Below are positions 1-64,000 of a DNA stretch of 64,000 nt, one piece after another (the first letter of the stretch is position 1; the number at the start of each line of letters is the position of its first letter). Origin of the DNA: Fodinisporobacter ferrooxydans. Its GTDB lineage: Bacteria; Bacillota; Bacilli; Tumebacillales; MYW30-H2. The DNA is taken from positions 2,559,501 through 2,623,500 of the forward strand of contig NZ_CP089291.1 of the NCBI RefSeq assembly GCF_022818495.1, written 5' to 3'. The position numbers and the translations under genes are program-made. The notes beneath the pieces were generated by a model. The model did no database searches, had not been told where the DNA came from, and was given only the letters and a program-made list of their open reading frames with translations.

Positions 1-1
1 C

Positions 2-58
2 TACTTGTCTACACAAAAACATAGTATTAAAGATATCATGCAGGGTTCGATTCAATAG
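2..58 (+). CDS. C-terminal tail of an unidentified upstream gene
   Basis: A reading frame is open from the first bases of the window to a TAG at 56-58, giving 18 residues that end in DIMQGSIQ. A good intrinsic terminator follows 42 bases later, which supports this being the true 3' end of a gene transcribed rightwards. The tail is too short to identify. The context (sugar-uptake genes) makes a transporter component possible, but that is only a guess. Confidence 0.4.
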   Translation, partial: YLSTQKHSIKDIMQGSIQ

Positions 59-99
59 ATGGCTGGCAAGAAACGTTAAGTGGAACAAGCCACAAGGAC

Positions 100-130
100 A
101 GCACTTCCCTAAAAGTGGAGGTGCTTTTTC
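100..130 (+). terminator. Rho-independent terminator
   Basis: A 9-bp stem (AGCACTTCC at 100-108 with GGAGGTGCT at 117-125, one G-T pair) closes an 8-base loop and runs into five T residues. It ends the upstream transcript and isolates the following GH32 gene, which therefore needs its own promoter between about 125 and 205. A perfect 14-base palindrome (ATAAAAATTTTTAT, 147-160) lies in that gap and could be an operator, but I see no convincing -35/-10 pair there. Confidence 0.85.
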
Positions 131-204
131 AATCGAATGTTCATTGATAAAAATTTTTATTGATAAAGACGGTATATCCATATTTAAGAAAGAGTGATCA
201 TGTG

Positions 205-1719
205 ATGGACAAAAATAGCCAACAAGTAATGCTTCAACAACAAGTAATGCTGCAAAAAGCAAATGATTACCTGAAAGAAAGAATGGAGCAAAACACAAGC
301 GGATCTCATCGTTTGGCTTATCATATTGCGGCGCCGGCCAATTGGATCAATGACCCGAACGGACTGATTCAATTTAAAGGCGAATACCATGTGTTTTATC
401 AACATCACCCTTTTTCAGCAGAATGGGGTCCGATGCATTGGGGGCATGTGAAAAGCAAGGATCTGGTTCATTGGGAGCACTTGCCGATCGCCTTGGCGCC
501 AAGCGAAGCATATGACCAAGATGGGTGTTTTTCAGGCAGCGCTGTGGATGACAAAGGGACATTGACCTTAATTTATACCGGGAACGTCTGGATGAATGAG
601 GAACAAACAGAAATCAAACAGATGCAATGCATCGCAACAAGCACAGATGGCATCACGTTTGTCAAAGATGCAGCAAATCCTGTGATCAGTGCACCGGCTG
701 AAGAGGAAGCTGCCGATTTTCGGGATCCGAAAGTCTGGAAATATGAAAAATACTGGTATATGGTACTGGGGACGAAAAAAGAGGAAAAAGGGAAAGCAGT
801 TCTTTATCGTTCTCTGGATCTTCGGAATTGGTCATATGTAGGAGTGATGGCCGAAAGCGACGGATCGCTGGGATATATGTGGGAATGCCCGGATTTCTTT
901 TCACTTGGGGACAAAGATGTGTTGGTTTTTTCTCCACAAGGAATAGATGCAGAAGGAGAGCGTTACCAAAATTTGCATCAGACCGGGTATTTGGTTGGCC
1001 ATTTGGATTATTCAACGGGAGTTTTTTCACACGGTTCTTTTGAAGAATTGGACAAAGGATTTGACTTTTATGCGGCACAAACGTTTCTTGACGATCAGGG
1101 TAGACGAATCCTGATTGGCTGGATGGATATGTGGGAGTCCAAAATGCCCACGCAGGAGCAAGGATGGGCAGGTGCATTGACGATTCCGCGGGTTCTTGAA
1201 CTCTCAGCCGATGAGAAACTCATCATGAAACCAGTTCCCGAGCTTCAGAAACTGCGGAAAAAATGTTATGGACTTGCAGGAGAACAGATGATTTTTGGTA
1301 AATATATACTAGAAGTAGAAGGAGAATGTCTTGAAATCCTTGCGGAATTTTCATTGGAATCCTGTGATGCGAGTGAATTCGGGTTGAAAGTTCGATGTTC
1401 AGAAGACGGAAAAGAGGAAACGGTCGTTTCGTATCGTGTCGATCAAAGGCAAGTAACGGTTGATCGCAACCGTTCGGGGATCGGACCGGGTGGCGTTCGC
1501 GCAAGTACATTGGAAAGATCGGAAAAGATGAAGATCCGGTTTCATGTGTTTTTAGATCGTTCATCATTGGAGATTTTCGTGAATGATGGAGAATTGGTCA
1601 TGTCAAACAGAATCTACCCGGATCCACGCAGTCGCGGCGTAGAACTTTTTGCATTTTGTGGCAAGGTGAATTTGCTTTCTTTTGAAGCATGGGAATTAAA
1701 AGATATTTGGAAGAAATAA
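205..1719 (+). CDS. GH32 beta-fructosidase (sucrose hydrolase / levanase type)
   Basis: Family GH32 enzyme, 504 aa, expected to hydrolyse beta-fructosides such as sucrose, sucrose-phosphate or fructans. The three family blocks are visible: WINDPNG with the nucleophile Asp near residue 50, FRDPKVW with the transition-state Asp near 174, and WECPDFF with the acid/base Glu near 227. The C-terminal ~150 residues fit the GH32 beta-sandwich. No signal peptide is seen, so it is probably cytoplasmic. The frame extends to a TTG at 160, but the ATG at 205 is preferred because AAAGAGTG lies just upstream and homology starts later. It is followed 14 bases later by an aldo/keto reductase in the same transcript. 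Sucrose versus fructan specificity cannot be read from the sequence. Confidence 0.93.
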   Translation: MDKNSQQVMLQQQVMLQKANDYLKERMEQNTSGSHRLAYHIAAPANWINDPNGLIQFKGEYHVFYQHHPFSAEWGPMHWGHVKSKDLVHWEHLPIALAPSEAYDQDGCFSGSAVDDKGTLTLIYTGNVWMNEEQTEIKQMQCIATSTDGITFVKDAANPVISAPAEEEAADFRDPKVWKYEKYWYMVLGTKKEEKGKAVLYRSLDLRNWSYVGVMAESDGSLGYMWECPDFFSLGDKDVLVFSPQGIDAEGERYQNLHQTGYLVGHLDYSTGVFSHGSFEELDKGFDFYAAQTFLDDQGRRILIGWMDMWESKMPTQEQGWAGALTIPRVLELSADEKLIMKPVPELQKLRKKCYGLAGEQMIFGKYILEVEGECLEILAEFSLESCDASEFGLKVRCSEDGKEETVVSYRVDQRQVTVDRNRSGIGPGGVRASTLERSEKMKIRFHVFLDRSSLEIFVNDGELVMSNRIYPDPRSRGVELFAFCGKVNLLSFEAWELKDIWKK

Positions 1720-1733
1720 AGGGAGGTCTTATT

Positions 1734-2717
1734 GTGAAGTATCGACAATTGGGAAACACGGAATTGCATGTAAGTGAAGTCAGTTTTGGCACATGGGCCA
1801 TCGGCAGCGCCTGGGGAAACGTAAATGATCAAGATTCCATCCGCGGCTTAGAGGCGGCTATGGATGCAGGCGTCAACTTTTTTGATACGGCAGATGTTTA
1901 TGGGAATGGGCACAGTGAAGAATTGCTCGCTAAAGTGACAAAAGGGAAAGAAAATGAGATTTACATAGCTACCAAATTTTGCCGTGCCGGTAATATATAT
2001 GATACACAAACGTATTCGGAGAAAACGGTTCGCGGATACTGTGAAGGGAGTTTGAAACGTTTAAATCGTGAACGAATCGATTTGTATCAAATTCATTGTC
2101 CACCGCTCGAGATTTTACAGGATGGCACAGTGTTTGAAGTGCTGGACAAATTGCAGGCAGAGGGGAAAATTCGCTATTACGGTGTAAGTGTGGAAAGTGT
2201 GGAAGAAGGATTGGTTTGTTTAAGCAATCCGAATGTGAAAGCATTGCAAGTGATTTTTAATATGTTCCGCCAAAAACCATTGGAAAAGCTGTTTCCGGAA
2301 GCGCAAGAAAAAGGCGTAGGCATCCTGGCCCGCCTGCCCCTTGCCAGCGGTTTGCTTACCGGGAAATTTCAGGCCGATACCGTTTTTGAAGAAAATGATC
2401 ATCGCCGCTTTAATGAAAACGGCGAGCAGTTTAATGTAGGCGAAACATTTGCGGGACTAGGATTTCAGAAAGGGTTTGAACTTAGTGAACGGCTGCGCTG
2501 GATTGCGGATGGACGGGGAGATATGGCTGCTGCCGCGCTGCGGTGGATCCTGGATCAGGATGCAATCAGTTGTGTAATTCCCGGTTTTAAAAATGAGCGG
2601 CAGGTGAAAGGCAATCTGCAGGCACTGGACGTACCTTCTTTTTCCTCCGACGAATTACAGAAGATCGCTGAATTTTATGAAAAAGAAGTGGTTTCACATA
2701 TTCGCGGGGCATATTGA
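1734..2717 (+). CDS. Aldo/keto reductase
   Basis: A 327-aa NAD(P)H-dependent aldo/keto reductase with a (beta/alpha)8 barrel. The catalytic tetrad is complete: Asp51 and Tyr56 in FFDTADVYG, Lys81 in IATKF and His121 in DLYQIH. The GTG at 1734 is chosen because GGGAGGT (1721-1727) sits at the right distance and the protein then begins KYRQLGNTEL, the usual family start. It lies 14 bases behind the GH32 gene, so it is probably co-transcribed and may reduce or oxidise a released sugar; the real substrate is unknown. The bidirectional terminator at 2809-2849 closes the unit. Confidence 0.92.
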   Translation: MKYRQLGNTELHVSEVSFGTWAIGSAWGNVNDQDSIRGLEAAMDAGVNFFDTADVYGNGHSEELLAKVTKGKENEIYIATKFCRAGNIYDTQTYSEKTVRGYCEGSLKRLNRERIDLYQIHCPPLEILQDGTVFEVLDKLQAEGKIRYYGVSVESVEEGLVCLSNPNVKALQVIFNMFRQKPLEKLFPEAQEKGVGILARLPLASGLLTGKFQADTVFEENDHRRFNENGEQFNVGETFAGLGFQKGFELSERLRWIADGRGDMAAAALRWILDQDAISCVIPGFKNERQVKGNLQALDVPSFSSDELQKIAEFYEKEVVSHIRGAY

Positions 2718-2808
2718 TTTGGAGTATAATCACTCGAATCAGGTTTAAACAAAGTCGGATCTGCTGAAGAGAGTCAATTGTTTGGAACGGATCATTTCGA
2801 AACAGAGG

Positions 2809-2849
2809 ATTTTGGGTGGGCTGATTGGATACATCAGCCCGCCTAAAAT
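2809..2849. terminator. Bidirectional terminator between convergent genes
   Basis: Two 17-base arms (2809-2825 and 2833-2849) pair along their whole length with only two G-T pairs around a 7-base loop. The arms are A/T rich at both outer ends, so the hairpin can end transcription of the aldo/keto reductase from the left and of the ROK regulator from the right. Confidence 0.85.
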
Positions 2850-2872
2850 CTCGCCGAAGGTCTCATTTCCGA

Positions 2873-4048
2873 TCATAAAGTTGAATCGGTTTGCGGACCG
2901 GTGAAGAACTCGTTAAGTACCAATGCGGCTGCGCCAATTGCGGTTGCGTTTCTTCCTAAAGAAGAAGCACAAATATTTACTTTTGAGTAAGACATGATCG
3001 GACAGCGATTCCGAACCTTCTGTTCGACTGGCTGTAAAATCCACTCTTTTGCTTCGGCAAGTCGATTGCCAATTACGACAAGGGAAGGATTTAATCCATT
3101 AATCATATTGGTGATGCCAATACCGAGATATTGGCCAATACATAACATGGATTCGATTGCAGCCGTTTCACCTTCAAAAAGTTTTGCCAAAATTTCTTCA
3201 ACTGAACAATTTTTACCGGTAATTTGCGAATATTTGGTGGTTAGAGCTTTTTCAGATGCATACATTTCAAAGCAGCCCCGATTTCCGCATGGACATCGAA
3301 GTCCTTCCACTTCGATCGTCATATGTCCAAATTCGCCGGCAATTCCCTCGCTTCCACGAAACAAATGATTATTTACGATGATTCCTGTTCCAATACCTGT
3401 TCCTGCACTTATATAGATAAAGTTCGGAACATTTCTTCCAATGCCGAACAAATTTTCAGCAAGCGCACCCGCATTCGCTTCATTATCGATCAGGAACGGC
3501 AGGTGTATTTGTGCTTCAAGCAGAGCTTTCAATTGTACATCTCGCCATTGCAAATTGGGAGCGTTAAGAACAATGCCATTTGCAAAATCAACAAAACCTG
3601 GAACCCCTATGCCAACTCCAAGGATGCCCAATATGGATTTGGGAGTTTGTGCAATGATTTCATTGATCAAGTTCACAAGTGTAGAAGTTACCTGCTGCAT
3701 ATCATTCGTTTGAATGATTGAAATTTCCCGAACGAGAATGATATTTCCAGATAGATCCATAATTAGGATGCGTATATAATTGACACCAAAATCAACTCCA
3801 ATACTATATCCGGCTTTCGAATTGAACATCAGCATGACGGGACGACGGCCAACCGTCGAATGACCGCGGCCAACTTCTGTGACTAGACCTTCACGTAGCA
3901 GATCTTCAATAATCGCGGAAACGGTTGCTTTATTGAGACCAGTCAGAGTTGAAATTTGCGCTCTGGATATTGGACTATGCAGACGTAAAAGGTTAAGCGT
4001 GATAGACCGATTTAATTCCTTGATTAGTGACTGATCGCCTGTTCTCAT
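2873..4048 (-). CDS. ROK-family (XylR/NagC-type) transcriptional repressor
   Basis: A 391-aa ROK repressor. Residues 8-68 form a winged helix-turn-helix (SRAQISTLTGLNKATVSAI is the recognition region). Residues 80-391 form the sugar-binding ROK fold, with GVDFG, LIDNEAN, the GxAGEFGH loop and the zinc-type CPCGNRGC signature near 252-259. It presumably releases its operator when a sugar binds. It diverges from ABC system 1 and the operon ending in xylA, and a XylR-like palindrome lies at 4528-4548 in that promoter, so it is the likely regulator. The ATG at 4048 is preferred over an upstream in-frame TTG because GGAG then lies 9 bases ahead. A 154-bp mobile repeat sits only 34 bp upstream of the start and may have replaced its promoter. 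Confidence 0.93.
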   Translation of the reverse strand: MRTGDQSLIKELNRSITLNLLRLHSPISRAQISTLTGLNKATVSAIIEDLLREGLVTEVGRGHSTVGRRPVMLMFNSKAGYSIGVDFGVNYIRILIMDLSGNIILVREISIIQTNDMQQVTSTLVNLINEIIAQTPKSILGILGVGIGVPGFVDFANGIVLNAPNLQWRDVQLKALLEAQIHLPFLIDNEANAGALAENLFGIGRNVPNFIYISAGTGIGTGIIVNNHLFRGSEGIAGEFGHMTIEVEGLRCPCGNRGCFEMYASEKALTTKYSQITGKNCSVEEILAKLFEGETAAIESMLCIGQYLGIGITNMINGLNPSLVVIGNRLAEAKEWILQPVEQKVRNRCPIMSYSKVNICASSLGRNATAIGAAALVLNEFFTGPQTDSTL

Positions 4049-4081
4049 CAGAAAGTTCTCCAAACTTTAAAAAAGTAATAG

Positions 4082-4235
4082 TGCGTGTTCAAAAAGTGGT
4101 TAAGTAAGACACAAGGAGTGCGAAGCCGAAGCACGAAAAGGCGACGGAGTGTACGTGTCTGGTACATGAGTAAGCCTTTGGGGGATTCGGCAAAGCAATC
4201 CGCCGTGGAGTTTTGACTACTTTTTGAACATCCTC
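4082..4235 (+). mobile_element. 154-bp MITE-like element, copy 1
   Basis: First of three near-identical 154-bp copies (others at 24634-24787 and 35259-35412, the last inverted). The ends carry an imperfect inverted repeat, TGTTCAAAAAGTRGTYAA, with two differences. The copy is flanked by the 6-bp direct repeat TAATAG (4076-4081 and 4236-4241), read as a target-site duplication. It holds no convincing gene and is too short to encode a transposase, so it must be mobilised in trans. It lies between the ROK gene start and the promoter of ABC system 1. The parent element is not in this window. Confidence 0.85.
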
Positions 4236-4485
4236 TAATAGTAATTTGTTTATTCATAAAATCAATTTAAGATGGTAAGGGCCTATTTGACTTCTGAATA
4301 TTTGATAGGGAACAGTTATATTTAGAAAGTTACACGTTTGATTCATGATCTGTCAAGTGATAAATTTCAAGCAAAACACTTGAAAATCAGGATGTAAATC
4401 CGATGTAAATCTTAATAAATTTAGAAAAATTCAAACTGCTAAGCCCGAAAGTCGAAAACTGTCAGATTATTTGGATTTTTATTTA

Positions 4486-4514
4486 TTGACCGCAAATTAT
4501 GAAAATGCTAGCAT
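4486..4514 (+). promoter_or_regulatory. Sigma-A-type promoter for the ABC system 1 operon
   Basis: TTGACC (4486-4491) and TAGCAT (4509-4514) are separated by 17 bases. It precedes the solute-binding protein gene by about 160 bases and lies directly upstream of the ROK-type palindrome. The -10 box is only a 4/6 match, so strength is uncertain. The rest of 4242-4485 shows no gene. Confidence 0.55.
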
Positions 4515-4527
4515 AAATATATCGTAA

Positions 4528-4548
4528 TTAGTTTAATCAATAAACAAA
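4528..4548. promoter_or_regulatory. Putative ROK/XylR operator
   Basis: An imperfect inverted repeat, TTAGTTTA and TAAACAAA around a short centre, resembles the xyl operator half-sites of Bacillus XylR (TTAGTTT / AAACAAA). It begins 14 bases after the -10 box, where a bound repressor would block transcription of the transporter operon. The divergent ROK gene supplies the natural ligand-responsive repressor. Assignment rests on pattern similarity and position. Confidence 0.6.
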
Positions 4549-4672
4549 TCAAAGGGCCATATTTGTTGCAAGGAGTAAATCGGTCCTGGCATGAAACGTA
4601 GGGATTGTACAACAAGAAAGCATTGCAGAATTCAAATGATAACCGATGCGTGTTATAAGGGGAGAGATGTTG

Positions 4673-5992
4673 ATGAAGAAGTTGACAAAAGCAATTCCTG
4701 TTTGCGTAATGACAGCGTTGTCATTATCTGCTGTATTATCCGGGTGTGGTACGACCAGCACGGCAGCCGGTGGTCAAAACAGCAATAGTAAAACGGTTAC
4801 AATTTGGGATATTTCTACTGGCAAACAACAGGAGTTAGTAAAAAAAGTAGCATCTGAATTCAATTCCAAACATCCTGGAATCCACGCAGATGTCCAGTTT
4901 TTTCAAAATGATCCTTATAAACAAAAATTGCAAATTGCAATGGGTGCGCATAACCCGCCTGATATTTTTTATGGATGGGGCGGGGGAATTCTTAAGTCGT
5001 ATGTTGATGCAAATGATGTGTATGATTTGACTTCGGCTCTTAACTCCGATCCGAAATGGAAAAACAAATTTTTGCCATCTGTTTTAAAAGGTGTTACGTT
5101 TGATGGAAAAATCTACGGTATTCCAATCAATAACGTACAACCCGTTGTTTTCAACTACAATAAAGAGATTTTCAAAAAATATAACGTAACCCCACCGAAG
5201 ACTTGGGACGAATTGCTTAAAGTCGTTCAAGAACTAAAAAGCCATGGTATCAGTCCAATTGCATTAGCCGGCAAGAATAAATGGCCGGATTTGATGTATG
5301 AAGAATATTTAGTGGATCGGATTGGCGGTCCAAAGGCTTTCAATGCGGTCATTCAGAAAAAGCCAAACGCTTGGTCTGATCCGGCATTTATAAAGGCCAA
5401 CACAATGATTCAAGAATTAGTCAAAATGGGTGCATTTGAAACTGGTTTTACTTCTGTAAACTTTGATACTGGTGAATCGGATGCTCTTGTTTACACAGGA
5501 AAAGCAGCAATGCAACTGATGGGTGGTTGGGATTTTGCAAATATTTTGTCGACGGATCCCGCTTATATCAAAAATAAGAATTTTGGTTGGTTCTCATTTC
5601 CAACTGTGCAAAATGGAAAGGGCGACCCGAATGACATAGCTGGCAATTTGTCGAATTTTTATTCGGTCGCTTCCGCTTCAAAGAATATTAAGGAAGATGT
5701 TACGTATTTAAAGGATGCGGTTTTAAATGATACTGCAGTAAAAGGATACATTGATATCGGGGATGTTCCTCCTGTCAAAGGAATTGAACCACAATTGCAA
5801 CAAAATCAATATGGCGATTGGTTAAGCTTTATTTATAAGTTGGTAGATAAGGCGCCGAATTTCCAAATGTCATGGGACCAAGCGTTGCCTCCTGAAGAAG
5901 CTCAAGCATTATTGACCAATTTGGATCAATTATTCCTGAATCAGATTACTCCGCAACAATTCTCAGACAATATGAATAAATATATCAAATAA
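4673..5992 (+). CDS. ABC sugar transporter solute-binding lipoprotein (system 1)
   Basis: A 439-aa extracellular sugar-binding protein (family 1 SBP). The signal peptide ends in the lipobox VLSGC, with the lipidated Cys at about residue 25, so it is anchored to the outer face of the membrane. The mature part begins with a Thr/Ser/Gly linker followed by TVTIWDISTG. It delivers an oligosaccharide to the two permeases encoded next. The ATG at 4673 is favoured because AAGGGGAG lies 7-8 bases upstream; the frame opens earlier at 4646. It is clearly related to the binding protein of system 4 at 40533, sharing the PPDIFYGWGGGILK-type block. The substrate is unproven; the downstream GH3 and XylA point to xylo-oligosaccharides. 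Confidence 0.93.
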   Translation: MKKLTKAIPVCVMTALSLSAVLSGCGTTSTAAGGQNSNSKTVTIWDISTGKQQELVKKVASEFNSKHPGIHADVQFFQNDPYKQKLQIAMGAHNPPDIFYGWGGGILKSYVDANDVYDLTSALNSDPKWKNKFLPSVLKGVTFDGKIYGIPINNVQPVVFNYNKEIFKKYNVTPPKTWDELLKVVQELKSHGISPIALAGKNKWPDLMYEEYLVDRIGGPKAFNAVIQKKPNAWSDPAFIKANTMIQELVKMGAFETGFTSVNFDTGESDALVYTGKAAMQLMGGWDFANILSTDPAYIKNKNFGWFSFPTVQNGKGDPNDIAGNLSNFYSVASASKNIKEDVTYLKDAVLNDTAVKGYIDIGDVPPVKGIEPQLQQNQYGDWLSFIYKLVDKAPNFQMSWDQALPPEEAQALLTNLDQLFLNQITPQQFSDNMNKYIK

Positions 5993-6057
5993 AATTAACA
6001 AATTAACATATTAACATATCAAATCATTGAAAATACTATCTTTTATTCCGTCACTTT

Positions 6058-6091
6058 AATCGAACCTTATACGATTTTAAGGTTATCGATT
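6058..6091 (+). other. Intercistronic stem-loop between binding protein and permease genes
   Basis: AACCTTA (6063-6069) pairs with TAAGGTT (6078-6084), and AATCG (6058-6062) pairs with CGATT (6087-6091) after a 2-base bulge. No long T tract follows. The position suggests 3'-end protection of the binding-protein mRNA or partial termination, giving more binding protein than permease. Similar hairpins occur in systems 2, 3 and 4. Confidence 0.6.
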
Positions 6092-6125
6092 GAGGTGGCG
6101 GAAAAAATCAAATAGGGGGGCCGAA

Positions 6126-7016
6126 ATGAAGGAGCAATTGAATTGGCAAAGGATCGTTATGATTACTCCTGCAATTGCCTTTTTTATAATTTTTGCACTC
6201 GGGCCTATGGTAATGGCAGGGTATTTTAGCTTTTTGGATTGGAATGGCGTGGCTGTACCTAAGTTTACCGGGTTTTCCAACTGGATAAACGTATTCACCG
6301 ATAAATTTGCTGGAATGTCTATGCTGCTTACTTTAAAAATGATGATTCTTACTTGGGTTATACAGACGCCTATAAGCTTGTTGCTGGGTGTTTTTCTTGC
6401 CGGGAAACAACGATATCGATCGATATTAGGCGTGTTTTACTTTTTTCCACTGTTGTTTTCATCAGCAGCAATTGGAATTACTTGGTCGTATATTTTAAAT
6501 CCGAATTTTGGATTGGTCAATTCTTTATTTCATGCGTTAGGTTTGTCGAGTTTGGCAAAGGACTGGATTGGCAATCCGCAGTTGGCATTATATACAATTG
6601 CTGTTGTAATTGCATGGCAATTTATTCCTTTTCATACGTTGTTGTACCAGGCAGGGACACGTCAGATTCCGGATGCAATTTATGAAGCTGCTGAAATAGA
6701 TGGGGCGACTGGCATAAAGAAATTTTTCCACATTACGTTACCGCAGTTAAAATACACGATTACAACGTCCTCCCTATTGATGTTAACAGGGTCGTTAACG
6801 TACTTTGATCTGGTTTATGTAATGACAGGCGGAGGTCCGGGGAACGCTACGATGATTTTACCGATGTATATGTATAAGACTGCTTTTATGGACCAACGGA
6901 TGGGCTATGGAAGTGTCTTGGCGATCATACTTGCAGTGATTGGCATTCTATTATCGTTAGTCATGTTAAAGATCACCGGTTTCAATAAAATGGAAAGTCA
7001 AATGGAAGGAGTGTGA
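6126..7016 (+). CDS. ABC sugar transporter permease, MalF/UgpA type (system 1)
   Basis: A 296-aa inner-membrane permease with about six hydrophobic helices and the binding-protein-dependent transport loop. Its EAA motif, YEAAEIDGATG followed by ITLP, is the contact site for the ATPase. The ATG at 6126 has GGGGGG upstream; an upstream in-frame start at 6090 is less likely. Its stop overlaps the start of the next permease by 4 bases, showing translational coupling. The ATPase partner is not encoded anywhere in the window. Confidence 0.93.
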   Translation: MKEQLNWQRIVMITPAIAFFIIFALGPMVMAGYFSFLDWNGVAVPKFTGFSNWINVFTDKFAGMSMLLTLKMMILTWVIQTPISLLLGVFLAGKQRYRSILGVFYFFPLLFSSAAIGITWSYILNPNFGLVNSLFHALGLSSLAKDWIGNPQLALYTIAVVIAWQFIPFHTLLYQAGTRQIPDAIYEAAEIDGATGIKKFFHITLPQLKYTITTSSLLMLTGSLTYFDLVYVMTGGGPGNATMILPMYMYKTAFMDQRMGYGSVLAIILAVIGILLSLVMLKITGFNKMESQMEGV

Positions 7017-7894
7017 TTGGTTTGTTGTCAACTGCGGCTAAACCCGTTGTTCATTTTAAACAAAAAAAAATACGAAAACGATCAAGATTGAATCCACTTC
7101 TCCCTTTGTTTGGTTTGCTGTGGCTGCTTTTCTCCTTTTATCCGGTATTTTATATGTTGATAACCAGTTTGCGTTCACAAGCCGGATTCTTGCTTGGGGT
7201 ACCATGGTTGCCATCGGCGCATCCTACCTTTGAAAACTATTTGACCGTATTGCAAAACGATTTTCAAAAATACTTTCTAAATAGCGTCATTGTCTCAGTG
7301 GTTACCGTTTTTTTGATCGTTTTCGTTTCCGTTTCTTCTGCATACGTAATTGTCCGCACGAAAACAAAAACGGTTCGCTTTATTTTTAACGTGTTTCTTG
7401 TTGGGCTAGCGATTCCCATTCAAGCTGCGATTATACCTATTTATGTTTTAATAGGAAAACTTGGCGTATACAATACGTTACTTGGATTGATTTTGCCTTC
7501 CGTGGCGTTTGGTATTCCGCTGACTGTTTTAATTCTTGTCAACTTTATTCGTGATATTCCGAATGAGTTGTATGAATCCATGGCACTTGAAGGCATTACG
7601 GATTTTGGAATGTTGAAAAGCCTGGTAATACCATTGACGAAACCTGCTTTGATGTCTGTTGCAATCTATAACTTTGTACAGGTCTGGAATAATTTTCTCT
7701 TTCCGCTGGTTTTAACACAAACGCCGGATGTGCGAGTAATGCCTCTGGCCGTTGTCAGTTATCAAGGAGAATTTACAATTAACGTGCCTGTTCTTTTGGC
7801 TGCAGTGGTATTGTCTGCACTCCCGCTAATTTTAGCATATGTATTTGGCAGACGTTATCTGTTGAAAGGTCTGACGGCAGGTTTTAGCAAATGA
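7013..7894 (+). CDS. ABC sugar transporter permease, MalG/UgpE type (system 1)
   Basis: A 293-aa inner-membrane permease that pairs with the preceding one. It has an N-terminal cytoplasmic basic stretch, then about six helices. The EAA loop is divergent (YESMALEGITD), with Glu in place of the usual Asp before Gly; the paralogue in system 4 has the same substitution. The GTG start at 7013 overlaps the upstream TGA (GTGTGA), with GGAAGGA as ribosome site. The C-terminus ends in GFSK. Confidence 0.92.
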   Translation: MIGLLSTAAKPVVHFKQKKIRKRSRLNPLLPLFGLLWLLFSFYPVFYMLITSLRSQAGFLLGVPWLPSAHPTFENYLTVLQNDFQKYFLNSVIVSVVTVFLIVFVSVSSAYVIVRTKTKTVRFIFNVFLVGLAIPIQAAIIPIYVLIGKLGVYNTLLGLILPSVAFGIPLTVLILVNFIRDIPNELYESMALEGITDFGMLKSLVIPLTKPALMSVAIYNFVQVWNNFLFPLVLTQTPDVRVMPLAVVSYQGEFTINVPVLLAAVVLSALPLILAYVFGRRYLLKGLTAGFSK

Positions 7895-7912
7895 TTTCAA
7901 GGGGTGAATAAA

Positions 7913-9085
7913 ATGGAAGAAATTCGCGTTGGCATGGTGGGATATAAATTTATGGGCAAGGCGCATAGTCACGCCTATCACGACATCCCTCTTTTTTTTC
8001 CGGAAGTGCCTCGGCTGGTAAAGCAAGTTCTTTGTGGACGGGACATAAAAGATGTAACACGTGCACAAAAACAATTCGGATGGAATGAGATTGAAACAGA
8101 CTGGCGGAAGTTAGTGGAGCGGGAAGATGTGGATTTACTCGATGTTTCAGCGCCGAGCAATGTCCATAAAGAAATCGTCTTGGCTGCTGCTGCAAACAAA
8201 AAGCATATTTTTTGCGAAAAACCGTTGGCACTTTCATTAAAAGATTCAAAAGAAATGCTAGACAGCGTTACGAAGGCTGGAATCACACACATGGTCGGTT
8301 TCAACTATCGCTTTGCACCGGCCGTCAAGCTTGCAAAATCACTCATTGAAAGCGGCAGATTGGGTAAGATCTACCATTTTCGCGGGCTCTTTTTACAAGA
8401 CTGGATCGTTGATCCAGCTTTCCCATTGGTATGGCGTTTGCAAAAGGAGATAGCCGGATCAGGGTCGCATGGCGATCTGGGAGCACATGTGATTGATATG
8501 GCACGCTACCTGGTTGGTGAATTTAGTGAAGTGATTGGTATGAGTACGACATTTATCAAAAAACGCCCAATTGCAGAAGGCATGATCGGGTTATCAGGCA
8601 AATGTTCAAATTCCGGGCAATACGGGGAAGTTACCGTTGATGATGCAACTGCGTTTCTTGCAAAATTTGCAAATGGAGCAATCGGAACTTTCGAGGCAAC
8701 CCGATTTGCTCCAGGTCATCGGTGCACCAATTTCTTTGAAATTAACGGCAGTCTCGGCAGTGTTCGTTTTGATTTCGAACGCATGAATGAATTGGAGGTT
8801 TATTTTATTTCAGATGCTGCTGATGTGCAAGGATTCCGACGTGTATTGGCGACAGATGCTGCACATGCATACAGCGGACACTGGTGGCCTGCCGGGCACA
8901 CAATCGGTTATGAACATACAATGGTACACGAAATTGTGGAATTGCTTGAGGCAATCGGCGAAGGACGCCAACCGATTCCGAACTTTTATGATGGTGTCAA
9001 GTGTCAAGAAGTATTGGAAGCCGTTGAGATATCCGTTGCAGAACGTCAATGGGTGAAAATCGAACACGAAGAAAATCAGGAATGA
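7913..9085 (+). CDS. Gfo/Idh/MocA-family oxidoreductase
   Basis: A 390-aa NAD(P)-dependent sugar or cyclitol dehydrogenase of the Gfo/Idh/MocA family. The N-terminal Rossmann half starts VGMVGYKFMGKAHSHAY, a variant of the usual GxGxxG loop, and the EKPLA motif carries the conserved Lys. The C-terminal alpha/beta domain holds GDLGAHVIDMARYLVG with the typical Asp and His. The ATG at 7913 follows AAGGGG at 7899-7904; an in-frame GTG at 7904 overlaps that site and is rejected. It sits in the operon 18 bases after the permease, suggesting it oxidises or epimerises the imported sugar. The substrate is unknown. Confidence 0.92.
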   Translation: MEEIRVGMVGYKFMGKAHSHAYHDIPLFFPEVPRLVKQVLCGRDIKDVTRAQKQFGWNEIETDWRKLVEREDVDLLDVSAPSNVHKEIVLAAAANKKHIFCEKPLALSLKDSKEMLDSVTKAGITHMVGFNYRFAPAVKLAKSLIESGRLGKIYHFRGLFLQDWIVDPAFPLVWRLQKEIAGSGSHGDLGAHVIDMARYLVGEFSEVIGMSTTFIKKRPIAEGMIGLSGKCSNSGQYGEVTVDDATAFLAKFANGAIGTFEATRFAPGHRCTNFFEINGSLGSVRFDFERMNELEVYFISDAADVQGFRRVLATDAAHAYSGHWWPAGHTIGYEHTMVHEIVELLEAIGEGRQPIPNFYDGVKCQEVLEAVEISVAERQWVKIEHEENQE

Positions 9086-9144
9086 AAAGGTGGAGAGTAC
9101 CTGCTTAAACATTTATTTTTAAAAGAAAGAGTTGGTGAAATCAG

Positions 9145-9780
9145 GTGGGCGCAAATAAAAAACAGGCCTTGGTCGTGCAGGGCGGTTGGGAAGGACATCA
9201 ACCGAAAGAAGTTTCTGAAATTTTGGCCGGTTTATTGCAAGAGGAGAATTTTCAAACAGAAATTTTTGATACACTTGATTGTTTTTTGGACGCTGATCGT
9301 TTGCAACAAACCGATCTGATTGTACCAATCTGGACGATGGGCACGATAGCGAAGGAACAACTTGCGCCGTTGCTGGCAGCTGTAAAAAATGGAACAGGGA
9401 TTGCCGGATTGCACGGAGGAATGGCTGACGCTTTCCGGAATGAAACCGAGTATCAGTATATGGTTGGCGGACAATGGGTCGCACATCCGGGCGGGGACGG
9501 TGTTACATACGAGGTACAAGTGGAGAAAAAGAATCACCCGTTGATGCAAGGAATTGAGGATTTTACTGTAAGCACTGAAAAGTACTATATGCATATTGAC
9601 CCGGTCATTGATGTTCTGGCAACAACAGACTTTGATGGAGTCAAGATGCCGGTCGTATGGACCAAACATTATGGTTCCGGGAAAGTATTCTACTGTTCCC
9701 TTGGGCACCAGGCGAACATTGTCCGAATGCCTCAAGTATTGGCAATCATGCGGCGCGGGATGGTATGGGCGGCGCGTTAG
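9145..9780 (+). CDS. ThuA-like protein
   Basis: A 211-aa protein of the ThuA-like (trehalose-utilisation) class-I glutamine-amidotransferase-like fold. Supporting blocks are ALVVQGGWEGHQP near the N-terminus, GIAGLHGGMADAFR near residue 90, VGGQWVAHPGG and VFYCSLGHQA near the end. ThuA-like proteins commonly sit beside Gfo/Idh/MocA dehydrogenases and are thought to act on oxidised sugars; this one lies between two such genes. The GTG at 9145 is used, but its ribosome site (AAAGAAAGAG) is about 13 bases away, so the start is less certain than the product. Confidence 0.85.
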   Translation: MGANKKQALVVQGGWEGHQPKEVSEILAGLLQEENFQTEIFDTLDCFLDADRLQQTDLIVPIWTMGTIAKEQLAPLLAAVKNGTGIAGLHGGMADAFRNETEYQYMVGGQWVAHPGGDGVTYEVQVEKKNHPLMQGIEDFTVSTEKYYMHIDPVIDVLATTDFDGVKMPVVWTKHYGSGKVFYCSLGHQANIVRMPQVLAIMRRGMVWAAR

Positions 9781-9809
9781 TCTCGACTCAGGATAAAGGG
9801 GTTTTCGAT

Positions 9810-10928
9810 GTGAAGCGAATGAAAGTTGGAATCATTGGTTGCGGCAATATCAGTACGATATATTTGAAAAACTGCAAACAATTCTCGGTGCTGGATGTGG
9901 TCGCATGTGCAGATATTGATTTGGACCGCGCCAGGGCAAAAGCAGATGAGTTTGGTTTGCAAAAACCATATACAGTTGAACAAATTTTAGCGGATCCAGA
10001 AATTGAAATCATTATAAACTTGACGATTCCACAAGTACATGCAGAAGTTTCCTTGGCAGTACTTGAAGCCGGCAAACATGTATATGTAGAAAAACCACTG
10101 GCTGTTGCTTTGGAAGATGGCCGAAACGTATTGGAATTGGCAAAGAGGAAGGGATTGCGGGTCGGTTCCGCTCCGGATACCGTGCTCGGCGGAGGAATAC
10201 AAACATGCCGCAAACTGATTGATGAAGGATGGATTGGCAAGCCTGTTGCAGCAACAGCGTTTATGACCAATCACGGGCATGAGCGTTGGCATCCGGATCC
10301 TGAATTTTTCTATCAGGTTGGTGGCGGGCCGATGTTTGATATGGGACCCTATTATCTTTCAACACTTGTCAATCTCATTGGTCCGGCAACACGTGTAACC
10401 GGATCCGCACAAATTACGTTTCCGGAACGAACCATCACAAGTGAAAAGAAATTTGGGCAGAAAATCCCGGTTGAAGTTCCCACACATGTGGCAGGGGTGA
10501 TTGATTTTGCTGATGGTGCAGTGGGGACGATTATTACAAGTTTTGACATATGGCATGCAGAGTTGCCGAGAATTGAGGTTTATGGTACCGAAGGGACATT
10601 GAGCGTACCTGATCCCAATACGTTCGGCGGTCCTGTTCGAATTCGCCGGCAAGGGGCGGGACAGTTTGATGAAATACCACTTACACATGAGTTTACGGAA
10701 AACAGTCGGGGGCTTGGGGTTGCCGATTTGGCTTTTGCGATTCTAAATCAACGTCCGCATCGTGCAAGCGGCGAATTGGCATACCATGTACTTGAAATGA
10801 TGCATGGATTCCACATCGCCTCAAAAGCCGGGAGCCATTATAAACTCGCCAGTACGTGTGACCGTCCGGCACCGTTGCCGATTGGTTTTTCCAAGCACAC
10901 AATTTCAACAACAGGTTTGCACGAATGA
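9810..10928 (+). CDS. Gfo/Idh/MocA-family oxidoreductase
   Basis: A 372-aa NAD(P)-binding dehydrogenase. The Rossmann motif GIIGCGNIS is canonical, EKPLAV supplies the conserved Lys, and the C-terminal domain contains FDMGPYYLSTLVNLIG. The GTG at 9810 follows AAAGGGG with an 8-base gap; the frame is open further upstream inside the ThuA gene, but that part is not homologous. It overlaps or nearly touches the GH3 gene downstream. With the first dehydrogenase and the ThuA-like protein it may form a keto-sugar or epimerisation pathway; the order of reactions cannot be read from the sequence. Confidence 0.92.
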   Translation: MKRMKVGIIGCGNISTIYLKNCKQFSVLDVVACADIDLDRARAKADEFGLQKPYTVEQILADPEIEIIINLTIPQVHAEVSLAVLEAGKHVYVEKPLAVALEDGRNVLELAKRKGLRVGSAPDTVLGGGIQTCRKLIDEGWIGKPVAATAFMTNHGHERWHPDPEFFYQVGGGPMFDMGPYYLSTLVNLIGPATRVTGSAQITFPERTITSEKKFGQKIPVEVPTHVAGVIDFADGAVGTIITSFDIWHAELPRIEVYGTEGTLSVPDPNTFGGPVRIRRQGAGQFDEIPLTHEFTENSRGLGVADLAFAILNQRPHRASGELAYHVLEMMHGFHIASKAGSHYKLASTCDRPAPLPIGFSKHTISTTGLHE

Positions 10929-10978
10929 GAGCAAAAGAAAGCAAAATCGAATGTGAAGAAAAGGAGAGTCTAGAGCCT

Positions 10979-13357
10979 ATGTCAGATGTATATTTGGATT
11001 CTGGCCAACCGATCGAAAAAAGAGTCGAGGATTTGCTTGCGCGAATGACTGTTGACGAGAAAATCGCACAGTTAAGCGGAATTTGGGTATATGAACTATT
11101 ACATGATATGACTTTTTCATCTGATAAAGCGGATTTCCTAATGAAATACGGGATTGGCCAAATTACCCGGATTGGCGGGGCGAGTAGTTTAGATCCGCAG
11201 GAAACGGCCAAATTGGCTAACCAAATACAAAAATACTTAATGGAACATACAAGACTTGGAATACCTGCATTGGTACATGAGGAAGCTTGCAGTGGATATA
11301 TGGCAAAAGGGGCAACCTGTTTTCCGCAAACGATAGGAGTTGCAAGTACCTGGAACCCTGACATTGTCGAAAAAATGGGATCTGTGATTCGCGAGCAAAT
11401 GAAATCGGTGGGCGCCCGTCAGGCACTTGCTCCGCTTCTTGATGTGACAAGGGATGCAAGATGGGGAAGAGTTGAGGAAACGTTTGGGGAAGATCCTTAT
11501 TTGGTCAGCAGCATGGGAGTCTCTTATATTCGCGGATTGCAAACAGAGAATGTAAAAAATGGCGTGATTGCAACAGGCAAGCATTTTGTCGGATACGGAA
11601 ATTCTGAAGGCGGCATGAACTGGGCACCTGCCCATATCCCGACACGTGAACTCTATGAAGTTTTCCTATATCCGTTTGAAGCCGCCGTGAAAGAAGCAAA
11701 TCTTGGATCTATTATGCCGGCATATCACGAGCTTGATGGAGTCCCATGCCATAAATCGAAACAGCTTTTGCGGGATATTTTACGCAAAAAATGGGGATTT
11801 GACGGAATTGTAGTATCGGATTACTTTGCTATCCATATGCTTTATGATTATCACCATTTGGCGAAGAATAAGAAGGAAGCAGCCAAATTCGCGTTAGATG
11901 CCGGTGTTGATATTGAATTGCCCAGTACGGATTGTTATGGTTTACCCATAAAAGAAATGATCGAACAAGGCACGATTGGCATGGATCTGATCGACGATAC
12001 GGTACGTCGAATTTTACGGGCCAAATTTTCGCTGGGACTATTTGAAAATCCATATGTTGATGAAGGCCATACCGTTGAAGTGTTCGATACATCGGAGCAA
12101 CGGCAATTGGCTCACAAAATTGCACAAGAATCTATCATTCTCTTAAAAAATGAAAAGAAAGTATTGCCTTTAAAGAAAGAGCTTCGATCGATTGCCGTGA
12201 TCGGCCCAAATGCGGATCGTGTTCGGAATTTGATTGGCGATTACGCATATCCCTGTCATATCGAAACATTAATTGAGATGCGTGACAGCGGCAATGTTTT
12301 CAACACACCACTACCAGAACGTTTGGATCTTACCGATAATTTTGTACCCATTATAAGTATTCTTGAAGGGATTCAAGAGAAAGTTGCAGCGGACACAAAA
12401 GTCCTGTTTGCGCAAGGGTGTAACGTAACCGGCGATGATGTTGAAGGCATTTCAGAAGCTGTTGAAATTGCAAAACAAGCGGATATCGCGATTGTAGTCG
12501 TAGGTGATAAAGCGGGATTAACGGATAGTTGTACGACTGGGGAATCCAGAGATCGCGCCGACCTGAACTTGCCGGGTGTTCAGGAACAATTGGTGAAGTC
12601 AGTCTATGAAACCGGGACTCCGGTAGTAGTTGTGCTCGTAAACGGAAGACCTTTATCGATGAATTGGATGGCAGAAAACGTGCCTGCCATTCTCGAAGCA
12701 TGGCTGCCCGGTGAAGAAGGAGCTAGAGCAGTAGCTGATATCCTGTTTGGAGATTACAATCCGGGGGGAAAACTACCGATTTCGGTACCGCGTTCCGTTG
12801 GCCAGATACCTGTATATTATTATCACAAACCATCCGGAGGCCGCTCCCACTGGAAAGGTGATTATGTTGAAATGAGTACGAAACCGTTGTATCCATTCGG
12901 GTTCGGATTAAGCTATACAGAATTCTCCTATGCGAATCTCCGTATTTCAAACCGACAAGTGCCGACACAAGGAACCGTCGAGATTTCCCTCGATATACAA
13001 AATATTGGTGATCGTCCGGGAGACGAAGTCGTTCAGCTTTACATCCATGACGAATTGGCGAGTATCACAAGGCCTGTCAAACAGCTCAAAGGATTTCAAC
13101 GCATCACATTGAACGCCGGAGAGACAAAAACGATCACATTCCAATTGAATGTGGAGCAACTCGGGTTTTACAACGAAGATCTGCAATATGTAATCGAGTC
13201 CGGTCGCATAAACGTACTGATTGGCAGCTCGTCTGAAGATATCCGGTTGACAGGTTCGTTTGAAATCGCAGGGAAGACGGAAGAGATAAGCAATCGATAT
13301 TTTATTACCAAAGTTCGGGTGCAAAAGGGACAAAGTGTACAGGAGGCGATCAAATGA
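10979..13357 (+). CDS. GH3 beta-glycosidase (beta-glucosidase / beta-xylosidase)
   Basis: A 792-aa family GH3 enzyme hydrolysing terminal beta-linked sugars from oligosaccharides. The N-terminal barrel starts [18 protein letters not shown], and KHFVGYG lies near 201-207. The nucleophile is Asp281 in GIVVSDY. The (alpha/beta)6 sandwich and C-terminal fibronectin-III-like domain ([11 protein letters not shown] onwards) are complete. No signal peptide is seen, so it works on imported oligosaccharides. The ATG at 10979 has AAGGAG 12 bases upstream and matches the family start; an ATG at 10925 overlapping the previous stop is possible. Its last codons overlap xylA (ATGA), which favours a beta-xylosidase role. 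Confidence 0.94.
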
Positions 13358-14664
13358 GTTTTTTTCCGAATGTAAAAAGAATTCAATATGAAGGTTCAAA
13401 ATCAAAAAATCCATTGGCGTTCAAATATTATAACCCGGATGAATTGGTTGCAGGCAAACGAATGGAAGACCATCTGCGGTTCTCGGTTGCATTCTGGCAT
13501 ACATTTACATTCAGCGGTACGGATCCTTTTGGTGCAGCGACTATGCAAAGACCATGGAATGATTTGTCCGGTCTGGAATTAGCCAAAACGCGAGTGGAAG
13601 CCGCGTTTGAATTCTTTGAAAAACTTGGTGTTCTCTATTTTGCGTTTCATGATCGCGATATTGCTCCGGAGGGAGATACGTTAAGGGAAACCAACAAAAA
13701 TTTGGACATCATTGTTGCACAAATGAAAGATTATATGAAAATGAGCGAAACAAAACTATTATGGAATACTGCCAATATGTTTACACATCCCCGTTTTCTG
13801 CATGGTGCCGCTACCAGTTGCAATGCCGGAGTTTTTGCCTATGCAGCGGCGCAAGTAAAGAAGGGGCTGGAGGTTGCCAAGGAATTGGGCGCGGAAAATT
13901 ACGTGTTTTGGGGCGGCCGGGAAGGATATGAAACACTCCTGAATACGAATATGAAATTGGAGCAAGACAACCTTGCGCGTTTCTTCCATATGGCGCTTGA
14001 CTATGCAAAAGAAATCGGATTTACCGGTCAGTTTTTGATTGAGCCAAAGCCCAAGGAACCAACCAAACATCAATATGATTTTGATGCTGCAACTACGATT
14101 GCGTTCTTGCAAACATATGGACTGAAAGATCATTTTAAACTGAATATCGAAGCCAATCATGCCACACTGGCCGGACATACGTTCCAGCATGAGTTGCGGG
14201 TGAGCCGGATGCACGGCATGCTCGGCTCTGTCGACGCGAATCAAGGGGATTTGTTGCTCGGCTGGGATACGGATGAATTTCCGACAGATCTATATGAAAC
14301 CACATTAGCGATGTATGAGATTCTGCAGAATGGCGGACTTGGCAATGGAGGCTTAAATTTTGATGCGCGACCAAGACGTTCTTCTTTTGACACCGACGAT
14401 CTGTTTTACTCCCATATCGCGGGCATGGACAGCTTTGCGAAGGGATTAAAAGTTGCCGGCAAGTTGCTTGCAGATGGTGTATTTGAAACGTTTATCAATA
14501 ACCGTTACCGTAGTTATGAATCTGGAATCGGATTGGATATCGTATCCGGAAGGGCGAATTTTCATATGCTTGAAGAATATGCTTTGAACAACGAAATCAA
14601 AAACGAGTCCGGCAGATTGGAAATGTTGCGATCCGTTCTCAACCAATACATTTCCCAAGAATAA
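13354..14664 (+). CDS. xylA: Xylose isomerase
   Basis: A 436-aa class-II xylose isomerase converting D-xylose to D-xylulose with two divalent metal ions. Visible signatures are AFHDRD (His99, Asp102), [10 protein letters not shown] (Glu230, Lys232), [11 protein letters not shown] and GSVDANQGD. Length and termini are typical. Its ATG overlaps the GH3 stop (ATGA), and GGAGGCG provides the ribosome site, so it is the last gene of the system-1 operon. No xylulokinase gene is found in the window, so the next pathway step must be encoded elsewhere. An AGGAAT repeat and a terminator follow the stop. Confidence 0.98.
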
Positions 14665-14684
14665 AAGTTAGTGAACTGGGGAGC

Positions 14685-14744
14685 AGGAATAGGAATAGGA
14701 ATAGGAATAGGAATAGGAATAGGAATAGGAATAGGAATAGGAAA
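14685..14744 (+). repeat. Hexanucleotide tandem repeat (AGGAAT)x10
   Basis: Nine perfect copies of AGGAAT and a tenth imperfect copy (AGGAAA) lie between the xylA stop and the terminator. Such a pure short repeat should vary in copy number by slippage. It is in the 3' untranslated region, so length changes would not alter a protein. Each unit resembles part of a ribosome site (AGGA), but no start codon follows. Confidence 0.97.
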
Positions 14745-14770
14745 GAGGGGTCTCATTCGGTACCCCTCTT
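14743..14770. terminator. Terminator hairpin between convergent xylA and beta-galactosidase genes
   Basis: AAGAGGGGT (14743-14751) pairs perfectly with ACCCCTCTT (14762-14770) around a 10-base loop. T-rich sequence follows on the plus strand, and the other side is A-rich, so it can serve both convergent genes. Confidence 0.75.
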
Positions 14771-14783
14771 GTATTCTTTCCTT

Positions 14784-17915
<3,132 letters not shown>

Positions 17916-18002
17916 CTAAGTTAGGGATAAAATGGTGGGAATCATGTATATGCAAAATGAAAATCTGGTAATGATTCTTAGTATAGCAAAAAAAATCTAA
18001 AA

Positions 18003-18016
18003 GGGAACCGTTTTCA
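18003..18016. promoter_or_regulatory. cre/LacI-type operator in the lacZ-lacI divergent region
   Basis: GGGAACCGTTTTCA matches the CcpA consensus TGNAANCGNWNNCW at every fixed position except the first. It lies between the divergent genes, about 20-35 bases upstream of a TATACT box on the minus strand (complement of 17980-17985). A LacI-family protein, either the adjacent regulator or CcpA, is the likely ligand; the two cannot be told apart from sequence. Confidence 0.55.
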
Positions 18017-18024
18017 AAAAAATC

Positions 18025-18053
18025 TGGATACGTGTTCAGGATTCAGTTACAAT
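18025..18053 (+). promoter_or_regulatory. Promoter for the LacI-family regulator gene
   Basis: TGGATA (18025-18030) and TACAAT (18048-18053) are spaced by 17 bases, about 36 bases ahead of the start codon. The cre/LacI-like site lies just upstream, so the regulator may be autocontrolled. Confidence 0.5.
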
Positions 18054-18089
18054 AGGTAACAACAAAAACATTTGCAGAAGGGGAAAACC

Positions 18090-19106
18090 ATGGCAACACG
18101 ACAGGATGTGGCAAAATTAGCCGGAGTTTCACCGTCGACAGTTTCCAGAGTCATCAATGAAAACGGATATGTGGCGGAAGATGTGCGGAAACGCGTCAAA
18201 CAAGCAATTCAGGAATTGAATTATATTCCCAATCGGGTGGCAAGGAGTTTGCGTATGCAAAAATGTCGGCAAATTGCCTGCATTACCCCATCCATCAGCA
18301 ACTCATTTTACCATGAAATTGTCATGGGCATCGAAGAAATTGCGCTGGAGAATGGTTATACGTTTTCGCTCTATAACTTGACATATGAGAAACGAGAATA
18401 CCTCAAACTGATACTGGAAGGGTTTCATGATGGCGTCATCTTGCTGCAGCCATCCGAAGTGGAAAAAATCCTGCCCTTGGAACAAATTGCAAAGCATCTG
18501 CCGATCAGTATGTACTGTGACCGCAGAGAAGTTGCGGCCATTCCTCATGTGTATGTAAATTTGCGCCGTGCGATGCGGAAGAATGTCAGTCATTTAATTC
18601 GTTTGGGCCATCGTGATATCATCTTTCTTGGGTATGAATTTCATGCACCTGAGGAAAATCCAAGATTTCAAGGGTATGTGGATGCCATGAATGAGTTCGG
18701 ATTGCCGATCTTGCCGCATCATCAGCAATTTATTCCGGATTTGAAGGATACGTTGACGGTTGGGTATCAAAAAATGATCGAGTTCCTGGAGAGGGGTATG
18801 ACATGTACGGCAGTTGTTGCCTCCAATGACTTATTGGCGGTCGGTGCGATGCGCGCATTTACCGAAAGAGGGATGCGAGTCCCTGATGATGTGTCGATCA
18901 CAGGTGTTGATGATTCGGAGATTTCAAGATTGATTACACCTAGTCTTTCTACCATTGGCATCCCAAAGCAAGAGATCGGGAATCTCCTGATGCGGCAATT
19001 GTTAGACCAAATCAATGGGATGCAAACAGTTTATCCTGCGATCGAAGTATCAACGGAACTGATCATGCGGGAGTCTGTCATGAAAAAGAAAATAAAAATC
19101 GAATGA
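18090..19106 (+). CDS. LacI-family transcriptional regulator
   Basis: A 338-aa LacI/GalR-type regulator. The N-terminal helix-turn-helix reads TRQDVAKLAGVSPSTVSRVI, followed by the hinge helix YIPNRVARSLR. The rest is the periplasmic-binding-protein-like sensor, with VVASNDLLAVGAM and ISITGVDDSEIS-type blocks. The ATG at 18090 follows AAGGGG. It lies between the divergent beta-galactosidase and ABC system 2 and probably controls both in response to a galactoside. An upstream frame extension to 18072 has no support. Confidence 0.93.
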   Translation: MATRQDVAKLAGVSPSTVSRVINENGYVAEDVRKRVKQAIQELNYIPNRVARSLRMQKCRQIACITPSISNSFYHEIVMGIEEIALENGYTFSLYNLTYEKREYLKLILEGFHDGVILLQPSEVEKILPLEQIAKHLPISMYCDRREVAAIPHVYVNLRRAMRKNVSHLIRLGHRDIIFLGYEFHAPEENPRFQGYVDAMNEFGLPILPHHQQFIPDLKDTLTVGYQKMIEFLERGMTCTAVVASNDLLAVGAMRAFTERGMRVPDDVSITGVDDSEISRLITPSLSTIGIPKQEIGNLLMRQLLDQINGMQTVYPAIEVSTELIMRESVMKKKIKIE

Positions 19107-19280
19107 TGTCTGGCAAATATCTGTACGTTTTTTGGCGTTGTGAATATTGATGATCGCAACGCAACGTTTCATTTTCTATGGACTCGATTTCATATGCAAT
19201 AGAATCCAGTATTCCGGCAAAAATCAAAAAACGATGCAATTTCGGCTTTTCTAATCGAATGGAAACGAGCAAAAAAGTTA

Positions 19281-19333
19281 TTGACAAGCCCTAGAAAAAA
19301 CAAATATAGTAAATGCATGGAATTACAGTAATT
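19281..19333 (+). promoter_or_regulatory. Strong promoter and downstream palindrome for ABC system 2
   Basis: TTGACA (19281-19286) and TATAGT (19305-19310) are spaced by 18 bases. Immediately downstream lies a perfect palindrome, AATTAC-A-GTAATT (19321-19333), positioned where a repressor would block initiation. The transcript would have a leader of about 175 bases before the solute-binding protein. The sequence between 19107 and 19280 holds no recognisable gene. Confidence 0.65.
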
Positions 19334-19492
19334 ACACTTCCATCATTTGATCATCATCTGTTATATGAACACGAAACCATAATGAAAGAACAATCGTTCA
19401 GCAAGAGGCAACTGGAAGAACTACATAGCAAAAAGCGGGTTACATTTTTCACACTTTATGAATGCGATTTCATAGTAAAAGGAGAGAATGTT

Positions 19493-20785
19493 ATGAAAAA
19501 AACAGTTTTAGGAATCAGCGCAGTGCTTGCAACAAGTCTGTTGGCAACAGCCTGTGGTTCCAGCAGCTCTTCTACTGCCGCATCCGGTGGAAATTCATCA
19601 TCGGCGGGTTCTGAAACGATTACAGTTGCTTCATGGAATGACGCTGCAGACTCATTAAAAGCGGAAATTGCAGGATTTAACAAAAAATATCCCAATATTA
19701 AAGTAAATATTCAATATGTGGATACAAATTATACAAAAATCATGCCGGAATTGGCATCCGGTTCCAACGTTCCTGATATCATTCAAACACAAAATCGGGA
19801 TTTTCCGGCATTCATGAAAAAATTCCCCGGCGAATTTGTTGATATCACGAATCAAACGAAGGACTTGAAAGACAAGTTTGTTGCGTCTGCATGGGAGCCG
19901 GTTACAGGCAGCGACGGAAAAATCTATGCAATGCCTTGGGATCTAGGTCCGGCTGCCGTGTATTATCGAAAAGACATGTTCCAGCAGGCAGGTGTGGATC
20001 CGAATTCCATTAAAACTTGGGATGATTTCATCAAAGCCGGGAAACGTGTGGAGGCGAAATTTCCAGGTGTGAAAATGGAAGGCTATCAAGAGGCCAATTT
20101 TGATCCTTACGAAATATTTTTAAATGAATTGGCTGGAAATTACGTTACGTCTGGCGGGAAAATCGACATAACATCCAGTCAATCCAAACAAGCTCTTTCA
20201 TTGTTGCAAAAAATGCACAAAGCAGGTCTTTTGCTGGATGTAAAGGATTGGAACGGCCAAATTACAGCCATCAATAACAACAAGTTGGCATCGATCATTT
20301 ATCCGGTCTGGTATGCAGGAACTCTTATGAATTCTGTGAAAGACCAATCGGGGAAATGGGGCATCATGCCGCTTCCGGCGTTTACAGCAGGAGGAAACAA
20401 CCAGGCGAACTTGGGCGGTTCCGTTTTGGCTATTACGAAACAATCGAAACATCCGGACGCGGCCTGGAAATTTATCCAATATAGTTTAGCAACGGATGAA
20501 GGGGAAAGTGTCATGTTAAAATACGGATTGTTCCCTTCCTATACCCCATTTTATAGTAATGCAGAATTCAAGAAAACAAATGATTACTTCGGGACACCGA
20601 TTTATAACTTCTTTGCGTCCCAAACGAAAAACATTCCGCCTTTGAATCATGGACCGATTATGCTGGATGCATCGAAACCGCTCGGCGATATGGAAGCAGC
20701 CGTTCTCTCTGGAACAAGTCCGGATCAAGCAACACAAACAGCAGCAGAAGCCATTTCGAAATCCACCGGTCTTCCGCTGAAGTAA
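19493..20785 (+). CDS. ABC sugar transporter solute-binding lipoprotein (system 2)
   Basis: A 430-aa sugar-binding lipoprotein. The signal peptide ends in the lipobox LATAC with Cys at about residue 21, then a long Ser-rich linker. The mature domain starts ETITVASWND and contains YAMPWDLGPAAVYYRKD, typical of family 1 binding proteins. The ATG at 19493 follows AAAGGAGAG; the open frame to 19313 is leader sequence, not protein. It is followed by its two permeases. Placement beside lacZ and LacI suggests a beta-galactoside or related oligosaccharide. Confidence 0.94.
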   Translation: MKKTVLGISAVLATSLLATACGSSSSSTAASGGNSSSAGSETITVASWNDAADSLKAEIAGFNKKYPNIKVNIQYVDTNYTKIMPELASGSNVPDIIQTQNRDFPAFMKKFPGEFVDITNQTKDLKDKFVASAWEPVTGSDGKIYAMPWDLGPAAVYYRKDMFQQAGVDPNSIKTWDDFIKAGKRVEAKFPGVKMEGYQEANFDPYEIFLNELAGNYVTSGGKIDITSSQSKQALSLLQKMHKAGLLLDVKDWNGQITAINNNKLASIIYPVWYAGTLMNSVKDQSGKWGIMPLPAFTAGGNNQANLGGSVLAITKQSKHPDAAWKFIQYSLATDEGESVMLKYGLFPSYTPFYSNAEFKKTNDYFGTPIYNFFASQTKNIPPLNHGPIMLDASKPLGDMEAAVLSGTSPDQATQTAAEAISKSTGLPLK

Positions 20786-20792
20786 TCGCTTA

Positions 20793-20818
20793 TGGGGCGT
20801 TCGATATCCGGGCGCCCA
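20793..20818 (+). other. Weak intercistronic stem-loop in system 2
   Basis: TGGGGCG (20793-20799) can pair with CGCCCA (20813-20818) through a 1-base bulge. It lies just after the binding-protein stop and before the permease. It is weaker than the equivalent hairpins in systems 1, 3 and 4, but its position is the same. Confidence 0.4.
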
Positions 20819-20860
20819 GTCCCTCCGTCCCCCCAGTCCCATAGAAGAGAGGTGCCGACT

Positions 20861-21784
20861 TTGAGCCAATCTGTTTTAACAAACATCTCATCATCTGTTA
20901 AAAAGGGAATTACGCCACGGTCACTTGTATCAAAAAATATGGCACCCTATGTGTTTTTAACTCCTTTTGTTATCGTGTTTGTAGTATTTATGGTCTACCC
21001 CATTTTGGATTCTCTTTATTTGTCTTTTACGTCCGCACAAGGGAGCACGTCCGACTGGATTGGTCTCGCCAACTTTAAAAACGTCCTCACTGACGGATTA
21101 TTTTGGAAATCGCTAGGAAACACAGCAATTATTTTGGTTGTACAGGTTCCTATTATGCTATTTCTTGGCACGCTGTTAGCAGCTTCCTTAAATTCCAAAT
21201 TTGTAAAAGCACGCGTCGTCTTCCGTTTAGCCGTATTTTTGCCGGTACTGATCGATTTGGTAACGTATTCGATCGTGTTTTCCATTATTTTCAATACCCA
21301 ATATGGTATTTTAAATTATCTTTTGGGATTGATTCATATCGCGCCGGTTCAATGGCTGCAAAATGCCGTTTGGGCCAAAATTGCGATCATAGTCGCAATT
21401 ACTTGGAGATGGACGGGATATAATGCGATTATCCTGCTTGCAGGGCTGCAGGCAGTTCCCGAAACTCTGTATGAAGCGGCGAACGTGGATGGTGCATCTC
21501 GCGTAAAACAGTTTTTCTTTATTACGATTCCCATGCTGAAACCGATTCTTTTATTTTGCGGGATTTTATCCACAATCGGAACTTTACAGCTCTTTACAGA
21601 GCCTTTCTTGTTGACGAACGGCGGTCCCAATAATGCGACAGAAACGCCTGTCATGTACATTTATCAATTTGCATTCCAAAGTTTCCATTTTGGTTATGCA
21701 TCTGCGGCTGCATATGTCTTAACAATTCTGATTGCAATTTTAAGTTATGTCCAAATTCGCGTCACAAAGGGAGGGGAACTGTAA
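20861..21784 (+). CDS. ABC sugar transporter permease, MalF/UgpA type (system 2)
   Basis: A 307-aa membrane permease with about six helices and the EAA loop YEAANVDGASR...ITIP. TTG at 20861 is taken as start because AGAGGTG lies 6 bases upstream; the frame is open to 20792, but that stretch overlaps the intercistronic hairpin and encodes Pro/Arg-rich sequence unlike the family. The stop and the next start share one base (TAATG). The ATPase is not encoded nearby. Confidence 0.92.
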   Translation: MSQSVLTNISSSVKKGITPRSLVSKNMAPYVFLTPFVIVFVVFMVYPILDSLYLSFTSAQGSTSDWIGLANFKNVLTDGLFWKSLGNTAIILVVQVPIMLFLGTLLAASLNSKFVKARVVFRLAVFLPVLIDLVTYSIVFSIIFNTQYGILNYLLGLIHIAPVQWLQNAVWAKIAIIVAITWRWTGYNAIILLAGLQAVPETLYEAANVDGASRVKQFFFITIPMLKPILLFCGILSTIGTLQLFTEPFLLTNGGPNNATETPVMYIYQFAFQSFHFGYASAAAYVLTILIAILSYVQIRVTKGGEL

Positions 21785-22614
21785 TGAGCAGAACAGGAAT
21801 CACTCCGAAAATCATTACCTATTTGTTTTTGAGTCTTTCGTTGCTTGTTTCCGTGTACCCATTTTATTGGATGGTTATAGGTTCGACTTTGGATGGCAGC
21901 ACGATTTTTCATCTGCCACCACATTTGTTGCCAGGCGGCCATTTTATCCAAAACCTGCAAGGTTTAGAAGCGGCAGGTCCGGTATGGACAACTCTTTGGA
22001 ACAGTTTGTTTATTGCTATTGTTTATACAGTTGCCACTTTATACCTTTCAGCAATTGCCGGGTATTCGTTTGCAAAGTATGAGTTCAAAGGAAAACAAAT
22101 ATTGTTTTTAGTCGTGTTGGTAACGATGATGTTGCCTCAACAAGTCACATTGATTCCGTTATTTAAAATGATGAGCGTGTTTGGCTGGCAAAATCAGCCC
22201 CAATCTGTGATCCTCCCATCTTTGGCGAATGCATTCGGCGTTTTCTTTATGCGGCAAAATATGATGAATGTGCCGACGGATATGATTGAAGCGGCACGTA
22301 TTGACGGATGTGGGGAACTTTCTATTTTTCACCGGATTATTTTGCCGACAACCTATCCTGCATTATCCGCATTGGCTATTTTAAGTTTTATTCAACAATG
22401 GGGGAACTTTATGTGGCCGTTGGTCATTTTACAGAACCAATCTTCCACAACATTGCCCGTCTTTTTATCCATGCTTGTTCAACCCGGACAAGTGATTCAT
22501 TATGGACAAGTTCTAACGGGGACTGTAGTCGGGATTATTCCGATTCTGGTAGTTTTCCTGGTATTCCAAAAATACTTTGTATCCGGCATCTATGGAGGTG
22601 CCGTCAAAGGATAA
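21784..22614 (+). CDS. ABC sugar transporter permease, MalG/UgpE type (system 2)
   Basis: A 276-aa membrane permease, partner of the preceding one. The EAA loop is IEAARIDGCGE...IILP, and the C-terminus GIYGGAVKG is typical of this family. The ATG overlaps the previous stop codon by one base, and GGGAGGGGA supplies the ribosome site. It completes the binding protein-permease-permease set of system 2. Confidence 0.94.
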   Translation: MSRTGITPKIITYLFLSLSLLVSVYPFYWMVIGSTLDGSTIFHLPPHLLPGGHFIQNLQGLEAAGPVWTTLWNSLFIAIVYTVATLYLSAIAGYSFAKYEFKGKQILFLVVLVTMMLPQQVTLIPLFKMMSVFGWQNQPQSVILPSLANAFGVFFMRQNMMNVPTDMIEAARIDGCGELSIFHRIILPTTYPALSALAILSFIQQWGNFMWPLVILQNQSSTTLPVFLSMLVQPGQVIHYGQVLTGTVVGIIPILVVFLVFQKYFVSGIYGGAVKG

Positions 22615-22905
22615 GCGGAGAAGCGCGAACATAAAAATGACAGGTATTGATACAGATCATTCAAAATATGATATAGCAATTGCTGATGTTTTATAGTATG
22701 TTGAAACCAAAACATAAAATATGCAATACGGCTCGAAGCGGTTATTGTTTGTTATATGAGTTCATTCTTCCTTTTGAGGGTGCCGATCGTATTGCAGTAT
22801 ACGGAACTGATTCCTATGCAGACAAAAGGAAGCATTGCGTGAAACATCCAAAAGGTTCGATCGGTATTCGGAAATGGGGGTTGATCCTGGAAAACAAATC
22901 AAGTA

Positions 22906-22933
22906 AAACCCGTCTTGAATTCAAGGCGGGTTT
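22906..22933. terminator. Hairpin after ABC system 2 (possible terminator)
   Basis: Two 14-base arms (22906-22919 and 22920-22933) are inverted with one G-T pair and contain no formal loop, so the tip must open around GAATTC. T runs are short on both sides (TTT or TTTT). It probably ends system-2 transcription or attenuates the following MFS gene. The preceding 22615-22905 stretch shows no convincing gene; it may be a decayed coding region. Confidence 0.45.
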
Positions 22934-22991
22934 ATGTATGATCCGATGGATTGAGAATCTACATGAAAAGACCGGATGGGATGATGGGGAT

Positions 22992-24230
22992 ATGGATGCG
23001 AAAAAAAGAAATTTCATCTTGATGTTTATTGATCCAATCGTATTTACGATCGGGATGACGTTTTTATCGGTAAACGCGGTAATGACATATTTTTTATCCA
23101 ACCTAGGCGCCAGTACGTTTGAAATCGGGCTTGCAAATGCCCTTGTTTCCATCGGCGCATTTGTTTCTCAACCGATTTTTGCAAAAAAAGTAATGAATCT
23201 TCCTTATAAATTAAAAACGTTTGTAAAGCTGCTATTTGCACAACGTATCTTTTTCTTGGCATTTATTCTCACCATTCCCTTCTTTTCCGTATCACATCCG
23301 CATTTTATGGTAATGTTATTTTTGATCTGTTGGTTGGGGTTTAATTTTTTTGTGGGTTCCTATGGACCATTTTATATGAGTTTATTTGTAAAAATGATTG
23401 CCGTACAGCAACGCGGACGGCTAAAAGGGTACAGTGGCGGAATCGGCAATTTGCTTGGATTAGGTATTGCCTATTTGATCGGGATTCTTTTAGCTGATAT
23501 AAAGTTTCCATATAACTATACGGTAGTTTTTGCAATCGGAATTATTTTGTTGTTAATCGATGTTTTTGTATTTGCCTTAATGAAGGAATTGCCGGACCAA
23601 ATTACAAAAATCAACATCAATTATTTTCAGTATTACAAATCAATTCCCAAAAATTTCAGTGATAACCCTACATTTAAAAAAATTGTCATTGCTTTCTCTT
23701 TTATGATCATCTCACAAGTAAGTTTGGCTTATTATACTCTGTATGCAGTACGGGACTTTGCTGCAAATTCGATGCAAATTGCGCTATTTACCGGGCTTGC
23801 CGGGTTGGTTAATTTCCTAGGCAATATTTGTTTTGGCATTTTGGCTGATAAACGCAGCCATCGATTTGTTTTGATTGCAGCCTCCGCTTGTGGTGCATTC
23901 GCGGGAATTTTTGCATTAACTATACACCAATTATGGGCAGTATTTGTTGCGTTTGCGTTAACAAACGTATGTTTGACCGGATACAATTTAAGCAATGGGA
24001 TTTTAATCATTGAAACGGTTACAAAAGAAAAATTGCCAATGTGTATCAGCATCAACACAGTCATTACATTAATTGTTTCTTCAATTGTAACGATCGGCAG
24101 CAGTTTCTTAATTGATACATTTTCGTTTTCTATCGTTTTTTTAATAACGGCGATTGCAGGAATCATAGGTTGTGTCGTGTTGTACAGTTATGATTCAAGT
24201 CGAATACGTATTCGTTCGAATACGATGTAG
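22992..24230 (+). CDS. MFS transporter
   Basis: A roughly 412-aa major facilitator superfamily protein with about twelve hydrophobic segments, split by a central cytoplasmic stretch rich in Lys and Asp (MKELPDQITKI). Its N-terminal block FLSVNAVMTYFLSNLGAS and the repeated half-domain layout support the assignment. The ATG at 22992 begins DAKKRNFILMF, the natural first helix; the frame is open to 22680, but that part crosses the hairpin at 22906-22933 and is unlike MFS proteins. The substrate is unknown; the sugar context suggests a saccharide or its product. The start lacks an ideally spaced ribosome site. Confidence 0.8.
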   Translation: MDAKKRNFILMFIDPIVFTIGMTFLSVNAVMTYFLSNLGASTFEIGLANALVSIGAFVSQPIFAKKVMNLPYKLKTFVKLLFAQRIFFLAFILTIPFFSVSHPHFMVMLFLICWLGFNFFVGSYGPFYMSLFVKMIAVQQRGRLKGYSGGIGNLLGLGIAYLIGILLADIKFPYNYTVVFAIGIILLLIDVFVFALMKELPDQITKININYFQYYKSIPKNFSDNPTFKKIVIAFSFMIISQVSLAYYTLYAVRDFAANSMQIALFTGLAGLVNFLGNICFGILADKRSHRFVLIAASACGAFAGIFALTIHQLWAVFVAFALTNVCLTGYNLSNGILIIETVTKEKLPMCISINTVITLIVSSIVTIGSSFLIDTFSFSIVFLITAIAGIIGCVVLYSYDSSRIRIRSNTM

Positions 24231-24234
24231 GACC

Positions 24235-24633
24235 ATGTTTGAGGCGATTCCTTCTCCGCATTTTGGATTGAACTACGATCCATCTCATCTAGTGCGACTG
24301 CGCATTGATTACTTGCGGGTACTTGAAGAATTTGGCGAAAGGATCAACCATTGCCATGGGAAAGATACAGAAATTTTACAAAATGAACTATATGAATATG
24401 GGACTCTTCCTGCATCTTTTGGGGCAAAGTTAAAGTTCACCGAGGGTTCTTGGCGTTATACAATCCCAGGTCGAGGTCTCGTGAATTGGGGGATGGTTGC
24501 CGAACAATTGGATCGTTTTGGCTACCAAGGTGTCGTCAGTATCGAACTTGAAGATCATAACTATTGGGGAACATTGGAAGCAGAGCAACAAGGTATCGTA
24601 GAAGCAGCGAAGTTTCTGGCAAAACATTTTAAG
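24235..24633 (+). pseudogene. Truncated sugar phosphate isomerase/epimerase gene
   Basis: Only the C-terminal ~130 residues of a xylose-isomerase-like TIM-barrel protein remain (GLNYDPSHLV, INHCHGKDTE, PGRGLVNWG, GVVSIELEDHNYWG). Intact relatives are about 280-320 aa, so the N-terminal half is missing: the frame begins 5 bases after the MFS stop. At the 3' end the 154-bp repeat is inserted after LAKHF, so translation would run on into the repeat to a stop at 24766-24768. The gene has lost both ends and is presumably inactive. Confidence 0.85.
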
Positions 24634-24787
24634 TGCGTGTTCAAAAAGTGGTTATGTAAGGCACAAGGAGTGCGAAGCCGAAGCACGAAAAGGCGACGGA
24701 GTGTACGTGTTTGGTACATGAGTAAATCTCTTTGGGATTCGGCAAAGCAATCCGCCGTGGAGTTTTGACTACTTTTTGAACATCCTC
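24634..24787 (+). mobile_element. 154-bp MITE-like element, copy 2
   Basis: Same orientation and length as copy 1, with about a dozen differences or fewer by eye, mostly around the centre. The flanks TTTAAG (24628-24633) and TTTAAA (24788-24793) match at 5 of 6 positions, a slightly decayed target duplication. It interrupts the 3' end of the epimerase pseudogene. The short peptide readable from the complementary strand is a by-product of the repeat. Confidence 0.85.
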
Positions 24788-25179
24788 TTTAAATAGAATT
24801 TGTGATTTGTGCAATAAACTCATGGATTCATATGCTCTTAGATAAAATGGTTGGTATTTGTCCTGTATTTGAATCATTTTTATCCGATAGCAATCGTAAC
24901 TAATTGCTCCGCTACTGCAAACGGGAGAATTGTTAGTCTTAATCATCAAATACAATCGATGCGGTCGCTCTGGGATTAAGCTTCCGACGAGTTCTCTCGC
25001 TGATGCAAAGAGAGAGAATCGAACAAATTTTAGGGCGAAAATTTATGTGCGAAATTTAAAAAATAATTCATAGTTTCATGCTTAGTAGCGATCACCCTGG
25101 ATGTGATATGGCGGTATGTATGATTCACCGTTGATGTTGCATAATGGGTGATTTTTAATTGGCAAAATAGTTTTTTGGA

Positions 25180-25198
25180 TGATATATTAAATATATCA
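25180..25198. promoter_or_regulatory. Perfect 19-base palindrome, putative AraR-type operator
   Basis: TGATATATTAAATATATCA is a perfect inverted repeat about one central base, 29 bases ahead of the regulator start. Position and symmetry suggest autoregulation by the GntR-type domain. Similar A/T palindromes recur at 26441-26454 and 26464-26475 upstream of ABC system 3. The rest of the 24788-25227 gap shows no gene. Confidence 0.6.
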
Positions 25199-25227
25199 AC
25201 TTTAGAATTGATGGGATGATTTATACT

Positions 25228-26385
25228 ATGGACACACCATTGTATGAAAAAATTTTTTTAGAACTGCTGGAGCAAATTCGATCAGGCATATTAAAGCCAA
25301 ATGATCGCGTTCCTTCAGAAAAAGAGTTGGCAGATCAGTATCAGGTAAGCAGAATTACATCCAAAAAATCACTGGAAAAGCTTGCGCAATTAGGTGTAAT
25401 TGAGCGGATTCGCGGAAAGGGCTCCTATGTGTCGGATTCATTGCCGGATCTTACAAAATTAGAGCAACCGGGGACTCAGTCCCAAAGCTTAGAAACGGAA
25501 AAAAATCCGAATGGTCTGATTGGAGTGATCATACCTGATTTTTTTTCAGATTGTTATGGAAGAGAAATATTGCGCAGCATTGAAAAACGATGTTCGGAAA
25601 TGAAATATCATATAGTCATCAAGTTAACATACGGCAGTCAGGAGGAAGAAGAACTGGCGATACGTTCGCTCGTGCAGCAAGGTGTAAAAGGGTTGATTAT
25701 TTACCCAGTCAATGGACAACATTATACTGCCAGTTTATTAAGGCTGGTATTGGATCAGTTTCCGCTGGTTTTAATTGACAGATATCTGAAAGGCATACCA
25801 GCATGTTCGGTGTATACGGACAACAAAGCAGCCGCGCAGGAATTAACAACTTTTTTGTTAGTTCAGGGACATCAGCACATTGCGTTTGTTTCGCCGCCTG
25901 AGGAATATACCTCCTCGATAGAAGAACGAATTCAAGGATTTACAACCGCCCATTCACACAGAGGATTCGCTGTCAATCCGAATTACGTGATAACGGAATT
26001 GTTTAGCACTTTGCCAAGTTTTAAACAAAGTGATGAAAGCGTGGAAGATCAGATTACATTAAAGACGTTTATTCAAGAAAATCCTCAAATAACAGCGTTT
26101 GTTGCTTGTGAGTATGAAATTGCAGTTGTACTTGTACAGGTATTACAATCACTGGGAAAAAAGAATCTGGACGATTACGCAATCACTTGTTTCGATCACC
26201 CGGAACATCCGTATAATGATTGGATCATCACACACATTCAGCAAAATGAACGATTGATCGGATTGAAAGCTGTAGATTTGCTCATTGACCAATTAAAAGG
26301 GAAGCCCGTGCCAAGTCAAAATATAATCGGTTTTCGCTTGGTTGAAGGCAATACGACAAGGCAAATGACCCGATCAAACAGATAA
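25228..26385 (+). CDS. GntR/LacI hybrid transcriptional regulator (AraR type)
   Basis: A 385-aa regulator with a GntR-family winged helix at residues 1-70 (EKELADQYQVSRITSKKSLE, then GKGSYVSD) fused to a LacI-type sugar-sensing domain (GLIGVIIPDFFSDCYG onwards). This is the architecture of AraR. It stands directly upstream of ABC system 3 and the alpha-mannosidase gene and likely represses them until an inducer binds. The ATG at 25228 is preferred over 25216 because the family usually starts close to PLYEKI; the ribosome site is weak (GGGATG). The effector sugar is unknown. Confidence 0.9.
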   Translation: MDTPLYEKIFLELLEQIRSGILKPNDRVPSEKELADQYQVSRITSKKSLEKLAQLGVIERIRGKGSYVSDSLPDLTKLEQPGTQSQSLETEKNPNGLIGVIIPDFFSDCYGREILRSIEKRCSEMKYHIVIKLTYGSQEEEELAIRSLVQQGVKGLIIYPVNGQHYTASLLRLVLDQFPLVLIDRYLKGIPACSVYTDNKAAAQELTTFLLVQGHQHIAFVSPPEEYTSSIEERIQGFTTAHSHRGFAVNPNYVITELFSTLPSFKQSDESVEDQITLKTFIQENPQITAFVACEYEIAVVLVQVLQSLGKKNLDDYAITCFDHPEHPYNDWIITHIQQNERLIGLKAVDLLIDQLKGKPVPSQNIIGFRLVEGNTTRQMTRSNR

Positions 26386-26425
26386 AATACAGCTAATATA
26401 TTGAATTAGGTAAATCATCATTTTT

Positions 26426-26475
26426 TTGAAAACATAGATGACATATTAATATGTTTATGATAATATATTAATATA
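26426..26475 (+). promoter_or_regulatory. Promoter with overlapping palindromes for ABC system 3
   Basis: TTGAAA (26426-26431) and TATGTT (26450-26455) are 18 bases apart. The perfect palindrome ACATATTAATATGT (26441-26454) covers the -10 box, and a second, TATATTAATATA (26464-26475), covers the expected start site. Both share the ATATTAATAT-like core with the palindrome ahead of the AraR-type gene, so they are probable binding sites of that regulator. Confidence 0.55.
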
Positions 26476-26559
26476 AAATTTATTATAACCAAATGTTTAT
26501 GTATAGCAATCTAAGGCGTAGTTCTATACCAAACAAATGGTTTTATTTTTACCGCCTAT

Positions 26560-26573
26560 AGAAAGCGCTTTCT
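26560..26573. promoter_or_regulatory. cre site (CcpA/HPr-Ser-P target)
   Basis: AGAAAGCGCTTTCT is a perfect 14-base palindrome and matches the core of the Bacillus cre consensus (TGNAANCGNTNNCA) with substitutions only at the two ends. It lies about 105 bases downstream of the promoter and 180 bases ahead of the binding-protein gene, where CcpA could act as a roadblock. Confidence 0.7.
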
Positions 26574-26754
26574 TTTTCGGTTGTTAGAATTGTTTTGAAA
26601 TGCTCATATGTTTTTATTGTAATTTGTAAAAAATTCCAATTTGTTAAAGAGGGCTTTTTATCCTTCTTTCTATATCAACATGCAAAGGAGGGATTGATTC
26701 GTCATTCGTTCTTGCCCACATGTTACGAACTACATATTCTAGGAGGGGATTCAA

Positions 26755-28140
26755 ATGAAATCCTTATGGAAAAAGAGTTTAAATGTAATGTTGATCGCTG
26801 CATTACCTTTATCTTTGACAGCATGTGGCAGCAGCCAACAAACTTCAGGTACAAGCACAAAGCAATCGTCAGACAAGGTCATAAAGGTTGCCTATCAATC
26901 TTTTGGCCAGCCTCCGATTTGGGTAGAAGAATGGTTGAAAAAAGCAAAAACCGGTTTCGAAAAAGATCATCCCGGTGTAACGATTCAATTGGAACCGATC
27001 CAAGCCTCAGAAAACGATTTCTACACAAAAATTGACTTGATGATGAAATCTGCCGGTACAGCACCGGATGTTGTAACAGAAGATACATTTCTGATCAACT
27101 CGGATGCATCCGCAGGTTATCTTGCGCCATTAAATACGTATGTCAGCAAATGGCCCGATTGGTCACAATTTAGTGATGCAATGAAAGCGGGAAGTACGGG
27201 GAGTGATGGCAATGTCTATGGCGTACCTTTTAGCACAGATACTCGCGGGCTTTGGTATGACGTAAATATTTTCAAAAAAGCAGGATTGCCCGTCCCATGG
27301 ACCCCAAAAAACTGGAATGACATTATGGCTGCTGCGAAAACGATTAAAGAAAAAGTTCCCGGCGTTGTTCCTTTCTATGGACAAGTCGGAAAAGCAACTG
27401 GCGAAGCAACAACGATGCAAACATTTGAAATGTTGCTATATGGGACAAACGATACTTTGTATGACACATCTACCAAAAAATGGATAGTCAAAAGCCCTGG
27501 TTTCTTGGATTCATTAAAATTTATTCATAATATCTATTCACAAGGTCTTGGACCACAATTATCTGTCGTTTTGACAGGGCAAGCTGACCAAACCGTGACT
27601 CAGCAAATGATGCCAAAGGAAAAAATAGGAATTGCAATGGACGGCAACTGGATTCCAAGCAACTGGTTGCCAAACGGGCCCGCTCCATGGAAAGAGGGCA
27701 CCAAAACCTATCAATTAGCTGCGATGCCAACACAAAATGGGCAAGCGCCGGGTGCTACATCCATGTCGGGCGGTTGGGCCCTTTCCATATCGAAACTGTC
27801 GAAAAATAAAGATTTGGCTGGGCAGTTCATCGAGTACGCTGTCAATAAAGAAAATGATGAGTGGTATGATATGCATGGTGGAAACTTGTCGCCTCGAACG
27901 GATGTGGCGAATGATCCAAAATATCAAAACACACCGGGACAAGAGTTTGGACCTGCAACTCAATTTACTAAATTTACACATTTCCGTCCGGCTAATCCGC
28001 AATATCCGTCTGTTTCCACACAAATCCAGGCGGCTGTGGAGTCGGTTGCAACAGGTGCAGCAACGCCGCAACAAGCGATGGATCAGTATGCCGCGAACGT
28101 GCAACGGATCGTTGGAGCAAATAACACAGAAACCAAGTGA
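26755..28140 (+). CDS. ABC sugar transporter solute-binding lipoprotein (system 3)
   Basis: A 461-aa sugar-binding lipoprotein with the lipobox SLTAC (Cys at about residue 24) and a Ser/Thr/Gln linker. The mature region contains DFYTKIDLMMKSAGTAPDV and WALSISKLSKNKDLAGQF, typical of family 1 binding proteins. A strong GGAGGGG precedes the ATG. It is the first gene of a transcript with two permeases and a GH38 alpha-mannosidase, so a mannose-containing oligosaccharide is the best guess for the ligand. Confidence 0.94.
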   Translation: MKSLWKKSLNVMLIAALPLSLTACGSSQQTSGTSTKQSSDKVIKVAYQSFGQPPIWVEEWLKKAKTGFEKDHPGVTIQLEPIQASENDFYTKIDLMMKSAGTAPDVVTEDTFLINSDASAGYLAPLNTYVSKWPDWSQFSDAMKAGSTGSDGNVYGVPFSTDTRGLWYDVNIFKKAGLPVPWTPKNWNDIMAAAKTIKEKVPGVVPFYGQVGKATGEATTMQTFEMLLYGTNDTLYDTSTKKWIVKSPGFLDSLKFIHNIYSQGLGPQLSVVLTGQADQTVTQQMMPKEKIGIAMDGNWIPSNWLPNGPAPWKEGTKTYQLAAMPTQNGQAPGATSMSGGWALSISKLSKNKDLAGQFIEYAVNKENDEWYDMHGGNLSPRTDVANDPKYQNTPGQEFGPATQFTKFTHFRPANPQYPSVSTQIQAAVESVATGAATPQQAMDQYAANVQRIVGANNTETK

Positions 28141-28156
28141 TCGTCAATATTATGAT

Positions 28157-28182
28157 GCAACGCCGTAGAGGTACGGCGTTGC
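28157..28182 (+). other. Intercistronic stem-loop in system 3
   Basis: An 11-bp perfect stem (28157-28167 with 28172-28182) closed by a GAGG loop lies 16 bases after the binding-protein stop. There is no T tract, so it is more likely an mRNA stabiliser or partial terminator than a full terminator. Confidence 0.75.
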
Positions 28183-28206
28183 AAATTTAAATATGGAGGT
28201 AACGTT

Positions 28207-29124
28207 ATGGAACTGGCTGTTCGCAATTCGACTCGTAAGAATATGCGCCTCAAGCGAAATGGCCATGAATCATTGCGGGCCGCTTTGTTTTTGCTCCCAA
28301 CGTGGTTGTTGCTGCTCATATTTTTTTTCCTTCCTATTGCACTTACCTTTTATTATGCGTTTACAAACATCTCGTTAACAGGAGCAGCTTCGGCACATAC
28401 CGAATTTGTCGGTTTTCAAAATTTCACATCCATGTTTAGTGACCCAAGTTTTCGAATGAGCGTAATCAATACCATTGTGTTTCTGCTAGCATCGGCGATC
28501 GTTGGCCAGCAAGTATTGGGGCTAATTCTTGCATTACTCATGAATGAAAAGAAGCAGTGGTTCCGAAGTGTGATCGGTTCGTTGGTCATTGCCGGTTGGG
28601 TGACGCCGGAAATTGTCGTGGCGTTCATTTGGTTCGCTTTTTTAAGTGATCAAGGAACAGCAAATGTAATGCTTGGATGGCTTGGAATCAAACCGATTCA
28701 CTGGTTGACAAGTTTTCCTATGGTTAGTGTCATTATTGCAAACATTTGGCACGGAACCGCATTTTCCATGTTGGTGTATCAAGCAGCTCTTGGGGATGTT
28801 CCAAAAGAAATCCAAGAGGCAGCGATGATTGATGGGGCACATGGATGGCAACGTTTATGGAGAATTACCTTACCGATGATTCGAAGTTCGATTGTAACGA
28901 ATATGGTTTTAATTACGCTGCAAACGTTGGGGTTGTTTACATTGATCTACGCATTAACAGGCGGTGGTCCGGGAACAGCAACAGAAACACTGCCGATCTA
29001 TATGTATCAAGCGGCATTTTCAAGTTATCAACTTGGTTATGGAACTGCTATTTCACTCATTCTTTTATTAATCGGAATTATTTTCAGTGTCGGGTACATT
29101 AAAATATCGAAAGTCGATTTATAA
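28207..29124 (+). CDS. ABC sugar transporter permease, MalF/UgpA type (system 3)
   Basis: A 305-aa membrane permease with about six helices. The EAA loop is QEAAMIDGAHGW...ITLP, and ALTGGGPGTATETLP near residue 255 is characteristic of the family. ATG has GGAGG at the right spacing. It is followed 19 bases later by its partner permease. Confidence 0.94.
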   Translation: MELAVRNSTRKNMRLKRNGHESLRAALFLLPTWLLLLIFFFLPIALTFYYAFTNISLTGAASAHTEFVGFQNFTSMFSDPSFRMSVINTIVFLLASAIVGQQVLGLILALLMNEKKQWFRSVIGSLVIAGWVTPEIVVAFIWFAFLSDQGTANVMLGWLGIKPIHWLTSFPMVSVIIANIWHGTAFSMLVYQAALGDVPKEIQEAAMIDGAHGWQRLWRITLPMIRSSIVTNMVLITLQTLGLFTLIYALTGGGPGTATETLPIYMYQAAFSSYQLGYGTAISLILLLIGIIFSVGYIKISKVDL

Positions 29125-29143
29125 AGTAAAGGAGAAATATCCC

Positions 29144-29983
29144 GTGCAAACATTAAGGTGGAACCGATTTGTGGCGGCTCGAGTCATGCCTTATATCGTT
29201 TTGACATTCATAGGAGTCCTGTTTATTCTTCCGCTTTTGTGGATGATTTTTGCCTCCTTTGATAGTCATGCATCGTTAACGGCATCCCTGCCAAAACAAT
29301 GGACATTTGGCAATTTCGCATCGATTTTTAAAAACCCGGCAAATATCCGTTCATTTGTTAATGGCGGCATTCTTTCATTGGGTCAATCCATTCTTGTCGT
29401 TGTCATCGCTGCTCTTGCAGCATATCCGCTGTCAAGATACCAATTAAAATATAAAAAACCGTTTATGTATACCATTTTGTTTGCAACAGGCCTTCCGATT
29501 ACAGCTGTGATGGTGCCTGTATATGAATTGTTTGTATTTTTTAATTTGCAAGATTCCATTTTTTGGACCATGATCTTTCTGACTGCTTCTTCTCTCCCGT
29601 ATGCAATTTGGATTATGAAAAATTTTATGGATTCTGTTCCCATGGAGTTGGAGGAAGCGGCATGGGTTGATGGAGCTTCTGTTCTGCAAACTTTGCGCAG
29701 AGTCGTTACGCCGCTGATGCTTCCAGGCATCTTTACAGTCGGAATTTTTACGTTTTCCGGAAGTTGGGGGAACTTCTTTGTTCCATTTATCTTGATCCAA
29801 AGTCCAACGAAATTGCCTGCATCTGTCAGTATCTATCAATTTTTTGGGCAATACGGGATGGTCCAATATGGACAATTGGCTGCTTTCTCGTTTATCTATA
29901 CCATTCCTGCAGTACTTTTGTACATCTTGTCACAACGATTCATGTCTGCCGGATTTAATTTTAGCGGAGGAACAAAAGGTTAA
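29144..29983 (+). CDS. ABC sugar transporter permease, MalG/UgpE type (system 3)
   Basis: A 279-aa membrane permease, partner of the preceding gene. The EAA loop is EEAAWVDGASVL, and the C-terminus is GFNFSGGTKG. The GTG at 29144 follows AAAGGAGA; the frame is open upstream into the previous gene, but those residues are not part of the protein. It ends 18 bases before the alpha-mannosidase. Confidence 0.93.
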   Translation: MQTLRWNRFVAARVMPYIVLTFIGVLFILPLLWMIFASFDSHASLTASLPKQWTFGNFASIFKNPANIRSFVNGGILSLGQSILVVVIAALAAYPLSRYQLKYKKPFMYTILFATGLPITAVMVPVYELFVFFNLQDSIFWTMIFLTASSLPYAIWIMKNFMDSVPMELEEAAWVDGASVLQTLRRVVTPLMLPGIFTVGIFTFSGSWGNFFVPFILIQSPTKLPASVSIYQFFGQYGMVQYGQLAAFSFIYTIPAVLLYILSQRFMSAGFNFSGGTKG

Positions 29984-30001
29984 AAGTTAGGGGGACATCA
30001 C

Positions 30002-33000
30002 ATGTTTTGGACGGAAGAAAAATTATCTGCAAGAATCAAGGAATTAAATCGATTCCGGTATCGGGAAATGTTTACTCTTGGTTCCTTTCAATCGCAAGAA
30101 GATGAAGAAGGAGCGATAGGGGCTCGTCCACCTTCTGATGGAAATTGGCAAACCATTCAAGTAGGCGATCGTTGGAAAGGTCGGGATCGTTACCTGTGGC
30201 TAACTGCAAATGTCGATATACCGGCAACTTGGACCGGTCGTGCCATATTAGGGATCTTTGACTTCGGTAAAACAGGCGGCGGCGGCAATTCCGGTTTCGA
30301 GTCCCTGCTGTATGTGAATGGGCGACCGTATCAAGGTGTTGACTCCAATCACCAGGAAGTCTTTCTTCCGGAAGGCTTGATTGGCGGCAAAGTATCTCTG
30401 CAATTTCGCTTGTGGTCCGGATTGGAAGGGGGAGGTCAGCCAACTCCGCAAGACCATGAGCTGAAACGTGCGGATTTGGGATGGTTGGACGAAGATGCTG
30501 ATGATTTGTACTATACTGCAAAAGCGGTGTTGGAAACGGTGCATGTGTTGACAGAATCTCAACCCGAACGGATGGTTTTGTTAACGGCATTGGATCGTTC
30601 GTTCCTGCAAATTGATTGGTCGGAACCAGGATCGGAATCCTTCTATGCATCGATTCGCGAAGCGCGTTCTGCTTTTCGTACGGAACTTCAATCCATACAA
30701 ACGCAACATCCGGTTACCATCTATACGATTGGTCATACACATATCGATGTCGCGTGGTTATGGCGGTTAAAGCATACGCGGGAAAAAGCGGCTCGGTCTT
30801 TTTCAACAGTTTTACGTTTGATGGAAAAATTCCCGGAGTATATCTTCTTGCAAACGCAGCCCCAATTATACGAGTATATAAAAAATGACTATCCTGAAAT
30901 TTATGAAAAAATCAAAGACCGAGTTCAAGAAGGACGTTGGGAAGCAGGCGGTGCCATGTGGCTGGAAGCCGATTGCAATTTGACATCCGGCGAATCGTTG
31001 GTACGACAAATTTTGATGGGCACACGCTTTTTCCGGGATGAATTTGGTGTAGAATGCAAGTATTTATGGCTGCCAGATGTGTTCGGGTATAGCTGGGCAT
31101 TGCCGCAAATTTTAAAAAAATCCGGTATTGATACGTTTATGACAACAAAAATCAGTTGGAACCAATACAACCGTATGCCGCACGATACATTTAAGTGGCG
31201 GGGAATGGATGGAACGGAAGTTTTAACACATTTTATCACAACGCCAGAAGTCGAAAATCCGGATAAGTGGTGGTACACCTATAATGGACAAATCACGCCT
31301 GTAACCGCACAAGGAATTTGGAAAGTGTATCGTGATAAATCGATTAACCAAGAGTTGCTTCTCTCCTATGGCTACGGAGATGGCGGAGGTGGCGTTAACC
31401 GCGAAATGTTGGAAATGCGTCGCCGCTTGGAAGATATGCCTGGATTGCCAAAAGTAGTGACGGGCCGTGCGGATGAATTCTTCAAGAAATTAAATGATTG
31501 CATTGAAAAAACGGAGCAGTATGTACACACGTGGGATGGAGAATTGTATCTCGAATACCATCGTGGCACCTATACAAGTCAAGCATACAACAAACGCATG
31601 AATCGGAAATTGGAATTGCTCTATCGGGAAACGGAATGGATGAATGTAGTACAGTCTGTTTTCAAATCCGATTGGTCATTGTATCCACAAACGCAATTGA
31701 ATAACGGTTGGAAAATCATTTTACGCAACCAATTCCATGATATTATCCCCGGTTCTTCGATTCACGAAGTATACCAAGATAGCAAATTGGAATATGCAGA
31801 AGCAAATGAAATTGCTGCAAATGAATGGAAAAATTCCGCAAAAACGATTGTTTCGGAACTAGATACAAATACATTCACCGTGTTCAATTCAGCTCCATGG
31901 ACACGTACGGACCTCGTACACATTCCCATGAAACAAGGAATGGAATATGGAAAGTGGTACCAAGGCGAACATGCATTGTCTGCACAAGTATCGGAAGACG
32001 GCTGGCATGTACAAGTACAAAATATGCCATCTATGGGACTTGCCACGATTCGTTTTGAATCCGAACGTAATAGTGAAGAAGATGTTCCATTCGTACTTAA
32101 AGAAAATGGATTGGCTACACCTTATTACGAACTGGAATGGAATGAATTCGGTCAACTTGTTCGTATCTTTGATCTAGAGGCTAACCGTGAAGTATTGGCC
32201 GATGGTGCAAACGGGAATGTTTTGCAAGTGTTTGAAGACAAACCAAAAATGTTCGAAGCATGGGACATAGATTTGTTCTATCAAGAAAAGAAAAAGGAAA
32301 TTACACAGCTTCAATCTTGTAAGGTTACGGAGATTGGATCTATTCGTACTGTTGTTCGATTTGAATGGATGTACAAACATTCCACGATTGTTCAAAACTT
32401 AGTCGTGTATCGCGACTGTAAACGCATCGATTTCCATACAACGATCGATTGGCATGAAAAACAACAGTTATTGAAGGTGGCATTCCCGGTTGATGTTCGT
32501 TCCACGGAAGCCACATATGATATCCAATACGGAAACGTCAAACGTCCGACACATTGGAACACCAGTTGGGATCAGGCAAAATTTGAAACGGTTGGCCATC
32601 AATGGGCAGATCTATCGGAACAGGGGTATGGTGTAAGTCTATTGAATGATTGCAAATATGGTCACGATATTAAAGATAATGTGATTCGTCTTTCTCTGAT
32701 CAAGTCTGCAACATATCCTGACACTCAAGCAGATCAAGGAACACATGTATTTACGTATTCATTATTGCCGCATACAGGTTCTTGGTTTGAAGGAAATACA
32801 GTTCAAGAAGCTTGGGCACTGAATAGCCCATTAACATTTGTGCAAGGAAGGTCACCGGAAGAAAAATTTTCTCTTTTCCAAACTGCTGCTAAAAATGTCA
32901 TGATCGATGCAGTGAAGAAGGCGGAAGACCAAGATCAACTCGTCTTGCGTGTGCATGATTTCTCCGGAGGACGTGGAACTGTTGAAATTTCGAGCGATCT

Positions 33001-33133
33001 GATCATTCAATTTTGGCAAGAAACCGATCTACTGGAACGTCCTATTGGTGAAATTTCAAATGACTCCAACATCAAATTTGATCTAAAACCATATGAGATT
33101 AAGACTTTCTTAATAAATCTCGCCAAGATGTAA
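30002..33133 (+). CDS. GH38 alpha-mannosidase
   Basis: A 1043-aa family GH38 enzyme cleaving alpha-mannosyl linkages. The N-terminal accessory domain spans about 1-235. The catalytic domain opens GHTHIDVAWLW with zinc ligands His247 and Asp249, and the nucleophile Asp359 lies in WLPDVFGYS. The C-terminal beta-sandwich runs from about 640 to the end. No signal peptide is seen, so it is cytoplasmic and works on imported glycans. GGGGGACATC-type sequence precedes the ATG. Co-transcription with ABC system 3 links that transporter to mannose-rich oligosaccharides. Confidence 0.95.
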   Translation: MFWTEEKLSARIKELNRFRYREMFTLGSFQSQEDEEGAIGARPPSDGNWQTIQVGDRWKGRDRYLWLTANVDIPATWTGRAILGIFDFGKTGGGGNSGFESLLYVNGRPYQGVDSNHQEVFLPEGLIGGKVSLQFRLWSGLEGGGQPTPQDHELKRADLGWLDEDADDLYYTAKAVLETVHVLTESQPERMVLLTALDRSFLQIDWSEPGSESFYASIREARSAFRTELQSIQTQHPVTIYTIGHTHIDVAWLWRLKHTREKAARSFSTVLRLMEKFPEYIFLQTQPQLYEYIKNDYPEIYEKIKDRVQEGRWEAGGAMWLEADCNLTSGESLVRQILMGTRFFRDEFGVECKYLWLPDVFGYSWALPQILKKSGIDTFMTTKISWNQYNRMPHDTFKWRGMDGTEVLTHFITTPEVENPDKWWYTYNGQITPVTAQGIWKVYRDKSINQELLLSYGYGDGGGGVNREMLEMRRRLEDMPGLPKVVTGRADEFFKKLNDCIEKTEQYVHTWDGELYLEYHRGTYTSQAYNKRMNRKLELLYRETEWMNVVQSVFKSDWSLYPQTQLNNGWKIILRNQFHDIIPGSSIHEVYQDSKLEYAEANEIAANEWKNSAKTIVSELDTNTFTVFNSAPWTRTDLVHIPMKQGMEYGKWYQGEHALSAQVSEDGWHVQVQNMPSMGLATIRFESERNSEEDVPFVLKENGLATPYYELEWNEFGQLVRIFDLEANREVLADGANGNVLQVFEDKPKMFEAWDIDLFYQEKKKEITQLQSCKVTEIGSIRTVVRFEWMYKHSTIVQNLVVYRDCKRIDFHTTIDWHEKQQLLKVAFPVDVRSTEATYDIQYGNVKRPTHWNTSWDQAKFETVGHQWADLSEQGYGVSLLNDCKYGHDIKDNVIRLSLIKSATYPDTQADQGTHVFTYSLLPHTGSWFEGNTVQEAWALNSPLTFVQGRSPEEKFSLFQTAAKNVMIDAVKKAEDQDQLVLRVHDFSGGRGTVEISSDLIIQFWQETDLLERPIGEISNDSNIKFDLKPYEIKTFLINLAKM

Positions 33134-33154
33134 AAGAATCGGAGCGTACGAGGA

Positions 33155-33217
33155 ATGAAGAACATGTCATATGCTATTGGAATTGATATAGGCGGGACCA
33201 GGGTAGCTATCGGATAG
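33155..33217 (+). pseudogene. Remnant (first 20 codons) of a ROK-family sugar kinase gene
   Basis: An ATG with AGGA just upstream starts MKNMSYAIGIDIGGTRVAIG and then meets TAG. AIGIDIGGT is the phosphate-binding start of ROK sugar kinases such as glucokinase or fructokinase. The remaining ~280 codons are absent: the next gene begins 66 bases later. It is a 5' stub left by a deletion and cannot be functional. A kinase would have been the logical next step after alpha-mannosidase in this operon. Confidence 0.8.
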
Positions 33218-33283
33218 GTTAATAGTTATTAGGAATCTATTATAAACTCTGCATCTATAATGATGAAAGGATGTTGGAGATTT

Positions 33284-34153
33284 ATGAAGTTTAAGATAGC
33301 TTTAGGGCAAATTACTCCCGTAACAGCGAACTCGGATGATAATCGTAAAAAAATGGCTCATTATATACAAGAAGCGGCTAATCGGGGAGCTAAATTAATT
33401 ATTTTTCCCGAATTAGCCCTGACAGGGTATAACTGTGGAGATATATTTTTTAACGTAGCAGAAGAAATTCCGGGAGAAAGTTGCGAGTTTTTTGAAGAGG
33501 AAGCTAAAAACCATGAAATCTATATTGTTTGGGGTATGCCAGAGCGAGGGTTAGATGGCATCCTTTATAACACAGCGGTTCTAGTTGGTCCAGAAGGCTA
33601 TATCGGAAAATGGAGGAAGCACGCCCTGCCAGGTCATGCAACGGACAGGATAGGATCTGGAGCATTCCCGGATCGCCGTTTCTTTAAGAGGGGAACACAA
33701 TCGCCTGTTTTTGACACAGCACTCGGACGAATTGGATTATTAATTTGTTACGATATTTTTTACCCTGAGTTAGTACGATTACTGACATTGAAGGGATGCG
33801 ACTTGATTGTTGGAATTTCAGGATCTCCTTCATTTGAAAGAAACATATTTGAGCCGATAGTGAAGGCGAGGGCAATGGAAAATACGATTTGGTTTGCCTA
33901 TACAAATTTGGTTGGAACGGAAGGAGATACGGAATATTGGGGAGGCGGTTGCTTAATTGCACCCGGGGATAGAGATACAAAAGTGCCCGGTACAATATTA
34001 GCAAAAGCTCCATATACAGGGGAAGGAATAACCATCGGAGAAGTGGATCTAACCCTGACATCACAATTTAGACCGTTATTTCCCGTTCTTCGTGATTTAG
34101 AAACGGAGATGTACCGTCAACTGTTAACTGTTCATGATAGAATTCATGGGTAA
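33284..34153 (+). CDS. Nitrilase-superfamily carbon-nitrogen hydrolase
   Basis: A 289-aa amidase-type hydrolase. The Glu-Lys-Cys triad is visible: Glu43 in FPELALTGY, Lys112 in KWRKHALPG and Cys155 in LLICYDIFYPE. Length is typical for the stand-alone family. The ATG at 33284 has GGAG at proper distance; the frame opens earlier at 33260. It follows the ROK-kinase stub and ends in a strong terminator, so it may be the last gene of the mannosidase transcript or have its own promoter near 33230-33262. The substrate is unknown; an amide or carbamoyl compound is expected. Confidence 0.92.
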   Translation: MKFKIALGQITPVTANSDDNRKKMAHYIQEAANRGAKLIIFPELALTGYNCGDIFFNVAEEIPGESCEFFEEEAKNHEIYIVWGMPERGLDGILYNTAVLVGPEGYIGKWRKHALPGHATDRIGSGAFPDRRFFKRGTQSPVFDTALGRIGLLICYDIFYPELVRLLTLKGCDLIVGISGSPSFERNIFEPIVKARAMENTIWFAYTNLVGTEGDTEYWGGGCLIAPGDRDTKVPGTILAKAPYTGEGITIGEVDLTLTSQFRPLFPVLRDLETEMYRQLLTVHDRIHG

Positions 34154-34192
34154 AAATGATATATGTGGAATGAATAAGAAAGTTTGTGATGA

Positions 34193-34224
34193 AAGGTTCC
34201 TGGAGTTGATCAGGGGCCTTTTTT
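34193..34224 (+). terminator. Rho-independent terminator
   Basis: A 10-bp stem (34193-34202 with 34211-34220, two G-T pairs) has an 8-base loop and runs into six T residues. It closes the amidase gene and thus the mannosidase region. Confidence 0.9.
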
Positions 34225-34355
34225 GTGTTCAGGTACAACAATCAAAACACATGTTGTCACAAATTCTGACTAAAGGATGAAATCTAAAAAAATATCTTAA
34301 AATAGTGTTTTTTATTTGTATTTTCGATATAATTTAGTACTAAGGGGGAATCAAT

Positions 34356-34619
34356 GTGATCTTTAGCAAACTCCAAGTTCAGGTCAAAAAACAATTCGAC
34401 GTATATACAGTTGATCAACTTGTTCGAATTGCTAGTAGATTCCAATCGGATATTCATTTAGAGTACAATGGAAAACAGGTTGATGCCAAAAGTATTATGG
34501 GTATTTTTACTTTATTGATCGCCGTAGGATCAACAGTTGTAATCTCCGCAATGGGCAATGATTATCAGCAAGCTCTTGAAGCCATTTCAGCCTATATAAC
34601 ACAACCACCAAACGCATAG
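34356..34619 (+). CDS. HPr/Crh-like protein with Asp at the His-15 position
   Basis: An 87-aa protein of the HPr fold. KSIMG places the regulatory Ser exactly at residue 46, and FQSDIHLEYNGKQVDAKS matches the centre of Bacillus HPr. The catalytic His-15 block (GIHARP) is replaced by QFDVYT, with Asp at residue 15, so it cannot act as a phosphotransfer carrier. Crh of Bacillus, which has Gln-15 and serves only as Ser-46-phosphorylated CcpA co-repressor, is the nearest known concept. The GTG at 34356 follows AAGGGGG; a TATAAT lies at 34328-34333. It stands alone between terminators. With cre-like sites nearby it could mediate carbon control of these operons; its exact role is inferred. Confidence 0.8.
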   Translation: MIFSKLQVQVKKQFDVYTVDQLVRIASRFQSDIHLEYNGKQVDAKSIMGIFTLLIAVGSTVVISAMGNDYQQALEAISAYITQPPNA

Positions 34620-34632
34620 TGTCTGGTGGTTT
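34603..34632 (+). terminator. Terminator overlapping the stop of the HPr-like gene
   Basis: AACCACCA (34603-34610) pairs with TGGTGGTT (34624-34631) around a 13-base loop, followed by a short T-rich run. The stem includes the last codons of the HPr-like gene. Confidence 0.65.
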
Positions 34633-34682
34633 TCCTTTGATTCATCCAAACCATGTTCATCAGTAAACGTTTATTTTGCTGC

Positions 34683-34856
34683 CTATTTATGATTCAAATC
34701 CACCGCGGTATCTTTCAGTATTTCCAATCGTTGTTCCTTCTTCAATTGACGTTTTATTTTCGATATGGTAATCGGATGAATCCCGGTTAATTGAGCCAAT
34801 TGTTTCTGATTCAATTTGTTTTGTTGTATTAATTTGGCAACGCGTAAAAGAATCAC
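34683..34856 (-). CDS. Small helix-turn-helix protein (57 aa)
   Basis: A 57-aa basic protein starting at a GTG with GGGAGGGG upstream. It contains LNQKQLAQLTGIHPITISKI, a clear helix-turn-helix, followed by a charged tail (KRQLKKEQRLEIL). It may be a minimal DNA-binding regulator or the N-terminal piece of a larger XRE-type gene. It converges with the HPr-like gene and has no obvious target. The strong ribosome site argues that it is translated. Confidence 0.65.
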   Translation of the reverse strand: MILLRVAKLIQQNKLNQKQLAQLTGIHPITISKIKRQLKKEQRLEILKDTAVDLNHK

Positions 34857-34985
34857 ATTGACCCCTCCCTCTATAGATAGATAGTAAGTATATTTTTGCT
34901 GGTTTATGGAGTGGTATCACAGTCTATTATAACGTATTAACTCTTTGATGTTAACGGTTTCATAAAAAAGTCACAAAATAGACAC

Positions 34986-35069
34986 ATGGCTGGGGTAGAT
35001 GTACAGTTCGCCCAGCGTGAATGGAATGACCGTTTACAAGCTGAGCTGGAAAAATTGAAGGCGGAGTAA
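34986..35069 (+). CDS. Possible 27-aa peptide or gene remnant
   Basis: ATG to TAA encodes 27 residues ending EWNDRLQAELEKLKAE, a helix-forming, protein-like composition. No ribosome site is present upstream. A hairpin (GAGTAGGAG 35097-35105 with CTCCTACTC 35123-35131) follows. It may be the end of a decayed gene; no family is recognised. Confidence 0.25.
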   Translation: MAGVDVQFAQREWNDRLQAELEKLKAE

Positions 35070-35140
35070 AATTCGTTAATGCGAAGTAAATCGAGGGAGT
35101 AGGAGGGCAACGGGTGAATACTCTCCTACTCTTCATACGA

Positions 35141-35258
35141 CTATATGTACCGTTCGGTATACAGTGGTTTATGTTGTGCTACATATTCATCATACTTTTC
35201 GACTAAACTTGCAACTAAGGATTCACCGAAAAGCTTGGCAAAGCCAAATTTTCTTAAA
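35141..35258 (-). pseudogene. C-terminal gene remnant cut by the repeat element
   Basis: Reading leftwards from the edge of MITE copy 3, about 38 residues are open, including GFAKLFGESLVASLVEKYDE and ending with a TAG (complement of 35141-35143). The composition is protein-like, and the frame does not continue through or beyond the repeat. It looks like the 3' end of a gene truncated at the insertion. The family is not recognised. Confidence 0.35.
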
Positions 35259-35412
35259 GAGGATGTTCAAAAAGTAGTCAAAACTCCACGGCGGCTTGCT
35301 TTGCCGAATCCCAAAACGTCTTACTCATGTACCAAACACGTACACTCCGTCGCCTTTTCGTGCTTCGGCTTCGCACTCCTTGTGTCTTACTTAACCACTT
35401 TTTGAACACGCA
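35259..35412 (-). mobile_element. 154-bp MITE-like element, copy 3 (inverted)
   Basis: Inverted relative to copies 1 and 2 and the same length. A perfect 6-bp duplication, CTTAAA, flanks it (35253-35258 and 35413-35418). Read in the orientation of the other copies this target is TTTAAG, the same as at copy 2, suggesting a target preference. It abuts a truncated coding stretch on its left. Confidence 0.9.
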
Positions 35413-35538
35413 CTTAAAGAAAGAAAAATAAAAAAATAGGGACATCTTACGATGCGCCAACTGTGCCAATTTATATGAAAAGAGAGTCAAAGTGGTTAAC
35501 GAAATAGTACAGGTATAATGTTACATGTTTGCTACGTT

Positions 35539-35967
35539 TCAATGTAAATTTTGGGAACGCCGAAAACGGTATTGGTTCCATTGAAAACGAATGAAACACC
35601 CTACACAAAAGCCGAGTATTGCAATGAATGCTGCTAATGCAACCATTACAGAAAACACATAACCAATAGCGATCCAGCCTACTTCAAAACTAACCAAACT
35701 TACCAGAAGGCATATGGTGGCGATCATTTGATTGAATTTTTGTTGGTCGCGATCCTCCGGAATATATGCAGATGATGGTTTGCGTAAAAACAATTTAGCA
35801 AAACGCATAACGGGGTTGAAATCAAATAGCAGGCCGAGTATACCCGCTAAAAGTGGCAAGGCAAGAATCCAGGTGATATGGGATACCCATGCAGAGATAA
35901 CGGAAATAACAATAAACCACTGATTCGTTCGAACAAGGGGACGAGGAATGAAATTTGATTTACTCAC
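35539..35967 (-). CDS. DUF4395 family membrane protein
   Basis: A 142-aa integral membrane protein with four hydrophobic segments in two pairs. The middle loop (FNPVMRFAKLFLRKP, then PEDRDQQKFNQ) and the ending GFCVGCFI, with two cysteines, fit the DUF4395 family. The role is unknown; members are often found with thioredoxin-like or rhodanese proteins, but none lies here. The GTG at 35967 is preferred to the TTG at 35973 because AAGG then has better spacing. It is transcribed alone. Confidence 0.8.
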   Translation of the reverse strand: MSKSNFIPRPLVRTNQWFIVISVISAWVSHITWILALPLLAGILGLLFDFNPVMRFAKLFLRKPSSAYIPEDRDQQKFNQMIATICLLVSLVSFEVGWIAIGYVFSVMVALAAFIAILGFCVGCFIRFQWNQYRFRRSQNLH

Positions 35968-36245
35968 AATCAATACCTTACTTTCTCAATTGGATTAGTA
36001 AGTTTATTATGGTACTATTTATTCCGTTTCGTCAAGTTTTGTTATACGCTACTGCCTATTTTTATTCAAAAATAAAAGACGCGCCAGTTACGCATCTGGA
36101 ACGCCTCAAGCGGATTGTCTATACTGAATATGACCATGTAAAAGATACAATAATCCATACATAAACTCTCAAATGTACAATGTCGATTGAGAGGCAAATA
36201 ATTTAGAATGAAAATTTTGTTGATCTATGTCGTATTATGTACTAT

Positions 36246-36308
36246 TATACTTTACATATGATCATCTATACTTTACATATGATCATCTATACTTTACATA
36301 TGATCATC
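36246..36308 (+). repeat. Three perfect tandem copies of a 21-bp unit
   Basis: The unit starts TATACTTTACATATG and ends ATCATC; three exact copies lie head to tail about 150 bases upstream of the riboswitch promoter. Each unit contains CATATG and TGATCA palindromes, so it could be a regulator array or simply a slippage product. Confidence 0.95.
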
Positions 36309-36468
36309 TGCATGACAGCCAATCAAATGTTTACAGATTTTTTGAATGCCCACATCTTCATTTGTTTGTGTGTGATGTAAAATGTTGTTGATATACCGTG
36401 ATATCAAGGATTATAAGGTATTCGGTCTCGTTATATAAATCATTCACGTAATAGTTATAATACAATAT

Positions 36469-36562
36469 TTATTGATAAAGGCAAAACCTGGGAAACTTGG
36501 TGGCGCAAAGCTATAGGGACTTCTTTCTTTTTGAAATGTCAGCCAGCTACCGTCCTCAATAA
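36469..36562 (+). ncRNA. Class-I cyclic-di-GMP riboswitch (GEMM-I)
   Basis: The conserved GEMM-I blocks occur in order: AAAGGCAAAACC, a GAAA tetraloop closing the first hairpin, GGCGCAAAGCTATAGGG, a second hairpin (GACTTC with GAAATGTC), then CAGCCAGCTACCG. The P1 stem is explicit: TTATTGA (36469-36475) with TCAATAA (36556-36562). A TATAAT box at 36456-36461 would start the transcript at P1. A terminator stem begins at the next base, so ligand binding probably decides read-through into the 48-aa ORF and the chemoreceptor gene. On versus off polarity cannot be settled by eye. Confidence 0.9.
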
Positions 36563-36590
36563 CTTATGGTTTTTACCATGGGTTTTTTAT
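36563..36590 (+). terminator. Expression-platform terminator of the riboswitch
   Basis: CTTATGGT (36563-36570) pairs with ACCATGGG (36575-36582, two G-T pairs) around TTTT and is followed by six T residues. The stem can extend by two A-T pairs into the P1 strand (36561-36562), giving a possible competition between aptamer and terminator. Confidence 0.8.
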
Positions 36591-36755
36591 TTTGTTTATT
36601 TACGTCTGTTTATGTAAATCAGAATCTTTTTTCTGAATATCTTCCCTTCCATACTACTTCATGATTCTTTCCTGCCATATATCAGAGAAGATTATCCAGA
36701 AGTTGAATATCTCTAACAACCACTTGTATCAGAAAGTATCGAGACCGGAACAGAT

Positions 36756-36902
36756 ATGGCAAAGTTTAAAAAATTGTTTCGGGGATTAAGGAAATGGGGA
36801 TCTGAAATTATACTCGATGATATCGGGAATGGATTTTCATGGTTTCAAGATGCAGTAGACTCTACGATTCATATGTTTGCAAGAATAACACGGAAAGTGT
36901 GA
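36756..36902 (+). CDS. Hypothetical 48-aa protein
   Basis: ATG to TGA encodes a 48-residue amphipathic protein: a basic N-terminus (MAKFKKLFRGLRKWG) then an acidic/aromatic middle (DDIGNGFSWFQDAVD). It lies between the riboswitch terminator and the chemoreceptor, so it would be under the same c-di-GMP control. The ribosome site is weak (CCGGAA). No family is recognised; it may be a real small protein or a remnant. Confidence 0.4.
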   Translation: MAKFKKLFRGLRKWGSEIILDDIGNGFSWFQDAVDSTIHMFARITRKV

Positions 36903-36951
36903 AGTTTTACTTTCAATAATATTTTGAAACAATCTGAAGGGGAGAAATAGG

Positions 36952-38910
36952 ATGAGAAAAAAGTTAATCGTATTACTTGCGTTTTTTAGTATTTTACCAA
37001 TTCTTTTTATTTCTATTTATAGTTTTTCCGTGAATAACCGGCAAATACAGACCGATGCAAATCAAATTAGCATGGACAATGTAAAAGCTGTTCAATCCGA
37101 AATAGATGCTTGGATCAATCAAGATTTTGACTTGCTGCATGTATTGGCGCAAAACCCCGATATTTATAACTATCCTAAAGATCATAACAACTCAAAGAAT
37201 ATTAAAACATTACTTGTGTCAATTGCAAAAGTACATTCGGAATTAGAAGTTATAGCTTATGAGAATTTAGATGGAAAGCAACTTTTCAGAAGTGACTTAA
37301 ATAAATTTGTAAATTTGAAGGACCGAGCTTATTTTCAACAAGTGCTTAAAACGGGAAAGCCGGCCGTATCCGACATAATTCACGCCAAAGCGACCGGTCA
37401 TGCTGCAATTGTGCTTGCACAACCTGTTTTTGACAGCAATAACAAAATAAACGGCATTGTTACAGCTACATTAGATCTTTCATCCTTGAATCAATTTGTT
37501 AAACAGTTTTCCAAGAATCAAAATATCGCTTATATCGTCGGCCGTGATGGAAAAATACTCGCCCATCCGGATTCGTCCATGTCTGGAAAAGACCTAAGCA
37601 AGACAAGCTATATTCAACAGGCATTAAAAGGCACGAGTGGAACGGATGTCATAGTGGATAACGGGATCAAGATGATGATTGCATTTACATCCGATCCGCT
37701 GACCGGATGGATCATTTGTAACGAAAAGCCTTATAGCGTCGTAATGGCCCAAAACACTGCGCTTGAACGAAATAGTTTTCTTGTTGTCATTGTAACTTTA
37801 CTTTTAGCGATTGGATTAGGATATTATTTTTCTAACCGAATCACCAAACCTATTCGCAAGCTAGTCGAAATTTTGAAAGAGGTAGCCGACGGCAATCTTA
37901 CTTTGCAAGTTGCTATTCATAATAGAGATGAAATCGGTCAACTTGCCCAAAGTTTTAATCAGATGACTCACAATTTACGCGAGTTAATCCAGCAAGTTCG
38001 GATAAGTGCGGAGCAGGTCGCTGCATCTTCGGAAGAGTTGCTGGCAAGCTCAGAGCAATCCACCCAAGCCTCCGAACAAATTGCATCTTCCATTCAAGAG
38101 GTGGCATTAGGAAGTGGACAACAAGCATCTGATATGGAGAAAGCCGCTCAAACCGTGAATGAAATGGCATCAGGAGTACAACAAATTGCTGTAAGTTCCC
38201 AAACCGTATCTACATCATCGATCCAAGCATCTGAAGCATCGAAGAAAGGAAATGAGGCAATACGTAAATCCCTTGATCAAATGAATCATATCCATGTGAC
38301 TGTAAAAGATGTTGCCAAATCCATCAAAGAATTAGGAGATCATGCGCAAAACATTGGAAAAATCGTGGAAGCCATTACAGGCATCGCAAGTCAAACGAAT
38401 CTGCTGGCTTTAAATGCAGCTATTGAAGCCGCTCGGGCTGGTGAACATGGGCGTGGATTTGCGGTCGTTGCGGATGAGGTTCGGAAGCTGGCAGAAGAGT
38501 CCTCCAAATCAGCAAAGCAAATTGCTGATTATATTGCGACAATTCAAGAAGGGATTCACCAAGCTGTTCAATCTATGGAAGTCGGTACAAAAGAAGTCGA
38601 TCAAGGAATTGAAGTTGTAGATTTAGCCAAACAATCTTTTGAAAAAATCGAACAATCCATTGAAGAAGTGTCACAACAGATTAAAGAAACTTCAGCTGCA
38701 ACAGAACAGCTATCTGCAAGTACTGAAGAAATTGTACGTGTGATGGATCAAATTGCAGGAATTGCGGAATCATCAGTAGGGACAACACAAAATGTATCAG
38801 CCGCAACCGAAGAACAATTGGCTTCTATGGAAGAAATCTCGGCATCTGCCAGCTCATTGGCAAAGATGGCGGAAGGATTGCAAGAACTCATTAGTAAATT
38901 TAAAGTATGA
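36952..38910 (+). CDS. Methyl-accepting chemotaxis protein (Cache sensor)
   Basis: A 652-aa transmembrane chemoreceptor. TM1 spans about 4-26. The extracellular double-Cache-like sensor spans about 30-270 and contains DLKDRAYF-like and [10 protein letters not shown] blocks ([22 protein letters not shown]). TM2 lies at about 275-297, the HAMP domain ([13 protein letters not shown]) follows, and the signalling domain has its hairpin tip [20 protein letters not shown] near 483-502. It senses a small ligand and signals to CheA/CheW, which are not in this window. GGGGAG precedes the ATG. The c-di-GMP riboswitch upstream ties its synthesis to the motile-sessile decision. Confidence 0.96.
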
Positions 38911-39182
38911 GGTGATCCCTCATTTGGTGGTTACTTTATACCTTTCTTTTATTGGGGTGGAATTATTACACATCAAATGGGCAGATGAAACCACAATGGT
39001 GTCGTGCTTGAAATTAGAAACTCAATCTGTAAAAATAACATTTAGCCAGTGTCTTATTTTTATTACGAAAGCCATTTTTATTGGTACGTGATTTCTTAGG
39101 ACTCATATGGGGAACAAGCAAGTTTCACATAGTTTATGCAATGTAAATAATATTGAAGTATTCAAAAGGGGGAACTCGACTG

Positions 39183-40202
39183 GTGGAACGAAAACCTACC
39201 ATTAAAGACATCGCAAAACTTGCGGGAGTTACCCCTGCGACAGTATCGTATGTTCTCAACGGAAACAACCGCGTTAGTGAGGAAACGAGAAAGCGCGTAT
39301 TGTCAGTGGTCCGGCAGTTAAATTACAGACCCAATATGTCGGCGCGCGCTTTGGTTAGGAATCGATCTTACAGAATCGGTTTGTTTATCCCCATGTCTCC
39401 ACGCGCATTTTTGGACCCGTTTTTCGCGGAACTTCTCAGAGGATTGACGGAAGTGGCCCTGGCATACAGATATGTAGCATCCATTATTTATGCGAATGGA
39501 TTGAGGGAAGTCGAATCTCTTCATATTCGTGAACTCGTGGATGGATTGGTGATCACTGAGATCAAGATGCATGATGAATACATACGGTACTTTTACGATA
39601 AAAAAATACCGTTTGTCTCCCTCGGGAGAGGAAGCCATAAACATTTCGAGGACTACGTTGTTGCTGACGCAAAAAAAGGGATTCGGGAGGCCATGAAATA
39701 CTTATACAGATTGGGGCACAGACGTATTGGGATGGTTCTCGGGCCGCTTGGCTATGAGTATATACAAGAGAGATATCGGTTCTTCCGAGAGGTTCAGGAA
39801 GAATTGGGTTTAAGCTTTAGTTCGCAATACATTGCGACAGGCGCCAATAGTCAAGAAGGAGGTAAAGAAGGCGCGCGAAGAATTATGTTGCGCTCGACAG
39901 TAAAGCCAACCGCAATATTGGCGTCTACAGATATTATGGCCGTTGGCGTCATTGAATTTTTGCAGAGCGTGGGGTACCAAGTTCCCGATGATTTGTCGGT
40001 AGTTGGTTATGATGATGTACAGTTCTCCAAGTATATTCGACCCTCTTTGACGACCATACGGCAAAATGTCTATGAGATCGGCCGTCAGGCTGGCACCATG
40101 TTAATTTCACAATTGGAACACCTTCCGTATAAAAAACCTTTACAGATCCCTGTAAAGCTTGTTGTCAGGAATTCTACTACGGTTAATAAAGAAAACTTGT
40201 AA
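39183..40202 (+). CDS. LacI-family transcriptional regulator
   Basis: A 339-aa LacI/GalR regulator. The helix-turn-helix is TIKDIAKLAGVTPATVSYVL, the hinge YRPNMSARAL, and the sensor domain includes ILASTDIMAVGVIEFL and VVGYDDVQFSKY. The GTG at 39183 follows AAAGGGGG by 10 bases; a TTG at 39153 is possible but lacks a ribosome site. It sits just upstream of ABC system 4, whose promoter carries two 16-base LacI-type palindromes, its likely operators. The gap 38911-39182 holds no gene. Confidence 0.92.
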   Translation: MERKPTIKDIAKLAGVTPATVSYVLNGNNRVSEETRKRVLSVVRQLNYRPNMSARALVRNRSYRIGLFIPMSPRAFLDPFFAELLRGLTEVALAYRYVASIIYANGLREVESLHIRELVDGLVITEIKMHDEYIRYFYDKKIPFVSLGRGSHKHFEDYVVADAKKGIREAMKYLYRLGHRRIGMVLGPLGYEYIQERYRFFREVQEELGLSFSSQYIATGANSQEGGKEGARRIMLRSTVKPTAILASTDIMAVGVIEFLQSVGYQVPDDLSVVGYDDVQFSKYIRPSLTTIRQNVYEIGRQAGTMLISQLEHLPYKKPLQIPVKLVVRNSTTVNKENL

Positions 40203-40218
40203 TTTTTCGATTTCTTGC

Positions 40219-40246
40219 TTGCCATTCACCGAGAAAGCGATATAAT
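40219..40246 (+). promoter_or_regulatory. Promoter for ABC system 4
   Basis: TTGCCA (5/6 match) and TATAAT (perfect) are spaced by 16 bases. The first operator follows 14 bases after the -10 box, over the early transcribed region. The leader to the binding protein is about 280 bases. Confidence 0.65.
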
Positions 40247-40259
40247 AATTACTAAGATA

Positions 40260-40275
40260 GCTTTAACGTTAAAAT
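40260..40275. promoter_or_regulatory. LacI-type operator 1
   Basis: GCTTTAACGTTAAAAT is palindromic about a central CG, the hallmark of LacI-family operators. It overlaps the expected transcription start of system 4. The second copy is centred 55 bp downstream. Confidence 0.75.
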
Positions 40276-40314
40276 TTGATTTACCGTAAGGAAAGATTTT
40301 ATTTTTTGTCGTGT

Positions 40315-40330
40315 GCTTAAACGTTAAAGC
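40315..40330. promoter_or_regulatory. LacI-type operator 2
   Basis: GCTTAAACGTTAAAGC is palindromic except for one base pair. It shares the AACGTTAA core and GC ends with operator 1. The 55-bp centre-to-centre distance is about five helical turns, so both sites face the same side and could support a repressor loop. Confidence 0.75.
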
Positions 40331-40532
40331 AACGTATTAACATTTAAGCGAAGTGCCAATGCGTACGTTCCATCTTAAACGGCGCAATCAGTTTTCTTGA
40401 CGAAATTCCCTGTCTATTAACGAGTACGCCGGGAGGTGACATACGGACAATATAGAGATTGAGCGCCATCAACGAAGGAATCATTTTGAAACAGTATTGT
40501 AAAGTCTACACATTTCTGGGGGGTAGATGTTT

Positions 40533-41843
40533 ATGAAGCGTTTTTCAAAATCCATGGCAATTGTTGCTTCCTCTGTAAGCGTTATCACTCTTTTGGCGGG
40601 GTGCGGCACAAGTGTTTCAAATTCGTCAAACAAGCAAAGCTTTACCGTTTGGGACGTTCAAACCGGCCCGTTACAAACCATTTTTAAAACAGCAACAAAC
40701 GATTTTAACAAGGCACATCCGGATACGTTTGCAAACTTGCAATTTTACAGCAACGGCGCGTATAAGCAAAAAATTCAAATTGCCATGGGAGCCAACAATT
40801 CCCCTGATATCATATATGGCTGGGGCGGCGGCATCCTGAAAACGTATGTAGATGCACATAAAGTTCTGCCTCTGGACGACTTCTTAAAAAAGAATCCACA
40901 ATACAAAGATAAATTTTTCCCGAGTATTTGGGGGAATGTTACTTTCGGCGGACATATCTACGGAGTTCCTGAGGGCGCCGGCACACAGCCGGAACTGTTG
41001 TATTATAACAAATCAATCTTCCAAAAGTATAATATTCCAGTTCCGGCTACTTGGGATCAACTCGTATCCGATGTGAAAACTCTTAAGTCGCACGGTGTTA
41101 CTCCAATTTCCATCGGTGCTCGCGACGAGTGGCCTGATTTAATGTGGCTGATGTATTTAACGGACAGAATTGGCGGACCGAAGGTGTTTCAAGGCATTCT
41201 GAACAAAAACAAGGACGCGTGGGACAACCCGGCTATTTTGCAATCTTTGCAAATGATTCAACAGTTAGTCAAAGCAGGAGCGTTTGAGAAGGGTTACTCT
41301 GGTGTGAGTGCAGATGATAATGAGGATCAAGCATTGCTTTATTCAGGGAAAGCGGCGATGCTTTTGCAAGGAACGTGGGTGTTTCCTTCGATTCAGGCGA
41401 GCGCTCCGGCCTTCACGAAAAGCGATTTAGCATGGACAGAGTTTCCAAGTGTCAGTCATGGGGTTGGAAATAAAGCCGATTTGATGGGGAACATTTCAAA
41501 TTATTATTACATATCTTCGAAAAGCAAAAGTGTCAAGGCGGAGGAAGAGTATTTAAAAGACGTGCCATTCAATCAATACGAGGTCAAGCAAGATATTAAA
41601 AATGGTGTGATTCCGCCGGTAAAAGGCATTGAAAGCGAATTCGCACATGCGCAAAATTCCCAATTTTTAAAAGATGTATATAACATAGCGGAGAATGCGC
41701 CGGTCTTTGTTACCGGTTGGGATCAATTATTGCCGCCGACGGAAGCTCAAGTTTTGTTGAAAAATTTAAGCAGTTTGTTTGAACTTCAAACGACCCCCCA
41801 GCAGTTTGTTTCAAATATGAACGCTGCACTTGCAGGCCAATAA
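40533..41843 (+). CDS. ABC sugar transporter solute-binding lipoprotein (system 4)
   Basis: A 436-aa sugar-binding lipoprotein with lipobox LLAGC (Cys at about residue 24). The mature region begins SFTVWDVQTG and contains SPDIIYGWGGGILKTYVDA, closely matching the system-1 protein at 4673, so the two are paralogues. The ATG at 40533 has GGGGGG 9 bases upstream, whereas the ATG at 40527 is only 3 bases away. It is followed by two permeases and a GH3 enzyme. The ligand is likely a beta-linked oligosaccharide similar to that of system 1. Confidence 0.94.
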   Translation: MKRFSKSMAIVASSVSVITLLAGCGTSVSNSSNKQSFTVWDVQTGPLQTIFKTATNDFNKAHPDTFANLQFYSNGAYKQKIQIAMGANNSPDIIYGWGGGILKTYVDAHKVLPLDDFLKKNPQYKDKFFPSIWGNVTFGGHIYGVPEGAGTQPELLYYNKSIFQKYNIPVPATWDQLVSDVKTLKSHGVTPISIGARDEWPDLMWLMYLTDRIGGPKVFQGILNKNKDAWDNPAILQSLQMIQQLVKAGAFEKGYSGVSADDNEDQALLYSGKAAMLLQGTWVFPSIQASAPAFTKSDLAWTEFPSVSHGVGNKADLMGNISNYYYISSKSKSVKAEEEYLKDVPFNQYEVKQDIKNGVIPPVKGIESEFAHAQNSQFLKDVYNIAENAPVFVTGWDQLLPPTEAQVLLKNLSSLFELQTTPQQFVSNMNAALAGQ

Positions 41844-41868
41844 ACGGTATGAGAATAGGAATACGTCT

Positions 41869-41898
41869 CCACCCATTGCTTTCGGCAGCAATGGGTGG
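41869..41898 (+). other. Strong intercistronic stem-loop in system 4
   Basis: A perfect 12-bp stem (41869-41880 with 41887-41898) is capped by TTCGGC. It lies 25 bases after the binding-protein stop in a 222-base gap that has no gene. It lacks a T tract, so mRNA stabilisation or partial termination is likely. Confidence 0.8.
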
Positions 41899-42065
41899 TA
41901 ACCGATGAGACCTGCAGCTTGATACTCAGTTGCCGGTATGCTCCTCCGCAGTTCATTTGTGAAAAATGCAGGCCAACATGGATGAGTATTTTGTCAGAGC
42001 CGATAGGGCTTACAAAATGATTGAACGTAAAATGCACACAAAGTGTTCAACAGGGAGGTATCGCA

Positions 42066-43034
42066 GTGCAGAAACAACAAACAAATCAAGAGTTGGCAAC
42101 ACCTGTAGCAGCTCGGTATGCACGGACTTCTGCATCTGTGCAGAGTCAACGCAGAAATCAATGGTTGGCGCTAATGTTACTTTCCCCTGCTCTCATTCTC
42201 TTTATTATGTTTGGGATTGGGCCTATGCTAGGAGCGGCTTATCTCAGCGTATTAAAGTGGAACGGATTAGGGAGTCCCGTCTTTGTTGGTTTATCGAATT
42301 GGATCGCCTATTTTCATGATACGGAGGCGTTGAAATCCCTCTGGTTAACTATTGAAGTCATGATCTTCAGTTGGCTTATTCAAACACCAATTTCCATGAT
42401 GGTCGGGCTGTATTTGGCAGGGCGGCAGCGGCATCGCAGTTGGATTGGTACGGGTTATTTCCTCCCTTTGTTGCTGTCTTCCGTCGCGATCGGCCTCCTG
42501 TGGTCGTATATCCTGAACCCGAATTTTGGGTTGGTTGACACGTTAATGACAAATCTTCACTTAAAGTTTCTGGCGTTAGACTGGTTGGGGAGTCCGCGTC
42601 TCGCATTATGGAGTCTGGTAGCAATCGTTTCCTGGCAATATATACCGTTCCATAGCCTCTTGTATCAGGCTGGGCGCAGACAAGTTTCAGAGTCGCTTTA
42701 TGAAGCCGCATGTCTAGATGGCGCTAACGGTTGGCAAGAGTTCTGGTTTATCACTCTGCCGCAGCTGAAGTATACCGTCGTTACATCCACTGTTTTGATG
42801 CTCACTGGATCACTCACCTACTTCGACCTGATTTATATATTGACAAACGGCGGACCAGGCGACGCAACCAATGTGCTTGCTCTCAATATGTATGAAACGG
42901 CGTTTAATAAACAGCTCATGGGATATGGCAGTGTAATGGCTGTTGTCATTGCTGTTTTTGGCATCTTGTTATCGGTAGTAATGATTCGATTAACCGGATT
43001 TAAAAACATGGAAAGCCAGGCGGAAGGAGTATGA
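42066..43034 (+). CDS. ABC sugar transporter permease, MalF/UgpA type (system 4)
   Basis: A 322-aa membrane permease with a longer hydrophilic N-terminus (about 40 residues rich in Gln and Arg), then about six helices. The EAA loop is YEAACLDGANGW...ITLP. The GTG at 42066 follows GGGAGG; the frame opens at 42021, but that part is leader. Long stretches match the system-1 permease (SYILNPNFGLV, SLLYQAG), supporting duplication of the transporter. Confidence 0.93.
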   Translation: MQKQQTNQELATPVAARYARTSASVQSQRRNQWLALMLLSPALILFIMFGIGPMLGAAYLSVLKWNGLGSPVFVGLSNWIAYFHDTEALKSLWLTIEVMIFSWLIQTPISMMVGLYLAGRQRHRSWIGTGYFLPLLLSSVAIGLLWSYILNPNFGLVDTLMTNLHLKFLALDWLGSPRLALWSLVAIVSWQYIPFHSLLYQAGRRQVSESLYEAACLDGANGWQEFWFITLPQLKYTVVTSTVLMLTGSLTYFDLIYILTNGGPGDATNVLALNMYETAFNKQLMGYGSVMAVVIAVFGILLSVVMIRLTGFKNMESQAEGV

Positions 43035-43041
43035 CAAATAT

Positions 43042-43869
43042 ATGGGGCCGTCGCAGATGCTGCGTAAATTCATTGTAACCGTACTAGCCGTGTTTTGGCT
43101 GATCGTTGCTCTCTATCCGATATTATATTTGTTGTTTGAAAGTTTTCGCAGCCAGGAAACGTATTTGACAGGATTGCCTTGGTTACCGCCAAAACATCTT
43201 TATTTCGGAAACTATCAAAGCGTCCTTTCACAAGGTTTTGGAATATACTTCTTGAATAGTACCATTGTGGCTCTGGTGTCGCTTGTAATGATTATTATTT
43301 TTGGTATGATGGCGTCGTACGCGATCGTACGACTAAAGGGTTGGGTTAGTTCCAAGGTGTTTATGTTGTTTTTGGCTGGTCTTGCCATTCCCATTCAAGC
43401 AGCCATTATTCCGCTTTACCTCTTGATATTCCGCCTGGGTCTGTATGATACACTCTGGGCAATGATTTTGCCATCCGTGGCGTTTGCTTTACCTTTATCC
43501 ATTTTGATTCTTGTAAATTTTTTACGTGATATTCCGAAGGAATTATATGAGGCTATGATGATGGAGGGCATTGGCACATTGGGACTCCTATGGAGGCTTG
43601 CATTCCCACTATCAAAACCGGCCCTGACTGCCGTTGGGATCTTTAATTTTGTACAGATTTGGAACAACTTTTTGTTTCCGTTAGTTCTCACCAACAACCC
43701 GAACTTACAGACCTTGCCTCTTGCATTGCAGCATTTTCAAGGTCAATATACGATGAACGTCCCAGCCATCATGGCAGCTGTCACACTGTCGGCAATACCG
43801 CTTATCATTGCATATATTTTCGGCAGAAGGCAGTTACTGGCAGGCATGACTGCAGGTTTTAGCAAATAA
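43042..43869 (+). CDS. ABC sugar transporter permease, MalG/UgpE type (system 4)
   Basis: A 275-aa membrane permease. It has the same divergent EAA loop as system 1 (YEAMMMEGIGT, Glu in place of Asp) and the same ending AGFSK. The ribosome site (GGAAGGAG) lies about 15 bases upstream, unusually far; the ATG at 43057 is an alternative. It begins 7 bases after the first permease. Confidence 0.92.
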   Translation: MGPSQMLRKFIVTVLAVFWLIVALYPILYLLFESFRSQETYLTGLPWLPPKHLYFGNYQSVLSQGFGIYFLNSTIVALVSLVMIIIFGMMASYAIVRLKGWVSSKVFMLFLAGLAIPIQAAIIPLYLLIFRLGLYDTLWAMILPSVAFALPLSILILVNFLRDIPKELYEAMMMEGIGTLGLLWRLAFPLSKPALTAVGIFNFVQIWNNFLFPLVLTNNPNLQTLPLALQHFQGQYTMNVPAIMAAVTLSAIPLIIAYIFGRRQLLAGMTAGFSK

Positions 43870-44005
43870 AGCCGATTGGATATATGTTTGAGCAGATTTT
43901 TATCCCGTTCATCCAACATAATGTTTGTAGACTTACAAATATATTTTCAACGGGAAGAGATATCTTCCGAAATCAACGACAATGATTGCACAGGAGCAGA
44001 TAACT

Positions 44006-46300
44006 ATGCACAAAGACATTCAAGACCTTATTTTGCAAATGACACTTGAAGAAAAAGCAAGTTTATGTTCAGGATTCGATTTCTGGCATACGAAACCAAT
44101 TCCACGACTCGGCATTCCGCCCATTATGGTGGCAGATGGTCCCCATGGATTACGGAAACAAAAGGAAGACTCGGATCATCTGGGACTTCATGACAGTGTT
44201 CCAGCTACCTGCTTCCCTTCCGGAGCAACGGTGGCCTGTTCCTGGGACCGCACATTGATAAAAGAAATTGGAATGGCGTTGGGGGAAGAATGCCAGGCAG
44301 AGAACGTTTCAGTGTTATTGGGACCGGCTGCGAATATCAAACGCTCTCCATTATGTGGGAGAAATTTTGAATACTTTTCAGAGGATCCATACTTATCATC
44401 AGAAATGGGGGCAAGCTATATTGAAGGAGTCCAAAGTCAGGGAGTCGGGACTTCATTAAAGCATTTTGCCGCAAATAACCAGGAACACCGAAGGATGTCA
44501 ATAGACGCGATTGTGGATGAACGAACGCTCCGGGAAATCTATCTTGCCAGCTTTGAAACCGCTGTTAAGCGTTCCAAACCGTGGACAGTTATGTGTGCGT
44601 ATAATCGGTTGAACGGCGATTTCTGTTCTGAGAACAAATTTTTACTGACAGATATTTTAAGAGAAGAATGGGGTCATGTTGGGTTCGTCATGTCCGACTG
44701 GGGTGCTGTGAATGACCGTGTCGATGGACTCGAGGCTGGGTTGGAACTTGAAATGCCGGGTAACGGCGGATTAAGGGATTGGAACATTGTCGAGGCGGTG
44801 AGAAGTGGGAAACTTCCGGAAGAAGTGCTGGACAGAGCGGTTGAAAGGCTGTTAACTGTGATTTTCAAGGCGGTCGGCGAGAAGAAGGAAAATGCCTCAT
44901 ATGATCGGGAAGAACATCATCAGTTGGCACGAAAAGCGGCATGCGAGAGTATTGTGTTGCTCAGGAACGAGGACTCTGTTTTGCCGCTGAAAAAAGAAGG
45001 GACCATTGCGGTAATTGGTGAGTTTATAAAGTCACCACGATATCAAGGTGGTGGTAGCTCACACGTTCAACCTACGAGTCTGGACGATTTTTATGATGAG
45101 ATTCGGAAGGTCGCAGGCGAGGGTGTACGCGTACTTTATGCAGATGGCTACTCTCTTGAGAATGACAATGTTGATGAACAACTGATTGATGAAGCAAGAC
45201 AAACGGCAATTCGAGCGGATGTGGCTGTGGTATTTGCTGGATTACCGGAACGCTACGAATCGGAAGGCTACGATAGGGAGCACATTAGCATTCCGGAAAA
45301 TCACCTGAGATTAATTGAAGCTGTAGCTGATGTTCAGCCCAATGTTGTGGTTGTATTAAGTAATGGCTCTCCAGTGGAAATGCCATGGCTTCATCGCGTT
45401 AAAGGGATTTTAGAAACGTATTTGGGAGGTCAAGCTTTAGGAGGAGCCATTGCAGACATCCTGTTTGGTCATGCGAATCCTTGCGGAAAACTGGCTGAAA
45501 CGTTTCCCAAGCAATTGAGCCATAATCCATCCTATCTAAACTTCCCTGGAAAAGGGGACAAGGTCGAGTACAAAGAGGGATTGTTTGTTGGATATCGATA
45601 TTATGACGCAAAAGACATTGAACCTCTGTTTCCATTCGGGTATGGCCTGAGCTACACCGGTTTTGAGTATAGCCGGTTATTCATAGACAAGGATGAAATC
45701 ATGGATTGTGAAACGGTTACGGTCAGTGTAAACGTTAAAAACATCGGATCGGTCGTGGGAAAAGAAATTGTTCAGTTATATGTGGGAGGAACTGAAAGTA
45801 GTATTATTCGTCCAAAAAAGGAACTAAAGGGATTTGCTAAGGTAGAACTGCAGCCAGGTGAAGAAAAGACTGTGCGATTTACATTGGAGAAGCGATCTTT
45901 TGCCTATTATGACATCGATTTGAAAGATTGGCAGGTGGAGAGCGGAGATTATGATATATGTATTGGCAAATCGTCCAGGGAGATCGTCCTTACAACACGT
46001 ATTCGTGTTCAATCAAGCGCATCGCCTAAACAGATAATTACTCCCAATTCGCTTATCGGCGATCTTATGGCAGATCCTGATGCAGCGCCTATTGTTCAAC
46101 AACTGCTCCACGATTACAATGAGAAGTCCGGCCTAATGGAATCGTTGAAAGATAATCCGGAAATGGCGATGGCCATGATGAAATATATGCCTTTGCGGGG
46201 ATTGACAGCATTCGGGCAAGGACGATTCACTGATGAGATGATAGCCAGGGCGATTGAGCAGCTAATGGAAACCATGTCTAAACGCTATGTGAAGAACTAA
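44006..46300 (+). CDS. GH3 beta-glycosidase
   Basis: A 764-aa family GH3 enzyme. The start [20 protein letters not shown] is typical. The barrel includes [13 protein letters not shown], and the nucleophile Asp231 lies in [10 protein letters not shown]. The sandwich and fibronectin-III-like domains follow ([11 protein letters not shown]). A C-terminal tail of about 90 residues ([15 protein letters not shown] onwards) is common in Firmicute members. No signal peptide is seen. The ATG at 44006 follows AGGAG by 9 bases; the frame opens at 43982. It differs from the GH3 at 10979 in length and subfamily, so it is not part of the simple duplication of system 1. Confidence 0.94.
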
Positions 46301-46326
46301 AAACCAAACATAAAGGAGTTTGTACC

Positions 46327-47076
46327 ATGCCGAAGTTAGGACTTCAATTGTACACGTTGAGAGACTTGTTAAAAGAAGATTTTATAGGAACATTACGCAA
46401 GGTGTCCAAGATAGGGTATGAAGGTGTTGAATTTGCCGGATACGGGGATATGTCGATACGGGAACTCCGTCGTGCAGTCGATGATCTTGGCTTGACACCT
46501 GTCTCAAATCATGTTCCATTAGCGCACCTGGAAACCAAACTGGACATTGTAATCGAAGAAGCAAAAGAACTCGGAATCAGTTATATCGTCTGTCCGTTTA
46601 TTGCTGAGGATCGCAGAAAAGACGCGAATGACTACCGCAAGTTAGCAGCACTTTTCAATCAGGTAGGAGAGAAGTTGGCTCAGGAAGGTTTGAAATTTGC
46701 GTATCACAATCATGCATTTGAGTTTGTAAAATTCAATGAACAATACGCACTTGACGCACTGTATCAGTGGACCGATTTACAGTTCGTCCAAGCGGAACTT
46801 GATGTCTACTGGATTGAATATGCCGGTGAAAGTGCTGTTGAATATATAAAAAAATATGCCAATCGTACTGAATTGTTGCATGTCAAAGATATGACCAATG
46901 ACGATGAACGATTTTTTGCAGAAGTTGGCAGCGGTTGTTTGAATATTCCAGGGATTTTGGAAACAGCCCAAGCATCCAACATACTGTGGTACCTTGTGGA
47001 ACAAGATGTTTCAAGACGCAATCCGCTTGAGAGTGTTGAAATGAGTTATCGATATCTGTCTGGTATTGAGAAATAA
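46327..47076 (+). CDS. Sugar phosphate isomerase/epimerase family protein
   Basis: A 249-aa xylose-isomerase-like TIM-barrel protein. Metal-site blocks are visible: YHNHAFEF with His, AELDVYWIEYAG with Asp, LLHVKDM and EVGSGCLNIPGIL with Glu. AAAGGAG precedes the ATG. It probably interconverts a keto or aldo sugar released by the neighbouring GH3. It lies 26 bases after that gene and 58 bases before a Gfo/Idh/MocA dehydrogenase, a common pairing. The substrate is unknown. Confidence 0.9.
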   Translation: MPKLGLQLYTLRDLLKEDFIGTLRKVSKIGYEGVEFAGYGDMSIRELRRAVDDLGLTPVSNHVPLAHLETKLDIVIEEAKELGISYIVCPFIAEDRRKDANDYRKLAALFNQVGEKLAQEGLKFAYHNHAFEFVKFNEQYALDALYQWTDLQFVQAELDVYWIEYAGESAVEYIKKYANRTELLHVKDMTNDDERFFAEVGSGCLNIPGILETAQASNILWYLVEQDVSRRNPLESVEMSYRYLSGIEK

Positions 47077-47134
47077 GTTGATTCAATAAACCAATTTAGA
47101 TTTTATAAACTTTATCAGAATTGAGGATATAAAA

Positions 47135-48208
47135 ATGAGTAACGATAGTGAAATTCGAATTGGTTTAATAGGGGCAGGAAATATTGGCAAGGTTCATTTA
47201 GAAGTATTTGAACAGGTTAAAGGGGCGTCGATTGTTGCAATTCATGACGCATTCCTTCCTCTTGCAGAGCAAAGAGCACAGCAGTATGGTATCCAAAACG
47301 TACACGACAGAGTAGAGAACCTCATCCATGATGATAGGTTAGATGCGGTAATTATTGGTGTTCCAAATACATTTCATGCCCCGTTGGCAATACAAGCTTT
47401 GGAAGCTAGTAAGCATGTGTTGTTGGAAAAACCGATGGCCTTAAATTCTGCAGCAGCAAAGGACATTGTTCGGGCTGAACGCGCTTCGGGAAAAATTGCG
47501 ATGATTGCACATCAAATGCGCTGGCAATGGAATACGATACAATTGAAAGAACAAATTGAAAAAGGCGCATTAGGCAGCATTTACGGCGCGAAAACGGGAT
47601 GGTTGCGGCGTAAAGGGATTCCGGGATGGGGAACCTGGTTTACCCGAAACAGTGAATCCGGCGGAGGACCTTTGATTGATCTCGGTGTACATATGTTGGA
47701 CTTGGCACTATATTTAATGGGAAATCCCAAACCCATTTCTGTATCCGGTTCTACTTTTGCAGAATTTGGTCCCAGGAAAAAAGGGATTGGCACTTGGGGG
47801 AAACCGGATTGGAATGGGTATTTTGATGTTGAAGATCTGGCAATGGCTTTCATTAAAATGGATGATGGAAGCACTTTATCACTGGATGTCAGCTGGGCAG
47901 TTCATATGGATACGGACAATCAACCATTTGTCCATCTCATGGGTTCTGAAGGGGGAGCTTCCATTGTTGGAAACTCCGCCAAGCTACTCACCGAGATCTT
48001 TGACAGGGCCGTAGATGTTCCACTCAATCAACCAGCAGATGATGAGGGTGATAGAGTGCGGTTGAGCCGCCATTTTATCGAGTGCATACGCGAATGTAAA
48101 ACTCCCATTTCATCTGTACTGACAGGACTTGCCAACAATCTGATCATAGATGCCATTTTCGAGTCATCTCGAAGTGGTAAGGAAGTAGTATTGGATTGGA
48201 ACATCTGA
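47135..48208 (+). CDS. Gfo/Idh/MocA-family oxidoreductase
   Basis: A 357-aa NAD(P)-dependent dehydrogenase. The Rossmann motif GLIGAGNIGKVH is canonical, EKPMA carries the conserved Lys, and GGGPLIDLGVHMLDLALYL is the C-terminal active-site segment with Asp and His. GAGGATA precedes the ATG. It is the last gene of the system-4 transcript, closed by the terminator at 48335. Confidence 0.93.
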   Translation: MSNDSEIRIGLIGAGNIGKVHLEVFEQVKGASIVAIHDAFLPLAEQRAQQYGIQNVHDRVENLIHDDRLDAVIIGVPNTFHAPLAIQALEASKHVLLEKPMALNSAAAKDIVRAERASGKIAMIAHQMRWQWNTIQLKEQIEKGALGSIYGAKTGWLRRKGIPGWGTWFTRNSESGGGPLIDLGVHMLDLALYLMGNPKPISVSGSTFAEFGPRKKGIGTWGKPDWNGYFDVEDLAMAFIKMDDGSTLSLDVSWAVHMDTDNQPFVHLMGSEGGASIVGNSAKLLTEIFDRAVDVPLNQPADDEGDRVRLSRHFIECIRECKTPISSVLTGLANNLIIDAIFESSRSGKEVVLDWNI

Positions 48209-48334
48209 GAGAATTTAGGGAATCGAACTTGTGACTGCTGGGTTAAAAAAGACCTACCTTCTTAGAAACATCTCATCTATAATCTTCACAAGGAGTCGAA
48301 AGACAGAACAATTTCAACAACTTTTCAGATAATT

Positions 48335-48365
48335 GAGCGTATTGTACCGACAATACGCTCTTTTT
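48335..48365 (+). terminator. Rho-independent terminator ending the system-4 transcript
   Basis: A perfect 11-bp stem (GAGCGTATTGT 48335-48345 with ACAATACGCTC 48350-48360) with an ACCG loop is followed by five T residues. Apart from this terminator and the next promoter, the gap 48209-48794 shows no gene. Confidence 0.93.
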
Positions 48366-48570
48366 AAAACTGATTTTTTCGGCATACGGACATTATGTGC
48401 AACAAAAATGATTGGTTTTCGGAAAATGAAGAGGTGAAATTTGGAATATATTATGTCGAATGAGATAGATGACATTTTTAAACATACTGTTGATTATTAA
48501 CCTTGAATTACAAAAAAGAATATCATTTAAAATCAAAGATTGTAATTTTGGGGTCGGGTGATAATTTTTA

Positions 48571-48611
48571 TTGACAATTTTCTCATGTTAGTTAATAATA
48601 ATTACTAACAT
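48571..48611 (+). promoter_or_regulatory. Promoter and inverted repeat opening the sulfatase locus
   Basis: TTGACA (48571-48576) and AATAAT (48594-48599) are spaced by 17 bases. An inverted repeat overlaps the -10 region: ATGTTAGT (48585-48592) and ACTAACAT (48604-48611), separated by 11 bases. The same promoter form (TTGACA, 17, AATAAT) with TTAGT/ACTAA half-sites recurs at 56059-56113, so one regulator may control both. No regulator gene is found in the locus. Confidence 0.65.
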
Positions 48612-48794
48612 TATTTGTTTGGAAGTAAATGAGAATAAAGGGATTTAAAAACTTTATTTCAACCGAACGTTCTAATTTTAGAAATGGGTCATGGCTAATC
48701 GATTCCAAAATAAAATGAAATTCATGTAAACGGATACATTTTGGTCAAGTTACTAGAAGAAGATACATAATGCAGGCAAAGAGGTGGTCGTCGA

Positions 48795-49838
48795 ATGAAT
48801 TCAATTTATGGAATTGACAATAAACAAGATTTGATAGAAAGAGTGGGAGACATTCGACAAGTTGCGAGATTCCAGCGGATGGAGTTGTTAGACGGGAAAG
48901 GAAAAGGAAACGAAATTATTCAGGTTCAGAATGGAACGGGTTTGAGCTTTCAAATTTCAGTCAGTCGAGCTTTTGATATCGGATTATGCGAATTATATGG
49001 AATTCCAATAAGTTGGATGTCACATACTGGACCAGTTTCTCCATTCTTTTATGACAAAGAGATGACCGAATGGAATCGTAGCTTCGAAGGAGGATTATTC
49101 GCGACATGTGGACTGACGTACATGGGAAAACCATGTGTTGATCAAGGTCAACAATTGGGGCAACATGGCCGGATTTCGTCTACGCCTTCCGAACTTCTGC
49201 AAGCAGAAGGACGTTGGACAGAGGAAAAGTATGAACTGATTTTTCGAGGGAAAGTGCGGGAAAGCAAGGCTCTTGAAGAATGTGTGACTCTGGAGAGGAC
49301 CATAACTACTTGTTTAGGAGAAAACCGAATAATCATCTCGGACTGGATCACAAATGAGACTTTTATGCCGGTTGAGCACATGGTAATGTACCATTTCAAC
49401 TTTGGTTATCCGTTGGTTAGTGAATTTTGTCAGATACAAATCCCAGATAGCAAGAAAAGATGGATTATTGGCGATGGTCCGACGATAGATTCCCATCGGT
49501 ATGGGAAACCTTCCAATAATGCAAACCCTTGTGTTATGGTCCATGAAGAAGTGGAAGCGGCTGATGGTCTCATCAAAGTGGGGATAAACAATGATATTTT
49601 TCATAATGGGGTGAAAAAGCGGCTGGGAGTTACGATAAGTTATTCGAAGGACGCTTGTCCTTGTCTCACCCAATGGAAACACCAGAGAAAAGGCATATAT
49701 GTTATGGGAATTGAGCCGGGAAATGTGACAACTGAAGGGCGGGGTAAACATCGTGAGAGAGGGACCTTGCCCTTTTTACAGCCTGGTGAAAGCAAACAGT
49801 ACCAATTTGTTTTGGATTTTCAATTAAAGGAGGACTAG
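48795..49838 (+). CDS. DUF4432 aldose-epimerase-like protein
   Basis: A 347-aa cytoplasmic protein of the DUF4432 group in the galactose-mutarotase-like superfamily (FQISVSRAFDIGLCELYGIP, MVMYHFNFGYPL, VMGIEPGN near the end). Members are thought to bind or epimerise sugars. The AGAGGTGG ribosome site precedes the ATG. It is the first gene of the sulfatase transcript and stops 3 bases before the first sulfatase. The substrate is unknown, but it probably handles the sugar released by desulfation. Confidence 0.8.
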   Translation: MNSIYGIDNKQDLIERVGDIRQVARFQRMELLDGKGKGNEIIQVQNGTGLSFQISVSRAFDIGLCELYGIPISWMSHTGPVSPFFYDKEMTEWNRSFEGGLFATCGLTYMGKPCVDQGQQLGQHGRISSTPSELLQAEGRWTEEKYELIFRGKVRESKALEECVTLERTITTCLGENRIIISDWITNETFMPVEHMVMYHFNFGYPLVSEFCQIQIPDSKKRWIIGDGPTIDSHRYGKPSNNANPCVMVHEEVEAADGLIKVGINNDIFHNGVKKRLGVTISYSKDACPCLTQWKHQRKGIYVMGIEPGNVTTEGRGKHRERGTLPFLQPGESKQYQFVLDFQLKED

Positions 49839-49841
49839 AAC

Positions 49842-51383
49842 ATGAATGTCATTTGTATATTGATGGATACATTGCGACGTGATCATCTTGGCTGCTATGG
49901 AAATCAGTGGATCGAGACCCCAAATATTGATCGATTCGCCCGGAATGGGGCTTTATTTGAAAATGCATATATCGGCTCTTACCCATGCATGCCAGCTAGG
50001 CAAGATTTATGGACAGGTCGCTTGAACTTTCTTTGGAGGGGGTGGTCTCCTTTGGAATATGATCAGGAAGATCTGATTTCTTTGCTGTCATGGGAAGATA
50101 AGACCACCATGTTAATTACTGATCATTACCATCTTTGGCAATATGGCTCTGGCAATTATCATTTTAGTTTCAATGGAATGGAAATTATTCGTGGGCAGGA
50201 ATTGGATAATTGGATTACCAATCCTGAAATCGAGATCAAGTATCCAGCTTCACCAGATAAGTTAAATCGCAAATGGGATCGTTATTTCCGTAATACCGCC
50301 CATTTTGAAAAAGAAGAGGATTATTTTGCCGCACAGGTGTTTCAAAAAAGTATGGACTGGGTTGAACAAAACAAAAATCTTAAAGATTTCTTCTTGATGA
50401 TAGATTGCTTTGATCCACATGAACCGTTTGATCCTCCGGTGGGGTACGCAGAAAGATACAATCCCGGGTATGAAGGTGAATCTGTTGTATGGCCAAGATA
50501 TGGGGATGCTGACTGCTTGACTCCTGAAGAACTAAAACAAGTACATGCATTGTATTGTGGCGAGGTTACTTTTGTAGATAAATGGTTTGGAAAATTTTAT
50601 GATAAATTGGAAGGCTTAGGGCTATTGGAAAACACAATGGTCATAGTAACTAGCGATCACGGTTTCCTGTTTGGTGAGCACAATTGGTTAGGCAAGCACG
50701 CGCGAATCTTATACCAGGATATTGCTCGTACTCCCTTGCTGATTCATAGTCCGCAAATAAAGTCAGGAACTGTCTATCATGAACTGGTTCAAATGGCAGA
50801 TTTGACTCCAACGATCCTTCAAATTATGGGTTTAAACATTCCAGATTCTATGCATGGAAAGAGTATTGTTCCCCTATGGGAAGAAAACTTACAAAATGAT
50901 CAAGATATTCGTTCCCGCAATTCCATTTTATTTGGTGTATTTGGAGGGCCCGTTTATTGCACTGACGGTGAATGGCTTTTAGTGAAAAAACCAATACCAG
51001 GGAATTTCCCTCTATATTGGTACACTCGATCACATTATAACAATTGGGATTTTGGCCAACAGAATTTACCTAAAGACAGTAAGGAGAGATTGGATCAGTG
51101 GGATGGGCAACGTTTTCCGACTCAATACCCAAACGCTCATCCTGGGCATGCGGCCCCAAGATTGGTTCGCGAACCGCAGGAATTCACTGCCGATGTACCC
51201 CATCCTACAGATGAACTTTATAACATCATTGAAGATCACGGACAGCAAAAAGATTTATCGAACGAAAGAATGGATGTCGTAAAACATCTGATTGAATGTA
51301 TAGATGTTGGGCTAACTCAATTAAATGCACCTCAAGAACAGTGGGAACGTCTTGGACTGAAGGTGACTGTCCGTGAAAATTAG
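49842..51383 (+). CDS. Cys-type sulfatase A
   Basis: A 513-aa sulfatase of the alkaline-phosphatase fold that removes sulfate esters. The maturation motif is CMPAR with Cys49, to be converted to formylglycine. Metal-site residues lie in MDTLRRDHLG (Asp9) and SDHGFLFGEHN (about 271). No signal peptide is seen, so it is cytoplasmic and acts after uptake. GGAGG precedes the ATG. It is a close paralogue of sulfatase E at 60066: Cys49 at the same residue, and shared DTLRRDHLG, GSYPCMPARQDLWTGR and RGWSPLEYD. Its 3' end overlaps a DUF1450-like gene. The sulfated substrate is unknown. Confidence 0.95.
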   Translation: MNVICILMDTLRRDHLGCYGNQWIETPNIDRFARNGALFENAYIGSYPCMPARQDLWTGRLNFLWRGWSPLEYDQEDLISLLSWEDKTTMLITDHYHLWQYGSGNYHFSFNGMEIIRGQELDNWITNPEIEIKYPASPDKLNRKWDRYFRNTAHFEKEEDYFAAQVFQKSMDWVEQNKNLKDFFLMIDCFDPHEPFDPPVGYAERYNPGYEGESVVWPRYGDADCLTPEELKQVHALYCGEVTFVDKWFGKFYDKLEGLGLLENTMVIVTSDHGFLFGEHNWLGKHARILYQDIARTPLLIHSPQIKSGTVYHELVQMADLTPTILQIMGLNIPDSMHGKSIVPLWEENLQNDQDIRSRNSILFGVFGGPVYCTDGEWLLVKKPIPGNFPLYWYTRSHYNNWDFGQQNLPKDSKERLDQWDGQRFPTQYPNAHPGHAAPRLVREPQEFTADVPHPTDELYNIIEDHGQQKDLSNERMDVVKHLIECIDVGLTQLNAPQEQWERLGLKVTVREN

Positions 51384-51600
51384 AATGTGTGTAACTAACA
51401 TTGATTTATATGGAAGTATTGTAGAAAACGGAATAGAACAAATGTTCGAAAAAGAGGGAAAATGCGTATTTACTGTAACACATGATGGAACTCAGCAAGC
51501 TGATTGTGAATTGGAGGAGGTTCATTGCCTTGGATTTTGTTATTGGTGTCAACAGGGTCCAATGGCGATTGTAAATGACCAGTTACTGACTAAACCCTAA
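51373..51600 (+). CDS. DUF1450-like small Cys-rich protein
   Basis: A 75-aa protein starting at a GTG that overlaps the sulfatase A stop by 11 bases, with GAAGGTGA as ribosome site. An N-terminal MCVTNID and the C-terminal CLGFCYWCQQGPMAIVND resemble DUF1450/YuzB proteins, which carry a conserved N-terminal Cys-x-x-Asn and a CLxxCxxC-type block. It has six cysteines, four in the C-terminal third, and may bind a metal or an Fe-S centre. Overlap with a sulfatase gene is unusual and hints at a role with formylglycine maturation or sulfur chemistry, but this is speculation. Confidence 0.65.
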   Translation: MKIRMCVTNIDLYGSIVENGIEQMFEKEGKCVFTVTHDGTQQADCELEEVHCLGFCYWCQQGPMAIVNDQLLTKP

Positions 51601-51737
51601 TTGGCCACGTACAGCATCTAAATATTTTCTTTGAGGAGGTGATTTTACTTATTTTACAAATATTTCCTAAGTTGTTGATTGGGAACACAAAACTGTTATT
51701 TTTATACTTTTTATGATGATGAAGGAGGTTGAGTTGT

Positions 51738-53111
51738 ATGTTTCAGGTAAGTGCTATAAATACGAAAAAGAAGAATAATCTGCTGATTTATTTGTTTGGT
51801 GCACTGGCAGACTTACTTTTCGGATATGATGTGGGAGTCATTGGTGTTGCCTTATTGTTTATTAAACACGATATGCAGCTTACTCCAATTTTACAAGGCT
51901 TAGTTGTCAGTTCTTTATTGATAGGAGCAATGATTGGAGTAGCGAGTTGCGGAGTGCTTTCCGATCGTTTTGGCAGGCGTCGCATCATACTACTGACCGG
52001 ATTTATTTTCTCCTTTGGTGCAATAGGTACAGCGCTTAGTCCAAGTGTGGTTGTGCTGATTTTATTCCGGTTTATAATGGGACTTGGTGTAGGGGCTGCT
52101 TCTGTCGTGGTTACGGTTTATCTCGCCGAGATGGCACCTTCAGAGAAACGAGGTGCGCTTACCTCTCTAAACCAGTTTATGGTTGTAGTAGGAATATTGG
52201 TTGCCTACTTAGTCGATTATGGATTGGCTCCATTTGGCGCATGGCGCTTGATGTTAGGGATAGGTTTGATCCCCTCAGTTATTCTGTTGATCGGCATGTA
52301 TTTTCAACCCGAAACTCCGCGGTGGCTCATGAAAAAGGGAATGGAAAAGGAAGCGCGTGAAGTACTAGGCAGATTCCTGGAAGATTCAAGTATTGAGAAA
52401 GAAATAGAAGAAATTAAACTTATACAAAAGACAGGGACGGAGAAAGTTGGTGTTGGGGAATTATTTGTTCCTTGGCTTCGCAGAATTCTCATCGTGGCGG
52501 TTGGAATAGCTGTCTTTCCACAAATTATGGGTATTAACAGTATAATCTACTATGCGCCTACAATCCTGACTAAAGTTGGATTTGGTAAAATGGCGGCAAT
52601 CTTGGCTAATGTCGGCATTGGTACTATTAATGTATTGGTTACTCTGGTGGCTATACGGCTCATCGATCGGATCGGGCGGAAGAAGCTCTTGCTGCTTGGA
52701 ACTACTGGAATGGCCTTGAGTATGTTTATTGTTTCATTTGCATTCTTTAATGCTAGGATTGCTGGTGGTGCTACAAGCTGGATTATTCTACTATTTATGA
52801 CCACATACGTAGCTTCTTTTGGAGTCAGTTGGGGGACGGTTGTCCGGGTTTTAATTTCAGAAATATTACCATTAAGGATTCGGGGTTCCGTAATGGGGTA
52901 TGTACTGGTATTTAATTGGGGTTTTAACTTTTTAATAGGTATGTTTTTCCCGATCTTTCTAAATGCTTTAGGATTAGGCAAAGTATTTATTGTATTCGGG
53001 GTGATTGGAATAGGAGCATTTTTCTTTGTCCGTAAATTGGTACCTGAGACGAAACAACGAAGCCTTGAAGAGATCGAGGTTGAATTTCGTGGTTCATCCT
53101 TAACTGTATAA
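51738..53111 (+). CDS. MFS sugar porter
   Basis: A 457-aa sugar transporter with twelve predicted helices. Sugar-porter signatures are all visible: FGYDVGVIG in helix 1, DRFGRRR after helix 2, PETPRW after helix 6, DRIGRKK in the C-terminal half and PETKQRSLEEIE at the end. The ATG at 51738 follows AAGGAGG by 10 bases. It likely moves a monosaccharide by proton symport, complementing the ABC system in the locus. A strong ribosome-site sequence (GAGGAGGT at 51633-51640) upstream has no usable start codon after it. Confidence 0.94.
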   Translation: MFQVSAINTKKKNNLLIYLFGALADLLFGYDVGVIGVALLFIKHDMQLTPILQGLVVSSLLIGAMIGVASCGVLSDRFGRRRIILLTGFIFSFGAIGTALSPSVVVLILFRFIMGLGVGAASVVVTVYLAEMAPSEKRGALTSLNQFMVVVGILVAYLVDYGLAPFGAWRLMLGIGLIPSVILLIGMYFQPETPRWLMKKGMEKEAREVLGRFLEDSSIEKEIEEIKLIQKTGTEKVGVGELFVPWLRRILIVAVGIAVFPQIMGINSIIYYAPTILTKVGFGKMAAILANVGIGTINVLVTLVAIRLIDRIGRKKLLLLGTTGMALSMFIVSFAFFNARIAGGATSWIILLFMTTYVASFGVSWGTVVRVLISEILPLRIRGSVMGYVLVFNWGFNFLIGMFFPIFLNALGLGKVFIVFGVIGIGAFFFVRKLVPETKQRSLEEIEVEFRGSSLTV

Positions 53112-53214
53112 GTAATGTGTATCGAATGGATGACCAGAAACTTGGATCGCCTTTTGAATTTGAAAGGGACTTTTAATTCCGAGAGTTTGTGTCATGATAA
53201 GTGAGGTGGAGAAA

Positions 53215-54570
53215 ATGATAAAATCAAAGTCGGAAAAACCAAATGTCATTATTTTTTTTACAGATCAACAACGTTGGGATACAACTGGCGTGCATGGTAA
53301 TCCGCTTGATTTAACAACAAACTTTGATAGAATGGCTACTTTCGGAACCCACATTTATCATTCATTTACCTGTCAGCCTGTTTGTGGTCCAGCGAGATCA
53401 TGCTTACAAACTGGTTTATATGCAACAAAGACGGGGTGTTTTCGAAATAGTATTCCACTACCAGCGAATACGAAAACGATTGCAAATTATTTCAAAGAGG
53501 TCGGTTATAAAACAGGATATATTGGGAAATGGCACCTTTCGGATGAAGATCCGGTCCCAAAATCAAAACGTTTTGGATATGATTACTGGTTAGCAGCAAA
53601 TATTCTGGAATTTGTTTCTGAACCATATGACACCATTCTCTATAACAATGATAATGAAGAAGTCCACTTACCAGGATATCGGGTTGATGCACTAACGGAT
53701 GCTGCAATTCGATATATGGATAAGAATAGGGACAACCCTTTTTTCTTGTTTTTATCTTTTCTAGAACCCCATCACCAAAATCACATTGACGACTACCCTG
53801 CACCAGAAGGTTATCGAGAAAAATTTTCTGGAAAATGGCTTCCTCCGGATTTATCTGCATTAGGTGGGAGTACCCATCAACATATTGGTGGATATTATGG
53901 AATGGTAAAACGGCTGGATGAAGCATTGGGTAGAATATTAGATGCATTAAAAAGCCTGCATTTAACAGAAAACACAATTGTTTTATTTACTTCCGATCAT
54001 GGTTGTCATTTCAAAACTCGTAATGATGAATATAAACGTTCCGGTCATGAAAGCTCGATTCGTGTACCAACTGCTATCACCGGACCAGGATTTATTGGTG
54101 GAAGGAAAATTATGGAGTTAGTTAGTTTGATAGATCTTCCCCCAACACTTTTAGATGCTGCTGGAATTCCTATTCCAGCAGATATGCAAGGACGTTCACT
54201 TATGCCCCTGATCAGAAATGAAGTGAATGATTGGCATACTGATGTGTTTGTGCAAATTAGTGAAAGCCAAGTTGGGCGTGCAATAAGAACAAGAAAATGG
54301 AAATATGGAATCGTCACACCGAATAAGGATGGGAATATATACGACTCTTCTGATACGTATATCGAATCTTATTTATATGATTTAGAATCTGATCCATATG
54401 AATTAAGAAATCTCGTTGGGTTTGCATCTCATAGTGAAGTTGCAAAAATTATGCGGGAGCGGCTATTGAAAAGGATGACAGAAGCTGGAGAGGAAGCTCC
54501 AGTTATCCAATTATTACCTCCTATTCCATCGGGACAGAGAAGGGTTTCAAAAGAAGAAGTAATGTTATAA
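53215..54570 (+). CDS. Cys-type sulfatase B
   Basis: A 451-aa sulfatase. The motif is CGPAR with Cys57; metal residues lie in FFTDQQRWD and TSDHGCHF. The N-terminus lacks a signal peptide. The ATG at 53215 follows GAGGTGG; an upstream ATG at 53194 is possible. It belongs to a different subgroup from A and E (PNVIIFFTDQQRWDTTG start). The gene is complete and ends 13 bases before the IS4-family element, which was inserted just after its stop. Confidence 0.94.
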   Translation: MIKSKSEKPNVIIFFTDQQRWDTTGVHGNPLDLTTNFDRMATFGTHIYHSFTCQPVCGPARSCLQTGLYATKTGCFRNSIPLPANTKTIANYFKEVGYKTGYIGKWHLSDEDPVPKSKRFGYDYWLAANILEFVSEPYDTILYNNDNEEVHLPGYRVDALTDAAIRYMDKNRDNPFFLFLSFLEPHHQNHIDDYPAPEGYREKFSGKWLPPDLSALGGSTHQHIGGYYGMVKRLDEALGRILDALKSLHLTENTIVLFTSDHGCHFKTRNDEYKRSGHESSIRVPTAITGPGFIGGRKIMELVSLIDLPPTLLDAAGIPIPADMQGRSLMPLIRNEVNDWHTDVFVQISESQVGRAIRTRKWKYGIVTPNKDGNIYDSSDTYIESYLYDLESDPYELRNLVGFASHSEVAKIMRERLLKRMTEAGEEAPVIQLLPPIPSGQRRVSKEEVML

Positions 54571-54583
54571 ACCACTTATTAAA

Positions 54584-55947
54584 CTATAAATGAGCAAATT
54601 CGCTTCCATTTCTTTACCAATTAAAAACAATAGAGACATTTGTCCTCTCCTGTGGTATAGATTAAGTTACCACACAAAACCATACCTGGAGGATTCACAA
54701 ATGTCTCATAATACTACCATACCAAACCACGAAGCAATAATCAATTTCTTAAAAAGCCGTAGGCTATCCTTATATGTTTCAAAGCCTGCCTTGCGGCATA
54801 TTCAAGAATTTTTTATTGCAGCTACCGCTAAAGGGTATCGTGGTAAAGTGGTAGATATAGCGGAATGGAGTTCATGTCATCGAACATCCATTGGACACTT
54901 TCTCTCGGATGGTGTTTGGGACGAATCGTATATCCAAAGACTTGTAAAACAAGAATCGCTTTCATTTGTTTTGTCTCATGCCAAACAAACAGAACAGCCT
55001 ATTTTTGTGATTCATGATGATACGGTTAGTGAGAAGACAAAGCCTTCGTCACAGGCAAAACACCCAATCGAACAAACAGACTACCATCATTCCCACTTAA
55101 AAGGAAAAACCGTTTGGGGTCATCAAGTTCAGGCTACGATTGTTCAATGTGGAGAACATTCTCTCATTCATGATATTCACCGTTATGATAAATCGAGCCA
55201 AAGCAAAATTGATGACGCTTGTGATTTGGCCAAAACCATGCCGATTCCACCTTATTCTGGATATGCATTGGTCGATTCATGGTATACATGCCCAAAACTT
55301 ATGAATACTTATGCAGAGCGAGGATACCATCTGATTGGTGCACTCAAAACAAACCGTATTCTCTATCCCAAAGGGATTCGAGTTTCACTTAGTACCTTCG
55401 CATCGTATGTGACCAAACAGGACGTTTGCCTCGTGACCGTAAACGGATCAACCTATTGGGTGTATCGATATGAAGGAGCTTTAAATGGCATTGAGAATGC
55501 GGTGGTACTCCTTTGCTGGCCATTGGATGCGTTTCAAAATTCGAAAGTATTACATGCTTTTCTGTGTACAGATGTATCCTTAGAGACACAAACCATCCTT
55601 GATTATTATAGTCGCCGTTGGCCGATCGAGATTTTCTTTCGGCAAACTAAACAAAATCTAGGTTTTGATGGATATCAAGTTCGTTCCATTCGTGCAATAG
55701 AACGACTTTGGATACTACTTTCGCTGACACATTTATATTGCACCATCGGTTTAGGTCAGCCTTCAAAATTTGGAGATGGACTTATAATGGTACGAAAGCA
55801 AGTAAAAGTGGACTACGTCCAATGGATTTATGAATCTGCAAAGAATCAAGTACCTATTGAAGCTGTTTTGCAACAATTAAAGCTGGCCTAGAGGCAGTCT
55901 ATACTTTTTTGTTGTATAAATTTGTAAGTATTTTTGCTCATTTATAG
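54584..55947 (+). mobile_element. Complete IS4-family insertion sequence, 1364 bp
   Basis: Perfect 15-bp terminal inverted repeats (CTATAAATGAGCAAA) bound the element. The flanking 8-bp direct repeat TTATTAAA (54576-54583 and 55948-55955) is a perfect target duplication. One intact transposase gene fills the interior. Intact ends, duplication and gene point to a recent, still active insertion. It lies between sulfatase B and the promoter of the next operon, so it separates two halves of the sulfatase locus without breaking a gene. Confidence 0.97.
54701..55891 (+). CDS. IS4-family DDE transposase
   Basis: A 396-aa transposase. The DDE residues are visible: Asp106/Asp107 in VIHDDT, Asp192 in LVDSWYT and Glu310 in RRWPIE. 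The IS4 signature Y-(2)-R-(3)-E-(6)-K is matched exactly by Tyr303, Arg306, Glu310 and Lys317. The ATG at 54701 follows GGAGG by 8 bases; the frame opens earlier at 54590, inside the terminal repeat. Confidence 0.96.
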   Translation: MSHNTTIPNHEAIINFLKSRRLSLYVSKPALRHIQEFFIAATAKGYRGKVVDIAEWSSCHRTSIGHFLSDGVWDESYIQRLVKQESLSFVLSHAKQTEQPIFVIHDDTVSEKTKPSSQAKHPIEQTDYHHSHLKGKTVWGHQVQATIVQCGEHSLIHDIHRYDKSSQSKIDDACDLAKTMPIPPYSGYALVDSWYTCPKLMNTYAERGYHLIGALKTNRILYPKGIRVSLSTFASYVTKQDVCLVTVNGSTYWVYRYEGALNGIENAVVLLCWPLDAFQNSKVLHAFLCTDVSLETQTILDYYSRRWPIEIFFRQTKQNLGFDGYQVRSIRAIERLWILLSLTHLYCTIGLGQPSKFGDGLIMVRKQVKVDYVQWIYESAKNQVPIEAVLQQLKLA

Positions 55948-56058
55948 TTATTAAATATAAGTTGGATATGAAATTGCTCTTCATTACAAATATTCAATCA
56001 AGTCATCATCTCAGCAGCTGTTCAACTAAAATTGTTGGAAAATTCAATAAAAATTTCA

Positions 56059-56113
56059 CTTGACATATGCTGATTATTAAATAATAATTGTGTTAATTAG
56101 TTTACATTACTAA
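56059..56113 (+). promoter_or_regulatory. Promoter and inverted repeat of the second sulfatase operon
   Basis: TTGACA (56059-56064) and AATAAT (56082-56087) are 17 bases apart, the same boxes as at 48571. An inverted repeat, ATTAGT (56095-56100) and ACTAAT (56108-56113), lies just downstream. It drives the binding protein and sulfatases C to E. Confidence 0.65.
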
Positions 56114-56195
56114 TCGGTTTGGTATTAGACTGGCACAAGGTTAAAGTGTAATCAGCAAATATAAATAATATTATTTGATTGTGTTTCTACATAAA

Positions 56196-56209
56196 TGTAA
56201 GCGCTTTAT
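56196..56209. promoter_or_regulatory. cre-like site
   Basis: TGTAAGCGCTTTAT matches the CcpA consensus TGNAANCGNWNNCW except at one position near the end. It is about 110 bases downstream of the promoter, a roadblock position like the cre site of system 3. Confidence 0.5.
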
Positions 56210-56373
56210 TTTGGATTCCGTACAATATTAGACACCATCTTTTTTATCTTCTTTAAACATCAATTCCATATTTAGTAAACACAAAGTAATTAAATAGATA
56301 ATTAATTCAATGTATTAATTTTTATAAATGATTTAAAAAGTGCATTATTGTTTGAATAGTGGGAGGGATGATA

Positions 56374-57651
56374 GTGAATAAAAAACAGAAATCTATCATT
56401 ATAGGATCTTTCTTATCCGGTACACTTGTTTTAACGGCATGTGGATCCCATGTTAGTTCGAATAGTGCAAACACATCTAAGGTAAAAAATGTAACATTTT
56501 GGTACTCGGTTCCGGGAGCAAGTAATGACGTAATAAAAAATTTGGTTCAAAAATTTAATGATAGTCACCCAAATATACACATAATTGCAACAAACAATCC
56601 ACAAAATGAGCGAATCCAGAAACTTACTGCCGCATTAGGAGCCGGAAACCCGCCAGACATTTATACTGCCGGATCTCCTGATTTAGCGATGTTACTGGGA
56701 TCTAGAAAAGTTTCATCTATTAGTGACCTCACAAATGGCAGAATAAATCCCGATAAATTTTATGCTGCGCCTCGATCTGTTTCTGTAGAAGATAGCAAAC
56801 TTTTTGCTATGCCGGCAAGTGTGGGTGATGTTGCGTTGTATTATAATCAAGATCTTTTTAAAAAATACGGAATTTCCACACCACCCAAAAATTGGGGTGA
56901 AATGATTCGGGACGCCATGAGACTTACTGATCCATCGCAAGGAAGATATGGTTTTGTCATACCAACAACACCCGATGATTACACTGCACAACTTTGGACC
57001 TGTTATCTGTGGGAAAATGGAGGAGAATTATTTACGGCAGATAATAAAAAAGTTGCATTCAATTCAAAAGAAGGTGTTGAAGCATTACAGTTGTGGGTGG
57101 ATCTAATTTATAAATATAAAGTTGCACCTCTTAGGACCTTAGATCAAAACTCAGCAATGCAGACTTTTGCAACCGGTCAATATGGAATGATTCCAGCCAT
57201 GCCGATATTTGTTCAAGCTGCAACGAAATTCCCATTTCATGTTGCAACAGCAGTTTTACCAAAAGAAAAAATTCAAGCTACATCACTTGGGGGATGGTAT
57301 ATCACAATCCCGAAAATGAGCAAACATCAAAAAGAGGCTGCAACATTTTTAGAGTGGTTAAATCGCCCTGAAAATGGCGTGCAGTGGAATATTGGTATGG
57401 GAAGTCTGCCTGTAGGACCCGAATCAACAAATTCATCTATTTATAAGGACTATTTAAAAAAGACTCCTTTAGTTCAAGCATTTGTCGATCAATTGGATGT
57501 AGCGAAGGCACCGCCAAACTTGCCGCAGTACTCTCAGATTTCTAAATTATTGGCAGTGGCTATCAATAATGCGTTGTATAAAAAACAGACACCTCAAGAA
57601 GCACTTGATGAAGCGGCAAATAAAGCGAACCAACTTCTCAAAGGCAATTAA
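56374..57651 (+). CDS. ABC sugar transporter solute-binding lipoprotein (system 5, first copy)
   Basis: A 425-aa sugar-binding lipoprotein with lipobox LTAC (Cys at about residue 23). The mature region starts VTFWYSVPGASNDVIKNLV, like the second copy at 63816. The GTG at 56374 gives the best spacing to GGAGGG. It is followed 13 bases later by sulfatase C rather than by a permease; the permeases lie 4.3 kb downstream after three sulfatase genes. It likely captures a sulfated oligosaccharide. Confidence 0.93.
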   Translation: MNKKQKSIIIGSFLSGTLVLTACGSHVSSNSANTSKVKNVTFWYSVPGASNDVIKNLVQKFNDSHPNIHIIATNNPQNERIQKLTAALGAGNPPDIYTAGSPDLAMLLGSRKVSSISDLTNGRINPDKFYAAPRSVSVEDSKLFAMPASVGDVALYYNQDLFKKYGISTPPKNWGEMIRDAMRLTDPSQGRYGFVIPTTPDDYTAQLWTCYLWENGGELFTADNKKVAFNSKEGVEALQLWVDLIYKYKVAPLRTLDQNSAMQTFATGQYGMIPAMPIFVQAATKFPFHVATAVLPKEKIQATSLGGWYITIPKMSKHQKEAATFLEWLNRPENGVQWNIGMGSLPVGPESTNSSIYKDYLKKTPLVQAFVDQLDVAKAPPNLPQYSQISKLLAVAINNALYKKQTPQEALDEAANKANQLLKGN

Positions 57652-57664
57652 TGGAGGTGTAACC

Positions 57665-59161
57665 ATGTCGAAGAGTGGCCCGAACATTCTGTTTATAACA
57701 GCCGATCAACTAAGAGCTGATTGTCTACGGTGCTATGGAAATCAGATCATACAGACTCCAAATATCGACTTGATTGCACAAAATGGTGTACAATTTGAAT
57801 CTGCCTATGTAGCAAATCCGCTATGTGCCCCTTCACGTTCATCAATATTAACTGGGAGATATCCAAGCAGGCATCGTGTATGGTGCAACGGTGTCCCATT
57901 ATCAGATCATGAAATAACTCTTACCTCTATATTGTCAAAAAATGGTTATCATACAGCGGTGATCGGTAAAATGCATTTTACACCGGCACAAGCACCCGAA
58001 CCAGAGCCTTCCTTTTACGATTCATTTAAGAATTGGGAGATTCAGAATTTACGAAATTGGCACGGGCCTTATTATGGATTTGAAGAGGTTTGGATGTCTC
58101 TGGGTCATAATTCGCCACGCGGACATTATAGATATTGGTTAGAAGATAATGCTCCAGATGTAATTGATTTATTTGGGCCTGAACATGCTCTAAAGCCTCC
58201 TACTGAAGCAATGCAATCTTGGAAATCAGCAGTACCTGCCGATTATCATGTTTCTACATGGATAGGAAATACTGCGATTGACTTCCTTAAAAGAGCATCA
58301 GAAAATAGCAAACCTTTTTTTGCTTGGATTTCATTTACCGATCCACACCATCCTTTTGCTCCACCGGTACCATTTAACCATATGTACGATCCAAATCAAG
58401 TAAAGACACCGTTGAAAAAGAAAGATGAACTTTTAGATAAGCCACCGCATTTCTATGAAAATTACAGTAAAGGCACAAGGACGGAGGGAACCAGAGAGTG
58501 TGATGTCCCTGCTAATGTAGGTGAGCAGCATGTTAGAGAAATTATTGCACATACCTACGGTATGATAAGCCTCGTGGATCAAAATATTGGCCGTATTTTG
58601 GAAACACTTGATGAGCTGTGTCTACGGGAAAATACAGTTGTAATTTTTGCCAGTGATCATGGAGATTTGCTAGGAGATCATGGCCTGTTTTTTAAAGGGC
58701 CATTTCTGTATGAGGGATTGGTACGTGTTCCATTTATTTGGTCGTTTCCAAAAGAATTTAATGTCGGTGTAGGAACCAAGTCATTAGTAAGCCTTGTTGA
58801 TTTTGCTCCAACTATTCTAGATATTGCCGGGATTTCAATACCACCGTCGATGCAGGGAAAATCACTTGTTACAATTCTCAATGGGAGACAGGACAAGGTC
58901 AATGATTCCATTTTAATTGAATATCAATCCGGATATAGTCCCGATTTGAATTTGAGATCCATTCGTACACCAAAATGGAAGTTGACCTATTATGCGGGGG
59001 CAAATGGAGAATTGTATGATTTAGAAAATGACCCCGGTGAGTTTATAAACCTATACCAGTTGCCGGCTTATGACTCTATACGCAATGAATTGATTAAGCT
59101 ATTACTAGATAAAATGCTCCAGATTGAAGATAGAACGCCAATAAGGTTGTCACATGCATAA
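57665..59161 (+). CDS. Cys-type sulfatase C
   Basis: A 498-aa sulfatase. The motif is CAPSR with Cys54; metal residues lie in FITADQLRADC and ASDHGDLLGDHG. No signal peptide is seen. The ATG at 57665 follows TGGAGGTG; the longer frame from 57569 overlaps the previous gene and is not homologous. It is related to sulfatase D, which starts 23 bases later, and shares HGPYYGFEEV-type and PHHPFAPP-type blocks, so the two arose by duplication. Confidence 0.95.
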   Translation: MSKSGPNILFITADQLRADCLRCYGNQIIQTPNIDLIAQNGVQFESAYVANPLCAPSRSSILTGRYPSRHRVWCNGVPLSDHEITLTSILSKNGYHTAVIGKMHFTPAQAPEPEPSFYDSFKNWEIQNLRNWHGPYYGFEEVWMSLGHNSPRGHYRYWLEDNAPDVIDLFGPEHALKPPTEAMQSWKSAVPADYHVSTWIGNTAIDFLKRASENSKPFFAWISFTDPHHPFAPPVPFNHMYDPNQVKTPLKKKDELLDKPPHFYENYSKGTRTEGTRECDVPANVGEQHVREIIAHTYGMISLVDQNIGRILETLDELCLRENTVVIFASDHGDLLGDHGLFFKGPFLYEGLVRVPFIWSFPKEFNVGVGTKSLVSLVDFAPTILDIAGISIPPSMQGKSLVTILNGRQDKVNDSILIEYQSGYSPDLNLRSIRTPKWKLTYYAGANGELYDLENDPGEFINLYQLPAYDSIRNELIKLLLDKMLQIEDRTPIRLSHA

Positions 59162-59184
59162 TGTGTTTGGGGGAAAATCAGATC

Positions 59185-60069
59185 ATGGACAGGAGACCTA
59201 ACATTTTATTAATAACAACTGATCAACAACGGGCAGATACTTTAGGCTGTTACGGAAATTCAAGTGTTCAAACACATAACTTGGATCAGTTAGCTAAAGA
59301 GGGAATCAAATTTAATAGAGCTTATGTAAATAATCCAGTGTGTACACCTTCGAGATCTAGTATGATGACAGGCCGATATCCACGTTCACATGGTGTAACA
59401 ATAAACGGAATTCCATTGCCGCAGCAAGAAAGAACATTGGCACACTTATTAAGCGACATCGGCTATAGAACCGCAGTTTTAGGAAAAGTACATTTGGGAC
59501 CAACTAGTGCCGATGATGAAAATTCTTTTATTGAATCGAAAAAAATGAATGACTGTGGGAAAGATTTTTTTCGAAAATGGAACGGCCCTTATTATGGATT
59601 TGACTTTGTTCAGTTATCGATAGGACATAGTACACGGGGCAACAAAGGGCACTATCGACTTTGGCTGGAAGATAAATATCCAGATACTCTTATACACTTT
59701 GAAGAACCCGATTCCTATTCTTTGCATGAATCCAGCGGAGCACCATTTGGTTCTTTAAAATGGGGGCTGCCTGTTGAAGCACATAGTTCAACTTGGACGA
59801 CTGATGTTGTATGTGAATATTTGGAGAATCATAAAAAGGAGAACGGGGATAATGTTCCGTTTTTTACCTGGGTAAGTTTCCAGGATCCACACCCTCCGTT
59901 TGCTTGCCCTGCACCGTACTGTTATCAGGTCAATGAAGAGGAAATTCAGTTACCGATTGAAACTCCGTCAGATTGGTGTAAGTTGCCTCCACATTTTGAA
60001 GCAAAATATAAAGGGCAATTAGATAAATTACCTTGGATATATGAAATTGGATGGAGTGTAAAAGTATGA
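59185..60069 (+). pseudogene. Sulfatase D, C-terminally truncated
   Basis: 294 residues with an intact N-terminal half: ITTDQQRADTLG, the motif CTPSR with Cys53, and SFQDPHPPFACP. The protein ends about 35 residues after that last block, whereas its relative C continues for roughly 190 more residues that hold the second metal site (SDHGDLLGDH) and the C-terminal subdomain. Its last codons overlap the ATG of sulfatase E, so a deletion probably fused the front of D to the start of E. It keeps a good start (ATG 59185 after GGGGGA) and may still be translated to couple E, but is unlikely to be an active enzyme. Confidence 0.8.
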
Positions 60070-61556
60070 ATGTAATCATAATTTTAATGGATACTCTTCG
60101 TCGAGATCACCTTGGGATTTATGGCAACCGAAAAATCAAAACACCATCAATCGATAATTTCGCGCAACGAAGTACAATATTTGATCAATCTTACTTAGGA
60201 TCTTATCCTTGTATGCCAGCAAGACAGGATTTATGGACAGGTCGTTGTAATTTTCCGTGGCGGGGCTGGTCGCCTCTTGAATATGATTCTAAAGATATTG
60301 TTGCTGCCGTACGCGAACAGGGTTATGTAACCCAATTAATAACGGATCATTATCATTTGTGGCATTGGGGTTCGGGAAATTATCACATGAATTTTAATGG
60401 AGTTGAGTTTATCCGAGGACAGGAGTCAGACAGTTGGAATACCGATGCAACAATTCAGATACCGTGGCCAACAGACAAATCAAAGATAATGCCAATATTC
60501 GATATATATTATCGCAATACTTTTCACTTCAAAGAAGAAAACGATTACTTTTCTCCGCGAGTGTTTCAGAGTTGCATCAACTGGATTGAAAAGAACCATA
60601 CTCATGAAAAATTCTTTTTAATGGTTGACAGTTTTGACCCGCATGAACCTTGGGACACTCCGGAAGAATATTGGAGGATGTACGATCCTGACTACTCAGG
60701 CGAATCATACATTTGGCCACCATATGGATCGGCAGACCGTTATACTGCAGCCGAGTTGAAAAATATTCATGCACGTTACTGTGGTGAAATCACACTTGCA
60801 GATAAGTGGTTTGGAAAATTCATAGATAAGCTAGATGAGTTAGGGCTGTTTGATAATACTATGATCGTTTTGACAACAGATCACGGATTTCTATTTGGGG
60901 AGCATAATTACCTTGGGAAACATGCGCCGACTTTGTTTGAACCAATATCTCATACACCACTTATCATATATCATCCACATCAAAGAGGTGCTGGCAGACG
61001 AGTTGGCTCCTTTGCACAATTGTATGATTTGTATCCAACGATTCTTGAAGCTATAGGTGCAAATATCAATCCAATGGAAATACATGGACATAGCTTATTG
61101 CCGGTTATTTCGGAAACGGATATAGATACGAATGCAAGAGAAGCAATCTGTTTTGGAAGCTTTGGCGGAGCAATTCACTTGACTGATGGTGAATGGACAT
61201 ACGTACGCAGTGTAACAGGAACCGCGCCATTGTATTGGCATACCCAAGCACACTATGCAGCAAACTATTGGCCTCGTGAGATTAAAAGCAATCGTATGAT
61301 TAACCTTGAACAGACTAAACGGAATTTGGCACAGTGGAGTCATGGAAGTTATCTCTATAGCGGTAAAGCCGGGGGAGAAACAATTAACATTAATGAAGAG
61401 TTGTATCAAGTGTCAATGGATCCCTGCCAAATACAAAATGTTGCTTCACTTTATCCTAACCAATGTAGAATTTTAAGTTCCAAAATGAAGGAGTTTCTTA
61501 ATAATATTAAAGCACCGGAGTCTTATCTGCAATGGTTGGCGCTTGATATGATATGA
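60066..61556 (+). CDS. Cys-type sulfatase E
   Basis: A 496-aa sulfatase with CMPAR at Cys49, MDTLRRDHLG and TDHGFLFGEHN. It is a paralogue of sulfatase A at 49842, alike over the whole length, including the C-terminal WYTRSHYNNW-like segment (WHTQAHYAANYW). The ATG overlaps the truncated D gene; TGGAGTG is the ribosome site. It is cytoplasmic by the absence of a signal peptide. Having two A/E-type copies in one locus suggests related but distinct sulfate positions or sugars. Confidence 0.95.
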   Translation: MNVIIILMDTLRRDHLGIYGNRKIKTPSIDNFAQRSTIFDQSYLGSYPCMPARQDLWTGRCNFPWRGWSPLEYDSKDIVAAVREQGYVTQLITDHYHLWHWGSGNYHMNFNGVEFIRGQESDSWNTDATIQIPWPTDKSKIMPIFDIYYRNTFHFKEENDYFSPRVFQSCINWIEKNHTHEKFFLMVDSFDPHEPWDTPEEYWRMYDPDYSGESYIWPPYGSADRYTAAELKNIHARYCGEITLADKWFGKFIDKLDELGLFDNTMIVLTTDHGFLFGEHNYLGKHAPTLFEPISHTPLIIYHPHQRGAGRRVGSFAQLYDLYPTILEAIGANINPMEIHGHSLLPVISETDIDTNAREAICFGSFGGAIHLTDGEWTYVRSVTGTAPLYWHTQAHYAANYWPREIKSNRMINLEQTKRNLAQWSHGSYLYSGKAGGETININEELYQVSMDPCQIQNVASLYPNQCRILSSKMKEFLNNIKAPESYLQWLALDMI

Positions 61557-61589
61557 GCCACGACATTCTAGCTTTTTTGGGGGAAACTT

Positions 61590-61869
61590 TATGAGAATAG
61601 GGAATAATGAGCAGATAAAAAGCTGCCCAAAAGTGATCGAATATTGTATTAATAACTTGCATCCGGAAATTTCCGATAAACATTTGACGATTGAACCGGT
61701 AACAAAATTCATGTAAGTGGGCTTGCAAATGACGGCTATCCAATCCATAAAACGTTCCGACAATAAAGGCTTTGACATTTGACATGATCGTATGCATCCA
61801 CTTTGAGTGTTTCGGATTCTTCTTTGCATCAAACTTTAAAGAATCAACTATATATCCGTGTTCACTCAT
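61590..61869 (-). pseudogene. Remnant of an IS1595-family transposase
   Basis: About 90 residues readable on the minus strand contain HSKWMHTIMSNVKAFIVGT and HLQAHLHEFCYRFNR, the C-terminal end of IS1595-family transposases. The N-terminal two thirds with the zinc ribbon and most DDE residues is missing. No terminal repeats or target duplication are evident. It lies in the gap between sulfatase E and the system-5 permeases, so an old insertion and decay occurred there. Confidence 0.75.
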
Positions 61870-61988
61870 ACGAGAGTTCTAATTCTACACAACCACCCTT
61901 TAAAAATCTATGTTCATTTGGAATTTTATTTCACATATCAATGTTGAATTGACAAAAGTAAATATTCACGTGAGAGGAGAGGGAGTTA

Positions 61989-62936
61989 GTGGATGTAGTA
62001 TCGATTGAAAGAAATACTTCGATTTCTAAACATAAAGGGTTAAGTGGTTCGTTGAAAAAAAGAGGTTATACACTTTCAGAAACCTTAGCCGGATATTTAT
62101 ATCTAACACCTGTATTTTTGTGGGTTTTGATTTTTATGCTGTTTCCCATGGGATATGTTATATATTTGAGTTTTTATAAATGGAATTTTGTAAGCTCTGA
62201 AAAACATTTTGTTGGTTTGGGCAACTACGTAAGCTTATTGCATGATCCTGAGTTTTTGGGTTCACTAAATCATACATTTGAATTTACTGTAGTTTCGGTT
62301 TTAGTAACGATCGTTATGTCATTAATTATTGCTTTATTACTTAACCAGCAGATCAAAGGAATAGGAATATTAAGATCGATTTTTTATTCTCCAGTAGTCG
62401 TATCTATGATCGCTGCAGCTATGGTATGGAGTTTTTTATACGACCCTCAATATGGTTCGATCAATAATATACTTCATATCATGGGAATTTCAGGGCCACA
62501 TTGGCTTGATGATCCTCATTGGGCGTTAATATCTATAGTAATCATGACTGTTTGGAAAAATATGGGGTATTATGCTGTGATCTATTTAGCGGCATTACAA
62601 GGCATCTCTAACTCTTATTATGAAGCGGCTGCTTTGGATGGCGCGAACAGATGGAAAGTGTTCCGATTTATTACATGGCCATTGTTAATGCCGGCTACTT
62701 TGTTAATAGCTGTAATGGGAATCATTAATTCGTTTCAGGTTTTTGGGCAAATATATGTGATGACTCAAGGTGGGCCAGTAGGATCTACCAATGTAATTGT
62801 TTATTATCTCTATGAAAAGGCTTTTCAGTTTTTCGAAATGGGTTATGCGAGTGCTGTAGGATTCGTTTTATTTATTATTATTTTTGTTATAACTTTGGTT
62901 CAATTTAAATATGTAGACCGAAAAATGGACTTTTAA
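61989..62936 (+). CDS. ABC sugar transporter permease, MalF/UgpA type (system 5)
   Basis: A 315-aa membrane permease with a hydrophilic N-terminus of about 35 residues and six helices. The EAA loop is YEAAALDGANRW, and VMTQGGPVGSTNVIVYYLY is typical. The GTG at 61989 follows GGAGAGGGAG. A promoter of its own is not obvious; the IS1595 remnant separates it from the sulfatases, so it may be read from the 56059 promoter. Confidence 0.93.
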   Translation: MDVVSIERNTSISKHKGLSGSLKKRGYTLSETLAGYLYLTPVFLWVLIFMLFPMGYVIYLSFYKWNFVSSEKHFVGLGNYVSLLHDPEFLGSLNHTFEFTVVSVLVTIVMSLIIALLLNQQIKGIGILRSIFYSPVVVSMIAAAMVWSFLYDPQYGSINNILHIMGISGPHWLDDPHWALISIVIMTVWKNMGYYAVIYLAALQGISNSYYEAAALDGANRWKVFRFITWPLLMPATLLIAVMGIINSFQVFGQIYVMTQGGPVGSTNVIVYYLYEKAFQFFEMGYASAVGFVLFIIIFVITLVQFKYVDRKMDF

Positions 62937-62953
62937 TAGGGGGAAACTGTCCA

Positions 62954-63778
62954 ATGAGAAGAAAAAAGGCAGCAAGTTTAGTAATGATGATATTGGCAAT
63001 TGCAGGTGGGATTCTCACGCTATTTCCCTATTTATGGATGCTTGCCACATCATTAAAAAGCCAAACGGAAGTATATTCTTCAGGACTTTCTTTGATCCCC
63101 CATCATATTGATTGGGGCGGTTTCAAGGAAGCTTTGCAGAATGCGCCAATCGGAAGGTATATGTTCAATTCAATACTTGTAAGCGTGATCTCTACTGCAG
63201 GAGTAACCGTGACATCATTACTGGCTGGATATGCATTATCACGTATGAGGTTTCCTGGCAGGAATTTTATTTTCTTGATCATTTTAGGAACAATGATGAT
63301 TCCGCATCAGGCCACTATGATCCCAAATTATATACTTCTTAATTGGTTTGGTTGGATTAATAGCTATCAAGGATTAATCGTTCCGTTTCTTGTTTATCCG
63401 TTTGGCATTTTTATCATAAGGAATTTTATGTTATCGATTCCGCGCGAGTTAGAAGAAGCAGCAATGCTGGATGGTTGCGGTCGACTGATGACATTGCTGA
63501 AAGTAATTCTCCCTATATCAAAACCTGCAATTGCAACGGTTGTGATTTTTACATTCACTTTTATGTGGAATGATTTCTTTTGGCCATTGGTTATGACAAA
63601 TACTACTGAAATGAGGACAATGCAGGTTGGCCTCGCTACGTTAAAAAGTCAATTTCCGATGGATTGGCCAATGCTGATGTCTGCTACTGTTTTATCATCT
63701 ATTCCCGTATTTTTAATCTACTTTTGTTTCCAGAAATTTTTCGTTAAAGGTATTGCCAGCAGTGGCGTGAAGGGTTAA
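62954..63778 (+). CDS. ABC sugar transporter permease, MalG/UgpE type (system 5)
   Basis: A 274-aa membrane permease, partner of the preceding gene. The EAA loop is EEAAMLDGCGRL...ILP, and the C-terminus is GIASSGVKG. AGGGGGAAA precedes the ATG. A second binding-protein gene follows 37 bases later. Confidence 0.94.
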   Translation: MRRKKAASLVMMILAIAGGILTLFPYLWMLATSLKSQTEVYSSGLSLIPHHIDWGGFKEALQNAPIGRYMFNSILVSVISTAGVTVTSLLAGYALSRMRFPGRNFIFLIILGTMMIPHQATMIPNYILLNWFGWINSYQGLIVPFLVYPFGIFIIRNFMLSIPRELEEAAMLDGCGRLMTLLKVILPISKPAIATVVIFTFTFMWNDFFWPLVMTNTTEMRTMQVGLATLKSQFPMDWPMLMSATVLSSIPVFLIYFCFQKFFVKGIASSGVKG

Positions 63779-63815
63779 TAATCCGAAATTTATTAAAATG
63801 ACAGGGGGAAAAGGA

Positions 63816-64000
63816 ATGAATATTAAGAAAACGTTAGTGATAGGAAGCATACTTTCGCTTGGATTAGGGGTTGTTGGATGCGGGGACAAAGCTACTTCAA
63901 CAAATACAAATCATTCGCAAACAGTGGAATTTTGGTACGCATTGCCAGGGGCAAGCGGTCAGGTTGTTCAGAAGTTAGTACAACAATTTAATGAAACGCA
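63816..64000 (+). CDS. ABC sugar transporter solute-binding lipoprotein (system 5, second copy; cut by window end)
   Basis: The first ~61 residues of a sugar-binding lipoprotein. The signal peptide ends in the lipobox VVGC (Cys at about residue 22), followed by TVEFWYALPGASGQVVQKLV, which aligns with the start of the first-copy binding protein at 56374. AGGGGGAAAAGG precedes the ATG. The gene continues past the window. Two binding proteins around one permease pair suggest different ligands entering by a shared channel. Confidence 0.9.
   Translation, partial: MNIKKTLVIGSILSLGLGVVGCGDKATSTNTNHSQTVEFWYALPGASGQVVQKLVQQFNET

Follow-up and report, generated by a model that had tools for sequence, protein, structure and literature searches.

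The window analysed here, a 64,000-nucleotide stretch of the Fodinisporobacter ferrooxydans genome, encodes an 87-residue protein of the HPr family. With a probability of roughly 0.55, we read it as a third, Crh-like HPr paralogue that no longer serves as phosphocarrier, keeps only the HPr kinase (HPrK) input at Ser46, and either acts on another target or competes for HPrK. The Crh protein of Bacillus, which lacks His15, is a regulator only; the loss of the phosphocarrier site together with retention of the serine switch makes a purely regulatory role the most likely one here as well. This kind of protein is already known, and the variant with Asp15 and a fully replaced loop is new.

The protein and its replaced phosphocarrier loop

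The open reading frame (Table 1) starts with GTG behind a good ribosome-binding site and matches the Pfam family PTS-HPr (PF00381) with 64 bits (E = 1e-17, cut-off 23). Its top NCBIfam model is PRK13782 (NF010354), which we take to be the Crh model; the score of 72 bits stays below the cut-off of 123. The alignment with HPr and Crh of B. subtilis runs without gaps through Ser46 and places Asp15, Val16, Tyr17 and Thr18 in the active-site loop and KSIMG at positions 45–49; phmmer likewise aligned residues 1–83 with Crh (1zvv) without gaps. Family membership, the aspartate at position 15, the replacement of Arg17 and Pro18 by Tyr and Thr and the intact Ser46, all proposed in the sequence-only reading, are thereby confirmed. 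Of the features expected of an HPr phosphocarrier, His15 and the Arg17/GxHARP loop are both missing. The sole histidine is His34 in strand 2, hence the protein has no alternative active-site histidine.

Table 1 Coordinates of the features (window positions unless a contig is named)
Feature	Position	Strand	Basis
Terminator that closes off the preceding carbon-nitrogen hydrolase gene from the HPr-like gene	34191..34222	+	hairpin scan
TATAAT, possible -10, without recognisable -35	34328..34333	+	read from sequence; absent from promoter scan
Ribosome-binding site aaggggga	34343..34350	+	read from sequence
HPr-family ORF, 87 aa, Asp15, Ser46, GxHARP loop lost	34356..34619	+	ORF, Pfam, alignment, model
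Codons 15–19, central part of the lost phosphocarrier loop, D V Y T V where HPr has H A R P A	34398..34412	+	alignment
Codons 45–49, K S I M G including Ser46, HPr kinase site segment	34488..34502	+	alignment
Hairpin across the stop codon, probable terminator (HPr-like and/or convergent gene)	34603..34631	.	scored on - strand
HTH_3 (XRE-like) protein of 57 aa, encoded convergently with the HPr-like gene	34683-34856	-	
HPr relative in family f8, 81 aa, lacking the first strand and the His loop	L119:4974-5219; L216-L235	+ (L119)	

The AlphaFold model, calculated with a 39-row alignment, reached a pLDDT of 91.7 and has its elements in the order of HPr (E3-9, H16-27, E32-37, E40-43, H47-53, E60-66, H70-82). 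It could be superposed on HPr and also on the His15Asp mutant of E. coli HPr, with about 83 residues fitted at about 1 Å (Z about 17). In the model, Asp15 lies immediately before helix 1 (16–27), where it probably serves as an ordinary N-cap within a rebuilt loop.

The loss is confined to the phosphocarrier loop. Conservation was assessed with 67 HPr/Crh sequences, taking positions conserved in at least 80% of them, with 12–20 as the loop and 21–58 as the region outside. None of the five highly conserved loop positions is kept (G13, A16, R17, P18 and A19 are all lost) versus 11 of 11 outside (Fisher p = 0.0002); at a threshold of 70% the counts were 0/7 and 13/17 (p = 0.001). Near the surface for HPrK and CcpA, Phe, Thr and Leu stand in place of Met51, Ser52 and Ala/Gly54, which counts against the reading as a Ser46 regulator. 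In the class sample (398 other genomes), even the best matches begin to align only at residue 19–20, with about 52% identity. This concentration of the loss argues against a general decay and for a Ser46 face and a fold that are still needed; in the absence of an orthologue, selection on the Ser46 face is read from the pattern of a single sequence. Codon usage of the gene is similar to that of the adjacent genes.

PTS partners and relatives without His15

The genome is a single contig of 4.86 Mb with three HPr-family genes. The two others encode HPrs with His15: one is located directly after whiA (order rapZ-yvcK-whiA), the slot that crh occupies in Bacillus, and one within a fruR-fruK-fruA(EIIABC)-ptsH-ptsI cluster. 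The only enzyme I is a 433-bit match within this fru cluster; a second match to PF02896, in an 882-aa frame, is probably another PEP-utilising enzyme. Two complete HPr kinases have intact Walker A and signature segments. The CcpA model gave 29 matches, one of them clearly ahead with 406 bits (cut-off 442); the closest solved relative of this one is CcpA of B. subtilis. HPr kinase, enzyme I, true HPr and CcpA, for which the sequence-only reading had proposed a genome search, are thus all present, and neither of the two circumstances named there as contrary evidence, another histidine at the active site or a genome devoid of HPr kinase and CcpA, was found.

The second full HPr kinase/phosphorylase (PF07475 and PF02603; G000:C1:2787622-2788119 (-), L152:3971-4909) is encoded near yqeG-, yqeH- and aroE-like genes. 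Two full copies occur in only 4 of 61 relatives, among them the source genome and another that encodes a His-less HPr. A second HPrK dedicated to His-less HPr was considered and dropped, since all 37 genomes of one Bacilli family (f8, see below) encode a His-less HPr and many of them have no full second HPrK.

No orthologue was found in the 398 other genomes of the class or in 13 of the order, and the plasmid, phage, viral and genome collections returned only ordinary HPr/Crh or His-less relatives. Across all collections and the class and order samples no relative exceeded about 55% identity, a figure that covers only part of the protein. The source genome is the sole representative of its genus and family in the compared set, so that the absence of orthologues is weak evidence.

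The proteins brought up by the scan of genome contigs were mostly His-less ones from Clostridia. Instead of the GIHARP loop these have a segment shorter by three residues, and their Ser46 is embedded in (V/I)DAKSIMGIF. The sampled members form one clade (support 100/98). They share with our protein the lost active-site loop and the VDAKSIMGIF segment around Ser46, whereas its loop has retained the length found in HPr. These clostridial relatives were fetched with patterns including DAKSIMGI, and their perfect conservation of Ser46 is hence partly built in. The f8 relative, found by other means, is an N-terminally shortened protein of 81 residues present in 37 of 37 genomes (65–100% identity); each of the 13 sequences read has KSILG. 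It resembles the protein studied here in lacking His15, in keeping Ser46 and in coexisting with a normal HPr, but differs by the complete absence of the first strand and the loop. A whiA-linked Crh of a Lachnospiraceae genome has Glu15 (L041:5001-5264, plus strand). Glu15 also occurs on the contigs L153 and L155, the latter a human-gut contig labelled as phage (L155:1480-1760). The loss of the phosphocarrier site with retention of the serine switch is therefore not a peculiarity of Bacillus Crh; it recurs in several lineages with varying residues at position 15.

Two profiles were used to place the protein among these groups. It scored 75 bits against the HPr/Crh profile and 48 bits against the clostridial His-less profile, to which the HPr set scored at most 46 and clade members at least 90 bits. 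In phylogenetic trees it formed a long branch with a placement that shifted with taxon sampling, either with the clostridial clade (support 89/86) or on the Crh side, in no case significantly; a pairing with either HPr of its own genome was not rejected.

His-less genes were also observed elsewhere. A single His-less HPr paralogue with Arg15 and KSPLG is encoded near ylbJ/ylbK/ylbL-like genes in genome G014 (L117:4956-5240, minus strand). Six IMG/VR contigs of 5–137 kb (L186, L187, L188, L190, L191 and L192) carry HPr-like genes without the histidine and with Ser46 near phage genes (e.g. L190:2962-3204, L192:2995-3183 and L186:2935-3156); L195 probably carries one as well. We group these phage-borne copies with the clostridial His-less proteins. 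Their neighbours include the anaerobic ribonucleotide reductase NrdD (L186, L192 and L195), an HNH/homing endonuclease (L190) and an integrase (L188). The copy on L190 had no match among the PHROG families. Within the literature covered, neither His-less HPr families nor phage HPr were the subject of any paper.

Function of the protein and competing explanations

For its mode of action we infer Ser46 phosphorylation, blindness to enzyme I and weak CcpA binding. At high levels of glycolytic intermediates, HPr kinase would phosphorylate the protein on Ser46. Enzyme I, which requires His15 and Arg17 of HPr, would be unable to use it, since His15, Arg17 and Pro18 are all missing. The interface of Ser46-phosphorylated HPr with CcpA includes His15 and Arg17; our protein has Asp15 and Tyr17 on the corresponding surface, and its Ser46-P form would hence probably be a poor CcpA binder. 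The protein thus most likely acts in one of two ways. Its free or Ser46-P form would bind another target, as does Crh of B. subtilis, which binds methylglyoxal synthase as well as GapA. The interaction of GapA with both HPr and Crh was described by Pompeo (2007, as cited in PMC12445079). Alternatively, the protein would draw HPr kinase off the two true HPrs. The combination of a missing His15 and a kept Ser46, fixed in family f8 (37/37) and found in the clostridial clade, supports the reading as a Ser46-only regulator, as do the HPr fold, the loss limited to the loop, the set of two His15 HPrs, enzyme I, two HPr kinases and a CcpA-like protein in the genome, and the in vitro Ser46 phosphorylation of His15Asp HPr.

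The sequence-only reading had suggested that Asp15 mimics a permanently phosphorylated histidine, which would result in a locked, 'PTS-idle' HPr resisting Ser46 phosphorylation or CcpA binding. The literature on His15Asp fits in part, and the nearest experimental analogue of our protein is the engineered HPr with this substitution (T. saccharolyticum, Listeria and E. coli), identical at residue 15 and alike in fold, with only about 1 Å between our model and the E. coli mutant. In T. saccharolyticum, His15Asp was phosphomimetic and relieved catabolite repression, and the mutation is expected to disturb HPr–CcpA binding (PMC3526391). Listeria HPr with His15Ala or His15Asp lost more than 96% of the PTS activity, as cited in the same paper. 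A second acidic case is given by Glu15 in the whiA-linked Crh of Lachnospiraceae. The engineered proteins, however, are point mutants with an otherwise intact loop, whereas here Asp15 is one change in a loop of which none of the five conserved residues is kept: Arg17 and Pro18, needed for a surface like that of phospho-HPr, are lost along with G13, A16 and A19, and two normal HPrs stand alongside. Relatives without phosphocarrier function have Gln, Glu or no residue at position 15, so that their shared feature is the loss of the phosphocarrier site and not a mimicry of phosphohistidine. The related proposal that such a state weakens Ser46 phosphorylation is softened by in vitro reports, cited in PMC3526391, in which His15Asp HPr was still phosphorylated on the serine. 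We thus regard the mimic as unlikely. An acyl-phosphate on Asp15, by which a weak phosphocarrier activity would persist, is highly improbable; the PDB entries 1cm2, 1cm3 and 3ccd are among the structures superposed with the model, but the E. coli mutant keeps Arg17 and the remaining loop, which our protein lacks.

A true Crh, whose Ser46-P form would act as CcpA corepressor despite the altered loop, likewise appears unlikely. Crh proteins share the HPr fold, the missing His15 and Ser46 within KSIMG with our protein and are its nearest solved structures by sequence, including Crh bound to CcpA; moreover, PRK13782 is the best NCBIfam model and the genome encodes a CcpA-like protein close to that of B. 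subtilis. Yet Gln15, the G-x-x-A-R-P loop and the gene position after whiA, the latter occupied here by a His15 HPr, are features of Crh that our protein lacks. G13, A16, R17 and P18, present in nearly all Crh sequences compared, are all absent (0/4), and the score of 72 bits lies well below 123, a strict cut-off, since even the whiA-linked Crh with Glu15 does not reach it (97 bits). That the gene is a degenerating, functionless ptsH duplicate specific to this lineage seems rather improbable. The long branch and the lack of orthologues in the 398 class genomes, the 13 order genomes and the plasmid, phage and genome collections would fit a decaying copy, although the latter carries little weight with one genome compared for the genus and family; the open frame, normal codon use, confident fold and intact conserved positions outside the loop speak against it.

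Should the protein be a target of HPr kinase that is unable to take part in sugar transport or CcpA repression, the two switches of HPr would here be separated by nature, and HPr kinase would have an output still to be explored. The wider pattern is of more interest than Asp15 itself. The Ser46-only type has become fixed in one Bacilli family of the sample and is present on phage contigs. Tentatively, the protein, the clostridial/phage His-less clade and the L119 family might together form an output arm of HPr kinase that is recurrent and independent of CcpA, consisting of small phosphoserine effectors which read the glycolytic state by one switch and have their own targets.

Surroundings and cre-like sites

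The gene stands alone, as the sequence-only reading had stated, bounded by hairpins on either side. The hydrolase gene on its 5' side is preceded by genes for a GH38 alpha-mannosidase and an ABC sugar transporter. Upstream of the HPr-like gene the sigma-70 promoter scan found no site, and no -35 was recognisable, a point against the main reading. The cre-like sites reported earlier for these surroundings are in part borne out: the window contains seven matches with at most one mismatch versus 3.2 expected, but none at the promoter of the HPr-like gene, and cre control of this gene was rejected. The nearest site (34948-34963), a palindrome about 330 bp downstream, overlaps the -35 of an 11/12 sigma-70 promoter of the HTH gene (minus strand).

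An interspersed repeat with an inverted end, AGAGGATGTTCAAAAAGTAGTC, occurs in three exact copies in the window (4215-4236 and 24767-24788 on the minus and 35258-35279 on the plus strand), where none is expected by chance. It was also observed upstream of the CcpA-like gene (in L143) and is possibly a miniature transposable element.
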